A DNA stretch of 64,000 bases from NCBI RefSeq assembly GCF_000701685.1, contig NZ_JNJO01000001.1, positions 1-64,000 on the forward strand, read 5' to 3'. This stretch comes from Gemella sanguinis ATCC 700632. Lineage in GTDB: Bacteria > Bacillota > Bacilli > Staphylococcales > Gemellaceae. Shown one piece after another: positions 1 through 64,000 of the stretch. A model generated the notes under the pieces. That model was not told where the DNA came from, searched no databases, and saw nothing but the letters and a program-made list of their open reading frames with translations. How positions within the stretch are numbered: the stretch's first letter is position 1; every line of letters starts with the position of its first letter. The position numbers were made by a program, and so were the translations under genes.

Positions 1-145
1 AACAATAGAACGTAGCTTTGCGGATTCTAAACAAAATCACGGATACAGGTATGCACAATATAGAGGAAAAGCCAAAGTACAGTCGTACGCTTGGCTGTCT
101 TGTTGCGTTCAAAATATGAAAACAATAGCATTAAGAGAGGTATAA
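1..145 (+). pseudogene. IS1182-family transposase, 3' end only (window edge)
   Basis: Frame 2 from base 2 reads TIERSFADSKQNHGYRYAQY, then RGKAKVQSYAWLSCCVQNMK, and stops at TAA 143-145. ERxFADxKxxHGxRYAxxRG is the conserved C-terminal end of IS1182-type DDE transposases, carrying the last catalytic Glu. Only the last 47 residues lie in the window, so I cannot tell whether the element is intact upstream. A reverse-strand ORF across the same bases is a shadow. The element sits just upstream of the candidate selenium locus, so that locus may mark an insertion boundary. Confidence 0.8.
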
Positions 146-255
146 AACCTCTTAATACTACTGAATTTTTGCCTTTAGGCTTATTTTTTTTGAAAAAAAA
201 TACCATAACATCAATACTAGCTTGATATTTCGGTATTTTTGTCAACAATCTGGAA

Positions 256-287
256 GCTCAGTTAAGAATATTAACTGAGCTTTTTTT
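256..287 (+). terminator. Terminator after the transposase
   Basis: GCTCAGTTAA (256-265) pairs with TTAACTGAGC (271-280) around a 5-nt loop, followed by seven T. It closes the transposase transcript and shields the downstream promoter. The IS end may lie near 240-255, but no terminal inverted repeat can be confirmed without the other end. Confidence 0.85.
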
Positions 288-421
288 GTATAAGAAATAA
301 AAATAAAATATTTTTTTAAAAACTGAAGGTGAATTCTAATAATATAACAAATTTACTTTAAATATTTTAAATTAAACTCTATATTTTAAAATATAAAAAA
401 ATATATGTATTTTATAATTTG

Positions 422-450
422 TAGACTTTATTTTACAACGATGTTATAAT
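422..450 (+). promoter_or_regulatory. Sigma-A-type promoter for the yedF-like/metE-like pair
   Basis: TAGACT (422-427), a 17-nt spacer and TATAAT (445-450). The -10 is a consensus match; the -35 keeps four of six bases. The leader to the ATG at 488 is short and carries a strong GGGAGG ribosome site. The bases between 288 and 421 are AT-rich with no gene. Confidence 0.6.
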
Positions 451-487
451 TAATATATAAAATTATTTCAAAAAGGGAGGCTTTAAA

Positions 488-829
488 ATGGCTAAAACAT
501 ATGATGTTGTTATTAAATCAACAGGAATGGGAAGTGGAGAACAAGTTCTAATTGATAACCTTATGAAAGGATTTATTCATACTCTTACTCAAAAAGAACA
601 CGTACCTCAACATATAATTTTCTATGGAGAAGGGGTAAAATTAACAACTAAAGGTTCAGAGTCGCTAGAAGATTTAGTAGAATTAGAATCACGTGGTGTT
701 AAAGTACTTTCTTGCGGTATTTGTGTAGATTATTATGATTTAACTGATTACCTAAAAGTAGGTGGAATTACAACAATGTCAGAAGTTGTTGATATACTAT
801 CAAATAGTGAATTAGTAGTAGAACCATAA
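488..829 (+). CDS. DsrE-like protein resembling the C-terminal domain of selenium protein YedF
   Basis: 113 residues forming one DsrE/DsrF-like domain, cytoplasmic. The order resembles the C-terminal half of YedF: an early STGMGSGE loop, IIFYGEGVKL in the middle, then VLSCGIC with a CxxC pair (Cys76, Cys79) and a KVGGITTMSEVVDIL end. YedF proteins normally have a TusA sulfur-carrier domain first; it is absent here, so this is a single-domain form. YedF is tied by genome context to selenium metabolism, but its reaction is not established. The next gene, 65 bases on, has an in-frame TGA, which makes a selenium-handling role an attractive inference. It could equally be a general sulfur-relay protein. 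The start is set by AAAGGGAGG. Confidence 0.75.
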   Translation: MAKTYDVVIKSTGMGSGEQVLIDNLMKGFIHTLTQKEHVPQHIIFYGEGVKLTTKGSESLEDLVELESRGVKVLSCGICVDYYDLTDYLKVGGITTMSEVVDILSNSELVVEP

Positions 830-837
830 TAATTTCT

Positions 838-868
838 AGGGGTTAGTAAATAAGAATTATTAACCCCT
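838..868 (+). promoter_or_regulatory. Intercistronic hairpin without a T-run
   Basis: AGGGGTTAGTAA (838-849) pairs with TTATTAACCCCT (857-868) around a 7-nt loop, in the gap between the two genes. No oligo-T follows, so it looks more like an attenuator or RNA-processing/stability element than a full terminator. It would let the upstream gene be expressed more than the downstream one. Confidence 0.5.
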
Positions 869-894
869 TAATACTTATATTAGGAGGTAGAGTT

Positions 895-2085
895 ATGAAA
901 GGAAAATTTAAACCTTTTTCTACCACATTAATTGGAAGTTTACCAAGGTCTAAAGAATTATTATCGCTAAAGGAAAGCAGTAATAATTATGATAAATTTA
1001 AATCACTTTATAGTGAAAAATTGTTAGAAGAGACACAAAAAGTGGTAGAGTTGCAAAAGGATTGCGGAATTGATGTATTAGTTAGTGGAGAATTAAATAG
1101 GGATAACTATATGAGCTATGTTGCAGAAATGGTTGATGGAATTAAGTTATTAAGTATGAATGACTTAAAAGAAATTACTACTAATCTTGAAAGCTTTAAT
1201 AAAAGTTTAGAAGAAATGGATGCAGCAGATAATACAATGAATAGTCCAATTTGTTATTCTAAAATAGATACTACACGTAGACTAAATGAATTAGAAGTAC
1301 ATAATTTTCAAAAATTTATTGATAGAGATTATAAGGTCACTTTACCAAGTCCGTATTTGCTAACTAGATCAATGTGGCTAAGAGAAATTACAGGTAAAGT
1401 CTATGAAGGAAGAAAAGAGCTAGGACATGATGTAGTAGAGTTACTGAAAAATGAAATAAGACATCTTGTTCAAGAAGGTGTAAATATAATTCAAATAGAT
1501 GAACCTATATTGTCAGAAGTTGTTTTTACAAATGAAAAAGCTGATAATTCTTTCTACTGAGGTGCTTTATCAGAGAAAGTCAAGGTTGACAAAGAATTAA
1601 AATTTGCTAGAGAGTTGCTGGAGCCAGTGTTGGAAGAAATAAGAAAACATGATGGGGTATTAAGTATCATGCATGTATGTAGAGGTAACTGGACTACTGA
1701 TGAGAGTGTATTGTTACAAGGAGCATATGATAAATTAGGTAAGTTTTTTGATGCACTTGATTTAGATATGTTAGCTCTCGAATTTTCTACACCTAGGGCA
1801 GGAGAAGTGGAAAAACTGTTTTCTAATAATTTTTTAGATACAAGAGTTATGTTAGGGTTTGGTTGCGTTAATCCCAGAAGTGAAGTAATAGAAACTCCAG
1901 AAGAAATAGTTGCTAGAGTAGAAGAAGTACTTCAATTTTTACCACCAGAAAGAATTTGGTTAAATCCAGACTGTGGATTTGCAACATTTGCTAAGAGACC
2001 ACTTAATCCTTATCCAATAATTCAAAAAAAATTAGAGAATATGGTTGCAGCATCAAAAATACTTAGAGAAAAGTATTGTAAATAA
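895..2085 (+). CDS. MetE-like methyltransferase, candidate selenoprotein (in-frame TGA, Sec222)
   Basis: Read through the TGA at 1558-1560 this is one 396-residue protein of the cobalamin-independent methionine synthase C-terminal (UROD/MetE) superfamily. The N-terminal half has TTLIGSLPRS near the start and IIQIDEP ending at residue 204. The half after the TGA has the expected zinc ligands: His260 and Cys262 in HVCRGN, Glu296 in ALEFSTP, Cys360 in NPDCGF. The frame stays open on both sides with no other lesion. The TGA falls in SFY-U-GALSE; as I recall relatives, this site reads MCGALSE, so selenocysteine would replace a Cys. A stem-loop at 1579-1590 fits a bacterial SECIS. The substrate is not known; such short MetE-like proteins need not make methionine. 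The alternative is a pseudogene by nonsense mutation, with 222 and 175 codon halves. The start follows TAGGAGG. Confidence 0.7.
1558..1590 (+). promoter_or_regulatory. Candidate UGA-Sec codon with SECIS stem-loop
   Basis: The in-frame TGA is at 1558-1560. GTCA (1579-1582) and TGAC (1587-1590) close a 4-nt apical loop AGGT (1583-1586); the A-T pair at the loop edge could also form. The loop begins 22 nt after the TGA, inside the spacing known for bacterial SECIS elements (about 16-37 nt), and carries G in its first two positions. The E. coli fdhF SECIS loop also contains AGGU, which SelB contacts. The stem is short, so this is suggestive rather than decisive. Confidence 0.55.
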
Positions 2086-2087
2086 AA

Positions 2088-2127
2088 AAATAGTGGATTA
2101 ATACTAAATAATATTAATCCACTATTT
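2088..2127. terminator. Bidirectional terminator between metE-like and the minus-strand cluster
   Basis: A 15-bp perfect stem, AAATAGTGGATTAAT (2088-2102) with ATTAATCCACTATTT (2113-2127), flanked by A-runs on the left and T-rich bases on the right. It serves the convergent genes ending at 2085 and 2129. Confidence 0.8.
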
Positions 2128-2128
2128 A

Positions 2129-2755
2129 TTATTGTTTAGAAGATTTAATTTCTAAATTTCCATTTTTTAGAGAAATTTCATCGCCTTCTTTAATTTTATC
2201 ATACTGTTCTTTTGTAACAGTCGCATATTTAGTTTCACCATTTTTAGTTTTTACTTCTATCATGTAAACTGGAACTTTACTAGCTTTAATATTCTCAGCT
2301 AGTTCTTTTTGTTCGTTAGAAGCATTAGCAAAGCTATGAGTAGATAAACTATTGAATAATAATCCCCATAGCATACCATTTACAATACTACTTCTAGTGA
2401 AGAATCCACTTGTACGGTAGTTATTGTTTAGATAATTCATATATTTTTTCTTATAATCTTCGTTGTTATAACTGTTGTAATTTGAATTATAACGTGATCC
2501 GCTGCTAAAGTGTCTTGTTCGAGTTGTACTAGAACTAGACGAACTAGAAGAGCTAGAATCTGACGATTTGCTACTTGAAGATTTCGGTTTTGAACTAGAT
2601 TTACTGCTGCTAGGTTTCGAGCTTCTAGATGATGAATGAGATGAAGAACGTGATTTTGCTACTGCAAAGTCAAGATTTGCTGCACCAACAGTAGTAAATA
2701 TTAATGAAGTTGATAAAAATATACCTATTATTTTTTTCAATGTTTTCTTTTTCAT
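2129..2755 (-). CDS. Serine-rich exported protein of unknown function
   Basis: 208 residues. MKKKTLKKIIGIFLSTSLIF then TTVGAANLDFAVA is a typical Sec signal peptide (basic end, hydrophobic core, small residues before cleavage near residue 32). Residues about 34-85 are almost only Ser, Lys, Pro and Arg: a flexible linker of the kind found in wall-spanning regions. Residues 85-115 are Tyr/Asn-rich, then comes a hydrophobic stretch GMLWGLLFNSL and a charged C-terminal domain with EVKTKNGETKYATVTKEQYD. No sortase motif or lipobox. It is last in a three-gene minus-strand cluster and follows a good TAGGAGG site. I do not recognise a family. Confidence 0.75.
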   Translation of the reverse strand: MKKKTLKKIIGIFLSTSLIFTTVGAANLDFAVAKSRSSSHSSSRSSKPSSSKSSSKPKSSSSKSSDSSSSSSSSSSTTRTRHFSSGSRYNSNYNSYNNEDYKKKYMNYLNNNYRTSGFFTRSSIVNGMLWGLLFNSLSTHSFANASNEQKELAENIKASKVPVYMIEVKTKNGETKYATVTKEQYDKIKEGDEISLKNGNLEIKSSKQ

Positions 2756-2781
2756 ACAATATCCTCCTAGTACTTTATAAA

Positions 2782-3120
2782 TTAATTTTTATTATTTTCA
2801 TTAGTACTATTTTCACTGTTAGTGTTGTTATCACCATTTGTGTTCTTATTCTCGTTATTAGTATTTTTGTTATCCTTATTAGTACTATTATTGTTATTAT
2901 TATTATTATTATTAGAGTTATTTTCAGTACTACGTTTAGCTACAACAGTACCTTCAATATCTTCTTGTGAATTATTTTCGTTTTTCACAATATTTTCTAT
3001 ATTAGTTTTGTCTTCATCACCTTGATTGTTGTTAGTTTTATTTTGGTAGTAATTATATCCAAAATAAAGAACGTAGCTAATTGCAGTAAGTGATAAAAAG
3101 ATTTTTAAGAATCTACCCAT
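2782..3120 (-). CDS. Asn/Thr-rich membrane-anchored protein, unknown
   Basis: 112 residues from the ATG at 3120 (MGRFLKIFLS). An upstream GTG at 3132 would overlap the previous gene, and the GGTGG site suits the ATG. One N-terminal hydrophobic segment (about residues 5-20) is followed by a polar tail of Asn, Thr, Ser, Glu and Lys with a run of nine Asn encoded by a near-perfect trinucleotide repeat. Most likely a single-pass protein with a disordered extracellular tail. Neighbours are the Ser-rich exported protein (26 bases downstream) and a 68-residue protein (1 base upstream), probably co-transcribed. Two plus-strand ORFs here are artefacts of the repeat. Function unknown. Confidence 0.65.
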   Translation of the reverse strand: MGRFLKIFLSLTAISYVLYFGYNYYQNKTNNNQGDEDKTNIENIVKNENNSQEDIEGTVVAKRSTENNSNNNNNNNNNSTNKDNKNTNNENKNTNGDNNTNSENSTNENNKN

Positions 3121-3121
3121 A

Positions 3122-3328
3122 TTAGAAACCACCGCCTAAAACATATCCTTTAAGGTTTAATACATTTTTCAATCTATCATATTCAGAAGCAGGTATTTCA
3201 AGTTCATCACCATTTACCTGTAAGATTGTTGCATAGTCAGCATTAAGATCTTTCCAAACATCAATTACATTATTTAAATTTATTAAACCACGGTTACCAT
3301 CTATTAAGACAATTTCAAACCAATTCAT
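3122..3328 (-). CDS. Small conserved-looking protein, unknown (68 aa)
   Basis: 68 residues with a strong AAGGAGG site before the ATG, so I take it as real. No signal peptide or membrane segment. The pattern (MNWFEIVLIDGNRGLINLNN, then TILQVNGDELEIPASEYDRL) suggests a small beta-rich domain, remotely like FlbD-type proteins, but I cannot assign a family. It is first in the minus-strand cluster whose two other products are exported or membrane proteins, so a cytoplasmic partner or regulator is possible. It ends 1 base before the start of the next gene. Confidence 0.6.
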   Translation of the reverse strand: MNWFEIVLIDGNRGLINLNNVIDVWKDLNADYATILQVNGDELEIPASEYDRLKNVLNLKGYVLGGGF

Positions 3329-3479
3329 AAAAGTACCTCCTTATATAAATATTTATAATTATATCATATTTTGAAAAAAAAATCATTTTGCAATAAAAGT
3401 TAATTAATATGTGAATACATATAGTGTAAATTTTGATATAATATATAGGCGAACAATAAAATTATTGGAGGTGATAAGA

Positions 3480-4616
3480 GTGAAATTTATTCATACAGCT
3501 GACTGGCATATTGGAAGAAAGTTACAAGGAGTTGATCTTCTTTTGGATCAAAAGTTTGTATTAGAAAATTTAATAGCTGATATAAAAAAAGATAATATAG
3601 ATTTCATTATTATTGCTGGGGATTTATATGATAGAAGTGTACCTAGTAAAGAGGCTACCATTTTATTACAAGAATTACTAGTAGAACTAAATATAGAAAA
3701 TAATATACCTATTTTTGCGATTAGTGGAAATCATGATAGTAGGGAAAGATTGGCAGTAGGTGAAGCATGGTTTAGTAAACATGATTTTTATCTACATACT
3801 GAATTAAAACAAGCGTTTAAAAAAATTGAATTTAAAGATGCTGACATATATTTATTACCATATTTTGAACCATACGAAGCTAGAGCTTATTTTGATGATG
3901 ATAGTCTAACAACACATAATAGTGCTACTAAAAGAATTATTGATGAAATATATAAAAATTTAGATGAAACAAGGGTAAATATTCTTGTGGCTCACACATT
4001 TGTTGCTGGAGGATTAGAGACTGATTCTGAAAGAGAAATATCGGTAGGAACAGTAGAAAATGTGGCAATAGAGATTTTTGAAAAATTTGATTATGTTGCA
4101 CTTGGTCACTTACATAATCCAAATGCTTTAAATAATGAGAAAATTAAATACAGCGGTAGCCCGTTAGCTTACTCATTTTCAGAAGCAAAAAATACTAAAG
4201 GTTATAGATTAGTTGATATTTCAAAAGACAGTCTAAATGAAGAATTTATAGAGCTAAAACAAAAAAGAAAAATGCATAATGTAGTAGCTGATTATAATGA
4301 CATATTCTCAAAAGAATTTCAGGAGAAATATAACAATAAAGAAGATTTCTTTAGTATGGAGCTTGGCGGACTAGAAGGTGTTACTGATCCAATGCCTAGA
4401 ATAAAAGAATACTATCCTAATACCTTACAGCTAAAATCGAAAACAAAAAAAGAAAATAGTGATAAAAATTATGATAAAAAAGAAATTCTTACAAAGTCTC
4501 CATTAGAACTGATTGAAGGTTTTTATAAAGATGAAATAGGAGAAGAACTTTCAAAAAAACAACGAGATACTTTAGTTAGTATAGTTAAGGAGGTGGAAGC
4601 AGATGAAACCAATTAG
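3480..4616 (+). CDS. sbcD: Nuclease SbcCD subunit D
   Basis: 378 residues from the GTG at 3480, which follows GGAGGTG and starts VKFIHTADWHIGR. A longer in-frame start at 3411 is rejected because a likely -10 (TATAAT, 3437-3442) lies inside the extension. The Mre11-type metallophosphoesterase motifs are all present in order: DWHIGR, GDLYDR, GNHDS, VAHTFV and GHLHNP. With SbcC it forms the SbcCD complex, an ATP-dependent nuclease that cuts DNA hairpins and protein-blocked ends. The gene overlaps sbcC by 14 bases, which implies translational coupling. Family size is normal. Confidence 0.95.
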   Translation: MKFIHTADWHIGRKLQGVDLLLDQKFVLENLIADIKKDNIDFIIIAGDLYDRSVPSKEATILLQELLVELNIENNIPIFAISGNHDSRERLAVGEAWFSKHDFYLHTELKQAFKKIEFKDADIYLLPYFEPYEARAYFDDDSLTTHNSATKRIIDEIYKNLDETRVNILVAHTFVAGGLETDSEREISVGTVENVAIEIFEKFDYVALGHLHNPNALNNEKIKYSGSPLAYSFSEAKNTKGYRLVDISKDSLNEEFIELKQKRKMHNVVADYNDIFSKEFQEKYNNKEDFFSMELGGLEGVTDPMPRIKEYYPNTLQLKSKTKKENSDKNYDKKEILTKSPLELIEGFYKDEIGEELSKKQRDTLVSIVKEVEADETN

Positions 4617-7600
4617 GTTAGAATTAAAAGAATTTGGCCCATATAAACATGAGATAGTTGAATGGGATAAAATTATTAATGAACCTATATTTTTAATAAC
4701 AGGGAAAACAGGATCTGGAAAATCAACCTTATTTGATGCATTTGTTTATGCCTTATATAACAAAACTACTAGTGGAAAAGATATAGCTAGTTTAAGAACA
4801 AAAACAGCTGACGATAAAACAAGAACAACAGTTATATTTGATTTTGAATTAAAAAACAAACTATATAGGGTAGAAAGAACACTAGCTTACACTAAAAAAG
4901 GAAATAAAAATCAAACTTCAGGGAAAGTAGCCCTAACAGAAATAGTAGATAATAACGAGAATGTACTTGCAACAAAAGAACAAGATGTAAAAGAAAAGAT
5001 AGAACAAATAATAGGATTAGATGATAAACAGTTTTGCCAATTAATAATTTTACCACAAGGTAAGTTTAAAGATTTTCTATTATCTAAATCTAGTGAGAAA
5101 AAGGAAACACTTCGTTCGTTATTTAATACATTCTTTTATCAAAAATTTATCGATAAACTTTCGGCTTATGCAAAAGAACAGGATAATGACTATAAACTTA
5201 AAGAACGTGAATTGATTACGAAGTTTGATCAATTTATATTCGATGAAAAATTGGATAAATTCGAATTTTTAAAAGAAGAAAATTTTGAAAATGTAAATAT
5301 TCAAATAAATAACCAAGGAAATATAATTTCTGAAAAAGAAAATGTGCTTACTAATTTAAATAAAGAACTAGAAAATTTAAGAGAAGAACATGCGAAAATA
5401 ACTAAATTAAATGATAAGTTTGTTGAGTTTGATGAATTAAAGGAAAAATATGAAGAGATAATTAAAGAAGAAAATAATATAATAGAAATACAAAATATTA
5501 TAAAAAAACTAGAAGAGCTAGAAAAAAATATAGATAGAATTTCTGAATATAATAAACTGATAACGAAAGAAAATGAACTTGTTAAGAAGAAAGAAGATCT
5601 GGAAAAAGATTTTGAAGATTATAGTAATAAACGAGATAGTAACGTAAAACTAGGAGAGCAACTAGAAGTAGAGAAAAAAGAAATAGAAGTAATTAAAAAT
5701 AAATTAGCTGAAGTTAAATATTTCTATGATAATATTTCTGCATTTGAACTTGCATTTAAAGAAAAAAAAGAATGCGAAACTAAGCTTAAAGAGTTTGACA
5801 AAAATAAATTAGAGTTATCTAAGTATAAAGAAAACATACTTAAATTGGAACAAAGTAACAAACAAGAACTTGAGAAGAGTGAAAGTTTGAAAACTAATAT
5901 AAGTAAAATTGATTTATCTATTGTAAAAAAAGAAGTAGAAGTTGAAAAATTAGAAGAATATAAAAATGATAAGTCATCACTAGAAAAAAATAAAGTAGAG
6001 TTAGAAGCTAAAATAGATAAGCTAAACCTACTACGACAAAAACAAAGTGACCTAAAAAATAAAGTTGAAGAGTTAGAGAAAAATAAAGAAAAAGAAATCT
6101 TAAATACTTTTTTAGAAAAATTGCATGATGGTGATAATTGTCCATTATGTCAACAAAAAATTATTCATGTTCCTGAAGTAATAGATGTAAAACATGAAGA
6201 AGACACTTTAATCAATAAAGAGTATGAAGATACTAATAAAGAAATTATTAGATTAGAAACTATTATTTCAAATGAACAAGATGATTATAAAAAATTACAA
6301 CTTCAATTGAATGAGCAAGAAAAAGTAATCAATTTTGATTCGGAATCAGAATTAGAAAGTATTAAAAAAGAAAAAGATGAAAATGAAAAACTATTAAGAG
6401 TTAGTCAAAAAGCTATTGAAGAAAACCAAATTCAGCTGGATAAACTTAATAGTAAAGTTATAGAACTTGAGAAGATTATTGAGAGTGAAGGTGACTTAAA
6501 AGAAAAACTTTCATTGGCTAATGCTAAAATAGAGGAATATAACAAAAAAGTCCAACAAGATATAATAGACTTTAAAGAATATTATAAGGGACAAGAACAA
6601 CAAGTAACTGAATTTAATAATAATTTCGAGAAGTATACTGAAGAAAAATCACAACTTCAATTAAAAGAAAAAGAGCTAGAAATTGATATTAAAAATAATA
6701 AAGAACGCATAATTTCTATAAATTCTGATTTAGAAGAGTTACTAGATAAATTTAATAATTCTAAACTTAAAGAATATTATAGTGATTTTAAAGAAGCGCA
6801 TGAAGCATTAGAAGATCTAAAAGATTTAAAAGATTATAAGGAAAAAGTTGATGCATATAATCTAGCTAAAAAATCTTTAACTAATAATATTAAAAAATTA
6901 GAAAAAGAATTATCAAAAGAAGTTAAGCCTAATTTAGAAGAAATTAAAGAGAGAGTACAATTACAAGAAGAAAAAGTAAGCGACTTTGGTAAACAATTAG
7001 CTGTTCAAAAAAATACATACAATACAAACAAAGAACTTTATTCTGAGTTATACAATGAGTTCAAAGTTTGGGAAAGTAATATTAAAGAAGTAAGAGAAAT
7101 TATTACATTAAGTAATGTATTATCTGGAAAAACTGAAAGTAAGAAATCACTAGAAACTTATGTTCAGGGGTATTACCTTGATTTAATATTAGAAGCGGGA
7201 TCTAAGAGATTGTTACAGATGTCGAATGATAGATATAGATTTGAGCGTAGAATAGAAAAAGCCAAAGGTGGAGGATTACAAGGTTTAGATATAGAAATAT
7301 ATGATGTATATTTAAATAGTAATAGAATTGTTAATTCACTATCAGGAGGAGAATTATTTTTAGCTTCACTTTCACTTGCTTTAGGATTAGCGGAAGTTAT
7401 CCAAAATGAAAGTGGCGGAATATCTCTAGAAACTATATTTATTGATGAAGGGTTTGGTTCATTAGATAGTGAAACATTAGATATGGCAATAACTACATTG
7501 ATAGATTTACAATCATATGGTAGAAATATAGGAATTATCTCTCATGTAAGTGAATTAAAAGATAGAATAAGATCTAAAGTTGAAGTTTATTCAGAAAATA

Positions 7601-7632
7601 ACTATGCAAAAGTTAGAATAACTGGTGTATAA
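4603..7632 (+). CDS. sbcC: Nuclease SbcCD subunit C (SMC-like ATPase)
   Basis: 1009 residues. The N-terminal half-ATPase has Walker A GKTGSGKST near residue 36. Two very long Lys/Glu/Leu-rich coiled coils flank a zinc hook with CPLC in DGDNCPLCQQKI near residue 515. The C-terminal half has the ABC signature NSLSGGE and Walker B TIFIDEGFGSLD. This is the full Rad50-type layout. It partners SbcD, whose gene it overlaps, in processing of DNA ends and cruciforms. No missing motif. Nothing suggests transfer; base use matches the neighbours. Confidence 0.95.
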   Translation: MKPIRLELKEFGPYKHEIVEWDKIINEPIFLITGKTGSGKSTLFDAFVYALYNKTTSGKDIASLRTKTADDKTRTTVIFDFELKNKLYRVERTLAYTKKGNKNQTSGKVALTEIVDNNENVLATKEQDVKEKIEQIIGLDDKQFCQLIILPQGKFKDFLLSKSSEKKETLRSLFNTFFYQKFIDKLSAYAKEQDNDYKLKERELITKFDQFIFDEKLDKFEFLKEENFENVNIQINNQGNIISEKENVLTNLNKELENLREEHAKITKLNDKFVEFDELKEKYEEIIKEENNIIEIQNIIKKLEELEKNIDRISEYNKLITKENELVKKKEDLEKDFEDYSNKRDSNVKLGEQLEVEKKEIEVIKNKLAEVKYFYDNISAFELAFKEKKECETKLKEFDKNKLELSKYKENILKLEQSNKQELEKSESLKTNISKIDLSIVKKEVEVEKLEEYKNDKSSLEKNKVELEAKIDKLNLLRQKQSDLKNKVEELEKNKEKEILNTFLEKLHDGDNCPLCQQKIIHVPEVIDVKHEEDTLINKEYEDTNKEIIRLETIISNEQDDYKKLQLQLNEQEKVINFDSESELESIKKEKDENEKLLRVSQKAIEENQIQLDKLNSKVIELEKIIESEGDLKEKLSLANAKIEEYNKKVQQDIIDFKEYYKGQEQQVTEFNNNFEKYTEEKSQLQLKEKELEIDIKNNKERIISINSDLEELLDKFNNSKLKEYYSDFKEAHEALEDLKDLKDYKEKVDAYNLAKKSLTNNIKKLEKELSKEVKPNLEEIKERVQLQEEKVSDFGKQLAVQKNTYNTNKELYSELYNEFKVWESNIKEVREIITLSNVLSGKTESKKSLETYVQGYYLDLILEAGSKRLLQMSNDRYRFERRIEKAKGGGLQGLDIEIYDVYLNSNRIVNSLSGGELFLASLSLALGLAEVIQNESGGISLETIFIDEGFGSLDSETLDMAITTLIDLQSYGRNIGIISHVSELKDRIRSKVEVYSENNYAKVRITGV

Positions 7633-7650
7633 TAAAGTAGAATAGAAAGT

Positions 7651-7691
7651 TTTTGAAGTTTGTGATATTTTACTTATCGCAAACTTCAAAA
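7651..7691. promoter_or_regulatory. 17-bp perfect hairpin between sbcC and addB
   Basis: TTTTGAAGTTTGTGATA (7651-7667) pairs fully (one G-T) with 7675-7691 around a 7-nt loop. No T-run follows, so it is a poor intrinsic terminator; it may be a processing or partial-termination site separating sbcDC from addB expression. Confidence 0.55.
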
Positions 7692-7723
7692 CTAAATTGA
7701 TATGTTATAAGATGGAGGAAATA

Positions 7724-10700
7724 ATGAAGTTAGAATTAATAATATCTCCTAGCGGTTTTGGGAAGACCCACTTTATAGTTAATGATATCGAAAAAAATAG
7801 ATTCAATAGTAAAATTATAGTTTTAACCCCGGAACAAAACAGTTTTAATTTTGAAAAAATACTTTGTGAAAAATTTGGTGGTACATTTGATATAGATGTT
7901 ATGAATTTCTCAAGTTTATCTAGAAAATTTAGCGGTATGCTAGGTGTAGATTACTTCAAAAGTATAGGGGAAGATATTAAACCTTTTTATTTTTATAAAG
8001 CTGCAAAAAATTTGGAAAATAGAAATAATTTCCTTGTAAAAAGAATTTTACAAGATAGTTCTTTTATAGGAGTAGTATCAGATATTCTTCGTGAGTTAAA
8101 GGAATATCAAGTTAGTATAAATGTTCTAGAAGAGTTTTTAGAAAAGAATATTTCTCTAGATAATGCAAGAAGAGAAAAATTAACTGCAATACTAGAAATA
8201 TATACAGAGTATACAAGACTATCTAAAGAAGACAGTATATTTGATAAGCAAGATTATATAAATGAATTGCTACTGTATAGTGAATATCTGGATTTAAGTG
8301 AGTATATATTTTATATAGATGCATATTATAATTTCACAGCACAAGAATACAGCTATATAGAAAAGCTAATTTTAAAATCAAAAAAAGTAGTACTAAGTGT
8401 TGTTAGTGACGCCAATAGATATTTTAATTTTGATATAACACAAATTGCAGCTGGTTATGATTTAGATAAATTAGAATATAACAGATTTTATTTGGCTGAC
8501 CTTTATAAATACGAAAAATATAAATTAGATGTATTTAGAAAATCTCATGAAATGGTAGCTAGCATCAATGAAGTTCTAAGAAGAAATAGTGAAATTGACT
8601 TCTCAGTAATAGCTATAATAAATAATGGAGAAACTTATACTATTAATTTGGAAATCTCGGAAAATAAAGTAGTAAATTATAATATACTAGATGAATATAG
8701 TAACAGATTTCAAGGTAAATCAATATTAACTTTAGCGGATAAGTATTATAGAGCTTTTAAATCGGCTAATGATGTTGATAATAGTTTTGAAATTATTCGT
8801 TCTAAAAATAAAGAATTAGAAGTTAAGACTATTTCTCGTGAAATCTTGAGATTAAAAAAATACAAAGAAGTAAATAATGAAGATATCGCAATTTTATATA
8901 GAGATAGTATTTATGAAAACTACGAATATATATTTAGAGACTATGGATTAGAAATACATCTTGATAGAGATATTGATGTGAGTAATCATAGACTAATTAA
9001 ATTTTTGGATCAAGCTTTAAATATTGAAAGATTTAATTTTAGAGATGGAATTTTAAATATTATTAAAACAAATTTAACTAATTTCGAGTATTTGTATAAA
9101 CTAAGTGTTCTGTCATATGTATTGTTTGGTGATAATAAAATTACTGAAAAAGATTTCTATAAAAATTATAAGAGCCTAGAAAAGGAAGAACTAATTGGTA
9201 AATTAGCACTTGAAGAAAATTTAATTAACCACCATTTTAAAGAATATACTTTTAATGAAATTTTAAATAGTGTAAAAACAATTACTACAGCCGATTTAGA
9301 AAATATCTTGGAAGAAAGATTAGTAGTTAATAAAGAAGATTTAAATAAAGAGTACTTTACAAAAGGTAGCTCTTTATATTCAACAAAACAGCTAGAAATA
9401 TTAAAGGAGTTATTAATTAATCTTTATGAAAAGATAGAGGCGATTTCTAAAAGTAAAAATCTTCAAATAAAAAGATATATAAAGAGAATTGAAGAACTCT
9501 TTAATTATTGTAATATCAGAATGTATTTAGATAAAGAAGACGGGGAATATGACGATATTGAAGAGCTAAAAGTTGATAGTATTGATCGACAAGTATATAA
9601 GAAAACATTAGAATTTTTGAATAATATCTTAGAAAGATTTGGTTCAGAAAATATTACATACAACAAGTTTGTAGAGTTATTAATAATAGGATTGAAATCA
9701 ATTAAATATCGTTCGATTCCAGAAATAAGCGACTCAATAATAATGTCTACTATGGATTTAGCTAAGGTAGAAAATAAAAAATATGTTTTTGTAATTGGAT
9801 TTAATAAAGATGTTTTACCAGCTACAAAGCAAGATGGATTATTAGATGATAATGATAAAGAACAATTTATTGATAATAGCATATTCTTATCCCCAACAAC
9901 AGGAAGTGCTCTTATAGATGAAGAATTTGTAGCTTATATTGCTTTAACTAGAGCAACAACGAAGACCTATATTTCATATAGTTTATTAGATAAAAGCTTT
10001 AAGGAGAGTTTTCCTTCACCATATTTAGCAGTTGTGAAAAATTTACTTAGTGGAATAGAAGAAAAGAATACAGATAAAATTTTAGAGTTTAATTTATCAT
10101 ATTATGATTACTATTTAGATAATATAGAAGAAATACTGACAATTAAAGAATTTAACTATTTATTTTCTAAATTATATCGACGATTCATGGATATTAAAGA
10201 TAGTGGAACAGAAGAGGTAGAAAAGCTATCAAAAGTATTAGCTAAGTTTTTAGAAAATTATATTTCTATAAGAAAAGTTAATGCTAATTTGGATTATATG
10301 GTTCATGGTGAATTAACTGATAAAATTTATATAGATAAAGATGATATAGTAATAAACTATTTAGAGAAAGTAATTAAGGACTATAAATTTGAATTATCGG
10401 AAAATAATATTCAAGATTTCTTATCAATTAAAAATAATAATTTTTCTAAGTTTAGCATTTCTAAAGTTTCAGATTATGAGAAAAATCCATATTTATTCTT
10501 CGTGAAAAGAATACTAGGTATCAAGGAAGAGACAAAGGTGGAAATAGATAGCTTATTAATGGGTAGATTTTTCCACGCTGTTATGTCAGATGACAGAGTT
10601 GTAAACTTCATTGTAAGAAGTGGTAGTAAGATTGATATAGATATTATTAGTGATGAAGATATTGTATCTAGATTTAATATAAGACAAGTTGTAAATGAAG

Positions 10701-11575
10701 TAATATATAATAATACTAGTAGAGACATAGTAGATGTCTTAAATATAATGAGCCTGCTTAATACTCACGACTATATATTACAAAATATGATAAATCGATT
10801 AACTATAGCTATTTCTGTTGAAATAAAATATTATGCAATAACTAAATTTACTCCGACATTTTTAGAAAAAGAGTTTTCATTAGAAATACATAATGATGTT
10901 ATTAGATGTCGTGAATTGGAAAGTAATAAAGTAGTAGAGAAGAGTTTAAGTAAAAAATATAACATTCCACCTATTAACTTTGTTGGTTTTATTGATAGAG
11001 TAGATGCCTTAGAAAAAAATATATCGGTTATTGATTATAAGAGTAGTAAAACAGATTTCTCTTTAGAAAGTTTGGAATTAGGTTTTATTTCTCAAATTTT
11101 AACTTATTCTTTAGCATGTGAAATGTTATTTAATAAAAAAAGTGAAGATATATTAGGAATATTTTATCGAGAAATCGCAAAATTAGGAAAAACTATAAAA
11201 GATTATCGTCTTCGTGGATTAGGTAATAGTGATTTAATATTACAAAGTGACTTTTCTGAAGCAACTAGTGAAGTCATGTTTTTAAGAACAACTAAAAAAG
11301 GGACAGCTATTCATGGTGCTGATGTAACTAAAGCATATACTAGTAAAGAATTAGATACTTTAGTAGAAAAAAACTTACATAATGTATTAACTTTACTTGA
11401 AGAAATATATAACTTTGATTTTTCATTAGAAAAATATGAAATAGAATATAACGAATATTATGCAGAAAGACAAACTCTTTTTAATTATGCGTCAGGAACA
11501 GATACACGACTTACACCAAAGGTTAAAGTTGAATCTAAAGGTAAAGAGTTAAGACAAAAAATATTAGGTAAATAG
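7724..11575 (+). CDS. addB: ATP-dependent nuclease subunit B (AddB/RexB)
   Basis: 1283 residues from the ATG at 7724 after ATGGAGGAA; a TTG 27 bases upstream lacks its own site. Walker A SGFGKT is at residues 10-15, giving the AddB-type degenerate helicase half, and a RecB-type nuclease motif GFIDRVD...VIDYKSSK lies near residue 1100. Bacillus AddB holds a 4Fe-4S cluster through four Cys. Here the usual NCPF site reads KNPYLFF and the C-terminal Cys cluster is absent, as I recall for RexB forms of lactic bacteria. It should act with AddA in repair of double-strand breaks, but no addA follows; the next genes are esterases. The low-identity middle region is normal for the family. Confidence 0.9.
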   Translation: MKLELIISPSGFGKTHFIVNDIEKNRFNSKIIVLTPEQNSFNFEKILCEKFGGTFDIDVMNFSSLSRKFSGMLGVDYFKSIGEDIKPFYFYKAAKNLENRNNFLVKRILQDSSFIGVVSDILRELKEYQVSINVLEEFLEKNISLDNARREKLTAILEIYTEYTRLSKEDSIFDKQDYINELLLYSEYLDLSEYIFYIDAYYNFTAQEYSYIEKLILKSKKVVLSVVSDANRYFNFDITQIAAGYDLDKLEYNRFYLADLYKYEKYKLDVFRKSHEMVASINEVLRRNSEIDFSVIAIINNGETYTINLEISENKVVNYNILDEYSNRFQGKSILTLADKYYRAFKSANDVDNSFEIIRSKNKELEVKTISREILRLKKYKEVNNEDIAILYRDSIYENYEYIFRDYGLEIHLDRDIDVSNHRLIKFLDQALNIERFNFRDGILNIIKTNLTNFEYLYKLSVLSYVLFGDNKITEKDFYKNYKSLEKEELIGKLALEENLINHHFKEYTFNEILNSVKTITTADLENILEERLVVNKEDLNKEYFTKGSSLYSTKQLEILKELLINLYEKIEAISKSKNLQIKRYIKRIEELFNYCNIRMYLDKEDGEYDDIEELKVDSIDRQVYKKTLEFLNNILERFGSENITYNKFVELLIIGLKSIKYRSIPEISDSIIMSTMDLAKVENKKYVFVIGFNKDVLPATKQDGLLDDNDKEQFIDNSIFLSPTTGSALIDEEFVAYIALTRATTKTYISYSLLDKSFKESFPSPYLAVVKNLLSGIEEKNTDKILEFNLSYYDYYLDNIEEILTIKEFNYLFSKLYRRFMDIKDSGTEEVEKLSKVLAKFLENYISIRKVNANLDYMVHGELTDKIYIDKDDIVINYLEKVIKDYKFELSENNIQDFLSIKNNNFSKFSISKVSDYEKNPYLFFVKRILGIKEETKVEIDSLLMGRFFHAVMSDDRVVNFIVRSGSKIDIDIISDEDIVSRFNIRQVVNEVIYNNTSRDIVDVLNIMSLLNTHDYILQNMINRLTIAISVEIKYYAITKFTPTFLEKEFSLEIHNDVIRCRELESNKVVEKSLSKKYNIPPINFVGFIDRVDALEKNISVIDYKSSKTDFSLESLELGFISQILTYSLACEMLFNKKSEDILGIFYREIAKLGKTIKDYRLRGLGNSDLILQSDFSEATSEVMFLRTTKKGTAIHGADVTKAYTSKELDTLVEKNLHNVLTLLEEIYNFDFSLEKYEIEYNEYYAERQTLFNYASGTDTRLTPKVKVESKGKELRQKILGK

Positions 11576-11580
11576 TTCTA

Positions 11581-11625
11581 AATAAAAGCTACTAGATTTT
11601 CAATATAGTAGCTTTTATTTTTGTT
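11581..11625 (+). terminator. Terminator of addB
   Basis: AATAAAAGCTACTA (11581-11594) pairs with TAGTAGCTTTTATT (11606-11619), followed by T-rich bases. Transcription thus ends without reaching an addA gene. Confidence 0.8.
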
Positions 11626-11767
11626 TAATAGTATAAAGTAAAGAAAATATTTAACTGAAAATTTTCAGAAAATTAATTAAAAAAAACATACTATTACTTG
11701 CTTTTTAAAAAATATTATTGTAGAATTGATATTAATAAATTATAAAATAAAAAAAAGGACATTATTA

Positions 11768-12598
11768 ATGAAAAAACATTCGTATTTTTATTTAGAAATG
11801 AAGGAACATCATCTAAAAGTTCCTTATACTGGGAAAAATAGAAGAATTAGAGTTTTATTACCTAAAGGATATGCAGAAGATTTAGATAGAAGTTACCCAG
11901 TTGTCTATATGAACGATGGACAAAATGTTTTTTATAGTGGTGAATCTTTTAGTGGACATTCATGGAAGGTTATACCGGCTATTAAGAGAAATCCTGATAT
12001 GCCGCGTATGATTATTGTCGGAATAGATAACGATAATGATGGCCGAATGAATGAATATGCACCGTGGAAGTTTTCAAATGCTCCATTACTGTCATTTGGG
12101 CTAACATTAGGTGGTTTGGGAAGTGAATATGCAGATTTCTTTATTAAGGTAGTTAAGCCTTTTATTGATAAAACATATCGTACTAAACCTGAAAGAGAGT
12201 ACACTGCTATGATAGGAAGTTCATTAGGTGCAAATATAGCACAATATATTGGACTAGAACATAAAGATAAAGTCGGAGCTTTAGGAATTTTTTCATCAGC
12301 TAACTGGCTTAATAAGGTAGAATTTGATAGATATATCGCAAAACATAAGTTAGAAAATCAAAAAGTATATATAGAAGTTGGTACTAATGAAGGTGATGAT
12401 ACTGATAGAGAATTGACGTATGGAAATATAAAACAGTCATATATTAGTACCACGTTGGATTATTACCGTCAACTTATAGAAGCGGGATTGTCTACAAAAG
12501 ATATTAAATTAAATGTAGTAGCCGATGGTGAACATAGTGAAGAATGTTGGGCAAAATATTTACCAGAGTGCCTAAGATTTATTAGTGAAGATTGGTAA
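11768..12598 (+). CDS. Alpha/beta-hydrolase esterase (esterase D/Fes-like)
   Basis: 276 residues from the ATG at 11768; an upstream TTG start has no site. A cytoplasmic alpha/beta hydrolase of the putative esterase family (enterochelin esterase/S-formylglutathione hydrolase relatives). The nucleophile elbow is IGSSLGAN (GxSxG), the acid lies in EVGTNEGDD, and His is in VADGEHSEECW. The substrate is unknown. It is the first gene of a three-gene cassette with a second esterase and an ATP-grasp ligase; 29 bases separate it from the next gene, so one transcript is likely. The combination suggests making and cutting an amide or ester of a small acid, but that is inference. Confidence 0.8.
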   Translation: MKKHSYFYLEMKEHHLKVPYTGKNRRIRVLLPKGYAEDLDRSYPVVYMNDGQNVFYSGESFSGHSWKVIPAIKRNPDMPRMIIVGIDNDNDGRMNEYAPWKFSNAPLLSFGLTLGGLGSEYADFFIKVVKPFIDKTYRTKPEREYTAMIGSSLGANIAQYIGLEHKDKVGALGIFSSANWLNKVEFDRYIAKHKLENQKVYIEVGTNEGDDTDRELTYGNIKQSYISTTLDYYRQLIEAGLSTKDIKLNVVADGEHSEECWAKYLPECLRFISEDW

Positions 12599-12627
12599 AA
12601 ATATAATTAAGAATAGGAGAATAGAAT

Positions 12628-13368
12628 TTGAATATAGAACATTTAAGCCACTATAGTGGTAATTTAGGAAGAGAAATGGCATTAAATAGGTATGGGCATG
12701 CAGGGTTACCAATAGTAGTATTCCCTTCATCAGGAGGAACGCATAACGAGTACTATGATTTTGGTATGATTGATGCTTGTGCAGAATTTATTAATCAAGG
12801 TAAGGTTCAGTTTTTCACATTATCTAGTGTAGATAGTGAATCATGGTTATGTGATTGGAAAGCTGGTCACGATAGAGCCTTAGCACACACACAATATGAA
12901 AAATATGTTATAGAAGAAGCTATCCCATTTATTAAACATAAAACAGGTTGGTTTGGACCAATGATGGCTACAGGATGTAGTATGGGAGGTTATCATTCAT
13001 TTAATATCTTCTTACAACATCCAGATGTATTTGGAAAAGTAATAGCACTTAGTGGTGTATATGATGCAAGATTCTTTGTAGGTGAATATGGAAATGACGA
13101 ATTAATTTTCCGTAACTCACCAAGTGATAATATTTGGATGCAAAATGATGGTTGGTTTATTGATCACTATCGTGCTGCAGACATTATTGTATGTACTGGA
13201 CTAGGACCTTGGGAACAAGATGGACTACCATCATTTTATAGTCTGAAAAAAGCATTTGAAGAAAAAAATATTCCTGCATGGTTTGATGTATGGGGTGAAG
13301 ATGTTGCCCACGATTGGCCATGGTGGAGAATTCAAATGCCATACTTTTTAGAAAAGTTAAATCTATAA
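12628..13368 (+). CDS. Second esterase-family alpha/beta hydrolase
   Basis: 246 residues from a TTG at 12628 placed 8 bases after TAGGAG; no ATG nearby fits better. The nucleophile is in TGCSMGGYHS (GxSxG) and the His in DVAHDWPWW, both in the expected order for an active hydrolase. Trp is frequent near the C-terminus. The family is the COG4947-like esterases seen beside ATP-grasp genes in Firmicutes, as I recall. No signal peptide, so it is cytoplasmic. It differs clearly from the upstream esterase, so the pair is not a recent duplication. Substrate unknown. Confidence 0.8.
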   Translation: MNIEHLSHYSGNLGREMALNRYGHAGLPIVVFPSSGGTHNEYYDFGMIDACAEFINQGKVQFFTLSSVDSESWLCDWKAGHDRALAHTQYEKYVIEEAIPFIKHKTGWFGPMMATGCSMGGYHSFNIFLQHPDVFGKVIALSGVYDARFFVGEYGNDELIFRNSPSDNIWMQNDGWFIDHYRAADIIVCTGLGPWEQDGLPSFYSLKKAFEEKNIPAWFDVWGEDVAHDWPWWRIQMPYFLEKLNL

Positions 13369-13409
13369 TCTATAATTTACAATACTAAGAAAGAAAAGAG
13401 GACACAGTT

Positions 13410-14573
13410 ATGAACTATATAGTTATATCACCATATTATCCACATAATTTTCAAAAATTTTCAATTGAGTTGAAAAATCAAGGGTTCAATGTACTTGGTA
13501 TAGGAGAGGAACCATATGATCAACTTGATGATAGATTAAAAGATGCTTTAACAGAGTATTTTAGAGTTAACAGTTTAGATGATGTTGAGGAAGTAAAAAG
13601 AGCGGTAGCATTTTTATTCCACAAACATGGACCAATTGATAGAATTGAATCACAAAATGAGCACTGGATGGAATTAGATGCTGCTTTACGTACACAGTTT
13701 AATGTTTATGGTCTAAAAGAACGTGATTTGAAGAAAACTAAACACAAATCTGAGATGAAAAAATACTTTGAAAAAGCAGGGGTACCTGTCGTACCTGGTT
13801 TCTTAGTGAAAAAAGAAAAAGATATAGACAAAGGTGTTAAGAAATTAAAATTACCTTTAATTGCTAAACCTGATAATGGAGTAGGAGCAGCAGCTACATT
13901 TAAACTACAAGATAAAAAAGATGTAGAAAACTTCAAAAAAGAATGGGATGGAAAAACAGCTTATTTCTTAGAACCATTTGTTAGTGCTTCTGATATTGTA
14001 ACATTTGATGGTATTGTTGATGCTAAAGGAAATATTGTTTTTTCAACTAGTATTGTATACTACTATACTCCACTAGAATTATTAAATAATAATACAATTG
14101 ATTGGGTATACTATATTGATAAAGAACTTGATCCTAAATTAGTAGAGTATGGTGAAAAAGCAGTAAAAGCATTTGGTATGAAAGAAAGATTCTTCCATAT
14201 TGAATTTTTCAAAACTGAAGATGATTATATAGCGATTGAATATAATAACCGTCCAGCGGGTGCTTTTGCTATTGACGTATATAACTACGCTCATTCTTTT
14301 GACTTCTTTAAACTATATGCTGAAGTTGTAAAAGGAACTAATGGAGAATTAAACCTTGATTCTAAATACGGATTAGCTTCTACAAGACGTGATTACAAAG
14401 ATTATCTATATTCAGAAGATGATATTAGAAATAAATATCAAGATAAGTTAAAAGCTGTTCTTAGAATGCCAGAAGCTTTTGCTGAATTACAAGGTAATAC
14501 AATGTATGTTTTAGTTGCGGATACTCTAGAAGAAATGAACGAAATGAAAGAATACGTTGAAAAATTACGATAA
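13410..14573 (+). CDS. ATP-grasp ligase, substrate unknown
   Basis: 387 residues. Its layout is that of ATP-grasp carboxylate-amine ligases: a preATP-grasp N-terminus (MNYIVISPYYPHNFQKF), a lid/ATP domain with LPLIAKPDNGVGAAATFKL and FLEPFVSASDIVTFDG, and the metal-binding end FFHIEFFKTEDDYIAIEYNN followed by RPAG. These enzymes join an acyl phosphate to an amine or thiol. It lies 41 bases after the second esterase and is followed by a terminator, closing a likely three-gene operon. I cannot name the product. Automated names such as carbamoyl-phosphate synthase large chain would be misleading: length and partner genes do not fit. Confidence 0.85.
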   Translation: MNYIVISPYYPHNFQKFSIELKNQGFNVLGIGEEPYDQLDDRLKDALTEYFRVNSLDDVEEVKRAVAFLFHKHGPIDRIESQNEHWMELDAALRTQFNVYGLKERDLKKTKHKSEMKKYFEKAGVPVVPGFLVKKEKDIDKGVKKLKLPLIAKPDNGVGAAATFKLQDKKDVENFKKEWDGKTAYFLEPFVSASDIVTFDGIVDAKGNIVFSTSIVYYYTPLELLNNNTIDWVYYIDKELDPKLVEYGEKAVKAFGMKERFFHIEFFKTEDDYIAIEYNNRPAGAFAIDVYNYAHSFDFFKLYAEVVKGTNGELNLDSKYGLASTRRDYKDYLYSEDDIRNKYQDKLKAVLRMPEAFAELQGNTMYVLVADTLEEMNEMKEYVEKLR

Positions 14574-14588
14574 TACAATATAGATATG

Positions 14589-14630
14589 ATACACTTTTAT
14601 TCTGTTTTTGCGGAATAAAAGTGTATTTTC
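14589..14630 (+). terminator. Terminator of the esterase/ATP-grasp cassette
   Basis: ATACACTTTTATTC (14589-14602) pairs with GAATAAAAGTGTAT (14613-14626), then a short T-run. Confidence 0.85.
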
Positions 14631-14694
14631 TATTTGAATAAAAAGAAAAAAAGTGGTAGAATTAAAAATATAAAACGATTTCAAGGAGAACATT

Positions 14695-16641
14695 ATGAAT
14701 ATATCTAGGGAACATCTAGAACTTTTATCAGAAAATTTTAGAAATATAGATGAAACAACGAAAGAAATAATTAATTTAGAAGCAATTCTATCATTACCAA
14801 AGGGAACAGAACATTTTTTAAGTGATATTCATGGTGAATATGAAGCTTTTGATCACATACTACGAAATGGATCTGGTGTAATAAAAGAAAAGTTGAAGGA
14901 GGTATTTGGGAATAGACTTCCTAAAAAAGAGCTTAACTTGCTGGCTACTATAATATATTATCCAGAAGAAAAATTAAATCTTTTAAAAAAAGAATTTTCA
15001 ACTGCAGAATATAAAGAATACCAAAAGATTCTATTATTAAGACTTTTAGAGGTAACGCAAGTAGCAGCAAGAAAATATACACGTTCTAAAGTAAGAAAGT
15101 TATTACCAAAAGACTTTGATTATATTATTGAAGAGTTATTGTACAAAATGCAAACTCGTGATAAAGAAGATTATTATGAAAAAATCTTAGAAAATATTAT
15201 TGAATTAGGTGCGGGAGATAAGTTTATTATAGAGTTATCTTTAAGTATTCATAAACTTATTATAGATCATCTACATATTGTGGGAGATGTGTATGATAGA
15301 GGACCTTTACCTGATAAAATAATGGATAGATTGCTTAATTATCACTCATTAGATATTCAATGGGGAAATCACGATATGTTATGGATAGGAGCATATCTAG
15401 GTGATAGAATATCTATGGCAAATGTTATTCGTATTTGTGCAAGATATGATAATTTAGATATTGTTGAAGATAGATATGGTATTTCTTTAAGAGGATTACT
15501 GAATTTAAGTGAGAAATATTATAAAGAGGATCCTTGTAAGGAATTTTTACCAAAACTTTCTAAAGACGATGAATTAAAATATAGTGAACATGAGATTTTA
15601 CAAATTGCTAGAATGCACAAAGCTATGGCTATAATTCAGTTTAAATTAGAAAAACAAGTAATTGATAAAAATCCAGAGTTTAATCTACAAACTAGAGCTT
15701 TATTAGATAAAATTGATTTTGATAAAAAGACGGTTGTTATACGTGGTAAAGTACATCCAATGAAATCATGTGATTTCCCAACAATCGATAGAAAAAATCC
15801 ATTTAAGTTAACGAAAGATGAAGAAAAAGTAGTAAATAAATTAAGAGAGTCATTTGTTACAAGTGAAAAATTAAAAAAACATATCGAACTATTTATTAAT
15901 AAAGGTGCAATGTATAGTTGTTATAATGGTAATCTTCTAATTCACGGTTGTATGCCGGTAGATAGTGAAGGTAATTTCCAAAAATTCACATATGAAAATA
16001 AACAATATGAGGGTAAAGCTTTATTAGACTTTTTTGATAGAAAAATTCGTAGTATTTTTTATAGTGAAGAAAGAGAAGATAATGGATTATTCTTCTACCT
16101 ATGGCAAGGTGAATTTTCACCATTATTTGGGAAACGTGATATGACTACTTTTGAAAGATACTTTATTGAAGATAAAGCAACTCATGAAGAAGTAAAAAAT
16201 GCATATTACAAATTACGAGATAATGAAGAATTTTGTGTAAAACTATTAAAAGAATTTGGATTAAAAGAAGACGGACATATAATTAATGGTCATACTCCAG
16301 TCAAGGAAACAAAAGGTGAAGATCCAATAAAAGCCAATGGTCGTACGATTGTTATTGATGGTGGAATGTCAAGAGCATATCATAAAACAACAGGTCATGG
16401 TGGCTATACATTGACATATAATTCTTATGGATTACAAATAATGAGCCATGATATTTTCCAAAGTAAGAAAAAAGCACTTAAAGACGAAACTGATATTGTA
16501 TCAACACGTAGAGTTGTAGATAAATTAACAAGAAAAAAAGTAGCTGATACAGATAATGGTGTAAAAATTAAAAAACAAATAGATTTACTTAAATTATTGT
16601 TAGACGAATACAGAAAAGGTACGATAGTAGAGCGATATTAG
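14695..16641 (+). CDS. fbp: Fructose-1,6-bisphosphatase, class III
   Basis: 648 residues, the normal length for the Firmicutes class III enzyme, which removes the 1-phosphate of fructose-1,6-bisphosphate in gluconeogenesis. The metallophosphatase motifs are clear: SDIHGEYEAFDHIL near residue 43, GDVYDRGPLPD near 198, WGNHDMLW near 223, and late His residues in INGHTPVKETKGEDP and HGGYT. Cytoplasmic. Single-gene unit with its own AAGGAGA site and a strong terminator behind it. No oddities. Confidence 0.95.
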   Translation: MNISREHLELLSENFRNIDETTKEIINLEAILSLPKGTEHFLSDIHGEYEAFDHILRNGSGVIKEKLKEVFGNRLPKKELNLLATIIYYPEEKLNLLKKEFSTAEYKEYQKILLLRLLEVTQVAARKYTRSKVRKLLPKDFDYIIEELLYKMQTRDKEDYYEKILENIIELGAGDKFIIELSLSIHKLIIDHLHIVGDVYDRGPLPDKIMDRLLNYHSLDIQWGNHDMLWIGAYLGDRISMANVIRICARYDNLDIVEDRYGISLRGLLNLSEKYYKEDPCKEFLPKLSKDDELKYSEHEILQIARMHKAMAIIQFKLEKQVIDKNPEFNLQTRALLDKIDFDKKTVVIRGKVHPMKSCDFPTIDRKNPFKLTKDEEKVVNKLRESFVTSEKLKKHIELFINKGAMYSCYNGNLLIHGCMPVDSEGNFQKFTYENKQYEGKALLDFFDRKIRSIFYSEEREDNGLFFYLWQGEFSPLFGKRDMTTFERYFIEDKATHEEVKNAYYKLRDNEEFCVKLLKEFGLKEDGHIINGHTPVKETKGEDPIKANGRTIVIDGGMSRAYHKTTGHGGYTLTYNSYGLQIMSHDIFQSKKKALKDETDIVSTRRVVDKLTRKKVADTDNGVKIKKQIDLLKLLLDEYRKGTIVERY

Positions 16642-16650
16642 TATTCCATG

Positions 16651-16684
16651 AAAAGGGTTAAGAGTTTATTCTTAACCCTTTTTC
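16651..16684 (+). terminator. Terminator of fbp
   Basis: AAAAGGGTTAAGA (16651-16663) pairs with TCTTAACCCTTTT (16670-16682), with the T-run completing the signal. Confidence 0.9.
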
Positions 16685-16787
16685 ATACTTAATAGTATAT
16701 AAAATAATAGATGTATGTTAGAAGGAAAGAGTTTTAAGCCAGTCTTTAGAATATAATAAAAAAATAAATTAATTATAATTAAAATTA

Positions 16788-16816
16788 TTGACATTCTAAA
16801 AAAAGTGTATTATACT
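16788..16816 (+). promoter_or_regulatory. Consensus promoter of the lysine riboswitch/lysP unit
   Basis: TTGACA (16788-16793), exactly 17 nt, TATACT (16811-16816). The transcript would start near 16823, leaving a leader of about 300 nt before the permease start. Confidence 0.85.
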
Positions 16817-16852
16817 GAAAACAGTAAATTTAATAAATACCTCACAAAAAAA

Positions 16853-17030
16853 TAAGTGAGGTAGAGGTTGCGATTTTTAATAGTAGGGTAATGGAGAGTA
16901 TAGGGCTTAATGATGTTACCTGAAAGGAAACGTCGCCGAAACAGTATTAATCCTATGTTAATATTGTTGGGACTATATTGAATAAGTATAGGACTGTCAT
17001 AGTCGTAAGGCTATGTTGCGCTACTAATAT
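16853..17030 (+). ncRNA. Lysine riboswitch (L box)
   Basis: The leader carries the L-box landmarks in order: GTGAGGTAGAGGTTGCG, an internal AGTA, GAAAGGAAACGTCGCCGAAAC, GGACTGTCA, the small hairpin CATAGTC-GTAA-GGCTATG, and a closing TTGCGCTAC that can pair with GTAG at the 5' side (P1). Such aptamers bind lysine and lower expression of lysine synthesis or uptake genes; here the next gene is a lysine-permease-type transporter, which fits. The expression platform (17017-17105) has CTAC...TTTTG able to pair with CAAAATATGGTAG and then a T-rich run before the GAGGAGG site. I cannot settle whether this hairpin is terminator or antiterminator. The edges are approximate. Confidence 0.9.
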
Positions 17031-17121
17031 CTTGTTTTGGATGAGTATGTCAGAGTATGACTCACTGTACAAAATATGGTAGATGTTATGCTTTTTTATT
17101 TTTTTCGAGGAGGTTTTTATT

Positions 17122-18615
17122 ATGACAAATAATAGCAATAACAATGCAAATGAAGTAAAAAGAAATTTAAGATCGCGTCATATTAGTATGATAGCGATTG
17201 GTGGATGTATCGGTAGTGGATTATTCATGACCAGTGGTCAAGCAATTCATAGTGCAGGACCAGGAGGAGCAATTGTTGCTTATCTATGTATAGGACTTAT
17301 GGTATATTTCTTAATGACATCTCTTGGGGAGATGGCAACATATCTTCCAACGTCAGGTTCATTTAGTACATATGCATCTAGATATGTGGATCCGTCACTT
17401 GGATTTGCTCTTGGATGGAACTATTGGTTTAACTGGGTAATTACAGTAGCTGCGGACGTAGAATTATCTGCACTAGCTATTAGTTACTGGGAGCCAATGC
17501 GCGTTTTACCACACTGGGCTTGGAGTTTATTATTCTTAGTTATTATTATCGGATTAAACGCACTTAGTGTTAAAGTTTATGGTGAGAGTGAATATTGGTT
17601 TGCTCTTATCAAAGTAGTAGTTGTTATAATTTTCCTAATTGTTGGATGCTTAACTATCTTTGGTATCCTAGGTGGAGAATATATTGGATTTAAAAACTTA
17701 ACAGTTGGAGATGCACCATTCATAGGTGAAGATACTTCATTATCAAGTCAAATACTTGCGACTTTAGGAGTATTCTTAATCGCTGGATATTCATTCCAAG
17801 GTACTGAATTAATTGGTATTACTGCTGGGGAAAGTGAAGAACCAGAAAAAAGTATTCCAAAAGCTGTTAAACAAGTTTTCTGGAGAATTTTAATTTTCTA
17901 CGTACTTGCTATCTTAGTAATTGGGTTATTAATTCCTTACACTTCTCCAGATTTATTAGGAGCTGAAAGTGCCGAAGAAATTGCTAAATCACCATTTACA
18001 ATAGTATTTAAAAATGCTGGATTTGCTTTAGCAGCTAGTGTTATGAATGCAGTAATCTTAACTTCAATATTATCAGCTGGTAACTCTGGTTTATATGCTT
18101 CAACAAGAATGCTATACGCTATGAGTAAAGAGAAATTAGCATATCCAATCTTTGGACGTGTAACAAAATATGGAACACCTGTTGTTTCATTAATAGCGAC
18201 TTCAGTAGTAGTATTTTTAATCTTCTTAATTCAGCTAACAAGTGCTAACGCATATACTTATATAGTTGCAGCAAGTGGATTAACTGGATTTATCGCATGG
18301 TTAGGTATCGCACTAAGCCACTACAGATTTAGAAGAGCTTATGTAGCACAAGGTAAAGATTTAAACGATCTTAAATATCGTGCTAAATGGTTCCCAGTAG
18401 GCCCAATTATTGCGTTAGTGTTATGTATTATTGTAATTATCGGTCAAGATACAGAACTTATAACTAAAGGTATAGTAAATTGGAGTGGAGTATTAACTAC
18501 TTACATGGGAGTACCAATATTCTTATTCTTCTACCTATATCACAAAATTAGATATAAAACAAAATTAATCCCATTAGATAAAGTTGATTTATCTCAAGAT
18601 GTGGATGTAAAATAA
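17122..18615 (+). CDS. lysP: Amino-acid permease, probably lysine-specific (LysP type)
   Basis: 497 residues from the ATG at 17122 after GAGGAGG. An APC-superfamily transporter with about 12 membrane segments. The N-terminus has RSRHISMIAIGGCIGSGLFM, the unwound first helix that binds the substrate, and then GPGGAIVAYLCIGLMVYFLM. Length and N-terminal sequence match the AAT/LysP group. The riboswitch in its leader supports lysine as substrate; that is the strongest evidence, since family members are hard to separate by sequence. Monocistronic: a terminator follows at once. Inner membrane, proton-coupled import is expected for the family. Confidence 0.85.
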   Translation: MTNNSNNNANEVKRNLRSRHISMIAIGGCIGSGLFMTSGQAIHSAGPGGAIVAYLCIGLMVYFLMTSLGEMATYLPTSGSFSTYASRYVDPSLGFALGWNYWFNWVITVAADVELSALAISYWEPMRVLPHWAWSLLFLVIIIGLNALSVKVYGESEYWFALIKVVVVIIFLIVGCLTIFGILGGEYIGFKNLTVGDAPFIGEDTSLSSQILATLGVFLIAGYSFQGTELIGITAGESEEPEKSIPKAVKQVFWRILIFYVLAILVIGLLIPYTSPDLLGAESAEEIAKSPFTIVFKNAGFALAASVMNAVILTSILSAGNSGLYASTRMLYAMSKEKLAYPIFGRVTKYGTPVVSLIATSVVVFLIFLIQLTSANAYTYIVAASGLTGFIAWLGIALSHYRFRRAYVAQGKDLNDLKYRAKWFPVGPIIALVLCIIVIIGQDTELITKGIVNWSGVLTTYMGVPIFLFFYLYHKIRYKTKLIPLDKVDLSQDVDVK

Positions 18616-18620
18616 TATAA

Positions 18621-18657
18621 AAAATCCTAGTTCATTATTGAGCTAGGATTTTTTTAT
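18621..18657 (+). terminator. Terminator of lysP
   Basis: AAAATCCTAGTTC (18621-18633) pairs with GAGCTAGGATTTT (18640-18652, one G-T pair), followed by T. Confidence 0.9.
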
Positions 18658-18761
18658 GAATTGATATTTCATATTAATAAATTATATAAAATACAAGAAA
18701 TTTTCTGTATTTTGTGGTATTATAAAGGGTAGAGTAAAATTTATAAAAAGGAGGAATTTCT

Positions 18762-20939
18762 GTGAATCTTGAATATCCATATAATTATCAAAATGTAGAA
18801 GATATGGCTAGTAAATATTTACCAGAAGAACAGATTAAGATTATAAAAGAATCTTATGAGTTGGCAAAAGATGCACATGAAGGACAATTTAGAAAATCTG
18901 GGGAACCATACATATTACATCCAATTCAAGTTGCAGGAATTTTAACTGAGCTTAAATTAGATTATGCCACTATTTGTGCAGGTTTTCTACATGATGTAGT
19001 AGAAGATACAAAATATACACTTGAAGATATAAAAGAGAGATTTGGCGATGATATTGCTGTGATTGTAGATGGTGTTACAAAGTTAGATAAAGTAAAATTC
19101 CGTTCTAAAAAACAATCACAAGCAGAAAATCATAGAAAATTATTTGTTTCAATTGCGAAAGACTTACGTGTTATATTCGTAAAATTAGCCGATAGACTTC
19201 ATAATATGAGAACTATGAAGTATATGAGAGAAGAAAAACAAAGAGAAATAGCTAGTGAAACTTTGGAAATATATGCACCGCTAGCTCACAGACTTGGGAT
19301 TAGTTCTGTAAAATGGGAGTTAGAAGATACTTCGCTTAGATATTTACATCCAGCACAATATTTTTCTATTGTTGGTATGATGAAACAAAAACGAAGTGCT
19401 CGTGAAGAAAGTATAAAAGAAGCTTGTGAAAGTATTACTGCATTATTAGGTGAAAATAATATTAAAGCACAGGTTAATGGTAGACCAAAACATATTTATA
19501 GTATCTATAAAAAAATGGTTAAGCAAAATAAAACTTTTGACCAAATATATGATTTACTAGCTGTACGTGTTCTTGTAGACTCTGTTGCTGATTGTTACGC
19601 AACATTAGGGCTTGTAAATAATTTATGGGTTCCAATTCCAGGTCGTATAAAAGACTATATTGCAATGCCAAAACCTAATATGTATCAATCATTACATACA
19701 ACAGTTATTGCACCAGATGGGCAAACTTTAGAAGTTCAAATAAGAACATACGAGATGCATGAAATTGCAGAAAAAGGTATCGCAGCACACTGGGCATATA
19801 AAGAAGGTAAAAAAGTAAATAAAGATAATAATTTTTATGAAAAACTTAACTGGTTCCAAAAAATTGCAGAAAATGATGAAACTGAAGCAACCGCAGAAAG
19901 TTTCATGGAATCTCTTAAAGTAGATTTATTAAGTGATAAAATCTATGTATTTACACCAAATAGTGATATTATAGAATTACCTAAAGGTTCATGTATAGTC
20001 GATTTTGCTTATGCTATTCACTCAGAAGTTGGTAATAAAATGATAGGGGCTACTGTAAATGATAAGATAGAAGCTTTTGATTATAAGTTATCAACTGGCG
20101 AAATTTGTGATATAAGAACTAGTAAAAATTCTACAGGACCAAAACGTTCATGGCTAGACATAGCACGATCATCACAAACTAAATCGAAAATAAAAGCATT
20201 CTTCAAAAAAGCAGCTAGAGAAGAAAACTTAATTAAAGGTGAAATTCTCTTAAAAGATGAGATAAAAGCTAATAACTTTGATATTGATGAAGTTTTGACT
20301 GAAGAAAATATCGAAATAGCATTAAATAGATATAAATTTGCCACTCTAGAGGAGCTATATGTTTCAATCGGTTATGGTGGAATTTCAGCAAACAAAGTAT
20401 TTGCTCGTCTTACAGAAAAAATAAGAAAAGAAAAACAAACACAAGAAAAACTTGAAAAACTAGTTAATGCTGAAGAAGAGAAAAAAATAGTCACAGAAAC
20501 TGGTGTCTATGTTAAAGGTGTTGATAATATTCTTGTAAGATTATCAAAATGTTGTCAACCAATTCCTGGTGATGATATAGTAGGATTTATTACAAAAGGT
20601 AGAGGAGTTACTGTACACAGAAGTAATTGTCCTAACTTAAGTGAGGAAGATAAAGCAAGACTATTAGATGTTGAATGGGTACAAAGCTTGAATGCTAGAA
20701 GATATAGCGTTACATTGCAATTACATGCATTTGACAGAGAATTACTTCTTCAAAATATACTGTTAACACTTAGTGAAAGTAGAGTAGAAATTAAAAAATT
20801 ACATTCAGAAGCTAAGTCAGATAAAACTAGTGTGACTACAATAGGTATATATGTTAAAAATGTCAGTGAATGTGACTTTATGATTAAGAAATTACGTCAA
20901 ATTCCTGATGTATATAGTGTAGAAAGAATAGTGAAATAG
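18762..20939 (+). CDS. rel: Bifunctional (p)ppGpp synthetase/hydrolase
   Basis: 725 residues from a GTG after AAAGGAGG. Domains in order: HD hydrolase with FLHDVVEDT near residue 72, synthetase with GRIKDYIAMPKPNMYQSLHT near residues 295-315, TGS with VFTPNSDIIELPKGSCIVDF near 390, a central helical/zinc-finger region with KCCQPIPGDDIVGFI near 595, and a C-terminal ACT domain. Both active sites look intact, so it should make and break (p)ppGpp, the alarmone of the stringent response. It lies 7 bases upstream of dtd, the usual Firmicutes arrangement, and is co-transcribed. Confidence 0.95.
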   Translation: MNLEYPYNYQNVEDMASKYLPEEQIKIIKESYELAKDAHEGQFRKSGEPYILHPIQVAGILTELKLDYATICAGFLHDVVEDTKYTLEDIKERFGDDIAVIVDGVTKLDKVKFRSKKQSQAENHRKLFVSIAKDLRVIFVKLADRLHNMRTMKYMREEKQREIASETLEIYAPLAHRLGISSVKWELEDTSLRYLHPAQYFSIVGMMKQKRSAREESIKEACESITALLGENNIKAQVNGRPKHIYSIYKKMVKQNKTFDQIYDLLAVRVLVDSVADCYATLGLVNNLWVPIPGRIKDYIAMPKPNMYQSLHTTVIAPDGQTLEVQIRTYEMHEIAEKGIAAHWAYKEGKKVNKDNNFYEKLNWFQKIAENDETEATAESFMESLKVDLLSDKIYVFTPNSDIIELPKGSCIVDFAYAIHSEVGNKMIGATVNDKIEAFDYKLSTGEICDIRTSKNSTGPKRSWLDIARSSQTKSKIKAFFKKAAREENLIKGEILLKDEIKANNFDIDEVLTEENIEIALNRYKFATLEELYVSIGYGGISANKVFARLTEKIRKEKQTQEKLEKLVNAEEEKKIVTETGVYVKGVDNILVRLSKCCQPIPGDDIVGFITKGRGVTVHRSNCPNLSEEDKARLLDVEWVQSLNARRYSVTLQLHAFDRELLLQNILLTLSESRVEIKKLHSEAKSDKTSVTTIGIYVKNVSECDFMIKKLRQIPDVYSVERIVK

Positions 20940-20946
20940 GTGAAGT

Positions 20947-21399
20947 ATGAAAGTAGTATTACAAAAAGTAAAAAAAGCTAGTGTTAGTGTAGATAACAAA
21001 ATAGTTGGTGAAATAGATAAAGGTTATTGCCTTCTTGTTGGAGTTCATAAAGATTCTACAAGCGAAGATGCTAAATACTTGGCAAAGAAAATTGCTGAAG
21101 CAAGACTGTTTGAAGATGAAAATGGTAAACTTAACCTAGGATTAAAAGATGTAGGTGGTAGTATATTATCGGTTTCTCAATTTACATTATATGCTGATAC
21201 TAAAAAAGGTAAAAGACCTAGCTTTACTAGTGCAGCTCGACCAGAAGATGCAAACAGGTTATACGAAGAATTTAATGAACACCTTAGAGAAGAAGGTATT
21301 AAAGTAGAAACTGGAATATTCCAAACTATGATGAAAGTAAATATAGTTAACGATGGACCAGTTACAATAATTTATGAAAAAATATCAGTGAGAAAATAG
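20947..21399 (+). CDS. dtd: D-aminoacyl-tRNA deacylase
   Basis: 150 residues, full length. The family's [19 protein letters not shown] and C-terminal [11 protein letters not shown] motifs are both present; they form the cross-subunit active site that removes D-amino acids (and Gly from tRNA-Ala) from tRNA. It starts 7 bases after rel and ends 2 bases before the SH3-domain gene, so the three form an operon. Nothing unusual. Confidence 0.95.
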
Positions 21400-21401
21400 A
21401 A

Positions 21402-22856
21402 ATGAATATGAGAATAAAGAGAAAAAGAAGTGATAATACAATATTATGGCTTATCTCAACTATGTTAGTATTATTCGTTTTAGCAGGTGGTATGTACTAT
21501 ATTAATTCTAAGATTAATCCATCTGCAAATGCTGACGACCAAATGACAATCTCTAAAGAAGTAGAGGTTAGAACAGGACCGGACGATTCATATCCAGTTT
21601 TGAAAAAAGTTCCTGCAGGGGATGTAATAGAAGTATTAAGTAAAACTGATTCATGGTATGAAATTGAAACGAGTGATAACTATGTTGGTTGGGTTCCAGG
21701 ATGGAGTATTTTAGGTAGTGGTCAAAAAAATCCAGAAGACCAAAATAAAGAAAAACTATCATCATATGCAGTAGTTCTAAATCCTGTAATGAAGCAAAAT
21801 GAAACACCGGATTATAAAGGTGTCTATCCTAAAACTTACAATCTTAGAATTGCTAAAGAGTTGAAACAAAAACTAGAAGCGGATGGAATAAAGGTATTTT
21901 TAACAAGAGATAATGATGAAAATATCCCTTCACAAGATTCTATAAAAAAACTTGTTGCTGATAATAAAGCAGAGATGTTAGTTGATCTTGATGTTGTTAA
22001 TACAGATACTAAAGGTACCTTTGGTGCTAAAGTATACTATAGTACTACAGAGTCAGCGATTATAGCTAAAAGTATCGAAAAACATCTTTCTAATAATTAC
22101 ATATCAAAAGTATCTGCTTCAGAAAAACAAGGAAACTTTAGTCAATTGAGTGATAAGCTTCCACAAGTTAGAGTAGTATCAGGTAATATACATGATAAAG
22201 TAGATGTTGATATATTAAATGATAGTGTGGCTCAAAAACAATATATTTCTGCATTAAAAGAAGGAATAGAAGGTTACCTATATTATCAAATTAATATTGA
22301 TAACTATAATGCAAAACGTAAAGAACAGTTATTAAACTTACCTCAAAAAGGATTAACAATTCCTATGTATTATATGAAGCAAGATGCTTATAAAAATATA
22401 AGTTACGGTACAGACGGTAAGAAAACAATAGAAGAAAATGGTGATGCAATAGTATCATTAGCTATGATTTCTAACTATCTTGGACTAGAAGGGGCAAGTG
22501 TTGAGGACATTGCATCTTGGGCAGGAAGTAAGTATTATATTAAAAACCAAGGTACTCAACCAACAATTGTTTCTGCCTTTGCTAAAAAATATAATGTAAA
22601 AGCTGATGAGATAGATACAGATAATACTGTTCAAAATATTGAAAAAGCCTTAAAAGAAAATAAACCAGTACTAATAAGACTAAAATCTGGATTGTTTGGA
22701 GATAAAGTAACTTATAAGGTAATACGTGGTTACGAGGATGAGAAATTCTACATTAATGATCCAAATGACGATGATGTTAAGTTAACTAGTTACAATGGTT
22801 TCACAGAAAATGATGTTAAAAATAATATTGCACAAGCTTGGGCAATAAGTAAATAA
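21402..22856 (+). CDS. Membrane-anchored SH3b protein with amidase-like and C39-like pseudoenzyme domains
   Basis: 484 residues. An N-terminal membrane anchor (about 14-34) is followed by an SH3b domain (about 47-103, VEVRTGPDDSYPVLKKVPAG), so the rest is outside the cell. Residues 120-295 keep the amidase_3 fold pattern (AVVLNP, LRIAKELKQKLEADGIKVFL-TR, GAKVYYST) but the zinc and catalytic sites are gone: DPGHGG reads LNPVMK, SIHAN reads DLDVVN, VELGF reads VDVDIL. Residues 317-484 look like a papain-like C39_2 domain (TIPMYYMKQDAY, AIVSLAMISNYLGLEG, FYINDPNDDD), where the usual GC nucleophile site reads GD348 and the His site reads VTYKVIRGY. Probably a wall-binding scaffold or regulator. 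It directly follows dtd with a weak ribosome site. Confidence 0.75.
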   Translation: MNMRIKRKRSDNTILWLISTMLVLFVLAGGMYYINSKINPSANADDQMTISKEVEVRTGPDDSYPVLKKVPAGDVIEVLSKTDSWYEIETSDNYVGWVPGWSILGSGQKNPEDQNKEKLSSYAVVLNPVMKQNETPDYKGVYPKTYNLRIAKELKQKLEADGIKVFLTRDNDENIPSQDSIKKLVADNKAEMLVDLDVVNTDTKGTFGAKVYYSTTESAIIAKSIEKHLSNNYISKVSASEKQGNFSQLSDKLPQVRVVSGNIHDKVDVDILNDSVAQKQYISALKEGIEGYLYYQINIDNYNAKRKEQLLNLPQKGLTIPMYYMKQDAYKNISYGTDGKKTIEENGDAIVSLAMISNYLGLEGASVEDIASWAGSKYYIKNQGTQPTIVSAFAKKYNVKADEIDTDNTVQNIEKALKENKPVLIRLKSGLFGDKVTYKVIRGYEDEKFYINDPNDDDVKLTSYNGFTENDVKNNIAQAWAISK

Positions 22857-22860
22857 TATG

Positions 22861-22904
22861 AAGAACTTTAAAGTAGTATTGTACTACTTTAAAGTTCTTT
22901 TTTT
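22861..22904 (+). terminator. Terminator of the rel-dtd-SH3 operon
   Basis: An 18-bp perfect stem, AAGAACTTTAAAGTAGTA (22861-22878) with TACTACTTTAAAGTTCTT (22882-22899), loop TTG, then T. The next 230 bases are AT-rich and hold no gene. Confidence 0.95.
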
Positions 22905-23133
22905 AATTAGCAACAAAAATAGTAAACAACCTTCCTTAATAATTGAAATTATAATTAAAAAATCGGTACAATTATTAAGAATATAATATAATATAATTTA
23001 ATTTTGATAAAAATTATAATCTATAGGATAATATACAAAAAGCAATATATAAAAGAAACTAATTTTCATTAGTTAAAGTTGAAGAAGATTTGAAAATTAA
23101 GTATCAAAAACTAGAGAAATAGTAGGTGATAGT

Positions 23134-23723
23134 ATGAAAAAGCTAAACACATATTGTGTAACTTTAATAGTAATAGTGACTAAAGTAGCTGGTTATTATA
23201 CTTATCATAAAGTAATTATAAAAAATGTTTTTGAGGAGATGTATAATTCGTATTTTAACGTATTATCACTTAGAGCTATAGATAATATGGGACAGTTAAA
23301 ACCTATACACAGAGATGATCAAGGCTTCGATGTAAAAAATTTTACTATAAAGAACAAGTTAATGGAAGTAATATAGAATTTTCTTTAATAAACTTTGATG
23401 ATGAAAAGAAAATATTTATAATTAGCTAATCATTAATCACCGAAGGGGTATATTTAGAAATAAACTACCTATATGATATGGATAATCATGAATTGCGGAA
23501 TACTGTGACTTTCCGTGGTGAAAATGTTCCTACAGTAGAAGATGATCAAAAACAAACAAGAGAGTTACTAGAAAAATATAATATCTCAAAAGAATATTTA
23601 CAAGAAAAATCAGATAAACTATTAGATATTGTATTGACAGATTGGAAGAACTATTGTAGCAGCTCATATTCAAAAGATAATATGGGAAGACTAACGATTG
23701 AGAAAGATGAATTTTTAAGTTAA
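23134..23723 (+). pseudogene. Broken gene, possibly TipC-type immunity protein
   Basis: The first part (23134-23376, 80 codons) starts MKKLNTYCVTLIVIV with an anchor-like segment and KNVFEEMYNSYFNV. Near the run at 23335-23345 the reading must shift frame: the second frame continues YYKEQVNGSNIEFSLINFDD, meets an in-frame TAA (about 23427), then continues ITEGVYLEINYLYDMDNHEL to a stop at 23723. One frameshift plus one nonsense codon thus split a protein of about 190 residues. The anchor, the KNVFEEMY block and the C-terminal LTDWKNY...KDNMGRLTIEKDEF resemble TipC-like immunity proteins against LXG toxins such as TelC; this is a recall-based guess. No toxin gene lies nearby. Confidence 0.6.
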
Positions 23724-23832
23724 TATATAGCAAGAATAAAAGATAAGGGTGGTAATTTATTTACTACCTCTATTTTTTAAAAAGAAAAGAAAGAATATAG
23801 ATAATATTTATTAAAAAAATATAAAAATATTA

Positions 23833-23861
23833 TTGACATTCACTAATATTTGGAATATAAT
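23833..23861 (+). promoter_or_regulatory. Consensus promoter of the marR-ABC operon
   Basis: TTGACA (23833-23838), 17 nt, TATAAT (23856-23861): a perfect consensus promoter, which explains why a repressor is needed. The operator starts at the last base of the -10. Confidence 0.9.
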
Positions 23862-23900
23862 AGTTCACATGGTTAACTAAAAAGTTAATGTTGTGAACTA
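23861..23900. promoter_or_regulatory. Palindromic operator of the marR-ABC operon
   Basis: A 40-bp imperfect palindrome with outer arms TAGTTCACA and TGTGAACTA and inner GTTAACT/AGTTAA. It covers the transcription start, where a bound MarR dimer would block the polymerase. Autoregulation by the gene just downstream is inferred. Confidence 0.75.
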
Positions 23901-23922
23901 TTTTTTTGTTGGAGGTGAGAAA

Positions 23923-24375
23923 ATGAATGCTGAAGGTATAACGTATTTAGATGCGATTGATAAGTTAGAAGAACTTAGATTAATAATGAAGAGGGTACAT
24001 AAAAAAAGTGATGTTCCTTATAGAAAACCAGGATTTCAGGCTATGATGCTGATTTCAGAAAAAAATAAAGTAACTATGCAAGAACTAGGCGAAGAATTAT
24101 GTGTAACCAAACCTAGAGTCACTGCTTTAGTTACAGAGTTAGTAAATAATGATTTTATTAAACAAACTGTAGATAAGAAAGATAAGCGTAAAAAGTTTCT
24201 AACATTAGCTCCAAAAGGTGTTGACTATATAGAAGAACATCGTAGAAGACATGAGGAATGGGTAGAAAGTCTATGGAGTAAGCTTGATAATAAGGAAAAA
24301 GAAGCATTTAATATAACTCTAACTAAGATGAGTCAAATATTAAAAGAAGAAGTAGAGGAAAAGGAGGAAGAATAG
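23923..24375 (+). CDS. MarR-family repressor of the adjacent ABC exporter
   Basis: 150 residues from the ATG at 23923 after TTGGAGGTG; the GTG at 23893 lies inside the operator and is rejected. The winged helix is visible: VTMQELGEELCVTKPRVTAL as the HTH and KKDKRKKFLTLAPKG as the wing. MarR proteins bind palindromes as dimers and release them on binding small molecules or oxidation. A perfect promoter overlapped by a 40-bp palindrome lies directly upstream. The stop is 1 base before the first exporter gene, so it very likely controls its own operon. The inducer is unknown. Confidence 0.9.
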   Translation: MNAEGITYLDAIDKLEELRLIMKRVHKKSDVPYRKPGFQAMMLISEKNKVTMQELGEELCVTKPRVTALVTELVNNDFIKQTVDKKDKRKKFLTLAPKGVDYIEEHRRRHEEWVESLWSKLDNKEKEAFNITLTKMSQILKEEVEEKEEE

Positions 24376-24376
24376 A

Positions 24377-26527
24377 GTGAAATTACTAAAATATTTAAAA
24401 GGCTTTAAAATTGCAATACTAAGTCTAGTAGTAATTTTAGGTGTACGTGTTGTTGCAGAATTAGCACTACCAACTTATACCAGTAATATAGTAGATACAG
24501 GTATTCAACAAAGTGGTATTGAAGATGCTGTACCTAGTAAAATTAGTGAAAAATCACTAAATACTCTGGAGCTGTTTATGTCAGACGATGAAATAAAACA
24601 AGTTACAGAAAATTATACAAAAGATGGGGATACTTATATCTTAAAAAATGTTTCTGATGAAACTCGTATTAAATTAAATGACATCTTTAAAGAAACAACG
24701 ACTGTTGTTCTTGGAGCAAAATCTAATAATACTGATTTAGATCAAGTTGCTCAAGGTGTACAGGCTGGTGTTGTTTCAAAAGATACATTAACAGAGCAAA
24801 GAAAAAAAGCTGTTAGTGATTTAGGAAATTCAGCTGATATGATGACCAAACAGGGTGGAATAAGGTTTGTAAAAGAAGAATATAAACAGATTGGAATTAA
24901 TACTAATGAGATTCGAAGTAATTATCTAAAAGAAGTAGGATTCATGATGATAATCGTTACATTAATTTCAGGTATTGCCAGTATTATTTCAAACTTTATT
25001 GCGAGTCGTGTATCAGCAAAAGTTGCATACAATTTACGTGAAAAACTTTATAATAAAGTACTATCATTTTCTAAGGAAGACGTTGATAAATTTTCAACAG
25101 CTTCATTAATAACTCGTAGTACAAATGATATTCAACAGATTCAAAATGCCTTAAATATGTTTTTATTTATCGCATTCTTCGCGCCAATGATGGCAATGTG
25201 GGGTATTTATAAAGTTACTCAAACAGATACAGGAATGACGTGGATAATAGCGCTAGGTGTTGGTATTTTAGCACTGGTTCTTGCCGTTATTACATTCTTA
25301 GTAATGCCTAAGTTTAAAATAATGCAAAAATTAATTGACAAAGTTAACTTAGTGACACGTGAATTACTTACAGGTATTTCAGTTATTCGAGTATTTGGTC
25401 GTGAAAAACATGAAGAAAAAAGATTCGATAAAGAAAATGTAATATTAAGAGATAATCAACTGTTTGTTAATAGAACAATGTCTGCCCTAATGCCAATGAT
25501 TATGCTTATAATGAATGGTATATCATTATTAATTATTTGGATTGGTGGAAAAAATATTGATGCTGGTAGCATTCAAGTAGGGGATATGATGGCGTTTATT
25601 ACTTACACTATGCAAATAGTTATGTCATTCTTATTCTTTACATTCTTAATGATGCAACTTCCACGTGCAGAGGTTGCTGCAGGGCGTATTAACGAAGTAT
25701 TAGAAGCGCCTGTTACGGTTGTAGATGGAAATGATTTACAAGATGACAAAATAAAAGATGTTAAAGGAACATTAAAATTTGAAAATGTTAGCTTTACATT
25801 TGATGGAGCTGATAGCCCAGTATTAAGTAATATTAGTTTTGAAGCTGAAGCCGGAAAAACTACTGCAATTATCGGAAGTACAGGTAGTGGTAAATCAACA
25901 TTACTTCATTTAATTCCAAGATACTTTGATGCAACTGAGGGTCAAATTACAATAGATGGAACTAATATTAAAGATATTAGCTTAAGTAAATTAAGAGATA
26001 TGCTAGGTTTCGTACCACAAAAAGGTGTGTTATTTAGTGGAACTATCGCATCAAATATTAAATTTGGTGATGAAAATATAAGTGATGAAGATATGTATAA
26101 AGCTGCAGAAATAGCTCAAGCTTTAGAGTTTATTGAAGGAAAAGAAGATAAGTTTGATAGTGAGATATCACAAGGTGGGTCTAATGTATCTGGTGGACAA
26201 AAACAACGTCTATCAATAGCAAGAGCTTTAGCTAAAAATCCTAAAATTCTTCTTTTTGATGATAGTTTCTCAGCACTTGATTATAAAACAGACGTTAAAT
26301 TAAGAAAAACATTAAGAGAAAAAATGCAAGATACTACAACTATTATTGTAGCACAACGTATTGCAACTATTCTTAATGCAGATAAGATTATAGTAATGAA
26401 TGAAGGAGAAGTAGTAGGTATTGGTAAGCACCAAGAATTACTAAAAACTTGTCCAACATATTTAGAAATTGCAGAAAGTCAATTAAGTGAAGAAGAATTG
26501 GCAAAAGGAGGTAAGCACAATGAGTAG
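24377..26527 (+). CDS. ABC exporter half-transporter with degenerate nucleotide site
   Basis: 716 residues from a GTG. Six membrane helices and a C-terminal ATPase. An extra domain of about 120 residues sits outside between helices 1 and 2 (about 45-180), common in Firmicutes multidrug-type heterodimers. The ATPase has Walker A GSTGSGKST and signature VSGGQKQ, but Walker B ends FDDSFSALD with Asp in place of the catalytic Glu, and the H-loop reads VAQRIAT with Gln for His. It is therefore the non-hydrolysing half, to pair with the next gene's product, which it overlaps by 8 bases. Substrate unknown; drug or peptide export is the usual guess. Confidence 0.9.
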   Translation: MKLLKYLKGFKIAILSLVVILGVRVVAELALPTYTSNIVDTGIQQSGIEDAVPSKISEKSLNTLELFMSDDEIKQVTENYTKDGDTYILKNVSDETRIKLNDIFKETTTVVLGAKSNNTDLDQVAQGVQAGVVSKDTLTEQRKKAVSDLGNSADMMTKQGGIRFVKEEYKQIGINTNEIRSNYLKEVGFMMIIVTLISGIASIISNFIASRVSAKVAYNLREKLYNKVLSFSKEDVDKFSTASLITRSTNDIQQIQNALNMFLFIAFFAPMMAMWGIYKVTQTDTGMTWIIALGVGILALVLAVITFLVMPKFKIMQKLIDKVNLVTRELLTGISVIRVFGREKHEEKRFDKENVILRDNQLFVNRTMSALMPMIMLIMNGISLLIIWIGGKNIDAGSIQVGDMMAFITYTMQIVMSFLFFTFLMMQLPRAEVAAGRINEVLEAPVTVVDGNDLQDDKIKDVKGTLKFENVSFTFDGADSPVLSNISFEAEAGKTTAIIGSTGSGKSTLLHLIPRYFDATEGQITIDGTNIKDISLSKLRDMLGFVPQKGVLFSGTIASNIKFGDENISDEDMYKAAEIAQALEFIEGKEDKFDSEISQGGSNVSGGQKQRLSIARALAKNPKILLFDDSFSALDYKTDVKLRKTLREKMQDTTTIIVAQRIATILNADKIIVMNEGEVVGIGKHQELLKTCPTYLEIAESQLSEEELAKGGKHNE

Positions 26528-28310
26528 ACAAAAAGCGATAAAAAAATCAGATAATTTTGGAAAAACTCTTAGAAGAATAATTAAACTATTATTTAAAAAA
26601 TACACAGTTTCAACAATTCTTGTTGTAGTGTTTGCCTTAGTAAGTACAATTTTTGGTATTGTTGGTCCTAAAATAATGGGACGTGCTACAACTGAACTAT
26701 TTGAAGGTTTAGTAGCAAAAATTAATAATACTGGAAGTATAAACTTCGAAAAAATTGCAGGAATTCTATTAACTGTATTGGGTCTATATTTATTATCAGC
26801 CTTGTTTATGTTTATCGAAGGTTGGTTAATGAGTAATATTTCTCAAAACTTAACATATGATATAAGAAAAGATATTAGTAAGAAGATAAATACTTTACCA
26901 ATGGGATATTTTGAACAACGTACAGTTGGTGAAACTTTATCAAGAGTAACTAACGATGTAGATACTCTAGGTCAATCACTAAACCAAAGTTTTACTCAAA
27001 TAATAGCTAATACTACTATGGTATTAGGTGTACTAGTAATGATGTTTACTATTAGTCCTCTAATGACATTAATAGCTATAGTAATCTTGCCGGTATCAGG
27101 TGTACTATTAGGATTATTAACAAAAGCTAGTCAAAAATATTTTTCTGGTCAACAAAAATCTTTATCTGATGTTAATGGTCAAGTTGAGGAAAGTTATGCG
27201 GGTCAAAATATTATTGCTGCTTTCAATCATAAAGATAAAAGTATTAAAGAATTTAACGCTAAAAATGGTGAATTATATGCAACATCTTGGAAAGCAAACT
27301 TTTTCTCTGGATTAATGTTCCCTGTAATAAACTTTGTAGGTAACTTAGGTTATGTTGGTATAGTATTTTCAGGTGGATTATTGGTTGCTAAAGGAACTAT
27401 TGGAGTAGGGGATATCCAAGCATTTATCCAATACATCCGTAACTTTACTCAACCTATTGGTCAAATAGCTCAATCTATGACTGAAATTCAAAAAATGGCA
27501 GCTGCAGGAGAAAGAGTATTTGAATTCTTAGACGCAAAAGATGAAGAAGTAGTAGGAACTACTGAAGTTATTGAAAATAAAGAAGGTAATGTAATATTTG
27601 ATCATGTAAGATTTGGATATGTAGAAGACCAAATTATTATCAAAAACTTTACTAGTGATGTTAAAAAAGGTGAGATGGTTGCTATTGTTGGACCAACTGG
27701 TGCAGGTAAAACTACAATGGTAAAACTACTTATGAGATTCTACGAGCTTAATGGTGGTAGTATTTCAATAGATGGTAAAGATATTTCTAAATTAAGTAAA
27801 GAAGAATTACGTTCATACTTTACAATGGTTCTTCAAGATACTTGGTTATTTAAAGGAACTATAATGGAAAATCTAAGATACGGTAGATTAGATGCAACAG
27901 ACGAAGAGGTAATCGAAGCTGCTAAAGCTGCACATATTCATCATTTTATTAAAACATTACCTGGTGGTTATGATATGGAGCTTAATGAAGATGCTTCAAA
28001 CATTTCTCAGGGTCAAAAACAATTGTTAACAATTGCTCGTGCTATTTTAGCAGATAAACCAATTTTAATCTTGGATGAAGCAACTTCAAGTGTTGATACA
28101 CGTACAGAGGTACTAATCCAAAAAGCTATGAATAAGCTAATGGAAGGTCGTACAACATTCGTAATAGCGCACCGTTTATCAACAATTAGAAATGCAGATA
28201 AAATTCTTGTTCTAAAAGATGGAGATATTATTGAACAAGGTAACCATGATGAATTACTAGAACAAAAAGGTTTCTATTCAGAACTTTATCAAAGCCAATT
28301 TGCAGAATAA
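26520..28310 (+). CDS. ABC exporter half-transporter, catalytic partner
   Basis: 596 residues from the ATG at 26520 after AAAGGAGG; a longer start inside the upstream gene is unlikely. Six membrane helices plus ATPase with Walker A GPTGAGKT, Walker B LILDEATSSVD (catalytic Glu present) and H-loop IAHRLST. Its signature reads ISQGQKQ rather than LSGGQ, the complementary defect expected of an asymmetric heterodimer: one site built from this Walker B and the partner's signature stays active. The last 90 bases and terminator of this gene occur again near 29130-29220. Confidence 0.9.
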   Translation: MSRQKAIKKSDNFGKTLRRIIKLLFKKYTVSTILVVVFALVSTIFGIVGPKIMGRATTELFEGLVAKINNTGSINFEKIAGILLTVLGLYLLSALFMFIEGWLMSNISQNLTYDIRKDISKKINTLPMGYFEQRTVGETLSRVTNDVDTLGQSLNQSFTQIIANTTMVLGVLVMMFTISPLMTLIAIVILPVSGVLLGLLTKASQKYFSGQQKSLSDVNGQVEESYAGQNIIAAFNHKDKSIKEFNAKNGELYATSWKANFFSGLMFPVINFVGNLGYVGIVFSGGLLVAKGTIGVGDIQAFIQYIRNFTQPIGQIAQSMTEIQKMAAAGERVFEFLDAKDEEVVGTTEVIENKEGNVIFDHVRFGYVEDQIIIKNFTSDVKKGEMVAIVGPTGAGKTTMVKLLMRFYELNGGSISIDGKDISKLSKEELRSYFTMVLQDTWLFKGTIMENLRYGRLDATDEEVIEAAKAAHIHHFIKTLPGGYDMELNEDASNISQGQKQLLTIARAILADKPILILDEATSSVDTRTEVLIQKAMNKLMEGRTTFVIAHRLSTIRNADKILVLKDGDIIEQGNHDELLEQKGFYSELYQSQFAE

Positions 28311-28317
28311 TTAAGAG

Positions 28318-28352
28318 AACTATGGATATAAATTTATCCATAGTTTTTTTTA
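28318..28352 (+). terminator. Terminator of the marR-ABC operon
   Basis: AACTATGGATA (28318-28328) pairs with TATCCATAGTT (28335-28345), then eight T. A diverged copy lies at 29185-29220. Confidence 0.9.
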
Positions 28353-28507
28353 TTTTAATGTGATAAGTGAGTTGGTAAGCGAAGTCTTTGAAAAAATTAA
28401 CCTAGTATTTAGAAAAACGTCGGAAGAAATACAAAACTTATTTTAAATAGTAACAATTTAGTGGTATAATAAGAGAATAATTTTATTATAGATTGTTGGA
28501 GGTATTT

Positions 28508-29056
28508 ATGGCTTTTTTAAATTATAATAAAGATGAAAAGTTAGAATTTAATTATAAGAGAGCATGTGGGCTATGGCTAATTGTAGTAGCATTGGTTATC
28601 TCAGTAGCTACCTTAATAGGAGGAAAACAAATAATAAATATGCAAGTGTTTAGTATTGGATATGTTATTAGTTTTTTCTCAATCAATATGAATAAAAAAG
28701 TATTGAATAGATTATCGAGTGGTTCTTCAAATGAATTTCAAAATAAAGTAGCCTCATATGCTATTATCTTATTATTTATTTTAATGTTTTTACTAGGTGG
28801 ACCTTTTTTTGCAACTGAAAATTGGAGATTAATTTGGTTAGGGGCATTAATGGCAACTGCACTCCACTTCTTTCCATATTATTTTGTACATGGAAAATCA
28901 ATGATATATTTAGGTATTATCTGTGCCATTAATATTTTTGCAGGATATTTTTTTACTAATATTCCATTAGAGGTAATAGCGTACATTGACTCATTGATTA
29001 AACTAGTATTTGGAATATATTTACTATTTTTTTCAAAACCATCGAAACAAAAATAA
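28508..29056 (+). CDS. Multi-spanning membrane protein, unknown
   Basis: 182 residues from the ATG at 28508 after TTGGAGG. Five or six hydrophobic helices (for example about 22-40, 45-62, 80-97, 105-125, 130-150, 155-175) and short charged ends. No catalytic or binding motif that I recognise. A -10-like TATAAT lies near 28463. The gene sits between the ABC operon terminator and a duplicated copy of that same end, so it may have arrived in a rearrangement. Function unknown. Confidence 0.7.
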   Translation: MAFLNYNKDEKLEFNYKRACGLWLIVVALVISVATLIGGKQIINMQVFSIGYVISFFSINMNKKVLNRLSSGSSNEFQNKVASYAIILLFILMFLLGGPFFATENWRLIWLGALMATALHFFPYYFVHGKSMIYLGIICAINIFAGYFFTNIPLEVIAYIDSLIKLVFGIYLLFFSKPSKQK

Positions 29057-29129
29057 TATACATTGTATAGTGAACTGCTTCATGATTACTAGGGAGATAT
29101 GAAGGATTAACAAAATAATAGAGGTATTG

Positions 29130-29220
29130 TTTTTGGTTTCTATTCAGAATTGTATCAAAGCCAATTTGCAGAATAATTAAAGAGAACTATGAATATAAAA
29201 TTTATCCATAGTTTTTTTCT
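29130..29220 (+). repeat. Duplicated end of the ABC gene with its terminator
   Basis: Bases about 29130-29220 repeat 28268-28350: GGTTTCTATTCAGAA, then TATCAAAGCCAATTTGCAGA, the TAA stop and the CTATG...CATAG terminator, with a few substitutions and small indels. In frame it reads FYSELYQSQFAE-like residues and a stop. It is the tail of a former second copy of the exporter gene or a recombination scar. The terminator copy has one stem mismatch but keeps a T-run. Confidence 0.85.
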
Positions 29221-29249
29221 TTGACAGAATATCTCGAATTCGATATAAT
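29221..29249 (+). promoter_or_regulatory. Promoter with MhqR-like operator in its spacer
   Basis: TTGACA (29221-29226), 17 nt, TATAAT (29244-29249). The spacer holds the palindrome TATCTCGAATTCGATATA (29230-29247), so bound repressor would block the polymerase. The same box recurs at 29746-29764. It matches the ATCTCGAATTCGAGAT-type box I recall for Bacillus MhqR. Confidence 0.85.
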
Positions 29250-29294
29250 AATTTCTAGAAACTGAGATATTTGATTAATGGTAGGAGTGTTATT

Positions 29295-29705
29295 ATGAGT
29301 AATGAACTAAAAGCTGTAATAGGAATAATGAGAACAAGTAATATACTTGTAGACGATTTAAAAAGAACTTTAAAACAATATCCAATTAATTCAACAGAGT
29401 TTTCAGTGTTAGAATTTCTTTATAGTAAAGGGGAAAAGAATATTCAAGAAATTAGGGATAGAATCCTACTTGCTAGTGGAAGTGCAACTTACGTTGTAGA
29501 TAACCTTGAAAAAAAAGGTTATGTAGTACGAAAAGTATGTGATAGTGATAAGAGAGTTACATTAATTAAGTTAACAAAAAAAGGAGAGGACTTAATGACT
29601 GAAATCTTTCCAATTCATAAAGAAAATACAAAAGAAATATTCTCAGAACTTACGGATGAAGAAATCAAGACTCTAAAGAACATATTATTAAAAATAAAAA
29701 GGTAA
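29295..29705 (+). CDS. MarR-family regulator, MhqR-like
   Basis: 136 residues from the ATG at 29295 after TAGGAG; a start 24 bases upstream has no site. Winged helix: NIQEIRDRILLASGSATYVV as HTH, DKRVTLIKLTKKGEDL as wing. The N-terminal half lacks a redox Cys; the only Cys is in RKVCDSDK. The operator boxes before this gene and before the monooxygenase gene support autoregulation plus control of that gene. MhqR of Bacillus responds to quinones and similar electrophiles; extending that to this protein is inference from operator and family. A small hairpin (29712-29732) follows. Confidence 0.85.
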   Translation: MSNELKAVIGIMRTSNILVDDLKRTLKQYPINSTEFSVLEFLYSKGEKNIQEIRDRILLASGSATYVVDNLEKKGYVVRKVCDSDKRVTLIKLTKKGEDLMTEIFPIHKENTKEIFSELTDEEIKTLKNILLKIKR

Positions 29706-29745
29706 ATCAATAAGAGAGATAAAACTCTCTTTAAAAATCATAATA

Positions 29746-29764
29746 TATCTCAAATTCGAGATTA
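29746..29764. promoter_or_regulatory. Second MhqR-like operator, before the monooxygenase gene
   Basis: TATCTCAAATTCGAGATTA is a near-perfect palindrome differing from the first box at one arm. It lies 28 bases before the ATG of the flavin monooxygenase. A weak terminator-like hairpin (AAGAGAG/CTCTCTT) precedes it, so the gene may be partly separate from the regulator. Confidence 0.75.
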
Positions 29765-29791
29765 AATTAAAATTATTTAGGAGGAAAAATA

Positions 29792-30838
29792 ATGATAGAA
29801 TTAGGTATTAGTACATTTGGAGAAACAACAGAAATTGAAGGAACTGGAGTAGCTCCAAAACACGATCAACGTATACGCGATATGATAGAAGAAATGAAAC
29901 TAGCTGATGAAGTAGGGCTAGATATGTATGCTATTGGAGAACATCATAGAGAAGACTTTGCAGTTTCAGCACCAGAGATATTACTTGCTGCAGGTGCATC
30001 CATAACTAAAAATATAAAATTAAGTTCAGCAGTAACAGTACTATCATCTTCAGATCCAGTTAGAGTATATCAACAATATGCAACAATCGATGCAATATCA
30101 AATGGTCGAAGTGAAATAATGGTTGGGCGAGGTTCATTTACTGAGTCATTTCCTTTATTTGGTTATGATTTAGCTGATTATGAAGAGTTATTTGATGAAA
30201 AATTAGAAATGCTTGATAAAATTAAAAATAATGAGAAGTTAACTTGGGAAGGAAAACATACTCAATCTGTATTAGATAAAGGAGTATATCCTCGAGCTAT
30301 TCAAGAGGATTTTCCAATTTGGGTTGCCACTGGCGGTAATGTGGAGTCTACAGTAAAAATTGCTCAAAAAGGTTTTCCAATAGCTTATGCCATTATAGGT
30401 GGTGAGTATAGAAGATTTAAAGGGTTAATAGATTACTATAAAGCCGTTGGACGAAATGCAGGTTATAGTGAAGATAAACTAAAAGTTGCTTCACACTCTT
30501 GGGGATTCATCGCTGATTCTGATGAAGAAGCTATAAATAAATATTTCCATCCAACAAAACAAGTAGTAGATGCAATATCAAAAGATAGACCGTTTTGGAG
30601 ACCACTTACATTTGAACAATATTTAAATAGTGTAGGTCCAGAAGGGAGTATGTTAGTAGGTAGTCCTGAAACTGTAGCAAATAAACTTATCGATATGATA
30701 GAAACATTGAACTTAGATAGATTCTTATTACATCTTCCGTTAGGCTCAATGCCACACGAAGATATTATGAAAGCTATAAAACTATTTGGTGAAGAAGTAG
30801 CACCAAGAGTAAGAGCACATTTTAATAGATGTAAATAA
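29792..30838 (+). CDS. LLM-class flavin-dependent oxidoreductase
   Basis: 348 residues of the bacterial-luciferase-like TIM barrel family. Visible features: IGEHHREDFAVSAPEILLAA near residue 49, SSAVTVLSSSDPVRVYQQYA near 75, GRSEIMVGRGSFTESFPLFG near 104, and a C-terminal MLVGSPETVANKLID. These enzymes use FMNH2 or similar flavin to oxidise small substrates. Palindromes before this gene and its MarR-type neighbour suggest control by quinone or electrophile stress. The substrate is unknown. The last codons (VRAHFNR) recur in a remnant at 31305-31370. Confidence 0.9.
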   Translation: MIELGISTFGETTEIEGTGVAPKHDQRIRDMIEEMKLADEVGLDMYAIGEHHREDFAVSAPEILLAAGASITKNIKLSSAVTVLSSSDPVRVYQQYATIDAISNGRSEIMVGRGSFTESFPLFGYDLADYEELFDEKLEMLDKIKNNEKLTWEGKHTQSVLDKGVYPRAIQEDFPIWVATGGNVESTVKIAQKGFPIAYAIIGGEYRRFKGLIDYYKAVGRNAGYSEDKLKVASHSWGFIADSDEEAINKYFHPTKQVVDAISKDRPFWRPLTFEQYLNSVGPEGSMLVGSPETVANKLIDMIETLNLDRFLLHLPLGSMPHEDIMKAIKLFGEEVAPRVRAHFNRCK

Positions 30839-30988
30839 TTTTTATTGATAATAATACGAATAGAATCAAGAGTTTTTTTGTAAGAGAAAATAACATAATT
30901 ACTTTACTAATAAAATACATATAAAGTATAATTAACTTAAAGGGATATATCTTAAATATAAGTTTTAATATTATGGAGGTAAGATGTT

Positions 30989-31249
30989 ATGATGTTTTTA
31001 AATATAGTAGCTGATATAGATAGTATATCAGGTATTGTAGTAGCTTCTATAATGGTAGGTGTTTCATATTATTTACTTAGTAAGAAAAGTATTTTCAGCA
31101 GTTTTAGTAAAGTAGGATTAATTATTCACTATTTGATAATTATACTATTGTGCATATTATTTCCAGAATTAATTAAGATAGTTCTTATCTTTCTAATCGT
31201 TGATGTTATACTTTTTATAAAAGAAAAAAATAATAAAAGAGATAGATAA
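30989..31249 (+). CDS. Small membrane protein, unknown (86 aa)
   Basis: 86 residues with two or three hydrophobic segments (about 12-30, 40-55, 58-75) and a basic tail KEKNNKRDR. GGAGG lies 8-12 bases before two adjacent ATGs. No family recognised. It lies between the flavin monooxygenase and a remnant of a second such gene, so the region was rearranged here. Bases 31250-31430 contain the remnant and a promoter-like TATAAT near 31270 and 31391. Confidence 0.6.
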   Translation: MMFLNIVADIDSISGIVVASIMVGVSYYLLSKKSIFSSFSKVGLIIHYLIIILLCILFPELIKIVLIFLIVDVILFIKEKNNKRDR

Positions 31250-31304
31250 GTATAAATTATTTTCTATGGTATAATAAATAATTTAACTAAGGAGAAACTA
31301 CAAA

Positions 31305-31370
31305 ATTGAAGGTGTCGAAAAAGCTTTAAAAGTAAGAGCACATTTTAATAAAAGTTTAAATAAAATATGA
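31305..31370 (+). pseudogene. Remnant of a second LLM monooxygenase gene (C-terminal end)
   Basis: The frame reads IEGVEKALKVRAHFNKSLNK then I and TGA. KVRAHFN matches the end of the intact gene (RVRAHFNRCK), and the bases GTAAGAGCACATTTTAATA are shared. No upstream coding part remains. It is the scar of a deleted paralogue. Confidence 0.7.
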
Positions 31371-31430
31371 AAATCCTCTGGAACTATGCTATAATAAATA
31401 ACATATTATTTTAGATGAGGAGATGATATA

Positions 31431-31949
31431 ATGAATAATACTAAATATTTTTCATTAATCGTAGGGATTATTTTCTTAGTCCTTGGAATATATATACTCG
31501 CAAATCCTGTAGGAAATATGATTACTTTGAGTGTATTATTTTCTATTGTTATGCTATTAGCTGGTATTTCGGAAATAGTTGGATATTTTAACTCAAATAG
31601 AAGAGAACTTTGGTACTTACTAAATGGTGTGATTACTGTAATTTTGGCAATTTGGTTATTAAGTGCTGATGATGTAAGTAAGGCTACTTTAATTCCAAAT
31701 TTATTAGCTCTATGGATCTTTTGTTCTGGTATAGCAAGATTAATTGATGGACTTGCTTTGAAGAAAACATTACAAAGAGAAACTAATTTAACGAAGAGAT
31801 TAGTAACATTTGGAACTACTGGAATAGTATTAGGAATAATCTTATGGATTGTTCCTGGAATAGTTGCAACTTTACTAACAATACTAATAGCAGCTATTTT
31901 CATTTTCCAAGGAATACTGTTTATCAGTACATATATGGTTATAAAATAA
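31431..31949 (+). CDS. HdeD/DUF308-family membrane protein
   Basis: 172 residues with six predicted membrane helices in three hairpins, the DUF308 pattern: LIVGIIFLVLGIYILANPVG and later GTTGIVLGIILWIVPGIVAT show the repeated GxxxLxxGxxxxxxP motif. HdeD of E. coli is linked to acid resistance, but most relatives are uncharacterised. GAGGAG lies just before the ATG. Single-gene unit ending in a terminator. A reverse ORF of similar length is a shadow. Confidence 0.85.
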   Translation: MNNTKYFSLIVGIIFLVLGIYILANPVGNMITLSVLFSIVMLLAGISEIVGYFNSNRRELWYLLNGVITVILAIWLLSADDVSKATLIPNLLALWIFCSGIARLIDGLALKKTLQRETNLTKRLVTFGTTGIVLGIILWIVPGIVATLLTILIAAIFIFQGILFISTYMVIK

Positions 31950-31958
31950 ATTTAATTA

Positions 31959-32000
31959 ATAAGTATGAAATATTTATAAATGTATTTCATGCTTATTTTT
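31959..32000 (+). terminator. Terminator of the DUF308 gene
   Basis: AATAAGTATGAAATA (31959-31973) pairs with TATTTCATGCTTATT (31983-31997), followed by T-rich bases. Confidence 0.85.
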
Positions 32001-32042
32001 TTTATGGTAGAATAAGGTGTATAGTAATTAAGGAGAAAAATA

Positions 32043-32723
32043 ATGATTTTAGAAAAGTATAAGTATATATTATTTGATTTAGACGATACATTATTAGATT
32101 TTGAAAAAGCAGAACATATAGCATTTAATAAACTTTTAGAAGATTGTGATATTCAATTTAATGAAGAGCTATTTAATAAGTATAAAGAAATTAATAAAGG
32201 TTTATGGAGAAGGTTTGAACTAGGTGAAATGTCTAATAAAGAAGTTACAAAGCTACGATTTGAAGAATTTTTTAATCTTTTAGGAAAAAAAGTTGATGGA
32301 AGAGAGTATGACGTTAGTTTTCGTAGTTATTTAGCAATGGGAAATCAATTATTTGATGGAGTTATAGAATTATTGGAAAAACTATCTGAAACACATATTC
32401 TTTGTATAGCTTCAAATGGTGTAGGAGTGACACAACACACTCGTCTAAAAAATAATGATTTGAATAAGTACTTTAAACATATTTTTATTTCAGAAGAAGT
32501 AGGATATCAAAAACCAGATGTTGAATTCTTTAATGCAATATTTGAAAAGTTAGGGAATATAGATAAAAAAGAAATAATAATTGTTGGTGATAACTTAATG
32601 TCTGATATACTAGGGGGAATAAATAGTGGAATAGATACTTGCTGGATAAATCCTAAAGGGCTACCTATTGATAATAATATTAAGCCTACATACGTTGTGA
32701 AAAAAGTAACAGACTTAGTTTAA
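32043..32723 (+). CDS. HAD-family nucleotidase, YjjG-like
   Basis: 226 residues. Haloacid-dehalogenase motifs: FDLDDTLLDFEKAE (nucleophile Asp) at the N-terminus, CIASNGVG near residue 121, Lys in GYQKPDVEFFNAIF, and VGDNLMSDILGG near 182. Helical cap after motif I. This is the YjjG/TIGR02254 type, which dephosphorylates pyrimidine nucleotides, including non-canonical ones; substrate is by family only. The start follows AAGGAGA. It converges with the metal exporter over a shared terminator. Confidence 0.85.
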   Translation: MILEKYKYILFDLDDTLLDFEKAEHIAFNKLLEDCDIQFNEELFNKYKEINKGLWRRFELGEMSNKEVTKLRFEEFFNLLGKKVDGREYDVSFRSYLAMGNQLFDGVIELLEKLSETHILCIASNGVGVTQHTRLKNNDLNKYFKHIFISEEVGYQKPDVEFFNAIFEKLGNIDKKEIIIVGDNLMSDILGGINSGIDTCWINPKGLPIDNNIKPTYVVKKVTDLV

Positions 32724-32728
32724 TAAAA

Positions 32729-32768
32729 AGAGACTTCTTAAAATATATTAAGAAGTCTCTATATTTTT
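32729..32768. terminator. Bidirectional terminator between HAD gene and CDF exporter
   Basis: AGAGACTTCTTAA (32729-32741) pairs with TTAAGAAGTCTCT (32748-32760), with A-runs left and T-runs right. Confidence 0.9.
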
Positions 32769-33667
32769 TAATGATTATTGTATTTAATATTTTCTAATGC
32801 GACAAAACAATGTTCAATATCATATTTTTCTTTTAGTAGTGTTTTCACATTTTCTACTATCGTATAATCTTTTGTAACGTGATACTCATCTAATAGTATG
32901 TGCATTGCTGCATTTGTTTCATTAGTATCTGTGTGCCAAACATGAAATTCATGTATATTTTTAATTCCTTCAATCGCTTCTATTTCTTTATAGATTTCTT
33001 CAGTATTAAGTGTTGTAGCTTCCATTAAGATAATGAATGAAGACTTAGTTATTTTATAACCACCTCTAAATAGGATAATACTTATAAAAATACTCATAAT
33101 AACATCTACTATTTGATAATTTGTAAAATATATTATAGTTGATGATATTATAATACCGATTGAACTAATTAAATCTCCTAGAAAATGCCATAAAGCACTT
33201 TGTATATTTAGATTATCTTCTTCTTTTAAGCTTTTAGTTAAAATAATAGTAATAATAATATTGAAAATAAGTCCTATGGTTGCTATTAAAAACATTGATT
33301 TGAAATCTATATCTCTGGGGTTTAAAAATCTCATAATTCCTTCGAATATTAAGTAAATTGAAATACTTAATAACATTAACCCGTTAATAAAAGCAGCAAT
33401 GATTTCTAGTCTAACATAGCCAAATGTATATTTTTGATTAGGTTTTTTTGAACTAAAAATAAGAGCTATCAAACTAAATCCAAGAGCAATTACATCAGAA
33501 AACATATGGAATGAATCTCCTAATAGTGCTAATGAATTGGAAAGTATACCTCCAATATACTCTATTAAGGCAAAACTTAATGTTAAAAATAGAGTGATAT
33601 AAAGTATTTTTTTTGAATAAGCTTGAATTTTATAGTGTTGTTTATGATGAAAATCTGCTTTAATCAA
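32768..33667 (-). CDS. Cation diffusion facilitator (CzcD-like metal exporter)
   Basis: 299 residues with six membrane helices. The metal sites are present: LLGDSFHMFSDVIALG in helix 2 (His and Asp) and HFLGDLISSIGII in helix 5 (HxxxD). The cytoplasmic C-terminal domain contains IHEFHVWHTDTNE. Such proteins export Zn, Co or Cd in exchange for protons. The start is a TTG after AAAGGAGG with a longish spacer of about 12 bases; I see no better one. No metal-regulator gene lies adjacent. Confidence 0.9.
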   Translation of the reverse strand: MIKADFHHKQHYKIQAYSKKILYITLFLTLSFALIEYIGGILSNSLALLGDSFHMFSDVIALGFSLIALIFSSKKPNQKYTFGYVRLEIIAAFINGLMLLSISIYLIFEGIMRFLNPRDIDFKSMFLIATIGLIFNIIITIILTKSLKEEDNLNIQSALWHFLGDLISSIGIIISSTIIYFTNYQIVDVIMSIFISIILFRGGYKITKSSFIILMEATTLNTEEIYKEIEAIEGIKNIHEFHVWHTDTNETNAAMHILLDEYHVTKDYTIVENVKTLLKEKYDIEHCFVALENIKYNNH

Positions 33668-33861
33668 TTTTATTAAATACCTCCTTTATATTGACTTACT
33701 AATTATATGTTACAGAAAATATATTTACAAAACATATGCACTGATAGTAATTCTTATTATTTTTATTAGGTTTTTACTATAGGCTTATTATTGATTTTTA
33801 ACTAGCTATTTGATAAAATTAATATAAAAATATATAAGAAAACTTAAAGGTGGAGATAATA

Positions 33862-34509
33862 ATGAGAATTTTGTGTATAGGAGATAGCAATACATGGGGG
33901 GCAACTCCAGGTGAAGACAGTTTAAGATTGGAGAGACGTTGGACAAAAGTTCTTCAAGAATTACGTCCAAATGATGAAATAATCGAAGAAGGGTTGAGCG
34001 GAAGAACAATTACTGCAAAAGATACTATTGTACCTGTTCGTTGTGGAGTAGATACACTTCCACTATTAATGTTAAGTCATGTTCCAGTGGATTTAGTAAT
34101 AATTATGCTAGGAACAAATGATTTGAAAAAACAATTTAATCCAAGTGCAAAACATTTGGCAAGAGGAATTGAAGAGTTTATAAAATATATTAGAAACCCT
34201 CACTTAGTAGAGAACTATAAAACTCCTAAAATTCTTGTAGTATCACCAGTTCACCTTCGTGATGAAATTTTAGAAAGACAGAATTCATTTGGTGAATATG
34301 ATGAAAACAGCTTAAGACAATCTAGATTCTTAGCTCAAACTTATAAAGAAGTAACAGATAAATATGGAGTTGATTTCTTAAATGCTTCTAGAGTAGCAGA
34401 AACTTCAGTGGTCGATTGCATCCATATAGATGAAAAAAATCATGAATTACTGGGACGTTATATTTCTAGTAAAATTTCAGAAATTCTAGATTATCAAGAA
34501 GCAAGATAA
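33862..34509 (+). CDS. SGNH/GDSL-type hydrolase
   Basis: 215 residues from the ATG at 33862; a GTG 12 bases upstream overlaps the AAAGGTGGAG site. The SGNH blocks are complete: IGDSNTWGATPG (Ser), GLSGRT (Gly), GTNDLKKQF (Asn) and DCIHIDEKNH (Asp/His). No signal peptide, so a cytoplasmic esterase or acyl hydrolase, similar to arylesterase-type members. Substrate unknown. It runs opposite to the metal exporter, leaving about 190 bases of shared upstream DNA. Confidence 0.88.
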   Translation: MRILCIGDSNTWGATPGEDSLRLERRWTKVLQELRPNDEIIEEGLSGRTITAKDTIVPVRCGVDTLPLLMLSHVPVDLVIIMLGTNDLKKQFNPSAKHLARGIEEFIKYIRNPHLVENYKTPKILVVSPVHLRDEILERQNSFGEYDENSLRQSRFLAQTYKEVTDKYGVDFLNASRVAETSVVDCIHIDEKNHELLGRYISSKISEILDYQEAR

Positions 34510-34515
34510 TAAAAA

Positions 34516-34550
34516 AAATAGAAGGCTAGTTTTAAACTAGTCTTCTATTT
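34516..34550. terminator. Bidirectional terminator between SGNH hydrolase and membrane protein
   Basis: A long stem (34516-34530 with 34536-34550, one G-T pair) built on AAATAGAAG and CTTCTATTT around CTAGT/ACTAG. The stop codon of the minus-strand gene lies within it. Confidence 0.85.
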
Positions 34551-35427
34551 TGTATATATCATATTTTCTACGTCCAACAACTAATGAAATAATTGCAATG
34601 ATTACATATAGTATTAAATGACTATATCCAAGTGAAAAGTTCACTAGATATATACCAAATATAATACAATAAGAACCTAAAATAAAATCATTACCTGATT
34701 GTTTATTGATTCCTATATCAACAGTAAGAATTTTTTTGTTGAAGATGTAAAGTAAAGCTATCACCATTATATCTAAAAGTAATGTTTTAATTGCGAAACC
34801 AAAGTATAAAAAGTTTCCAATAATAATAGCTATTACAGATATAATAATCATTACATGAGTGTTAGCAACTAAATGTGAGAAGTTGATATCTTTCACATGT
34901 AAACTTCTAGAAATAAAGCTTGGTAGTAATTGACTTACAATAAGAGCTAGGAAAATAAACCAAAAAGCCCATTTTGTAAATACAAAACCTAATGCCAACG
35001 CAGCTGCTCTACCTAGAAGAATATAACAGAAAGGCTCTGTTAATTTTTTAATCATAAGATCTTCATTTTTTGTAGCAAAGTATTCAACAATATGTTGAAT
35101 AGCTAATAGTACCGCTAAAATTGTTAAAAGTCCTAATAAGAACTTTAATTTAAGTGGTCTATATACAAAAAAGCCAGCTAGTGGAATTATTTGTAACCAA
35201 ACAAATATAAGATTGACTAAACTATCTCGACCGTATCTATTTATATGCATTAATTGTATATTCCAACTATTGAATAAAATCATAAAGACTAAAGCAGTGT
35301 GAATGAAATTTACAAAAGAAAATTTACTGCTGAAATAAAAGAACATTGTCTTACAAATAACCATTGCAAATATACAGCTATAAATAACGATGGAAATATT
35401 TAATCTATTATTTTTTAAATTAACCAT
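34537..35427 (-). CDS. Polytopic membrane protein, unknown
   Basis: 296 residues, nine or ten hydrophobic helices, basic N- and C-termini (VVGRRKYDIYKIED at the end). No transport or enzyme motif that I can name; a low-temperature-requirement-A-like fold is possible from the spacing of helices and the RYGRDSLVNLIFVWLQIIPL block, but LtrA's usual N-terminal motif is not seen. Single minus-strand gene; ATG before ATAAATT..., with a weak AGGAGAT site (35431-35440). Neighbours give no clue. Confidence 0.65.
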   Translation of the reverse strand: MVNLKNNRLNISIVIYSCIFAMVICKTMFFYFSSKFSFVNFIHTALVFMILFNSWNIQLMHINRYGRDSLVNLIFVWLQIIPLAGFFVYRPLKLKFLLGLLTILAVLLAIQHIVEYFATKNEDLMIKKLTEPFCYILLGRAAALALGFVFTKWAFWFIFLALIVSQLLPSFISRSLHVKDINFSHLVANTHVMIIISVIAIIIGNFLYFGFAIKTLLLDIMVIALLYIFNKKILTVDIGINKQSGNDFILGSYCIIFGIYLVNFSLGYSHLILYVIIAIISLVVGRRKYDIYKIED

Positions 35428-35558
35428 AAATTATCTCCTATCTTTTAACTATAAATACATATTATCATAAATTAAAAATAAAATAAATAAATATGTATAT
35501 GTAAATAGATAAAATATGAGATGCATATAAATGCATCTCTATATTTAATTATATTTTG

Positions 35559-36881
35559 TTATTTTTTAAACTTTTTGTGTGTTTCTGTGTAGAAAAGTAA
35601 TCCTACTAATGTAAGTGCTACACCACTTATTGCTAATACAAATTGAGTAATAATAGCAGCGAATACTATATAAGCACCACCAATAATAGCGATTAATGGA
35701 ACTACTGGATATAAAGGTACTTTATATGGTCTTTGTAAGTTTGGCTCTTTCTTTCTAAGAACAAATACTGCAAAGAATGTTAAGATGAAGAAGATCCAGA
35801 TAGTGAATAATAAGAAGTCAGTTAATGTATCGAATTCTCCAGTAAACATCATTGCGATTGAAAGAACTAATGTAGCAATAGCAGATACGTAAGGTACGTG
35901 GAAGCTATTTAATTTCATCCAAGCATTTTTAAATGGTATTTGATCTTTTGCTGCCATTGCATAAGGAACACGCATAGCAGTCATTGTAAATCCGTTCATT
36001 GTACCATAAACACTTATCATGATACCTATAGTAACAATTTTTCCACCATTAGGTCCAAATAATTTTCTAGCAACATCATTTGGAACATTTCCGTTACCAG
36101 CTATTTGTTCCATAGGCATTGTCATAAGGTAAGCTACGTTTATTAGTAAGTAAACAGCTGTGATGAATAAAAGACCGTATAAGATTGCTCTAGGTAAATC
36201 ACGTTTAGGATTTTTCATTTCTCCAGCAATTGTACCAACATTAATCCATCCATCGTAACCATACATTGCAGCTAACATAGCAGTACCTAAGGCCGCTAAA
36301 GCAGAGCCACTAGCAGTAGAAGTACTTCCAGATGAAGGGAATAGTTCAATTGTAGTCGGATTTGGTTGAATTAACCCGAATAGAATAATTGCTATAATAG
36401 GTATTAATTTACAAATTGTAGCAAATGTTTGAATACGACCACTTGCCTTACTACCAAGTAAGTTTAAACCAGTTACTGTTGCTGCACCACAAGCACCAAC
36501 TAAAATAGAATATTTTTTATCTATTTGGAAAAGGTTAGTGAATTGTGTTGCGAAGATTGCAGCAGCAGCGGCAATACTAGCTGGATAATAAATAACAGCT
36601 TGTGCCCATCCAAGTAAGAATGAGGCTGTTTTTCCATATGCTCTTTCTACCCAAACTATCATACCACCAGTTTCTGGGATTGCAGCTGCTAATTCAGCAG
36701 TCGTCAAACCTGCGCAAATACTAATAACACCTGCTAATACCCATGCTAATAGACCTAGGCTTACATTACCAGTTGTTTTATAAATTACTGCAGCTTTAAA
36801 AAATACACCCGAACCAATTACTACCCCTACTACAGTAGAGAAGGCTCCAAAAAAGCCGATTTCTTTTTTTAAACCATGCAT
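35559..36881 (-). CDS. APC-family amino-acid permease (SteT-like exchanger)
   Basis: 440 residues from the ATG at 36881 after AAAGGAG; an upstream extension lacks a site. About 12 membrane helices. KKEIGFFGAFSTVVGVVIGS then GVFFK is the substrate-binding first helix of the LAT/SteT group, followed by AELAAAIPETGGMIVWVERA and the Gly-rich GYDGWINVGTIAGEMKNP. SteT exchanges serine and threonine; the substrate here is not determined. The transcript has a 115-nt leader with a 10-bp hairpin. Confidence 0.88.
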   Translation of the reverse strand: MHGLKKEIGFFGAFSTVVGVVIGSGVFFKAAVIYKTTGNVSLGLLAWVLAGVISICAGLTTAELAAAIPETGGMIVWVERAYGKTASFLLGWAQAVIYYPASIAAAAAIFATQFTNLFQIDKKYSILVGACGAATVTGLNLLGSKASGRIQTFATICKLIPIIAIILFGLIQPNPTTIELFPSSGSTSTASGSALAALGTAMLAAMYGYDGWINVGTIAGEMKNPKRDLPRAILYGLLFITAVYLLINVAYLMTMPMEQIAGNGNVPNDVARKLFGPNGGKIVTIGIMISVYGTMNGFTMTAMRVPYAMAAKDQIPFKNAWMKLNSFHVPYVSAIATLVLSIAMMFTGEFDTLTDFLLFTIWIFFILTFFAVFVLRKKEPNLQRPYKVPLYPVVPLIAIIGGAYIVFAAIITQFVLAISGVALTLVGLLFYTETHKKFKK

Positions 36882-36937
36882 AATAATAACTCCTTTAATA
36901 TAATAATGCGTATATAAAAACTTTTTTGAGAATATAA

Positions 36938-36966
36938 TAGTGTAAAGTATATTACCCTTTACACTA
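36938..36966 (-). promoter_or_regulatory. Leader hairpin of the permease mRNA
   Basis: TAGTGTAAAG (36938-36947) pairs perfectly with CTTTACACTA (36957-36966). It lies in the 5' leader 57 bases before the ATG; no T-run follows on the minus strand. It matches no riboswitch I know; an RNA-stability element or a protein-binding palindrome are both possible. Confidence 0.5.
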
Positions 36967-37002
36967 ATGCATTCTACTTTGAAAATGTTTTCTTGCATTC
37001 TT

Positions 37003-37031
37003 ATTATATATTATTTTAATTGAATTAACAA
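37003..37031 (-). promoter_or_regulatory. Promoter of the APC permease
   Basis: On the minus strand TTGTTA (37031-37026), 17 nt, TATAAT (37008-37003). The start would be near 36996. Confidence 0.65.
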
Positions 37032-37210
37032 TAGTTTTCAGTAAAAAAATGTTAAATTTTCTAACGTAAATTTGACAAAAAAATATTAAAAATTCAAATG
37101 TAATTATTTTCTAATTTTATAGAATCATAAAAATAGTATAAATCTACTGGAGATATACTATTTTCAAATTTAAGCTAAAAGAAAAAATTTTTAAAAAACT
37201 AAATAAAGAT

Positions 37211-37240
37211 TTAACAAAAAACTGATAAATATGATATAAT
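37211..37240 (+). promoter_or_regulatory. Promoter of lysS
   Basis: TTAACA (37211-37216), 18 nt, TATAAT (37235-37240), about 47 bases before the ATG. No T-box or other leader fits in this short space. Confidence 0.6.
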
Positions 37241-37253
37241 ATTGTGTATGTGA

Positions 37254-38789
<1,536 letters not shown>

Positions 38790-38839
38790 AATATTAGAAA
38801 AAACTCCCTAATTATTAGGAAGCTTTGATAATTTAATTA

Positions 38840-38866
38840 AAAGGGAGAAGTTTCTCCCTTTTTCTA
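38840..38866 (+). terminator. Terminator of lysS
   Basis: AAAGGGAGAA (38840-38849) with TTCTCCCTTT (38852-38861), followed by T. A second weaker hairpin precedes it near 38805-38825. Confidence 0.8.
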
Positions 38867-38897
38867 TGGAAAAATAAAGTGATGTAAGGAGTACATA

Positions 38898-39956
38898 ATG
38901 GCAAGTTTTTTTGATAAATTAAAAGAAAAATTTTCGGCTAAAGAAGAGTTAAACACTGAATTAATTTCCCTTGATGAATATGAGGAGTTTGTCGAAAGTC
39001 AGTTTGTAACAGAGAAATTTAAAAAAGGTCTTAAAAAATCACGTGATAATTTTTCAAATGCACTTAATAACTTAATTAGTTCATATAGAGAAATTAATGA
39101 AGAATTTTTTGAGGATTTAGAAGAACTACTTATTCAGTCAGATGTAAGTTATAATACGGTATTGGAGTTAGTTGATTATTTAAAAGAAGAATCTCAACGT
39201 CAAAACTTAAAAGAACCTAGTGAACTTCAAGATATGATTATTGATAAATTAGTAGAAGTGTATATGGAGGGAACTGTTAAATCTGAATTAAATTATGCAC
39301 CTGATAAAGAGTTATCAATATTCTTATTTGTTGGAGTAAATGGGGTAGGTAAAACAACTTCAATAGGTAAGTTAGCTCATAACTTAAAGAAAGAAGGGAA
39401 AAAAGTCCTTATAGCTGCTGGTGATACATTTAGAGCTGGTGCTATTGATCAATTAGATGTTTGGGCAAAAAGAAGTGGTGCTGATATTGTAAAATCACAT
39501 GAAGGTGCTGATTCTGCCGCAATTATTTTTGATGCAATACAATCAGCAAAAGCTAAAGGATATGATGTACTATTATGTGATACAGCAGGGCGATTACAAA
39601 ATAAAGATCATTTAATGAAAGAGCTTGAAAAAATAGTTCGAGTAATAAAAAGAGAAGTTCCAGAAGGTCCACATGAAGTATTGTTAACGATTGATGCTAC
39701 AACAGGACAGAATGGTATTCTTCAGGCAAAAACATTTAAAGAAGTTAGTGATGTTACAGGAGTTATATTAACTAAGCTTGATGGTACTGCAAAAGGTGGT
39801 ATAGTTATAGCAATTAAGAAGGAATTAGATATCCCAGTAAAACTAGTAGGATTAGGTGAAAATATTGATGATTTAGAAGTGTTTGATCCTGAACAATATA
39901 TCTATGGATTATTCTATAAAGAAAAATCTGAAGAAGAAAAAAATAATGAAGTATAA
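38898..39956 (+). CDS. ftsY: Signal recognition particle receptor FtsY
   Basis: 352 residues. A short acidic A-domain, then the helical N-domain and the GTPase G-domain: GVNGVGKTTSIGKLA (P-loop) near residue 139, DTFRAGAIDQL, DTAGRLQNK and TKLDGTAKGG near the end. It docks ribosome-SRP complexes at the membrane. The N-terminal extension is short, as in other Firmicutes. It is not beside ffh or smc here; terminators lie on both sides. Confidence 0.96.
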   Translation: MASFFDKLKEKFSAKEELNTELISLDEYEEFVESQFVTEKFKKGLKKSRDNFSNALNNLISSYREINEEFFEDLEELLIQSDVSYNTVLELVDYLKEESQRQNLKEPSELQDMIIDKLVEVYMEGTVKSELNYAPDKELSIFLFVGVNGVGKTTSIGKLAHNLKKEGKKVLIAAGDTFRAGAIDQLDVWAKRSGADIVKSHEGADSAAIIFDAIQSAKAKGYDVLLCDTAGRLQNKDHLMKELEKIVRVIKREVPEGPHEVLLTIDATTGQNGILQAKTFKEVSDVTGVILTKLDGTAKGGIVIAIKKELDIPVKLVGLGENIDDLEVFDPEQYIYGLFYKEKSEEEKNNEV

Positions 39957-39959
39957 TAT

Positions 39960-39990
39960 AAAAGTCGTAGATTTATCTGCGACTTTTTTT
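39960..39990 (+). terminator. Terminator of ftsY
   Basis: A 12-bp stem (39960-39971 with 39976-39987, one G-T pair), loop TTTA, then T. Confidence 0.9.
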
Positions 39991-40035
39991 GTAAAGATAT
40001 TTTTATATTAATATGTAATAATTTGAGAAAAATAA

Positions 40036-40064
40036 TTGAAAAAAGCGTAATAAAAGTATATAAT
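40036..40064 (+). promoter_or_regulatory. Promoter of the PTS EIIA gene
   Basis: TTGAAA (40036-40041), 17 nt, TATAAT (40059-40064). Confidence 0.75.
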
Positions 40065-40102
40065 AGTAATATCAAGAAGGTATATATAAATGGAGGATTA
40101 AA

Positions 40103-40606
40103 ATGGGATTTTTATCAAAATTATTTGGAAATAAAGAAGAAAAAGTAGAAGAGTTAGTACTTAAAGCTTATATGAAAGGGAAAGTAGTTGATATTACTGA
40201 AGTACCAGACCCAGTATTTGCTCAAAAAATGATGGGAGATGGATTTGCTATTATTCCTGAAGAAGGAACACTAGTATCACCTGTAGCTGGAGAAATCATT
40301 CAAGTATTCCCAACTAAACACGCATTTGGTATTAAATCAGGAGATATTGAATTACTTATTCACGTTGGATTAGAAACTGTAGCAATGAAAGGTGAAGGTT
40401 TCGATGTAAAAGTATCTGCTGGGGATAAAATTGAAGTAGGTCAAACATTACTAACTTATGATTTAGAATTAGTAAAAGAAAAAGCTAAGGATATTATTAC
40501 TCCTTGTGTTGTTACAAATATGGATGCAATAGAAAGTATCAATGTTTTAAAACTTAATGAAAATGTAGACTTTTCACAAGAAGTAGCAAATTTAAAACTT
40601 AAATAG
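40103..40606 (+). CDS. crr: PTS glucose-type EIIA component
   Basis: 167 residues, the size of stand-alone EIIA-Glc. The beta-sandwich active site is clear: KHAFGIKSGDIELLIHVGLE with the phospho-acceptor His in LIHVGLETV and the second His in the preceding HAFG. It carries phosphate from HPr to a sugar-specific EIIBC. No EIIB or EIIC gene is near, so it is a free-standing unit that may serve several permeases. Its last codons and stop lie inside an 18-bp hairpin. Confidence 0.92.
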   Translation: MGFLSKLFGNKEEKVEELVLKAYMKGKVVDITEVPDPVFAQKMMGDGFAIIPEEGTLVSPVAGEIIQVFPTKHAFGIKSGDIELLIHVGLETVAMKGEGFDVKVSAGDKIEVGQTLLTYDLELVKEKAKDIITPCVVTNMDAIESINVLKLNENVDFSQEVANLKLK

Positions 40607-40630
40607 ACTTTCGTCTATTTAAGTTTTAAA
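40591..40630 (+). terminator. Perfect 18-bp hairpin across the EIIA stop codon
   Basis: TTTAAAACTTAAATAGAC (40591-40608) pairs fully with 40613-40630 around a TTTC loop. The TAG stop (40604-40606) is within the stem and only AT-rich bases follow, so ribosomes reading the last codons must open it. A terminator or 3'-end protector is likely. Confidence 0.7.
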
Positions 40631-40645
40631 TATTAGTATGAAATT

Positions 40646-42085
40646 ATGAATGACAAGAAATTTTGGAAGATAATTTATCTTTATATTACAAAGTATAGGT
40701 ACAGTATTTTATACTATAGACCTGAAAAAAAAGATGTTTGGCTTATTAATGAAGATAATGAAATAATAAGATTTATTTATAGCGAATACTTTAGATCAAC
40801 AGAAATAGATAGTGTTATATCAAACATAATTAGAAATGATGAACGCTTGAAAAAAATGTTTAAACTAAATAGTTTGAAGATAAAAGTTCTATGTGTTTCC
40901 CCAGAATTTGACGATATAGTTCTTGACTATAAAAAATATAGAATATCTAGTAAATTGTTTATTGAAAGATTTTTATATAATGATAAAAACAAGAAAATTT
41001 TTGTTCAAGAAAAAGATTTACAATTTATTGATGAGACTCCTGATACTGAAAGATATAAAACTAGAGTTATAGAGTTATATAAAAGAAATACAGTAAATAG
41101 GAGTGTATTTAATTTAAAATACAATATTTTAACTGGAATATATTTACTATTCTTTATATTACATTATTTTTTACTTTATGTAACTCATGGTGAAAAATCA
41201 ATTTATAAATATTTAGAATATAGATATCAAAATATCATAAGTGGACAGTTTTATAGAGTTTTTACAAGTGCATTTGTAATAGATGATATAAAAAGCCTTG
41301 GATTGATTGTCCTTATAACTGCGGTATGTTCAGTATTGTTGAACAAATCATTAAATTTATTAAATTCGGTAATTACGATTTTAGTAGTATCACTAATACT
41401 TAATTTATTCCTAATAATAGGATTCTCTGTTGATGTTAATATAGCAGTAGTTTCTTATTTTGGGGCATTAGGTTCTTTATTTATTAGTCAACTAAGTGAG
41501 AAAAATGACAATAAGAAGTTTATGTATGTAAGTGCAATATCAATAGTATATATAGCCTGTATGGTTGCGCTGTTTAGAATATCAATAGTTTTAAGTCTTT
41601 TAGCATTTATAATAGGGGTATTTATACAGCTAGCACTAATGAAAAAACGTAATCTCTATATAATACTAGCAAGTGCTTTAGGTATTTGCATTTTAGGGCT
41701 TGGCTTAAATTTAGCAGGCGTAAATACAAAGAATGCAATAAATAATTATAGATTAGGAAGAATAGAAAAGAGATTGCAAAATACTTATACAGATGAGCAA
41801 ATTTTTAGTCTAGAAAAAGAACTTGATTCAAAAAACAGGTCAGCACTGACTTACTATGAATTAGGTATGATAAAAATGTCTCAATCATCTGTTCAAGATG
41901 CCAAGAAAGTTTTTAATGAAGGTAAAGATTTCGATAATACTTTTGCACCATTTTATTACAATCTAAGTCTTATAGAGCGTCAAGGTGGTAATTATAATAG
42001 TGCTAAAGAGTATGCTCAAAAAGCTTATGAACTAAATAAAATTGATAAATATAAAAACTTAGTGGATGAGTTAAGTAAATATTAA
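40646..42085 (+). CDS. Rhomboid-family pseudoprotease with TPR tail (GluP position)
   Basis: 479 residues. A cytoplasmic N-domain of about 160 residues, six or seven membrane helices (about 165-375) and a C-terminal TPR pair (about 395-475; YYELGMIKMSQSSVQDAKKV, FYYNLSLIERQGGNYNSAKE). This is the layout of B. subtilis GluP (YqgP), and the next gene encodes YqgQ, as in Bacillus. But the rhomboid active site is absent: the HN site after FYRVFTSAFV has no His-Asn, and the GxSG loop reads SYFGALGS. So it is probably a proteolytically dead relative that may still bind membrane clients. There is no clear ribosome site before the ATG. Confidence 0.8.
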   Translation: MNDKKFWKIIYLYITKYRYSILYYRPEKKDVWLINEDNEIIRFIYSEYFRSTEIDSVISNIIRNDERLKKMFKLNSLKIKVLCVSPEFDDIVLDYKKYRISSKLFIERFLYNDKNKKIFVQEKDLQFIDETPDTERYKTRVIELYKRNTVNRSVFNLKYNILTGIYLLFFILHYFLLYVTHGEKSIYKYLEYRYQNIISGQFYRVFTSAFVIDDIKSLGLIVLITAVCSVLLNKSLNLLNSVITILVVSLILNLFLIIGFSVDVNIAVVSYFGALGSLFISQLSEKNDNKKFMYVSAISIVYIACMVALFRISIVLSLLAFIIGVFIQLALMKKRNLYIILASALGICILGLGLNLAGVNTKNAINNYRLGRIEKRLQNTYTDEQIFSLEKELDSKNRSALTYYELGMIKMSQSSVQDAKKVFNEGKDFDNTFAPFYYNLSLIERQGGNYNSAKEYAQKAYELNKIDKYKNLVDELSKY

Positions 42086-42096
42086 GGGTGAAGATT

Positions 42097-42297
42097 ATGC
42101 AAACTTTTTATGATTTACAACAATTTTTAAAATCTTTTGGTATATTAATATACATGAAAGATAGAAAACATACGTTAAGTATGGTAGAATATGAAGTAAG
42201 AGAATTAAGACGACTAGAATTAATTTCTAAAGAAGAATTTCTAAGAGCTATGGTAATAATTAAACATGAAATTAATCTGGAACTAGTAGAAGGGTAG
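42097..42297 (+). CDS. yqgQ: YqgQ-family protein
   Basis: 66 residues from the ATG at 42097 (MQTFYDLQQFLKSFGILIYM); a GTG 9 bases earlier overlaps the AAGGGTG site. The sequence has the YqgQ pattern: a TFYDxQQFLKxFG start and LISKEEFLRAMVIIKHE end. Two or three short helices, cytoplasmic. Function unknown, but its place after gluP-type genes is conserved in Bacillales. No glucokinase gene follows here, unlike Bacillus. Confidence 0.9.
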   Translation: MQTFYDLQQFLKSFGILIYMKDRKHTLSMVEYEVRELRRLELISKEEFLRAMVIIKHEINLELVEG

Positions 42298-42306
42298 GAG
42301 ATAAGA

Positions 42307-42588
42307 ATGGACAACAGTCTTATATTTTTGAAAGTTCGAAAAAGAATAGAAGAAGATGTTATGAAAATTGAAGAAATGATATTAGCATGTTTATCAATAA
42401 AAGGTGATAAAAAATGCCCGTTATACCAAGACGTAATTGATACGCAAATATATGGTTTATCTAAGGAGATAAATTTGGCGGTAGAAATCGGATGTATGAC
42501 TAATGAAGCAGGAAAAGAAATCCTTGCAGAGTTAGAAGAAAAAGCAAGCTTAATCTATTCTACTGACTTACAGAGTAAAGTGAACTAA
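42307..42588 (+). CDS. ylaN: YlaN-family protein
   Basis: 93 residues with the DUF1507 core CPLYQDVIDTQIYGLSKEIN then LAVEIGCM, matching YlaN's [20 protein letters not shown]. Mostly helical, cytoplasmic. YlaN is essential in some Bacillales under iron limitation and has been proposed to bind iron and oppose Fur; that is literature recall. The gene ends 2 bases before ftsW, the order seen around ylaN in Bacillus. GGAGAT precedes the ATG. Confidence 0.88.
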   Translation: MDNSLIFLKVRKRIEEDVMKIEEMILACLSIKGDKKCPLYQDVIDTQIYGLSKEINLAVEIGCMTNEAGKEILAELEEKASLIYSTDLQSKVN

Positions 42589-42590
42589 TA

Positions 42591-43796
42591 ATGGTATATA
42601 GAAAAGCATTAAAATCAGTAAAACATGAAAAAAGACATACTAAGTTAGATATTACCAATACACTAGTGTTGTTAGTTTTACTAACATTAAGTTGTATAAT
42701 GGTTTATAGTGCTAGTATGATAGGAAATAAGTATGGAATTTTTACATCTTCAGTTCCAGTTGAAACTACTTATTTTTTAAAACGACAAGCAATATGGGCT
42801 GTATTATCATTTATAACATTTATATTTATCTCTGTTGCAATTCCATTTGAAGTTTTTAGAGATAAAAACATTCTACAATATGGATTTTTTGCAATGGTTA
42901 TATTATTAGTTATTCCATTTGCATCTTCATCAATTAACGGTGCTAGATCATGGATAAGGTTAGGAGCTCTTAGTTTCCAGCCGTCTACATTGGCACAATT
43001 ATTTATTATAATATACATGGCGTTCATATTAGAAACCAGAAAAGATAAACTTAGAAAAGTTTGTACAAGTAATGAATTAATAAATATTTTCTGGATTCCG
43101 TTATTTTTAATAGCGATAATTTTCTTCCAGAATGATACAGGTATGATGTTAATCACGTTATCAGTAGTAGGAATTATGACACTATGTTCTAATATGCATT
43201 TTAAAAATATAAAAAGATTGCTAACTTTAGCAGTTATGGCAATAGTTATTGTTGTTGCTTTACTTTTTGTAAAAAGTGCGTTTTCTAGTGGTTCTTCATA
43301 TAGAACAAATCGTATAAAAGTATTCTTAAATCCATTCTCAGAAGATTTAAGTGCAGCAGCTGATCAAGTTATAAACTCTTATATTGCTTTTGGTAATGGT
43401 GGATTATTTGGTAGAGGGTTAGGAAACTCGATACAAAAACTAGGATACTTGCCAGAGGCGCATACAGACTTTATCTTAGCTATTATAGCTGAAGAGCTAG
43501 GTCTTGTAGGAGTATTATTCGTAATAGGGCTTTTAACAGCGCTTATATGTCGCGTTATTATTGCAGGAACGAAATCGCGCAATACGTTTGCTGCTATGTA
43601 TTGTATAGGATTTGCTAGCTTATTAGTTGTTCAATCAGTAGTAAATATTGGTGGGGTTACAGCTTCTATACCAATGACGGGGGTTCCTTTACCATTTGTA
43701 AGTAATGGGGGAAGTTCGATGTTTATATTGAGTATAGGATTAGGGATAGCAACTAATGTATTAGCTCATGTGAAATATATAAGAGGAAATAAATAA
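42591..43796 (+). CDS. ftsW: Peptidoglycan polymerase FtsW (SEDS family)
   Basis: 401 residues, about ten membrane helices. SEDS hallmarks: YSASMIG in helix 1, NGARSWIRLGALSFQPSTLA near residue 121, LPEAHTDFILAIIAEELGLVG near 285 and PLPFVSNGGSSM near 365. It polymerises lipid II at the division site with a class B PBP. The neighbour ylaN supports FtsW over RodA. A weak site lies in the overlap with the ylaN end. An imperfect terminator follows. Confidence 0.93.
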   Translation: MVYRKALKSVKHEKRHTKLDITNTLVLLVLLTLSCIMVYSASMIGNKYGIFTSSVPVETTYFLKRQAIWAVLSFITFIFISVAIPFEVFRDKNILQYGFFAMVILLVIPFASSSINGARSWIRLGALSFQPSTLAQLFIIIYMAFILETRKDKLRKVCTSNELINIFWIPLFLIAIIFFQNDTGMMLITLSVVGIMTLCSNMHFKNIKRLLTLAVMAIVIVVALLFVKSAFSSGSSYRTNRIKVFLNPFSEDLSAAADQVINSYIAFGNGGLFGRGLGNSIQKLGYLPEAHTDFILAIIAEELGLVGVLFVIGLLTALICRVIIAGTKSRNTFAAMYCIGFASLLVVQSVVNIGGVTASIPMTGVPLPFVSNGGSSMFILSIGLGIATNVLAHVKYIRGNK

Positions 43797-43803
43797 AAGA
43801 TTT

Positions 43804-43845
43804 TAGAGAGGTATTCTTCATTTATTGAAGGTATCTCTTTTTTAT
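43804..43845 (+). terminator. Terminator of the gluP-ftsW operon
   Basis: AGAGA...TCTCT with an inner TTCTTCA/TGAAGG hairpin, then six T. Imperfect stem with a two-base bulge. Confidence 0.7.
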
Positions 43846-43888
43846 TATAATAAAGCATAGAAAATATTAATAAAATTCAACTGTTAAC

Positions 43889-43917
43889 TTGCTAAGTTTT
43901 GATATTCAAGCTATAAT
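43889..43917 (+). promoter_or_regulatory. Promoter of queA-tgt
   Basis: TTGCTA (43889-43894), 17 nt, TATAAT (43912-43917), 31 bases before the queA ATG. Confidence 0.7.
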
Positions 43918-43947
43918 ATTAAAGGTAACTTTTAAAGGAGATTATAA

Positions 43948-46153
<2,206 letters not shown>

Positions 46154-46228
46154 TAAATTATTTAAAACGGTTTATTTTTTAGCTAGTATATAGTAGAATT
46201 AATATTATAGAATTATAGGAGGTAGAAT

Positions 46229-46492
46229 ATGCAAGCACAATACATTAATATATTAATGATAGTATTTCTTTTTGGATTCATGTACTTCATGATTATTAGA
46301 CCACAATCTAAAAGAAATAAAGAATTAAAACTTCTTCAAGACTCTTTAAAAGAAGGAGATAGAATAGTAACTTTTGCAGGGATTTATGGTGATATCGTAG
46401 AAGTAGGAACTGTAACTGTAAAAGTAAGAATAGCACCAAAAGTAGAAATCGAATTAGATAGAAACGCAATTCGTAGCTTAGCGACTAAATAA
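46229..46492 (+). CDS. yajC: Sec translocon accessory protein YajC
   Basis: 87 residues: one membrane helix (about 7-22, ILMIVFLFGFMYFMIIRPQ) then the small beta domain with KRNKELKLLQDSLKEGDRIV and GIYGDIVEVGTVTVKV. RIRPQ-like end of the helix and length are typical. It associates with SecDF, which is not encoded here. ATAGGAGG precedes the ATG. A terminator follows. Confidence 0.93.
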   Translation: MQAQYINILMIVFLFGFMYFMIIRPQSKRNKELKLLQDSLKEGDRIVTFAGIYGDIVEVGTVTVKVRIAPKVEIELDRNAIRSLATK

Positions 46493-46493
46493 T

Positions 46494-46528
46494 AAAAGGC
46501 AGATTGAAATTTTTCAATCTGCTTTTTT
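46494..46528 (+). terminator. Terminator of yajC
   Basis: AAAAGGCAGATTGAAA with TTTCAATCTGC (46512-46522), then six T. Confidence 0.9.
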
Positions 46529-46872
46529 AAATTTTTTTAAAAAAATTAGAGAGTTTTTATAAATCCATTAGAAGAGAATTATTTTAGAATTTTAATATAC
46601 TAAAAATTAAGTTAAAATTAAGTTTTAAGTAAATTTATAGTCTATTAGAGATAAATAAAGTATTTTATATATATTGAATAAAAGTTTTTTTGAAAAAAAC
46701 ATATCATCTTCTTCTTTATAATGAAAATATATTTCAAAAATTAGTTTGTAAAATATTATGTATTTATGTATAATAAGAAAAGTTATTTATAAAAATGTAA
46801 AAATATAATATGTATAAATAACTATTTGTTGAAATTGAATAAAAATAGAAGATAAAAATCAAGGAGAAATAT
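46529..46872. other. Gene-free AT-rich region before the YSIRK gene
   Basis: About 340 bases, nearly all A and T, with no open frame of note on either strand. It presumably holds the promoter of the surface protein, but AT content makes any single -35/-10 pair unreliable. No palindrome longer than a few bases stands out. Confidence 0.5.
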
Positions 46873-49317
46873 ATGTTCAAAAAAGATAGAATTATGAAGT
46901 ACTCAATCAAAAAATTTACAGTAGGAATTGCCTCTGTAGCTATTGGGTCTATACTTTTCTTAGGGTCTAATGCGCAAGCCAGCGATAAAGTAGAGGAAAA
47001 TAAAACAGAAGTAGCTACTACAGTAAACAATGCTCAGCCAACGACTGCTGCTGTTCCTACAAATAAAGTAGAAGTGAATAAACAACAAAATACTAACGAA
47101 AATAGCTTAACTACAAATTCTAATAATACAGTAGAGAAAAAAGTAGAAGCAGTTCAACCAGCTAATACTAATAAAAAAGAAGAAGTAACTAAGAAAGATA
47201 CTACGGTTACTAAAGAAGTAGAATCTAATAAAAAAGAAAGAACAACAGCATCTGGACTAAATGTATTAGATAAACGTACTACAGATAGTAGTAATATTAA
47301 AGACTTATTAACTAATATCATTAAGAAAAATGAAGAAGAGAATGCTAAACAAGCTACAAATAAGGTAGAAGTAGAAGCTGAGAATGTTGAAAAAGGTGTT
47401 CAAATTATTTCTAAATTAACGCCCGAATATGCAGAAGCAATCTCTAAAGGATATATTGGTTTAGAAGGTGGAAAGTATGATAATTTACTTTATAAAAATG
47501 CTGTTTTAAATCCAGATGCAGACGATGATGGAGATGGTATTTTAAATAAAGATGAATTATATATTTATAAAAAAGATGGTAAAACATATTTAGGATATAA
47601 TGTACACCCAAAACTTGCTGATACTGATGGAGATGGTATTGCAGATAATGAAGATAAAGATAAACTACTTTGGAATGTATCAGCTCGTGATATGGCAATG
47701 TTTATGAGTTTAGTTTATGAAAATGATAATAATATAGAAAATATATTAACAAAAGATCTTCCTGAAGGAGCATTAAAATCTAATCTACATAAAATGATGA
47801 ATAATGAATTAGCCCCATTCTGGTCTCTTAAGAAAACATATCACCAAGACAATGGATTAGATGCTGCATTATTCGAAACAAAAAATAATCTTCCATTTTT
47901 AAATGGAGAAAAAATTCAAGTTTTAGCTATAGCGGGAACTAACGTAACACAAGCAGGTGACTTAAAAGCTGATGCTGCATTAGTATTAGGAAATGAATCA
48001 AACGAAAGTATAGCAACATTAGACTTATTAAATTCATTAAGAAACGATAAAAGTATAACTAATCTATATATTACTGGACATTCACTAGGTGGATATCTGA
48101 CTTTACGTGCAACTGCTGAAGCAAGACAAAAGAATTTTGAAGCCTATAGAGGAAGCTATACGTTTAATGCTCCAAGAATCTACACTGGATTATTTAATTT
48201 CTTCGGTGGAGGTAAGATGGGGAAAGCTAGTGATTTAACTGATAAAATGACATTAAATCATGAAATAACAAACTACGTAACTAATAACGATAATGTAGTT
48301 CCTAAATTTTTACAAACTAAGCATAATATAAATATTGGAAATAGCTTTGGAGCACACGCAAATAGTTCTTACTTTGAGAAACGAATGGATAATCACAAAG
48401 ACTTTAACTTTGGGAAACGTCAAGGAATGAGTGGAGTTGGTTATATTGATCCATTACAGAAAAAATTAAAACTAGTATCAGCAGAGAAGGGTACTCTAAG
48501 TGCTACATTCTTACCTACATTGGTTGATAATAAACCACTATCAGTAATGTTTGGAAATAGTGTCACTGATAGCGAAATTTTAAGACGTGTTGATACTTCA
48601 AAACTTCCAGTTAATGTTAAATTATCAATTGTATCTAAAGATGATTTACTATCTGGGTTAGGTTCAAAACAAGCGGTAGTTAAAGTTTTATATTTAGATG
48701 ATAATACTACAAATAATATAACTGTACCTATTTTAGTAAATGAAGCAAATAAATTACAGTTAACATCTGTAGTAAATGCAGCAACAAAATTAGTTAATGC
48801 ATCAGTAGATTTAAATGGAAAAAATGAAGCTTCAGTTAAATCTTATACACAAAATAAAGAAGAAATCTTAAAAGTTCTAAATGAAGCAAATAGCTTGTTA
48901 GAAAATAAATTAGCATTCCAAAATACAGTAAATGAAATTACTAATAAATTAGCTAATCTTGGAATTAATTTAATTGATAGTAGATTGGTCTTAGGAGATA
49001 CAGTAACTACTGTTCCAACTGATAATAACGAAACAAACTCTACTGTAAAAGAAGAAGCAACTAAACCAGTAGAAGGAAACAAGCAAGATCAACAAAATTC
49101 ACACGAAGGAACTACAAAGCCTGTGGAAGATAAAAAAACTGAACAAACAAATACTCAAGATGAAAAAGCAAAACAAGCTGAAGAAAGAAGAAAAAAAAGA
49201 TATAGAAAACGTGTTAAAAGATCTGAATTAGCTGAAACAAAAGTTAGTGATAGTAATAAATTATCAGATGTTCTAGCAACAATATTAATTAGAAGAGGAT
49301 ATGGAGATTTACTATAA
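46873..49317 (+). CDS. YSIRK-signal exoprotein with calcium repeats and class 3 lipase-like domain
   Basis: 814 residues. The signal peptide has MKYSIKKFTVGIASVAIGSI, the YSIRK-GxxS type that routes proteins to the division septum, cleaved near AQAS. Residues 35-190 are low-complexity and Asn/Thr/Glu/Lys-rich. Two calcium-binding Asp repeats follow: DADDDGDGILNKDE (about 214) and DTDGDGIADNEDKD (about 249). The hydrolase domain has YITGHSLGGYLTLRATAEA with Ser404, Asp in TNNDNVVPKF and a His near GAHANSS, a plausible lipase triad. The C-terminus is charged (RRKKRYRKRVKRS) with no LPxTG, hydrophobic segment or basic stop, so wall attachment is unclear. AAGGAG precedes the ATG. Confidence 0.82.
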   Translation: MFKKDRIMKYSIKKFTVGIASVAIGSILFLGSNAQASDKVEENKTEVATTVNNAQPTTAAVPTNKVEVNKQQNTNENSLTTNSNNTVEKKVEAVQPANTNKKEEVTKKDTTVTKEVESNKKERTTASGLNVLDKRTTDSSNIKDLLTNIIKKNEEENAKQATNKVEVEAENVEKGVQIISKLTPEYAEAISKGYIGLEGGKYDNLLYKNAVLNPDADDDGDGILNKDELYIYKKDGKTYLGYNVHPKLADTDGDGIADNEDKDKLLWNVSARDMAMFMSLVYENDNNIENILTKDLPEGALKSNLHKMMNNELAPFWSLKKTYHQDNGLDAALFETKNNLPFLNGEKIQVLAIAGTNVTQAGDLKADAALVLGNESNESIATLDLLNSLRNDKSITNLYITGHSLGGYLTLRATAEARQKNFEAYRGSYTFNAPRIYTGLFNFFGGGKMGKASDLTDKMTLNHEITNYVTNNDNVVPKFLQTKHNINIGNSFGAHANSSYFEKRMDNHKDFNFGKRQGMSGVGYIDPLQKKLKLVSAEKGTLSATFLPTLVDNKPLSVMFGNSVTDSEILRRVDTSKLPVNVKLSIVSKDDLLSGLGSKQAVVKVLYLDDNTTNNITVPILVNEANKLQLTSVVNAATKLVNASVDLNGKNEASVKSYTQNKEEILKVLNEANSLLENKLAFQNTVNEITNKLANLGINLIDSRLVLGDTVTTVPTDNNETNSTVKEEATKPVEGNKQDQQNSHEGTTKPVEDKKTEQTNTQDEKAKQAEERRKKRYRKRVKRSELAETKVSDSNKLSDVLATILIRRGYGDLL

Positions 49318-49488
49318 GATATAGTAAGTATTATGAAGGAAATATAACTATTGAAGAGGTTGTATTGTAAGGAAATTAAGAAAGTACCTTACATAAAGAA
49401 ATTATAAAATTTCGATTTTCAAAAAAAGAAATAATATATGTAAATATGAAAATAAAACCTCTGATATTACGGAGAAGTTTATAAAGTT

Positions 49489-49530
49489 AAAAATAACACC
49501 TAGTATATATGAACTAGGTGTTATTTTTAT
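49489..49530. terminator. Bidirectional terminator between the lipase-like gene and luxS
   Basis: A 16-bp perfect stem, AAAAATAACACCTAGT (49489-49504) with ACTAGGTGTTATTTTT (49513-49528). The preceding 170 bases after the surface-protein stop show no gene and no in-frame continuation with a sortase motif. Confidence 0.9.
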
Positions 49531-49531
49531 A

Positions 49532-50002
49532 TTATTTACTAAATACATTCTTCCATTCACTGCGTTTGTCAAGGAATTTTTTCGCTTCTTTTTTCGCTCC
49601 TTCTAACGAGTGAGAGGCTGCCCATCCACATTGAACTTCATTACATGCTGGAACTTCTGTTGCAACTAGAACATCTTCTAGAGTTTTTGCAAGAGCTTCT
49701 TCAACACTTTCATAACTATCATTATTAATTACAGATAAATAAAATCCTGTTTGACATCCCATTGGACCGAAGTCAAGAACATTATCAAGATGATTTCTAA
49801 TAAGTTCAGCAATTAGGTGTTCAAGCGAGTGAAGACTAGGCATTTCTAAGTGCTCTTTATTAGGTTGACAAAATCTAATATCGTATTTATAAATTTCATC
49901 CCCATTTTCTCCTGAATATACACCAACTAATCTAATATATGGTGCAACAACTTTTGTATGATCTAAGTTAAAGCTTTCTACATTCATTTTTTTCTCAGTC
50001 AT
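49532..50002 (-). CDS. luxS: S-ribosylhomocysteine lyase
   Basis: 156 residues. The iron/zinc ligands are present: HSLEH (residues about 58-62) and the Cys in NEVQCGWA (about 124); [12 protein letters not shown] holds the catalytic Cys. It splits S-ribosylhomocysteine into homocysteine and the precursor of autoinducer-2, recycling the methyl cycle. No other methyl-cycle gene is adjacent. A GAGG site lies before the ATG. Cytoplasmic; nothing unusual. Confidence 0.97.
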
Positions 50003-50157
50003 TGATATACCTCAATTCTTTAAATTAAATTATTTATTCATATTATACTATATTTAATTGAAATATAAAAGAAGAAGAAAATATTTCTATCGAACTATTA
50101 CACTGTGACGATAAGCGGAAAAGTAAATTAAATTTTTAGAGATTTTCTGTAATAGCG

Positions 50158-50198
50158 AAAAAGCAATAAAGAAAACAAAATTAACTTTATTGCTTTTT
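50158..50198 (-). terminator. Terminator of glyA
   Basis: A stem of 14 bp, AAAAAGCAATAAAG (50158-50171) with CTTTATTGCTTTTT (50185-50198); on the minus strand the T-run lies at its 3' side. Confidence 0.85.
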
Positions 50199-50207
50199 AA
50201 AAAAATA

Positions 50208-51434
50208 TTATCTAAACTCTTTTCTATTTTTAGAAACTAATGTATTAACACGTGATTTTGCAGTAGGCAAGTATTCTTCACCTTGTTTTAATAAATCGCA
50301 AATAATATTTGTAATTTCTACAAAATCTTCTTCAATATATCCTTTAGTAGTCATGGCAGCAGCACCAAGTCGAAGACCACTAGTTTTCATTGGAGGTAAA
50401 GTGTCAAAAGGAATTCCGTTTTTATTACATGTAATTTGCGCTTTACTTAGTATGTTACTGGCATCATGTCCAGTAACATTATATGTAGTATAAGTATCAA
50501 TAAGGCATAGGTGATTATCCGTTCCATTACTTATTACAGGAATATTATTTTCTTTAAATGTTTTTACCATAGCTTGCATATTTTTTAATACTTGTTCTTG
50601 GTAAATTTTAAATTCAGGTTTTAGAGCTTCACCAAAACAAATAGCTTTTGCAGCTACAATATGTTCTAGTGGGCCACCTTGAGCACCGGGGAAAATCATT
50701 TTATTGATTTTAGTAGCGATTATCTCATTGTTAGTTAGGATAATACCTCCACGCGGACCTCTTAGAGTTTTATGAGTTGTTGATGTCACCACATCAGCAT
50801 AAGGTAGGGGATTCGGATGATATCCTGCAGCAACTAATCCAGCAATATGCGCCATATCAACCATTAGATATGCATCAACTTCATCTGCAATTTCTCTAAA
50901 TTTAGCAAAATCAATGATTCTAGAATAAGCACTAGCTCCAGCTATAATCATTTTAGGTTTATATTCTCTAGCAAGTCGTAAAACTTCATTGTAGTCTATA
51001 GTGTGCGTATCTTTTGTTACACCGTATGAAACAGCGTTAAAAAGCTTTCCAGAGAAGTTAACTTTACTTCCATGTGTCAAGTGTCCGCCGGCATCCATAC
51101 TCATACCTAATACAGTATCACCAGGCGTAAGTAAAGCCATATACACAGCAATATTTGCACTAGAACCAGAGTGTGCTTGGACGTTAACAAATTTTGCATC
51201 AAATAGTTCTTTTAATCTATCGATAGCAATACTTTCTATTTCATCAACTACTTCACAACCATCATAATATCTTTTTCCAGGATACCCTTCAGCGTATTTA
51301 TTTGTTAAAATACTTCCAGAAGCTTTTAATATATCTTCTGAAACGAAGTTTTCACTGGCGATAAGTTCTATATTTGTGTCTTGTCTATGCTTTTCTTTTT
51401 TAATAAGTTCAAAAATTTTATCCATAAAACCCAC
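50208..51434 (-). CDS. glyA: Serine hydroxymethyltransferase
   Basis: 408 residues, full length. The PLP site is [16 protein letters not shown] (Lys near residue 225), with [17 protein letters not shown] near 50 and [19 protein letters not shown] near 193. It interconverts serine and glycine while charging tetrahydrofolate with a one-carbon unit. ACTCC upstream of the start on the plus strand is the AGGAGT site on minus. It is divergent from prs; the shared 260 bases are AT-rich with no riboswitch that I can see. Confidence 0.97.
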
Positions 51435-51610
51435 TCCTTAAATTATAATTTAGAGAAAAAGTAAAGTTTGATTTAATAATTCTCATTTTGTATATAATAT
51501 CATAGATATAATATTAAAACAAAATAAAAGATAAATTTATAATATAGTGAAGTTATATAAAAAATAAGAAAAAAATTTTTACATATTTATTGACACTTTA
51601 GTGTACATAG

Positions 51611-51639
51611 TAGATATTTACAACGTTTTATGCTATAAT
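51611..51639 (+). promoter_or_regulatory. Promoter of prs
   Basis: TAGATA (51611-51616), 17 nt, TATAAT (51634-51639). A TTGACA at 51590 lacks a good -10 at proper distance and is less likely. Confidence 0.55.
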
Positions 51640-51696
51640 TATTAACGGAATACACATGTATTACTATCGAACCAAATTTTAAGGAGAAAATTTAAT

Positions 51697-52647
51697 ATGC
51701 TTGTAGATAAACCATTAAAGCTGTTTTCATTAAATGCTAATATCCCGTTAGCTAAAGAAGTAGCAAAATCATTAGGTGTAGAACTTAGCAAATGTAGCGT
51801 TAAAAAGTTCAGTGATGGCGAAGTTTCTATCAATATAGAGGAAAGTGTTCGTGGATGCGAAGTTTTCGTAATTCAATCAACTAGTGATCCAGTTAATGAC
51901 AATTTAATGACTTTATTAATTATGATTGATGCATTAAGACGTGCATCTGTAGATACAATTAACGTAGTTATCCCTTACTATGGATATGCTCGTCAAGATA
52001 GAAAAGCAAGAAGCCGTGAGCCAATTACTGCTAAACTAATTGCTAACTTATTACAAGTTGCAGGTGCAGATAGAATAATTGCACTTGATCTTCACGCACT
52101 TCAAATTCAAGGATTCTTTGATATACCAGTAGATCATTTAATGGCAGCACCTATTATTGCGAACTACTTTAAAAACAAAATTCCTGATATGGAAGATGTA
52201 GTAGTTGTTTCACCAGACCATGGTGGTGTTACACGTGCGAGAAAATTAGCAGATGCGTTAAATACGCCAATCGCTATTATCGATAAGAGAAGACCAAAAC
52301 CAAATGTAGCCGAAGTAATGAATATTGTTGGTAACATTGAAGGGAAAACTTGTATTCTTATCGACGACATAATCGACACAGCAGGAACAATAACTCTTGG
52401 AGCAAAAGCTCTTAAAGAAAGAGGAGCGAAAGAAGTTTACGCTAGTTGCTCACATGCTGTATTAAGTGGACAAGCATTAGAAAGAATTGAAGAATCTCCA
52501 ATTAAAGAATTAGTTTACGCTAATACTATTCATATCCCAGAGGAGAAAAAATTAGATAAAATGGTTCCATTATGTGTAGGAGATCTAATAGCTAAAGCTA
52601 TCTATAGAATTCACCACAATGAGCCAGTAAGTGTTCTATTTGAGTAA
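51697..52647 (+). CDS. prs: Ribose-phosphate pyrophosphokinase
   Basis: 316 residues, full length. [20 protein letters not shown] region, [16 protein letters not shown] near residue 97, the metal-binding [18 protein letters not shown] and the PRPP loop [13 protein letters not shown] near 222. It makes PRPP from ribose 5-phosphate and ATP for nucleotides, His and Trp. AAGGAGA precedes the ATG. Pth follows after a terminator; the order prs-pth-mfd is common in Bacillales. Confidence 0.97.
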
Positions 52648-52671
52648 TACTTAAAATTAATATATTATATA

Positions 52672-52702
52672 AGAAGGCAGCGAGGTCGTTGCCTTCTGTT
52701 TA
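52672..52702 (+). terminator. Terminator of prs
   Basis: AGAAGGCA (52672-52679) with TGCCTTCT (52690-52697), extended inside by three pairs around an AGGT loop, then a short T-run. This is the only GC-rich hairpin in this area. Confidence 0.75.
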
Positions 52703-52732
52703 TATTCGATAGTAAAGGAAAAGAGGAATTAA

Positions 52733-53290
52733 ATGAAACTAATAGTAGGGTTAGGTAATCCCGGTAAGCAATATGAGAATACTAGACATAACATAGGTTT
52801 TATGATTCTTGATGAATTAGCAAAATCATGGGGTGTAAGTTTTGATAAAAATAAGTTTAATGCTGAGTATGCTATGACACACTATAATGGGGAAAAATAT
52901 ATATTAGTTAAACCAACTACATATATGAACCTATCTGGTGAAGCATTAAGAAAGTTTTACGATTATTTTGAGATAGATATTGACGATATTTTAGTAATAT
53001 ATGATGATTTAGATACAAAAACTGCAAACTTCAAGTTAAAAGCAAAAGGAAGTAGTGGAGGACATAATGGTATTAAGAGTATTATTAGTCATCTTGGAAC
53101 AGAGAAGTTCAATCGTTTAAAAATTGGAATAGATAGACCAACTCCACCGATGAAAGTAGTTGACTATGTACTTGGTCGCTTTTCGAAAGATGAAATGGCT
53201 GAAATCGAAAAAATATATTCAAAGAGTATTAATTGTATCGAAGACTTTTCAAAAATGAACTTCGTGGAATTAATGAATAAATATAATTAA
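52733..53290 (+). CDS. pth: Peptidyl-tRNA hydrolase
   Basis: 185 residues, full length. VGLGNPGKQYENTRHNIGFM holds the catalytic His, then KPTTYMNLSGEAL, VIYDDLDTKTANFKLKAKGS with SGGHNGIKSI. It frees tRNA from peptidyl-tRNAs that drop off ribosomes. AAGAGGAA precedes the ATG. Mfd follows 80 bases later. No anomaly. Confidence 0.97.
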   Translation: MKLIVGLGNPGKQYENTRHNIGFMILDELAKSWGVSFDKNKFNAEYAMTHYNGEKYILVKPTTYMNLSGEALRKFYDYFEIDIDDILVIYDDLDTKTANFKLKAKGSSGGHNGIKSIISHLGTEKFNRLKIGIDRPTPPMKVVDYVLGRFSKDEMAEIEKIYSKSINCIEDFSKMNFVELMNKYN

Positions 53291-53370
53291 TATGGACAAT
53301 GCAGCGAATAAACTAATACTATCTAGTAGAGGTTTATTCCTGCTATTTGTCGTTGGAAAGAGGAGGTATC

Positions 53371-56300
53371 ATGTTAAAAGAAACTCTATTAAATATAGTT
53401 GATTTAAATTTTGATAAAAAATTAAAAAATATAGGAGTTTTTGGGCAAAATATTACTACACGTGCTTTAGAAATCTATAATGAATTTAAGAAAAATAATA
53501 AAATCACTACAGTATTTACACAAAACAAGGCAGAAGCAGAAGAATTATTTTCTATTATATGCGAATTTGAAGAAGAGACATATATATATCCTGAAATAGA
53601 TATATTAAAACGATATACTACAAAAAGTAATGATTTAATGCAAAACTCAATAAAAGTTTTAGAAAATATTGTATCTAAAACACCTAGTATTATAATTATT
53701 CCAATTGAAGCTATTTATAGAACTGTAAAAAATCCTAAAGACTTTAAAGATAATAGTTTTGAGATTAATTTAGATACGGAAATTAGTTTTAATGACTTAC
53801 AAAAGAAACTTGTAAATATGGGATATAAAAAGGTTGAGAGTGTTGATGTAGTAGGTGAGTTTTCTAAACGAGGAAGTATTGTTGATATTTTCAGCCCGTT
53901 AAGTGAAAAACCAGTTAGATTAGACTTTTTTGATGATGAGCTTGACAGTATAAGACTATTTGATGAAAGTACTCAGAAGTCATTAAAAAAAGTAGATAAG
54001 ATAGAAATATATCCTACAAGTGACTTTTTCTTAACTAATGAGGAAAAAGATGTAGTTGTAGAAAAATTACAAGAAAAACTTAATGATGAAAAACTCAAGG
54101 AATTAGAAAATTATCAAGATATTAATCAGTATTTAAAGGAAAAGATTGAATTATATCATGCTACAGGTGACTTTAGTAGTCTAGAGAGTTTTTCTAATTT
54201 AATATATAAATCACCATTTAGTATAATTGATTATCTTGATGAGAATACAATTATTTTCTTTGATAATTACCATAAAATATTGGAGAAAATAGAAGGGCTT
54301 CGAGAATATTTCTTAACTAATTTGCAGGAGATTAATAGAAATTATATATTCCAAGAAGTAATTGATAGTCACGCTTTTGAAAAACTTCAAAATATAAATA
54401 CCGTTAAGTACTATTTATCAACGTTAAAATTAAATGAAAAAATAATAGAAAAAAACTATAATTTAGATATTAGAGATTTAGCATATTATTCTAGTGAAGA
54501 ATTTTTAGCAAAAGAAATAAGAGAAAAATTAAATGAAAATTATAAGGTGCTTATTTCTCTGAATACTCAAAAACAAAAAGATTATGTAGAGAAAATACTG
54601 TTTGATAATTATTTTTATGATGATATTTACTATGGTATTAAAGAAGGGAAAATATTTATTGATATCAATAAATTCCGTTTAAAAGGATTTGAAGATAAGA
54701 AAAATAAAATATTTTTATTAACACCTAGAGAACTATTTACAAAAGAAGAGCGAAAAAAACGTCGTTTAAATTTTAAATATACTAACTCTGAAAAAATTAG
54801 AAATTATCAAGAATTAAATGTAGGTGACTATATTGTTCACGTTAGTCATGGTATTGGTTTATACGAAGGAATTGAAAATGTAGAAGTAGGAGGAGTATAT
54901 AAAGACTTTTTAAAAATAGTTTATGACGGTGGAGATATTATTTATGTTGATATAAATAATATGAACTATATTCAAAAATACACTGCTTCTACAGATAACA
55001 GAAAACCTGCTTTAAATAAGCTTGGTACTAAAAAATGGCAACAGGTTAAAAATAAAGTTCGCCGAGAAATTGAAGATATTTCAGAAGATTTAATTAAGTT
55101 ATATATAAAAAGAGAACTTAGTTCAGGGTATGCATATAGCCAAGATGGAAGTATGCAGTATGAATTTGAAGCGGACTTTCCATTTGTTCCAACAGATGAT
55201 CAATTGAAAGCTACAGAAGAGATTAAACGAGATATGGAAAAAGAGCGTCCGATGGATCGTTTATTGTGTGGAGATGTAGGTTTTGGTAAAACAGAAGTGG
55301 CTATGCGTGTTGCCTTTAAAGCAGTTATGGATGGTAAGCAAGTAGCCGTACTTGTGCCAACTACTCTTTTAGCTGAACAACACTATGATAATTTTGTTAG
55401 TCGTTTTGAAAATTTCCCTATTAACATAGAAGTAGTTAGTAGGTTCAATACAGCTAAGGATATTACCAATATATGTAAACGTCTTAAAGAAGGTAAAATC
55501 GATATTATGATTGGGACACATAAACTACTAAATGATAAGTTTGTGTACAATGATTTAGGTTTACTAATAATTGATGAGGAACAGCGTTTTGGTGTTAAAC
55601 ATAAGGAAAAAATTAAACATCTAAAAAATACAGTAGATGTCTTAACACTAAGTGCAACACCAATTCCTAGAACGTTGCATATGAGTTTAATAGGAATTAG
55701 AGATTTATCAGTAATTGAAACACCACCTAAAGAGCGTCAGCCTATTCAAACATTTGTGACTTCACAAAATAATATGGTAATTAAAGAAGCGGTAATGAAT
55801 GAAGTAGCTCGTGGAGGTCAAGTATTTTATGTATACAATAAGGTAGAAAGTATAGATGAAAAATATTTAGAACTAAAAAAACTTTTACCAGATGTAAATA
55901 TAGCTTATGCTCATGGAAGAATGACACAACGTGAATTAGAAAATATTATGACGGATGTTATTGATAGAAAATACGATATGTTGATTACAACAACAATTAT
56001 AGAAACAGGAATAGATATATCTAATGTTAATACACTTATTGTTGAAGATGCGGATAAATTCGGGCTTAGTCAGCTTTATCAACTAAGAGGTCGTGTAGGT
56101 CGTAGTAGTCGAGAAGCATATGCATATTTAATGTATAAACCATTCAAGTCGTTAACAGAAAACTCGGAAAAAAGATTATCTGCGATAAAAAACTTCACTA
56201 CATTAGGAAGTGGATTTAAAATTGCAATGCAAGATTTGTCAATTCGTGGAGCTGGTGATGTATTAGGAGGTAGACAGCATGGGTTTATTGATTCAGTTGG

Positions 56301-56922
56301 ATACACTCTGTACTCACAAATGTTGGAACAAGAAATACAAGCTAAAAAAGGTGTTTTAGAACCTATACTAGAAAAAGACAAAACTCAAGATATATCATAC
56401 TACGAAAATATTATTAAAGAAGTAGCTCCAAAACTAACTAAAGATGTTTTTGAAGTAGAAGAAGAAACTTTAGAAATTAAGTTAAATGTTGATGCATTTA
56501 TTCCAAAAGACTATATCAGCAGTGATGCGGATAAAATTGACTTTTATAAGAGATTCAATAATGCTACAACGGATGAGGAAATAGATATTATTGTAGAAGA
56601 TTTAATTGATAGATTTTCTGATTTTGGACAAGAAGTTAATAATTTAGTAGATATTTGTTATTTAAAAGTTATGGCCAAAAATACACAAGTAGAAAGTGTT
56701 AAAGAGCTGGCCAATAAGGTAGTTGTTAGTTTCGATAAAACTATACTTTCAAGGTTGAAAGGTAAAGAATTATTCGCAGCATTAACACCACATAAAGATG
56801 TTAGAATAGTTGCTAAAGATGGATTCTACTTAGAAATAGATAAAAAAGAAAAATATAGTATTAGAAGAATACGTGATATGATCGCTATTGTAAATGAAAA
56901 TATGGAGGAAGTTGATGAATAA
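53371..56922 (+). CDS. mfd: Transcription-repair coupling factor
   Basis: 1183 residues from the ATG at 53371 after GAGGAGG; a longer start at 53347 overlaps this site. Domains: UvrB-like N-terminal region, RNA polymerase-interacting domain (about 480-545; NVGDYIVHVSHGIGLYEGIE) and the RecG-like translocase with Walker A CGDVGFGKTEVAM (about 630), DEEQRFG and QLRGRVGRS. It removes stalled RNA polymerase at lesions and recruits UvrA. The stop overlaps the start of tag by 8 bases. Confidence 0.97.
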   Translation: MLKETLLNIVDLNFDKKLKNIGVFGQNITTRALEIYNEFKKNNKITTVFTQNKAEAEELFSIICEFEEETYIYPEIDILKRYTTKSNDLMQNSIKVLENIVSKTPSIIIIPIEAIYRTVKNPKDFKDNSFEINLDTEISFNDLQKKLVNMGYKKVESVDVVGEFSKRGSIVDIFSPLSEKPVRLDFFDDELDSIRLFDESTQKSLKKVDKIEIYPTSDFFLTNEEKDVVVEKLQEKLNDEKLKELENYQDINQYLKEKIELYHATGDFSSLESFSNLIYKSPFSIIDYLDENTIIFFDNYHKILEKIEGLREYFLTNLQEINRNYIFQEVIDSHAFEKLQNINTVKYYLSTLKLNEKIIEKNYNLDIRDLAYYSSEEFLAKEIREKLNENYKVLISLNTQKQKDYVEKILFDNYFYDDIYYGIKEGKIFIDINKFRLKGFEDKKNKIFLLTPRELFTKEERKKRRLNFKYTNSEKIRNYQELNVGDYIVHVSHGIGLYEGIENVEVGGVYKDFLKIVYDGGDIIYVDINNMNYIQKYTASTDNRKPALNKLGTKKWQQVKNKVRREIEDISEDLIKLYIKRELSSGYAYSQDGSMQYEFEADFPFVPTDDQLKATEEIKRDMEKERPMDRLLCGDVGFGKTEVAMRVAFKAVMDGKQVAVLVPTTLLAEQHYDNFVSRFENFPINIEVVSRFNTAKDITNICKRLKEGKIDIMIGTHKLLNDKFVYNDLGLLIIDEEQRFGVKHKEKIKHLKNTVDVLTLSATPIPRTLHMSLIGIRDLSVIETPPKERQPIQTFVTSQNNMVIKEAVMNEVARGGQVFYVYNKVESIDEKYLELKKLLPDVNIAYAHGRMTQRELENIMTDVIDRKYDMLITTTIIETGIDISNVNTLIVEDADKFGLSQLYQLRGRVGRSSREAYAYLMYKPFKSLTENSEKRLSAIKNFTTLGSGFKIAMQDLSIRGAGDVLGGRQHGFIDSVGYTLYSQMLEQEIQAKKGVLEPILEKDKTQDISYYENIIKEVAPKLTKDVFEVEEETLEIKLNVDAFIPKDYISSDADKIDFYKRFNNATTDEEIDIIVEDLIDRFSDFGQEVNNLVDICYLKVMAKNTQVESVKELANKVVVSFDKTILSRLKGKELFAALTPHKDVRIVAKDGFYLEIDKKEKYSIRRIRDMIAIVNENMEEVDE

Positions 56923-57481
56923 AGTGAGATGTTCATGGGCAAAAGGTGAATTAGATATAGCATATCACGATACAGAGTGGGGAAGAAAAACTCATGATGA
57001 ACGAGAATTGTTTGAGTACCTAATTTTAGAAGGAATGCAAGCAGGATTAAGCTGGTCATTAATTTTAAAGAAAAGAGAGAACTTTAAAAGAGCCTTTGAT
57101 AATTTTGATTATAATATTTGTGCTAATTATAGTGATGAATACTTAGAATCATTACGTAGTGATAAAGGTATTATAAGAAATAAATTAAAAATATATGGTG
57201 TAAGAAAGAATGCTAAAGCTTTTATAAAAATACAAGAAGAATTTGGATCGTTCGATAAATATATATGGAATTTTACAAACTATAAAACTATAAATTTAAA
57301 TCATAAAACTTCTTCAGATGTCCCAAGCAAAACCGAATTGTTAGATGCTATTAGTAAAGATATGAAAAAGCGAGGATTTACCTTTGTAGGCAGTACAATT
57401 ATTTATAGCTACATGCAAGCAATTGGTATGATAAATGATCATACTATAGATTGTTTTTGTCATAAAGAATGTTGTGAATAA
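56915..57481 (+). CDS. tag: DNA-3-methyladenine glycosylase I
   Basis: 188 residues from the ATG at 56915 after TGGAGGA; upstream starts lie inside mfd. Tag zinc ligands: Cys in VRCSWA near the N-terminus, His in AYHDTEWG, and late His/Cys in NDHTIDCFCHKECC. EGMQAGLSWSLILKKRENF is the HhH glycosylase core. It removes 3-methyladenine from DNA. Translational coupling to mfd places two repair functions in one transcript. Confidence 0.95.
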   Translation: MNKVRCSWAKGELDIAYHDTEWGRKTHDERELFEYLILEGMQAGLSWSLILKKRENFKRAFDNFDYNICANYSDEYLESLRSDKGIIRNKLKIYGVRKNAKAFIKIQEEFGSFDKYIWNFTNYKTINLNHKTSSDVPSKTELLDAISKDMKKRGFTFVGSTIIYSYMQAIGMINDHTIDCFCHKECCE

Positions 57482-57564
57482 ATAGAATACTATAAATACT
57501 TTACTTTATAACGAATAACGTCTATAATATAAAAGATATTTAATTTAATGATTGGATTTTTTAA

Positions 57565-58086
57565 ATGAATAAGAGAACAATTAAAATTGAAAAGATTATT
57601 AATATAAATGAGTATGTTAATACTTTTGAGAATGAAATAAAGAAAATACAAGAAATTCCTAAAATGCCTAATTGTGAATTTACCCATATTGGTGCTACAA
57701 GTAAAGAAGGATTATATGGAGAAAAAATATTAGATATTCTTGTCGTTGTAGAGAACTTACATGAAATAACAACATTTGATGAAAAAAGACTTAATAATAT
57801 TAATTATCATAGAATTGCTCATAATGGAACAAAAGGTATAATCAAGTATGCAAGATTAACAGATTATTTTTCAATGAGTTATGATGTGGTATTGTATATT
57901 GTTCAAAGAGGGACTGATATTCATCAAGATTTCTTGAAATTCAAGGAAGTATTTAATAACGAAAATTTAATAAAAGAATACAATAAATTTAAAAGTGAAA
58001 ACTGTGATAGTTCTTACAAGGAGTATTCACTTAATAAATTAGAATTTATAAACAAAATGATAAAGAGGATTGAGGAAGATGTCTAA
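57565..58086 (+). CDS. GrpB-like nucleotidyltransferase-fold protein
   Basis: 173 residues. The UPF0157/GrpB pattern is visible: FTHIGATSKEGLYGEKILDI then LVVVENL resembles HIGSTSVPGLxxKPIIDI. Catalytic Asp positions are only partly conserved (ILDILVVV has one of the two Asp), so activity is uncertain. Function of the family is unknown; it shares a fold with nucleotidyltransferases. No clear strong ribosome site before the ATG. It overlaps murB by 8 bases, suggesting one transcript. Confidence 0.75.
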   Translation: MNKRTIKIEKIININEYVNTFENEIKKIQEIPKMPNCEFTHIGATSKEGLYGEKILDILVVVENLHEITTFDEKRLNNINYHRIAHNGTKGIIKYARLTDYFSMSYDVVLYIVQRGTDIHQDFLKFKEVFNNENLIKEYNKFKSENCDSSYKEYSLNKLEFINKMIKRIEEDV

Positions 58087-58981
58087 AGTAGAAGCTATAA
58101 AAAATATTTTAAAAAATAGTGATGTTTTAGAGAATGAAGCTCTAAAACAATATAGTTATACAAAAACAGGAGGAAATGCTGATATACTAGTAAGAGTAAA
58201 ATCAGAAGAAGATTTCCAAAACATTATCAAGTACAGTAATGATAATAATATAGATTTAACTATACTAGGTAATGGTTCTAACGTTTTAATTTCAGATGCT
58301 GGTATTAGAGGAATTGTAGTAATTACAAGTGAATTAAACGATATTACTTTATCTGAAGATAATGTACTAACTTGTTATGCAGGAACAACTTTAGAAGAAT
58401 TAGCTGATTTTTGTATAGAAAATAGTTTAACAAATCTTGAATTTTCATGTGGTATACCTGGAAGTGTAGGTGGAGCAATATTTATGAATGCTGGTGCCTA
58501 TGGTGGAGAAATGAAAGATGTTGTTCAAAAAGTAGAAGTATTTACTAGAAGTGGTGAAAAGAAAACATATACAAATGAGGAAATGCAATTTTCATACCGT
58601 CATTCAGTAATACAAGAAACAAAAGAAATTATCTCAAAAGTTTATTTTGAAATGGATAAAGGTAATAAAGAAGAAATAGTTGCTAAAGTAGAAGACTTAA
58701 ATAAACAACGTTCAGATAAACAACCTTTAGAGTATCCTTCATGTGGTTCAGTGTTCAAAAGACCAGAAGGTTACTTTGCTGGCAAATTAATTCAAGATGC
58801 TGGATTACAAGGTTTAACAGTAGGTGGAGCACAAGTTTCTAAAAAACATGCTGGTTTTATGGTTAATGTTAACAATGCAACTTGTGAAGATTATAAAAAT
58901 CTAATTAAAAAAGTTCAAGAAAGAGTACTAGAAAACTCAGGTGTCGAGCTTGAATGTGAAGTTAAAATTCTAGGAGAATAA
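58079..58981 (+). CDS. murB: UDP-N-acetylenolpyruvoylglucosamine reductase
   Basis: 300 residues from the ATG at 58079 after TGAGGAAG. The FAD-binding motifs: YSYTKTGGNADILVRV, TILGNGSNVLISDAGIRGIV, GIPGSVGGAIFMNAGAYGGE and FSYRHS (catalytic Ser/Arg), ending YPSCGSVFKRPEGYFAGKLI. Type II short form as in Gram-positives. It makes UDP-MurNAc for peptidoglycan. Confidence 0.97.
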   Translation: MSKVEAIKNILKNSDVLENEALKQYSYTKTGGNADILVRVKSEEDFQNIIKYSNDNNIDLTILGNGSNVLISDAGIRGIVVITSELNDITLSEDNVLTCYAGTTLEELADFCIENSLTNLEFSCGIPGSVGGAIFMNAGAYGGEMKDVVQKVEVFTRSGEKKTYTNEEMQFSYRHSVIQETKEIISKVYFEMDKGNKEEIVAKVEDLNKQRSDKQPLEYPSCGSVFKRPEGYFAGKLIQDAGLQGLTVGGAQVSKKHAGFMVNVNNATCEDYKNLIKKVQERVLENSGVELECEVKILGE

Positions 58982-58982
58982 T

Positions 58983-59018
58983 AAAAAAGTTAGTTACGCT
59001 TTTGTAACTAACTTTTTT
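58983..59018. terminator. Bidirectional terminator between murB and rarA
   Basis: AAAAAAGTTAGTTAC (58983-58997) pairs with GTAACTAACTTTTTT (59004-59018). Confidence 0.9.
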
Positions 59019-59020
59019 TG

Positions 59021-60268
59021 TTATTTAGAATTGTCTACAAATTTTTTATATTGAGCAAGGTTTTGTTCGTTTTTATTATTTGTTTTTGGAGTATAGAATG
59101 CTCTTCCCACTAGATTATCAGGTAAATATTGTTGTTTTATATAACCACTTGGGTGACTGTGAGGGTACTTATACCCAACACCTCTATTAAGCTTATCAGC
59201 TCCGTAGTAATGACTATCACGAAGGTGATCAGGGATAACAAATTTAGGATTTGTTTTTATTTCACTAAGTGCAGAATCTATAGCCGTGATTGCAGTATTA
59301 GATTTTACTGAAAGAGCTAACTGTATTACTGCATTAGCTAATGGTATACGTGCTTCAGGTAGTCCGAGCATTTTTGCAGATTCTATAGCTGCATGTACAA
59401 AAGGACCAATATTAGGATTAGCTAGTCCAATATCTTCATAAGCAATTACACTCATACGACGATATATAGTATCTAAATCACCGCTATCAATAAGAAGAGC
59501 CAAGTAATAAAGGGATGCATCAACATCACTTCCTCTAATTGATTTTTGAAAAGCACTAATGATATCGTAAAAAGCATCGCCATCTTTATCATAGTTTTTA
59601 AAGTTTCCTAAAGATAGGCTTAAAAGTTTTTCTTTAGTTATATGTTCACCTTCATTAGAAAGATTGTATAAAATTTCAAATGTATTAAGTGAAAATCTTA
59701 GGTCTCCAGATGAATTTAATGCTATAGTTTTAAGTGCATCATCATCGATAGTTAGATTTTTAGGGAATATTTCATTATTTTTTGATATTTTTTTAAGATA
59801 TTCATAAATATCATTTTCTGATACTTGTTTTAATTCAAATATTATTAATCTTGATCTAATTGCAGGATTAACAGTATGATAGGGATTATTCGTTGTACAC
59901 CCTATAACATATATATTATCGTATTCTATTTCAGGTAGTAGAATATCTTGCATAGGTTTCGTAAGTCTATGAAATTCATCTAGTAATAAAATAACTTTTT
60001 TGAATCTTTTAGACTCCTCGATTACAGTAGTAAGATCTTTTTTAGTACAATTTACTGCATTTAATATTTTAAACTTATAATCTAGTTCATTCGCAAGTGC
60101 ATTTGCAATTGATGTTTTTCCAGTACCAGGAGGTCCGTATAAAATAAAAGAAAACATTTTTTTGCTTGTAACTATTTTCGTTAATACTTTATTTTCTCCT
60201 ATAAGATGATGTTGACCTATAATATCATCTATTTTTTTAGGACGTAGTCTATTAATAAGAGTTTCCAT
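59021..60268 (-). CDS. rarA: Replication-associated recombination protein A (AAA+ ATPase)
   Basis: 415 residues. Walker A YGPPGTGKTSIANAL near residue 45, Walker B ILLLDEFHRL (usual DEIHR), sensor CTTNNPYHTVNPAIRSR near 153, and a C-terminal domain with RGSDVDASLYYLALL and HYYGADKLNRGVGYKYPHS. RarA (MgsA) acts at stalled forks and interacts with SSB. The start follows GGAGG on minus. It is convergent with murB over a terminator; tmRNA lies behind it. Confidence 0.95.
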   Translation of the reverse strand: METLINRLRPKKIDDIIGQHHLIGENKVLTKIVTSKKMFSFILYGPPGTGKTSIANALANELDYKFKILNAVNCTKKDLTTVIEESKRFKKVILLLDEFHRLTKPMQDILLPEIEYDNIYVIGCTTNNPYHTVNPAIRSRLIIFELKQVSENDIYEYLKKISKNNEIFPKNLTIDDDALKTIALNSSGDLRFSLNTFEILYNLSNEGEHITKEKLLSLSLGNFKNYDKDGDAFYDIISAFQKSIRGSDVDASLYYLALLIDSGDLDTIYRRMSVIAYEDIGLANPNIGPFVHAAIESAKMLGLPEARIPLANAVIQLALSVKSNTAITAIDSALSEIKTNPKFVIPDHLRDSHYYGADKLNRGVGYKYPHSHPSGYIKQQYLPDNLVGRAFYTPKTNNKNEQNLAQYKKFVDNSK

Positions 60269-60412
60269 ATAACCTCCACCGTAAAATTTATTCAGTACAT
60301 AGATTATAACATATTTATGCTATACTTGGGAATTAAGATAACATCTTCAAGTAAAAGGTATAAAACACTAAATTTTTAGTATAAGAACAACTTTTAGAAT
60401 TAATTGTAAAAT

Positions 60413-60441
60413 TTTACATAATGATGAAAATATGATAAACT
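60413..60441 (+). promoter_or_regulatory. Promoter of ssrA
   Basis: TTTACA (60413-60418), 17 nt, TAAACT (60436-60441), about 19 bases before the mature 5' end. Confidence 0.55.
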
Positions 60442-60459
60442 AAATAAATAATAAATTAA

Positions 60460-60814
60460 GGGGATGTTTAGGATTCGACAGGGATACTAGTCTTCTTAGT
60501 GGCATGTAGGAGGGTTGGCTCCTTTAACAACACATCAGTTAAATATAACTGGCGAAAATACAAATTACGCTTTAGCAGCTTAATAAGCTAAAGGCTGATT
60601 ACTTTGTTTGACTGTGACAAAGCTAATCGGTTCATTAATTAGCAGTCTACGATTTTTCTCTTCCGTTTGTAGAGAAAAATAAGAGATTAATCAAACTCGT
60701 TTTTCATTGCCTGTTTATCGGCTTAAGTGAAAAATTAAATTTAATAGGTAAACTAAACATGTAGAAGCTAAGGGGAGGTATTTCTGGACGCGGGTTCAAA
60801 TCCCGCCATCTCCA
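60460..60814 (+). ncRNA. ssrA: Transfer-messenger RNA
   Basis: The 5' end GGGGATG (60460-60466) pairs with CATCTCC (60807-60813), giving the tRNA-like acceptor stem; GATTCGACAGGG and GCGGGTTCAAATCCCGC are the conserved D- and T-arms. The tag frame starts at GGC (60551): GENTNYALAA then tandem TAA TAA, so the degradation tag ends in the ALAA recognised by ClpXP. The middle holds pseudoknot stems (for example TCTCTTCCG and the later GAGAAAAATAAGAG region). The CCA end is not fully encoded. It frees stalled ribosomes and tags the incomplete protein. Confidence 0.97.
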
Positions 60815-60819
60815 TATCG

Positions 60820-60852
60820 ATGCTAGAGTAGTAATACTCTAGTATTTTTTTT
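60820..60852 (+). terminator. Terminator of ssrA
   Basis: CTAGAGTA (60823-60830) with TACTCTAG (60835-60842), extended by three pairs, loop GTAA, then eight T. Confidence 0.9.
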
Positions 60853-60881
60853 ATAATTGGCATTAAAAAAGTATATTGTAA

Positions 60882-60919
60882 TTGCTTGCATATATATATA
60901 TATATATATATAGTATAAT
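60882..60919 (+). promoter_or_regulatory. Promoter with (TA)11 tract in its spacer
   Basis: A -10 TATAAT (60914-60919) is preceded by 22 bases of pure TA repeat (60891-60912). The nearest -35-like words are TTGCTT (60882-60887, spacer 26) and TTGCAT (60886-60891, spacer 22), both too far at 11 repeats. Losing two or three TA units from the TTGCAT spacer would give 16-18 nt. Such tracts change by slippage. Confidence 0.5.
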
Positions 60920-60959
60920 GAAGATGAAAAAAGAATAATTATTTTGGGAGGAGATAATT

Positions 60960-61205
60960 ATGATGAAATTAATGTCAATATTTAAATTTGGGGATTTAGA
61001 TAATCAAGATGAAGTCTATAAAGGTGGAGTACCTACTATACTTGTAGCGATAGGTAGACACTTGTGGTTAAGTGTTACTAATATTGTTAAAGCATTAGGG
61101 TATACTTTATATTTAGTAACTTGGTTAATCTATTTTATATTTGTATTAGTAGGAATAGGACTTTTAGGTTACTATATTTATCAAGTAGCAATGGCACTAT
61201 TTTAA
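60960..61205 (+). CDS. Small membrane protein behind a TA-repeat promoter, unknown
   Basis: 81 residues. A polar N-terminus (FKFGDLDNQDEVYKGGVPT) and one or two membrane segments (about 27-40 and 52-78, LYLVTWLIYFIFVLVGIGLL). GGGAGGAG lies 7 bases before two adjacent ATGs. No family recognised. It is transcribed alone, with a (TA)11 tract upstream of its -10 and a strong terminator behind, so its expression may switch by repeat length. Confidence 0.65.
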   Translation: MMKLMSIFKFGDLDNQDEVYKGGVPTILVAIGRHLWLSVTNIVKALGYTLYLVTWLIYFIFVLVGIGLLGYYIYQVAMALF

Positions 61206-61222
61206 GTAATACATATTATAAT

Positions 61223-61272
61223 AAAAACAGCTGTAATAGAGTCTACAAACACTCTTTTACAGCTGTTTTTTA
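61223..61272 (+). terminator. Terminator of the small membrane protein gene
   Basis: AAAAACAGCTGTAA (61223-61236) pairs with TTACAGCTGTTTTT (61257-61270), with an inner AGAGT/ACTCT stem. Confidence 0.9.
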
Positions 61273-61286
61273 TAAAGAAAGCTAGT

Positions 61287-61315
61287 TTGTAAATAATTAT
61301 TAATTATGCTATAAT
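61287..61315 (+). promoter_or_regulatory. Promoter of the MBL-nfeD-floA operon
   Basis: TTGTAA (61287-61292), 17 nt ending in TGC, TATAAT (61310-61315), about 30 bases before the ATG. Confidence 0.75.
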
Positions 61316-61344
61316 ATACCTATAATCAAAAGGAAGTAAAATAA

Positions 61345-62064
61345 ATGCTAATTAAATTTTCAGAAAATCTATATTATACAAAACAGCGTTATATGTATCT
61401 AGAACCTGCAATAGGTTATGTAAAAGGTAAATATTTTTCTGTTATGCTTGATGCAGGAAATGGACCTGAACAAGTTAAACAATTTCTTGATGAATTAAAA
61501 GAAAATGAATTACCATTACCTAGCTATATAATACTTACTCATCATCACTGGGATCACAGTTTTGGAGCAGGATATTTGGATATTCCGATTATATCAACGC
61601 AACGAGCAAGAGATGCCCTTGTTGAATTTTCTAATTTAAAATGGGATGATGAAAGTTTATACAAAAGAGTTGAAGAAGGTTCTGAAATTAAATATAGTGC
61701 GGATGTACTAAAAAAGGTTTATGAAAATCATGATATCAAAATAAGAATTCCTGATATGCCTAAAGTAGGTGATATTACTTTGAATTTAGGTGGGATAAAG
61801 TTGAATTGCATAGCTAGTGATAATTCACATTCTGATGATGCATTTTTAATTTATATAGCTGAGGAGAAAGTATTATTTTTAGGAGATAGCCATGCTAAAA
61901 ATTATTATACTAAACCTATGAGCTACGATAAAGTTAAGCTTCGTGATTATATCGATAAGATAACGCAAATTGATTTTGAGTATGCTATCCCAGGTCATGG
62001 GAATATTTTTACAAGAGATGAATTGCTAACTTATTTAGAAAAAGAATATGCAAAAATGAGGTGA
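61345..62064 (+). CDS. Metallo-beta-lactamase-fold hydrolase
   Basis: 239 residues. The metal site is THHHWDHSFGAG (HxHxDH) near residue 65; further ligands are His in ASDNSHSDDAFLIY (about 159), Asp in LFLGDSHAKN (about 178) and His in IPGHGN (about 223). Cytoplasmic, glyoxalase-II-like; substrate unknown. It ends with TGA at 62062-62064, showing that TGA is a normal stop in this genome. It heads an operon with nfeD and floA. Confidence 0.85.
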   Translation: MLIKFSENLYYTKQRYMYLEPAIGYVKGKYFSVMLDAGNGPEQVKQFLDELKENELPLPSYIILTHHHWDHSFGAGYLDIPIISTQRARDALVEFSNLKWDDESLYKRVEEGSEIKYSADVLKKVYENHDIKIRIPDMPKVGDITLNLGGIKLNCIASDNSHSDDAFLIYIAEEKVLFLGDSHAKNYYTKPMSYDKVKLRDYIDKITQIDFEYAIPGHGNIFTRDELLTYLEKEYAKMR

Positions 62065-62068
62065 TAAA

Positions 62069-62695
62069 ATGACTGATTTATATTTATATCTCGATTGGAT
62101 TCTTTTATTAATATTGTCGCTGGCATTTTGTCAACAGTTATTTTTTAAGAAATTTGGTTTCTTTGGAATAACGTCAATAATCAGTTTAGCGATATATATT
62201 GCCTTACATTCTTACAAAACAGGGATAAGTATTTTTGTATTCTTGCTATTTGTTGGTGGAGTATCTCTTATAGCACTAGAGATGTTTATACCTGGAGGTA
62301 TAGTAGGAACTGTAGGGGTGATTACCTTAGTCTATGCAATCATATATGTAAATGAATCAACATATAATATTGCATTTATAATTATAATTTCATTTATGCT
62401 TTCAGTGGCTTTATTTTTATTCAATAGAAAAGTGCTAAATAAAAAATTAAACTTTTTAAATCAATTAGTTTTAAATGATGCAATTTCTACTGAAGATGGC
62501 TATGTTGCTAGTGAAAGTAGAAGTGATCTGGTAGGCAGTATTATGATGTCTTATACTGACCTTAGACCAGCCGGTGTAGCTGTATTAAACGAAGAAAAGT
62601 TTGATGTAGTTACTGATGGAGATTTTATAGAAAAAGGTAATAAAATTGAGGTTGTACGTGTAGAAGGTATGCGTATAGTAGTTAGAAAAATATAA
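62069..62695 (+). CDS. NfeD-family membrane protein
   Basis: 208 residues: several N-terminal membrane helices (about 8-125) and a C-terminal OB-like domain (about 145-208; GYVASESRSDLVGSIMMSYT, LRPAGVAVLNEEKFDVVTDG, DFIEKGNKIEVVRVEGMRIV). The full-length YqeZ-type protein has an N-terminal ClpP-like part that is absent, so this is the shorter NfeD form. NfeD proteins pair with flotillins; floA follows 17 bases later. The start follows GAGGTGA that overlaps the end of the MBL gene. Confidence 0.88.
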   Translation: MTDLYLYLDWILLLILSLAFCQQLFFKKFGFFGITSIISLAIYIALHSYKTGISIFVFLLFVGGVSLIALEMFIPGGIVGTVGVITLVYAIIYVNESTYNIAFIIIISFMLSVALFLFNRKVLNKKLNFLNQLVLNDAISTEDGYVASESRSDLVGSIMMSYTDLRPAGVAVLNEEKFDVVTDGDFIEKGNKIEVVRVEGMRIVVRKI

Positions 62696-62711
62696 TTAAG
62701 GAGGAAATGAT

Positions 62712-63701
62712 ATGCCAGAATTAGTATTCTCAGGTATTACATTGGTTGTAGTATTAATACTTATTTCAGTATTCTTTACATTCTTCCCACTTGGATTATG
62801 GATTAGTGCTATTGCTGCTGGTGTAAAAGTTAGTATTTTTACATTAGTGGGTATGCGTTTAAGACGTGTTATTCCAAGTAGAGTTATTAATCCAATGATT
62901 AAAGCTCATAAAGCTGGATTAGATGTAAGTATCAACCAATTAGAAAGTCACTATTTAGCAGGAGGGAACGTAGACAGAGTTATTAACGCTCTTATTGCAG
63001 CTCATCGTGCTAATATAGTAAGTTTAACTTTTGAACGTTGTGCGGCTATCGACTTAGCTGGTCGTGATGTTCTTCAAGCGGTTCAAATGAGTGTAAATCC
63101 AAAAGTTATTGAAACTCCATACATTGCTGGGGTTGCAATCAACGGTATCGAAGTTAAAGCTAAAGCAAGAATCACAGTTCGTGCTAATATTGAACGTTTA
63201 GTAGGGGGAGCTGGAGAAGAGACAGTTATCGCCCGTGTAGGTGAAGGGATTGTTTCTACAATTGGTTCTTCTGAATCACATACAGTAGTATTAGAAAACC
63301 CAGATAGAATTTCTAAAACAATTTTAGATAAAGGATTAGATGCAGGTACTGCATTTGAAATTCTATCGATTGATATTCTTGATGTAGACATCGGCCAAAA
63401 CATTGGTGCAAATCTACAAACTGAACAAGCAATTGCCGATAAAAATATCGCTCAAGCTAAAGCAGAGCAACGTCGTGCAATGGCTGTAGCTGCTGAACAA
63501 GAGATGAAAGCAAGAATCCAAGAAATGCGTGCTAAAGTAGTAGAAGCAGAGGCTGAATTACCACTTGCTATGGCAAAAGCATTCCAAGACGGAAATCTTG
63601 GTGTTATGGATTATATGAACTATAAAAACTTAGAAGCAGATACAGGAATGAGAGATTCAATTAAACGTATGTCTCAACCAGAAGCAGGAGAAAACAAATA
63701 A
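62712..63701 (+). CDS. floA: Flotillin-like protein FloA
   Basis: 329 residues, full length. N-terminal membrane hairpin (about 5-50), then the SPFH/band-7 domain, including [20 protein letters not shown]-like helix, [20 protein letters not shown] and [20 protein letters not shown], and a C-terminal Ala/Glu-rich coiled coil (about 235-310). FloA organises membrane microdomains that aid secretion and signalling. AAGGAGG precedes the ATG. It is linked with nfeD, as in Bacillus yqeZ-yqfA. Confidence 0.96.
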
Positions 63702-63723
63702 TTAGATAAAAGGAGGATGTGAA

Positions 63724-64000
63724 ATGTCATTTCTTATTTTCGCAGCACCAATAATATTTATCATAATTTTTGTTATCTTCATAGCAGTATTTTCTTCTGA
63801 TAGCAAAAAATATAGAAGAAATCTAGATAATAATAAACAGATGCAACTAGATGAAGCCCGAGAAAATGCTTTGAAGGCAGTTGAAAAAATTAGAAGAAAT
63901 AAAAATGAATCTAATTATTCTAATGGAACTTCTTCTACAGCAAGTTCTACGGTTAGAACATCAGTTCAAACTGTTTCTGAACAAAATAATCAATCTACTT
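63724..64000 (+). CDS. Single-pass membrane protein, runs off the window
   Basis: At least 92 residues from the ATG after AAAGGAGG: MSFLIFAAPIIFIIIFVIFI then AVFSSDSKKYRRN, one N-terminal helix, then Lys/Glu-rich and Ser/Thr-rich sequence (about 55-92). It lies in the yqfB position after floA, 22 bases away, so the operon continues. The end is outside the window. Function unknown. Confidence 0.75.
   Translation, partial: MSFLIFAAPIIFIIIFVIFIAVFSSDSKKYRRNLDNNKQMQLDEARENALKAVEKIRRNKNESNYSNGTSSTASSTVRTSVQTVSEQNNQST

Follow-up and report, generated by a model that had tools for sequence, protein, structure and literature searches.

A MetE-like gene with a conserved in-frame UGA in Gemella sanguinis: a very probable selenoprotein that looks to be missing from current catalogues

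The window analysed here comprises the first 64,000 nucleotides of contig NZ_JNJO01000001.1 of Gemella sanguinis ATCC 700632. Near its beginning, on the forward strand, lies a MetE-like gene (895-2085) whose whole frame matches the MetE catalytic domain (PF01717, 7e-33), with a terminal TAA at 2083 and a TGA at 1558-1560 (codon 222) as its sole internal stop. Without recoding, this gene is translated as a 221-aa ORF and a 156-aa remnant, the first start of the remnant being a TTG at 1615. A first-pass annotation of the window had described two halves in the same frame with only the TGA between them, and the frame is exactly that: 396 residues interrupted by one TGA, predicted to be read as selenocysteine (Sec; U222 in FY-U-GALSE). 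On the same strand the gene is preceded by a selenium-metabolism partner gene (488-829) encoding a 113-aa protein with the C-terminal, DsrE-like domain of YedF (TIGR03527 selenium_YedF, 124.9 bits against a cut-off of 110). The terminator scan found a 16-bp hairpin (2088-2127, forward strand; -18 kcal/mol, z -7.5) that closes this two-gene pair.

Two fragments from standard translation could mean a sequencing error, or a pseudogene left by a nonsense mutation in a MetE-like gene. A scan of genome contigs yielded seven loci, from Gemella bergeri, Facklamia lactis, Aerococcus and four species of Companilactobacillus; in each of them the corresponding codon is a TGA, the only one in frame. With searches of genomes from the genus, the class and a second order, the total rose to 16 genomes (five Gemella species, Facklamia, Aerococcus, four Companilactobacillus and five further genomes) with the same single TGA and no other lesion, down to 47% amino-acid identity, which excludes chance. 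Many independent lesions in sister strains would have spoken against the first-pass proposal; sister species share the one conserved TGA, and scattered lesions are absent. The half of the gene 3' of the UGA is under protein-level selection: in Gemella sequences its dN is 0.10-0.16, below that of the 5' part, at a dS of about 1 or more. The downstream half is not accounted for by re-initiation, since the stretch from the UGA to the earliest possible restart codon (TTG 1615) is likewise conserved at the protein level. A further argument against a pseudogene comes from the conservation of synonymous codons and from compensatory base pairs, both described below. We consider a broken gene hardly credible, and reject this reading as refuted by conservation across genera.

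It is also conceivable that the UGA is decoded otherwise, through recoding as Trp or Cys or through leaky, selenium-free read-through. UGA has been reassigned in some bacteria, and read-through can be programmed; such general knowledge is all that favours this reading, and nothing observed here points to it. As the first-pass annotation had stated, TGA is a normal stop elsewhere: it ends the gene at 61345-62064, and two of the 45 window ORFs of at least 150 aa in all. Because it terminates these other ORFs, TGA is a genuine stop in this genome. Further evidence comes from a sister group of homologues, in which the residue-222 column is occupied by Cys in 22/22 genes and never by Trp. Recoding as Trp is thus rejected. 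Other decodings of the UGA also have to contend with a hairpin at SECIS distance and with Sec machinery in all carriers tested (see below), and they remain very improbable.

Within the MetE-like family the column holds only TGA (16 genomes) or a Cys codon (22 genes); homologues with neither, which would have undermined the selenoprotein proposal, occur only among more distant MetE relatives. The first-pass annotation gave MCGALSE for relatives at this site. The Cys is indeed present and this motif was close to the actual ones (MCAALSEK, MCASLSEK or MCGALTAK). One such Cys paralogue is encoded in the same Gemella genome, on contig 20 (L049:2681-3856). A maximum-likelihood tree places all Sec forms on one side, and all Cys forms on the other, of a branch supported at 100/99; without a fixed root, it does not show the direction of change between Cys and Sec. 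A search among viral contigs found no relatives of the gene.

Bacterial SECIS elements consist of a short stem with a G in the loop, about 16-37 nt from the UGA. We were able to identify a putative element of this kind at 1579-1590 on the forward strand (GUCA-AGGU-UGAC; DNA of the region, GUCAAGGUUGAC). A stem of 4 bp and a loop of 4 nt, starting 19 nt past the UGA and with G at loop position 2, occurs in 16/16 genomes. In 15 of these the 5' arm is GUCA and the 3' arm UGAC (once UGAU), and the remaining one, L128, has GCUC-UGGA-GAGC in the identical register despite differing encoded residues. Counting pairs over 15 distinct sequences, we found 100% of cells paired and three pairs changed on both sides, all of them contributed by L128; every slid control scored far lower than the hairpin register.

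Codon usage points to the same element. Among 117 columns with an invariant residue in 12 Sec forms, only six use a single codon (TAT154, TGA222, GTC229, AAG230, GAC232 and TTT237), and the UGA and the hairpin codons make up four of these, the latter forming the invariant pattern GTC-AAG-NNN-GAC. In the AT-rich window these codons account for 2.8% of Val (GTC), 15.5% of Lys (AAG) and 12.7% of Asp (GAC), and jointly, over five lineages, they have a chance probability of about 1e-10. No stable fold resulted when 69 nt spanning the UGA were folded thermodynamically (z +1.3), so that the hairpin signal rests on the codon and covariation analyses; when 45 nt were folded, this short hairpin was chosen in some species and not in all. 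Judged by these comparisons, a predicted hairpin at the bSECIS position is conserved with compensatory changes.

The absence of Sec machinery would have refuted the first-pass proposal. The genome encodes all of it: selA (5.9e-157), selB, a tRNA-Sec with anticodon UCA, and selD, itself with an internal UGA (MSEKKMNMIVCGG-U-NSKIGPG). These genes are grouped with a full-length yedF on contig 2. A tRNA-Sec above the cut-off was present in 26/26 carrier and sister genomes tested, the model also passing in five control genomes, and SelB was found in 17/17 carrier and sister genomes of a directed test, with E. coli as the only match among the controls. In a class sample of 399 genomes, 90 of them SelB-positive, all 13 genomes with the MetE-like family were SelB-positive, two with Sec forms and eleven with Cys forms only (hypergeometric P of 2e-9, and 3e-8 for the Cys-only genomes). 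Because the genomes are related these values are optimistic; seven families are involved nonetheless. In the sampled class, then, the Cys forms too occur only in genomes that use Sec, an observation that is new.

The selD gene lies on the minus strand of contig 2 (L018:10155-11180) and is itself a UGA-containing selenoprotein gene (CGG-U-NSKIGPG), whose start a standard ORF call places 78 nt too far downstream.

The TGA/Cys column, the sel genes with tRNA-Sec, the single conserved TGA and the compensated hairpin agree with the candidate selenoprotein of the first-pass annotation, on comparative evidence only. We are highly confident that 895-2085 is an intact, genuine selenoprotein gene with selenocysteine predicted at residue 222, in the absence of direct proof of Sec incorporation. 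SelB would bring Sec-tRNA to the UGA at 1558, directed by the GUCA-AGGU-UGAC hairpin.

What kind of enzyme is interrupted by this UGA? All zinc ligands had been assigned to the second half of the gene, and they do lie there: H260 and C262 in the H-V-C motif (1672-1680), E296 (1780-1782) and C360 of NPDCG (1972-1974), all on the forward strand. Each is invariant in 27 homologues, and E296 and C360 align to the corresponding glutamate and NPDCG cysteine of T. maritima MetE. The residues that bind homocysteine and methionine in E. coli MetE are Ser433, Glu484 and Asp599 (PMC7857596), and their counterparts S15, E66 and D202 are invariant in the homologues. These data support the prediction of a single-domain ('core') MetE-fold enzyme that has kept its zinc site and its homocysteine/methionine-binding residues; enzyme activity was not assayed.

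An AlphaFold model (pLDDT 85) places residue 222 between the DEP and HxC motifs, in a loop of low confidence (pLDDT 54-57). The predicted fold is shared with canonical MetE (Z 36.6 to T. maritima MetE 1xdj, rmsd 2.6 over 337 residues), as are the zinc and homocysteine residues. However, the MetE-like protein lacks the N-terminal folate domain, scores 107 bits against a cut-off of 930 for the canonical MetE equivalog model, has an invariant Cys/Sec at position 222 in an extra loop, and belongs to a family found only in Sec-utilising genomes among those tested. Its top structural match, tied with MetE, is MesD (3RPD; Z 36.7, rmsd 2.5 over 327 residues, about 20% identity). The folate-independent core methionine synthases MesA-MesD (PMC7857596) have the single-domain architecture in common with it, but neither the selenium-linked neighbourhood nor the Cys/Sec column. 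Since the same Gemella genome also encodes a full-length MetE (C5, 784-aa frame), ordinary methionine synthesis is not likely to require the MetE-like enzyme.

Gene neighbourhoods offer the main hints to function. A YedF-C homologue is encoded close to the UGA gene in 14 of the 16 genomes, in convergent orientation in L128, and an adjacent YedF-C gene is absent at the other two Sec-form loci. One Companilactobacillus has a YedE-like transporter gene near its Sec form. In Aerococcus the gene is followed by one resembling cysteine desulfurase or Sec lyase, with genes for GrdB-type, SelD, YedF-C, SelB and SelA proteins within 18 kb. Some gene names at far loci (SelA, SelB, DUF3343) were read from sequence without scoring.

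The Cys forms occur in two settings. In one group of Bacilli the gene order is TusA, DsrE, a TusA-OsmC fusion and MetE-like, with a rhodanese or DsbD-like protein in some genomes. In Gemella and a second order the genes run acyl-CoA-dehydrogenase-like flavoprotein, PhnD-like binding protein, MetE-like, OsmC-like. In one genome (G942) this second set stands between a tRNA-Sec with YedF-C and selD-selB-selA, and in another (G1100, L138) the Cys form, about 11 kb from selA and selB, lies amid genes for glycine/sarcosine reductase. Cys forms thus sit with selenium or sulfur carriers (YedF/DsrE, TusA, OsmC), and once in a sel island, which is a new observation. Together with the machinery, the neighbouring selenium genes give comparative support to a selenium linkage of the MetE-like gene.

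The sulfur-relay order of TusA, DsrE, TusA-OsmC fusion and MetE-like (Cys) is seen in several families of Bacilli (L118:5423-7952, L113, L114, L117 and L119). The selenium island of G942 (L137:4895-16622) comprises tRNA-Sec, YedF-C, acyl-CoA-dehydrogenase-like, PhnD-like, MetE-like (Cys), OsmC-like and two dehydrogenase-like genes, followed by selD, selB and selA. The Cys paralogue on contig 20 of our Gemella genome (L049:716-4313) is part of a set that also includes acyl-CoA-dehydrogenase-like genes, a gene for a PhnD-like binding protein and, downstream, one for a small protein. Elsewhere, homologues of this set match the NCBIfam models Rv1679 and Rv1680 as well as OsmC, hinting at a related mycobacterial set. 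In G244 (L052:1435-6621) a gene set for an OsmF-like betaine-type ABC transporter lies upstream of the Sec form, whose start coincides with the stop of a rhodanese-containing gene.

We tentatively propose, as a hypothesis that is possible rather than probable, that the protein is a zinc-dependent methyl- or alkyl-transfer enzyme acting in selenium supply; its substrate and chemistry are inferred from context only. A methylated selenium (or sulfur) compound would donate a methyl group to zinc-bound homocysteine. Sec222, or Cys222 in the sister form, would serve as nucleophile or carrier and take the freed selenium; its proximity to the zinc is unmeasured, the loop being of low confidence. The selenium could then be handed to the DsrE/YedF-type carrier encoded upstream, which would feed SelD. 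More speculative still is the extension to a whole family of selenium-mobilising zinc enzymes with the MetE fold: its Sec and Cys versions alike would demethylate organic selenium with homocysteine and pass the selenium via Sec/Cys222 to DsrE/TusA-type carriers for SelD. If true, this would supply a missing upstream step of bacterial selenoprotein synthesis, one that in the Sec version is itself selenium-dependent.

Selenium release is not the only role that a selenoprotein of this fold could have. Sec222 may instead be a redox switch or an extra ligand that tunes an ordinary homocysteine methyltransferase, linked for example to glycine, sarcosine or betaine reductase metabolism. This is a serious possibility, if not a probable one: in two genomes the family, in its Cys and Sec forms, is encoded close to genes for glycine/sarcosine reductase; in G244 the Sec form has a gene for an OsmF-like betaine transporter nearby; and the homocysteine site is kept. 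However, most loci have selenium/sulfur carrier genes rather than reductase genes, and the full-length MetE already present in the Gemella genome also argues against such a role. In another scheme, running in the reverse direction, the enzyme would detoxify or store selenium by methylation, with Sec222 binding selenium. MetE-fold enzymes do transfer methyl groups to thiols, and every carrier tested is a Sec-trait genome; yet the partners that recur are proteins of the carrier type, with none conserved for efflux or methylation, and we regard this scheme as unlikely.

With the same UGA and following hairpin in 16 related genomes, the gene looks like the representative of an uncatalogued selenoprotein family. 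No MetE-like or MetE-fold entry is found in Table 1 of a 2026 catalogue of 119 prokaryotic selenoprotein families (PMC13188914), the main text of the deep-Sep paper (PMC12013277) mentions no MetE-like selenoprotein, and NCBIfam (June 2026) has no matching selenoprotein model. In open-access full texts, with supplements and closed papers outside the search, we could not find an earlier report of a MetE-like selenoprotein; nor, in open-access texts without supplements, a description of a MetE/TusA/DsrE/OsmC module or of carriers paired with a MetE-like Cys/Sec enzyme. The family therefore looks to be missing from current catalogues, and a mention in a supplement is not excluded.

The gene shares with the 119 known families the UGA/Cys pair, a hairpin at the bSECIS position and the SelA/SelB/tRNA-Sec/SelD machinery, but the known families are mostly thioredoxin-fold or redox enzymes, in contrast to the MetE fold predicted here (PMC13188914). 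The bacterial selenoproteome, made up mostly of redox enzymes, would thus gain a family of MetE-fold zinc enzymes. The hosts are lactic-acid-type and oral bacteria, in which standard annotation would split the copies or label them pseudogenes. The route by which selenium reaches SelD in vivo is incompletely elucidated (PMC13188914). The genes adjoining the MetE-like loci belong to the YedF, TusA, DsrE and OsmC families of sulfur/selenium carriers, and a Cys/Sec family that stands beside selenium carriers, only in Sec-utilising genomes of the sampled class, is a testable candidate for the selenium-to-SelD step.

Elsewhere in the Gemella genome, contig 14 contains two matches to the GRDB family, of the glycine/proline reductase type, at 24962-25447 and 34074-35114.

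Follow-up and report, generated by a model that had tools for sequence, protein, structure and literature searches.

The UGA codon inside a MetE-like gene of a Gemella-type genome is almost certainly read as selenocysteine (Sec), with the short hairpin that follows it acting as its SECIS element; binding of the hairpin by SelB, and the actual insertion of Sec, are inferred. Our computational analysis finds the UGA to be conserved, Sec and Cys to exchange at its position, the hairpin to be conserved and to covary, the Sec machinery to be complete, and the zinc- and homocysteine-binding residues to be kept. The family of MetE-like selenoproteins to which the product belongs has apparently not been described so far.

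The window (the whole 64,000-nucleotide stretch of DNA analysed) is the start of a contig of a 1.8 Mb genome, whose nearest named relative in the tree is Gemella bergeri. Features in and around the gene are collected in Table 1. Elsewhere the window carries a lysine riboswitch (16854-17031; Rfam RF00168, 121 bits) and a tmRNA gene (60460-60817) with the tag GENTNYALAA.

Table 1. Position and basis of the features in and around the MetE-like gene.
Feature	Position	Strand	Basis and remarks
DsrE-like protein, 113 aa, the counterpart of YedF's C-terminal half (sulfurtransferase-like selenium metabolism protein)	488..829	+	TIGR03527; upstream partner gene
MetE catalytic-domain-like gene, almost certainly for a selenoprotein	895..2085	+	396 codons, one in-frame UGA; PF01717, full-length ortholog alignment, AF2 TIM barrel
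UGA, almost certainly read as selenocysteine (residue 222)	1558..1560	+	19 UGA orthologs, Cys elsewhere; SelA, SelB, SelD and tRNA-Sec in genome
Core of the inferred bacterial SECIS hairpin	1579..1590	+	arms GTCA 1579-1582 and TGAC 1587-1590, loop AGGT 1583-1586; covariation and synonymous-site conservation
Terminator-like inverted repeat	arms 2088-2103 and 2112-2127	.	found by reading the letters; lies after the full-length frame, not after the UGA

An in-frame UGA within a conserved gene

The full frame exists only if the TGA stands for an amino acid, and it is the sole frame in the window in which a single TGA is flanked by long open stretches on both sides. Its product matches PF01717, the MetE catalytic domain (7e-33), and also methionine synthase models, but falls below every NCBIfam equivalog cut-off for methionine synthase (at best 138 bits against 406). 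No NCBIfam selenoprotein model matches the product. The gene occurs in none of the phage records, and its plasmid matches are to distant, non-UGA forms.

Homologs were gathered from a contig search and from whole genomes drawn from the order, from two families, from one genus and from the class. A UGA at the same codon is present in 19 orthologs, which align across their full length and represent no fewer than four families (Gemella, Facklamia, Aerococcus, Companilactobacillus and others). The remaining 27 homologs, 38-48% identical to the query and including a second copy in the query genome itself, all carry Cys at this position. In the tree a single split, with support of 100/99, separates the Sec forms from the Cys forms. 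The frame is at least as well conserved downstream of the UGA (mean identity 63%) as it is upstream (53%).

The query genome encodes the machinery that Sec insertion demands: an operon selD-yedF-DUF3343-selB-cysteine desulfurase (csd)-selA (L056), with SelB well above cut-off, and a tRNA-Sec scoring 68.7 bits, above gathering. SelB exceeds the cut-off in each of the 19 UGA carriers, and tRNA-Sec is present in all 12 of those tested; of 22 genomes checked for the pair, the same 17 have SelB and a tRNA-Sec above gathering. The UGA form of the gene is confined to SelB-positive genomes. Five SelB- and tRNA-Sec-positive relatives (G003, G004, G006, G007 and G011) are without the Sec form. As a separate observation, selD of the query genome (L056, G000:C2:178000-190500, minus strand, upstream of 9602) has an in-frame UGA of its own, at CGGU-NSKIG, so that its SelD is probably also a selenoprotein; selD of Facklamia (L057) has an in-frame UGA likewise.

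Were the UGA a genuine stop, the locus would be a decaying pseudogene or would encode two half-proteins, and the hairpin would be a chance palindrome. Comparable hairpins are indeed common, with a 4-bp Watson-Crick stem and a G-containing loop at a permitted spacing after 576 of the 2220 TGAs in the window (26%, both strands); moreover, the 56-nt region folds to -5.6 kcal/mol, and 155 of 200 shuffles fold equally well. Such a stop is, however, hard to reconcile with a UGA shared by 19 orthologs, or with a downstream frame under at least equal protein-level constraint. All four residues that align with the MetE zinc ligands (H260, C262, E296 and C360) are kept, and all are encoded downstream of the UGA. 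The hairpin, in addition, is under synonymous constraint (see below), and because of this conservation a chance origin is contradicted. We consider a genuine stop very improbable.

The UGA might also be read as some other amino acid without a SECIS, either as Trp under an altered code or by near-cognate misreading, and a frame that is open through the UGA is compatible with this. The non-UGA homologs, however, always have Cys at the aligned site and never Trp. The gene itself writes Trp as TGG, the window contains no other readthrough frame, and the UGA form is limited to SelB-positive genomes. We give this alternative scarcely any credence, and we reject TGA as Trp on the basis of the Cys in all non-UGA homologs.

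The hairpin downstream of the UGA

The first-pass annotation had described a stem-loop GTCA-AGGT-TGAC at the spacing used by bacterial SECIS elements, and this structure is present as described, the TGA and the loop lying exactly 22 nt apart; in essence the SECIS interpretation is supported as well. The accompanying claim, that G occupies the first two loop positions, survives only in part: one of the two is G, but not both, since the Gs stand at positions 2 and 3 (A-G-G-U). The published rule for G, at least one in the first two positions, is satisfied all the same. Among the 2220 TGAs of the window, only this one has a loop at +22 of the form NGGN.

The bacterial SECIS (bSECIS) model comprises an apical loop of 3-9 nt on an upper stem of 4-16 bp, at least one G within the first two loop positions, a UGA-to-loop distance of 16-37 nt and, as a search threshold, an MFE of -7.5 kcal/mol or lower; some bSECIS elements lie outside the model (PMC13188914). 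Loop and stem comply (4 nt and 4 bp, with 5 bp possible in about half of the 19 UGA orthologs), as do the G at loop position 2, invariant across the 19 orthologs, and the 22-nt spacing, which is the same in all 19. The energy threshold is failed, the window giving between -3.1 kcal/mol (the 18-nt hairpin by itself) and the value given above for 56 nt; several orthologs do reach -7.5 kcal/mol over 45-60 nt. Since the threshold is a search filter and not a biological requirement, we still call the element SECIS-type, and a SECIS predictor that applies this cut-off would probably miss it. Single-sequence folding, no better than shuffles, lends no support, and no Rfam family matches at the hairpin site. 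Lack of a stable stem had been named beforehand as grounds for rejection, and this holds by half: the window's own stem is weak.

Judged from the aligned sequences, conservation of the hairpin in relatives is far beyond chance. That TGA-bearing relatives might lack any loop at this spacing had been put forward as a second ground for refutation; it is false, as 19 of 19 can form the 4-bp stem in the same columns. The suggestion that third positions would be telling was borne out, for among 366 six-codon windows of the gene, the one that begins at the hairpin (codons 229-234, 1579-1596) ranks first in synonymous conservation. In the Sec group its observed minus expected conservation is 0.411, against a background across the 366 windows with a mean of 0.034 and an sd of 0.067; the Cys group gives no synonymous-conservation signal at the hairpin position.

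Compensatory changes in related genomes, which the first-pass annotation had proposed as a check, are also found. Across 18 distinct sequences four of the five pairs have changed on both sides, a score equalled by none of 500 shuffles, and versions of the structure slid along the alignment fail the test. Most of this evidence is supplied by a single divergent ortholog, L077, together with the fifth pair of L085, which is C-G where the others have G-C. In L077 the same columns read GCTC-TGGA-GAGC, giving three compensatory pairs and keeping GG although the peptide is ALES instead of VKVD; by chance, a Watson-Crick 4-bp stem would form at this site with a probability of about 0.004.

It remains conceivable that the hairpin is conserved only through the peptide V-K-x-D and that some other structure is the true SECIS. 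Of the 19 orthologs, 18 retain the peptide, and MFE predictions give equally good alternative folds in several orthologs. Yet third positions are fixed past codon-usage expectation exactly at the hairpin, L077 retains the hairpin with a changed peptide, and the fifth pair has switched sides in L085; we hold this explanation to be very unlikely. On the synonymous-site and covariation tests we reject both a chance hairpin and conservation driven by amino acids. What speaks against our reading of the hairpin as the SECIS is its 4-bp stem at -3.1 kcal/mol, the alternative folds of orthologs and the absence of direct evidence for Sec insertion.

Compared to bSECIS elements such as that of E. coli fdhF, the hairpin is shorter and weaker (4-5 bp, core -3 to -6 kcal/mol). 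Loops of the orthologs read AGGU, AGAU, AGUU or UGGA, and the hairpin sequence is unrelated to that of the fdhF element.

A MetE-type protein in a selenium context

The AF2 model of the product is a TIM barrel (pLDDT 86.8), and its best PDB matches are MetE proteins, with Z of 36-37 (36.7 to 3rpd). Besides the four residues aligned with the zinc ligands, the homocysteine-binding positions S15, E66 and D202 are kept; the roles of all seven are assigned by analogy with MetE. In fold, in the four zinc ligands and in the homocysteine-binding Ser, Glu and Asp, the protein thus resembles MetE and the one-domain MetE-like proteins (PF01717; 3rpd, 1ypx). It differs from both in an additional Sec or Cys, residue 222, which sits in a loop: the other PF01717 paralogs examined share the zinc and homocysteine residues but have no Cys at 222. 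Unlike MetE, it also has no N-terminal MetE domain, in addition to scoring below all equivalog cut-offs. The loop itself (214-228) is disordered in the AF2 model (pLDDT below 50), and for this reason we claim no distance between Sec and zinc. Known Sec methyltransferases likewise place Sec in a methyltransferase-type enzyme; these (arsenite methyltransferase, methylated-DNA-protein-cysteine methyltransferase and MduS) belong to other domain families, none of them MetE-like (PMC13188914, Table 1).

The gene immediately upstream passes the TIGR03527 cut-off of 110 with 124.9 bits over the C-terminal half only. In 16 of the 19 UGA orthologs a YedF-like gene precedes the MetE-like gene on the same strand; in L077 it is convergent, and none was found near L015 and L085. 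Carriers of selenium or sulfur of the YedF, DsrE and TusA types are partners of the selenoprotein, which is not of their family: the upstream gene is YedF-like, and DsrE and TusA neighbour the protein or are fused to it in distant relatives.

The association with the Sec trait extends to the Cys forms. Among 398 evenly sampled Bacilli, with SelB scored above cut-off, 13 of 13 genomes that carry the MetE-like family (Sec and Cys forms) are SelB-positive, compared to 85 of 398 overall (hypergeometric 9e-10, relatedness not corrected); for genomes with only Cys forms the count is 11 of 11 (2.5e-8).

In Gemella and the Lactobacillales the Cys forms have acyl-CoA dehydrogenase-like, binding-protein-like, MetE-like and OsmC-like neighbours. 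The operon of the Gemella Cys paralog is conserved (L046, L048 and L049) and consists of an acyl-CoA dehydrogenase-like (Rv1679-like) gene, a cytoplasmic-looking binding-protein-like (Rv1680-like) gene, the MetE-like Cys form and an OsmC-like gene; it recurs in Lactobacillales and in G173 lies near the sel operon (L121). In other Bacilli the context is DsrE, TusA-OsmC and MetE-like. On Paracoccus plasmids TusA, DsrE and a TusA-MetE fusion (Cys form; L132 13641-15122) are followed directly by selA and trxB; the P. versutus selA scores 568 bits to TIGR00474, and Paracoccus selB lies about 12 kb away. In G540 an OpuC/OsmF-type ABC transporter and a rhodanese precede the Sec form (L124 935-7305), a context suggestive of a substrate that is betaine-like or an organoselenium compound. 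Two Cys forms, L091 (G855) and L096 (G693), have TAA stops reported inside the match and are possibly decayed copies.

The protein could still be an ordinary methionine synthase in which Sec is neutral or protects against redox damage, without a role in selenium metabolism; in its favour, the protein preserves the MetE fold, the zinc ligands and the homocysteine-binding residues. Such a methionine synthase, merely upgraded with Sec, is possible, but we think it unlikely: within the 398-genome sample every genome that carries the family, be it in the Sec or the Cys form, is SelB-positive, the Paracoccus form adjoins selA and has TusA fused to it, and in other lineages the family's neighbours are DsrE, TusA, OsmC or YedF. 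Because the family tracks SelB and the gene contexts agree, we favor a role in selenium or sulfur trafficking.

Proposed function and significance

According to the model that we propose, SelB would recognise the hairpin and deliver Sec-tRNA(Sec) at the UGA, and the predicted product would be a MetE-type protein of one domain and 396 residues that carries Sec at residue 222. Sec222 would sit in a probably mobile active-site loop, after the strand that bears the putative substrate-binding Asp (IQIDEP). The zinc site would bind a substrate that is either homocysteine-like or a methylated organoselenium compound, and Sec or Cys at 222 would take up the chalcogen (or its methyl group) or hand it on to carriers of the DsrE, TusA or YedF type. 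That the enzyme acts in selenium or sulfur trafficking through its zinc site and residue 222 is a tentative proposal; the chemistry is unproven, and the catalytic role is backed by nothing beyond gene context and conserved residues.

No MetE-type protein figures among the 119 prokaryotic selenoprotein families inventoried in May 2026 (PMC13188914), and a MetE-type selenoprotein is absent from the main texts of a 2022 review and of the deep-Sep paper. Our literature search found no description of a MetE selenoprotein; unpublished GenBank annotation is not excluded. The hairpin adds to a known type of element, while the enzyme is a new, Sec-bearing form of MetE. Too weak for a SECIS search filtered by free energy, the hairpin illustrates how such elements escape detection. 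Genes with the in-frame UGA are likely annotated as truncated in Gemella, Aerococcus and Companilactobacillus.

With this family a MetE-type protein joins the selenoproteins, in bacteria that are associated with humans or with food (Gemella, Aerococcus, Companilactobacillus). The whole MetE-derived family, in both its Sec and its Cys forms, may be an unrecognised part of the bacterial selenium supply for selenocysteine, a suggestion that we make with considerable reserve: a zinc-dependent barrel would move selenium from methylated or amino-acid organoselenium to YedF, DsrE and TusA, and the Sec form would be made by the very pathway that it feeds. Since even its Cys form tracks the Sec trait, the family is a candidate, accessible to testing, for the still unresolved delivery of selenium to SelD.
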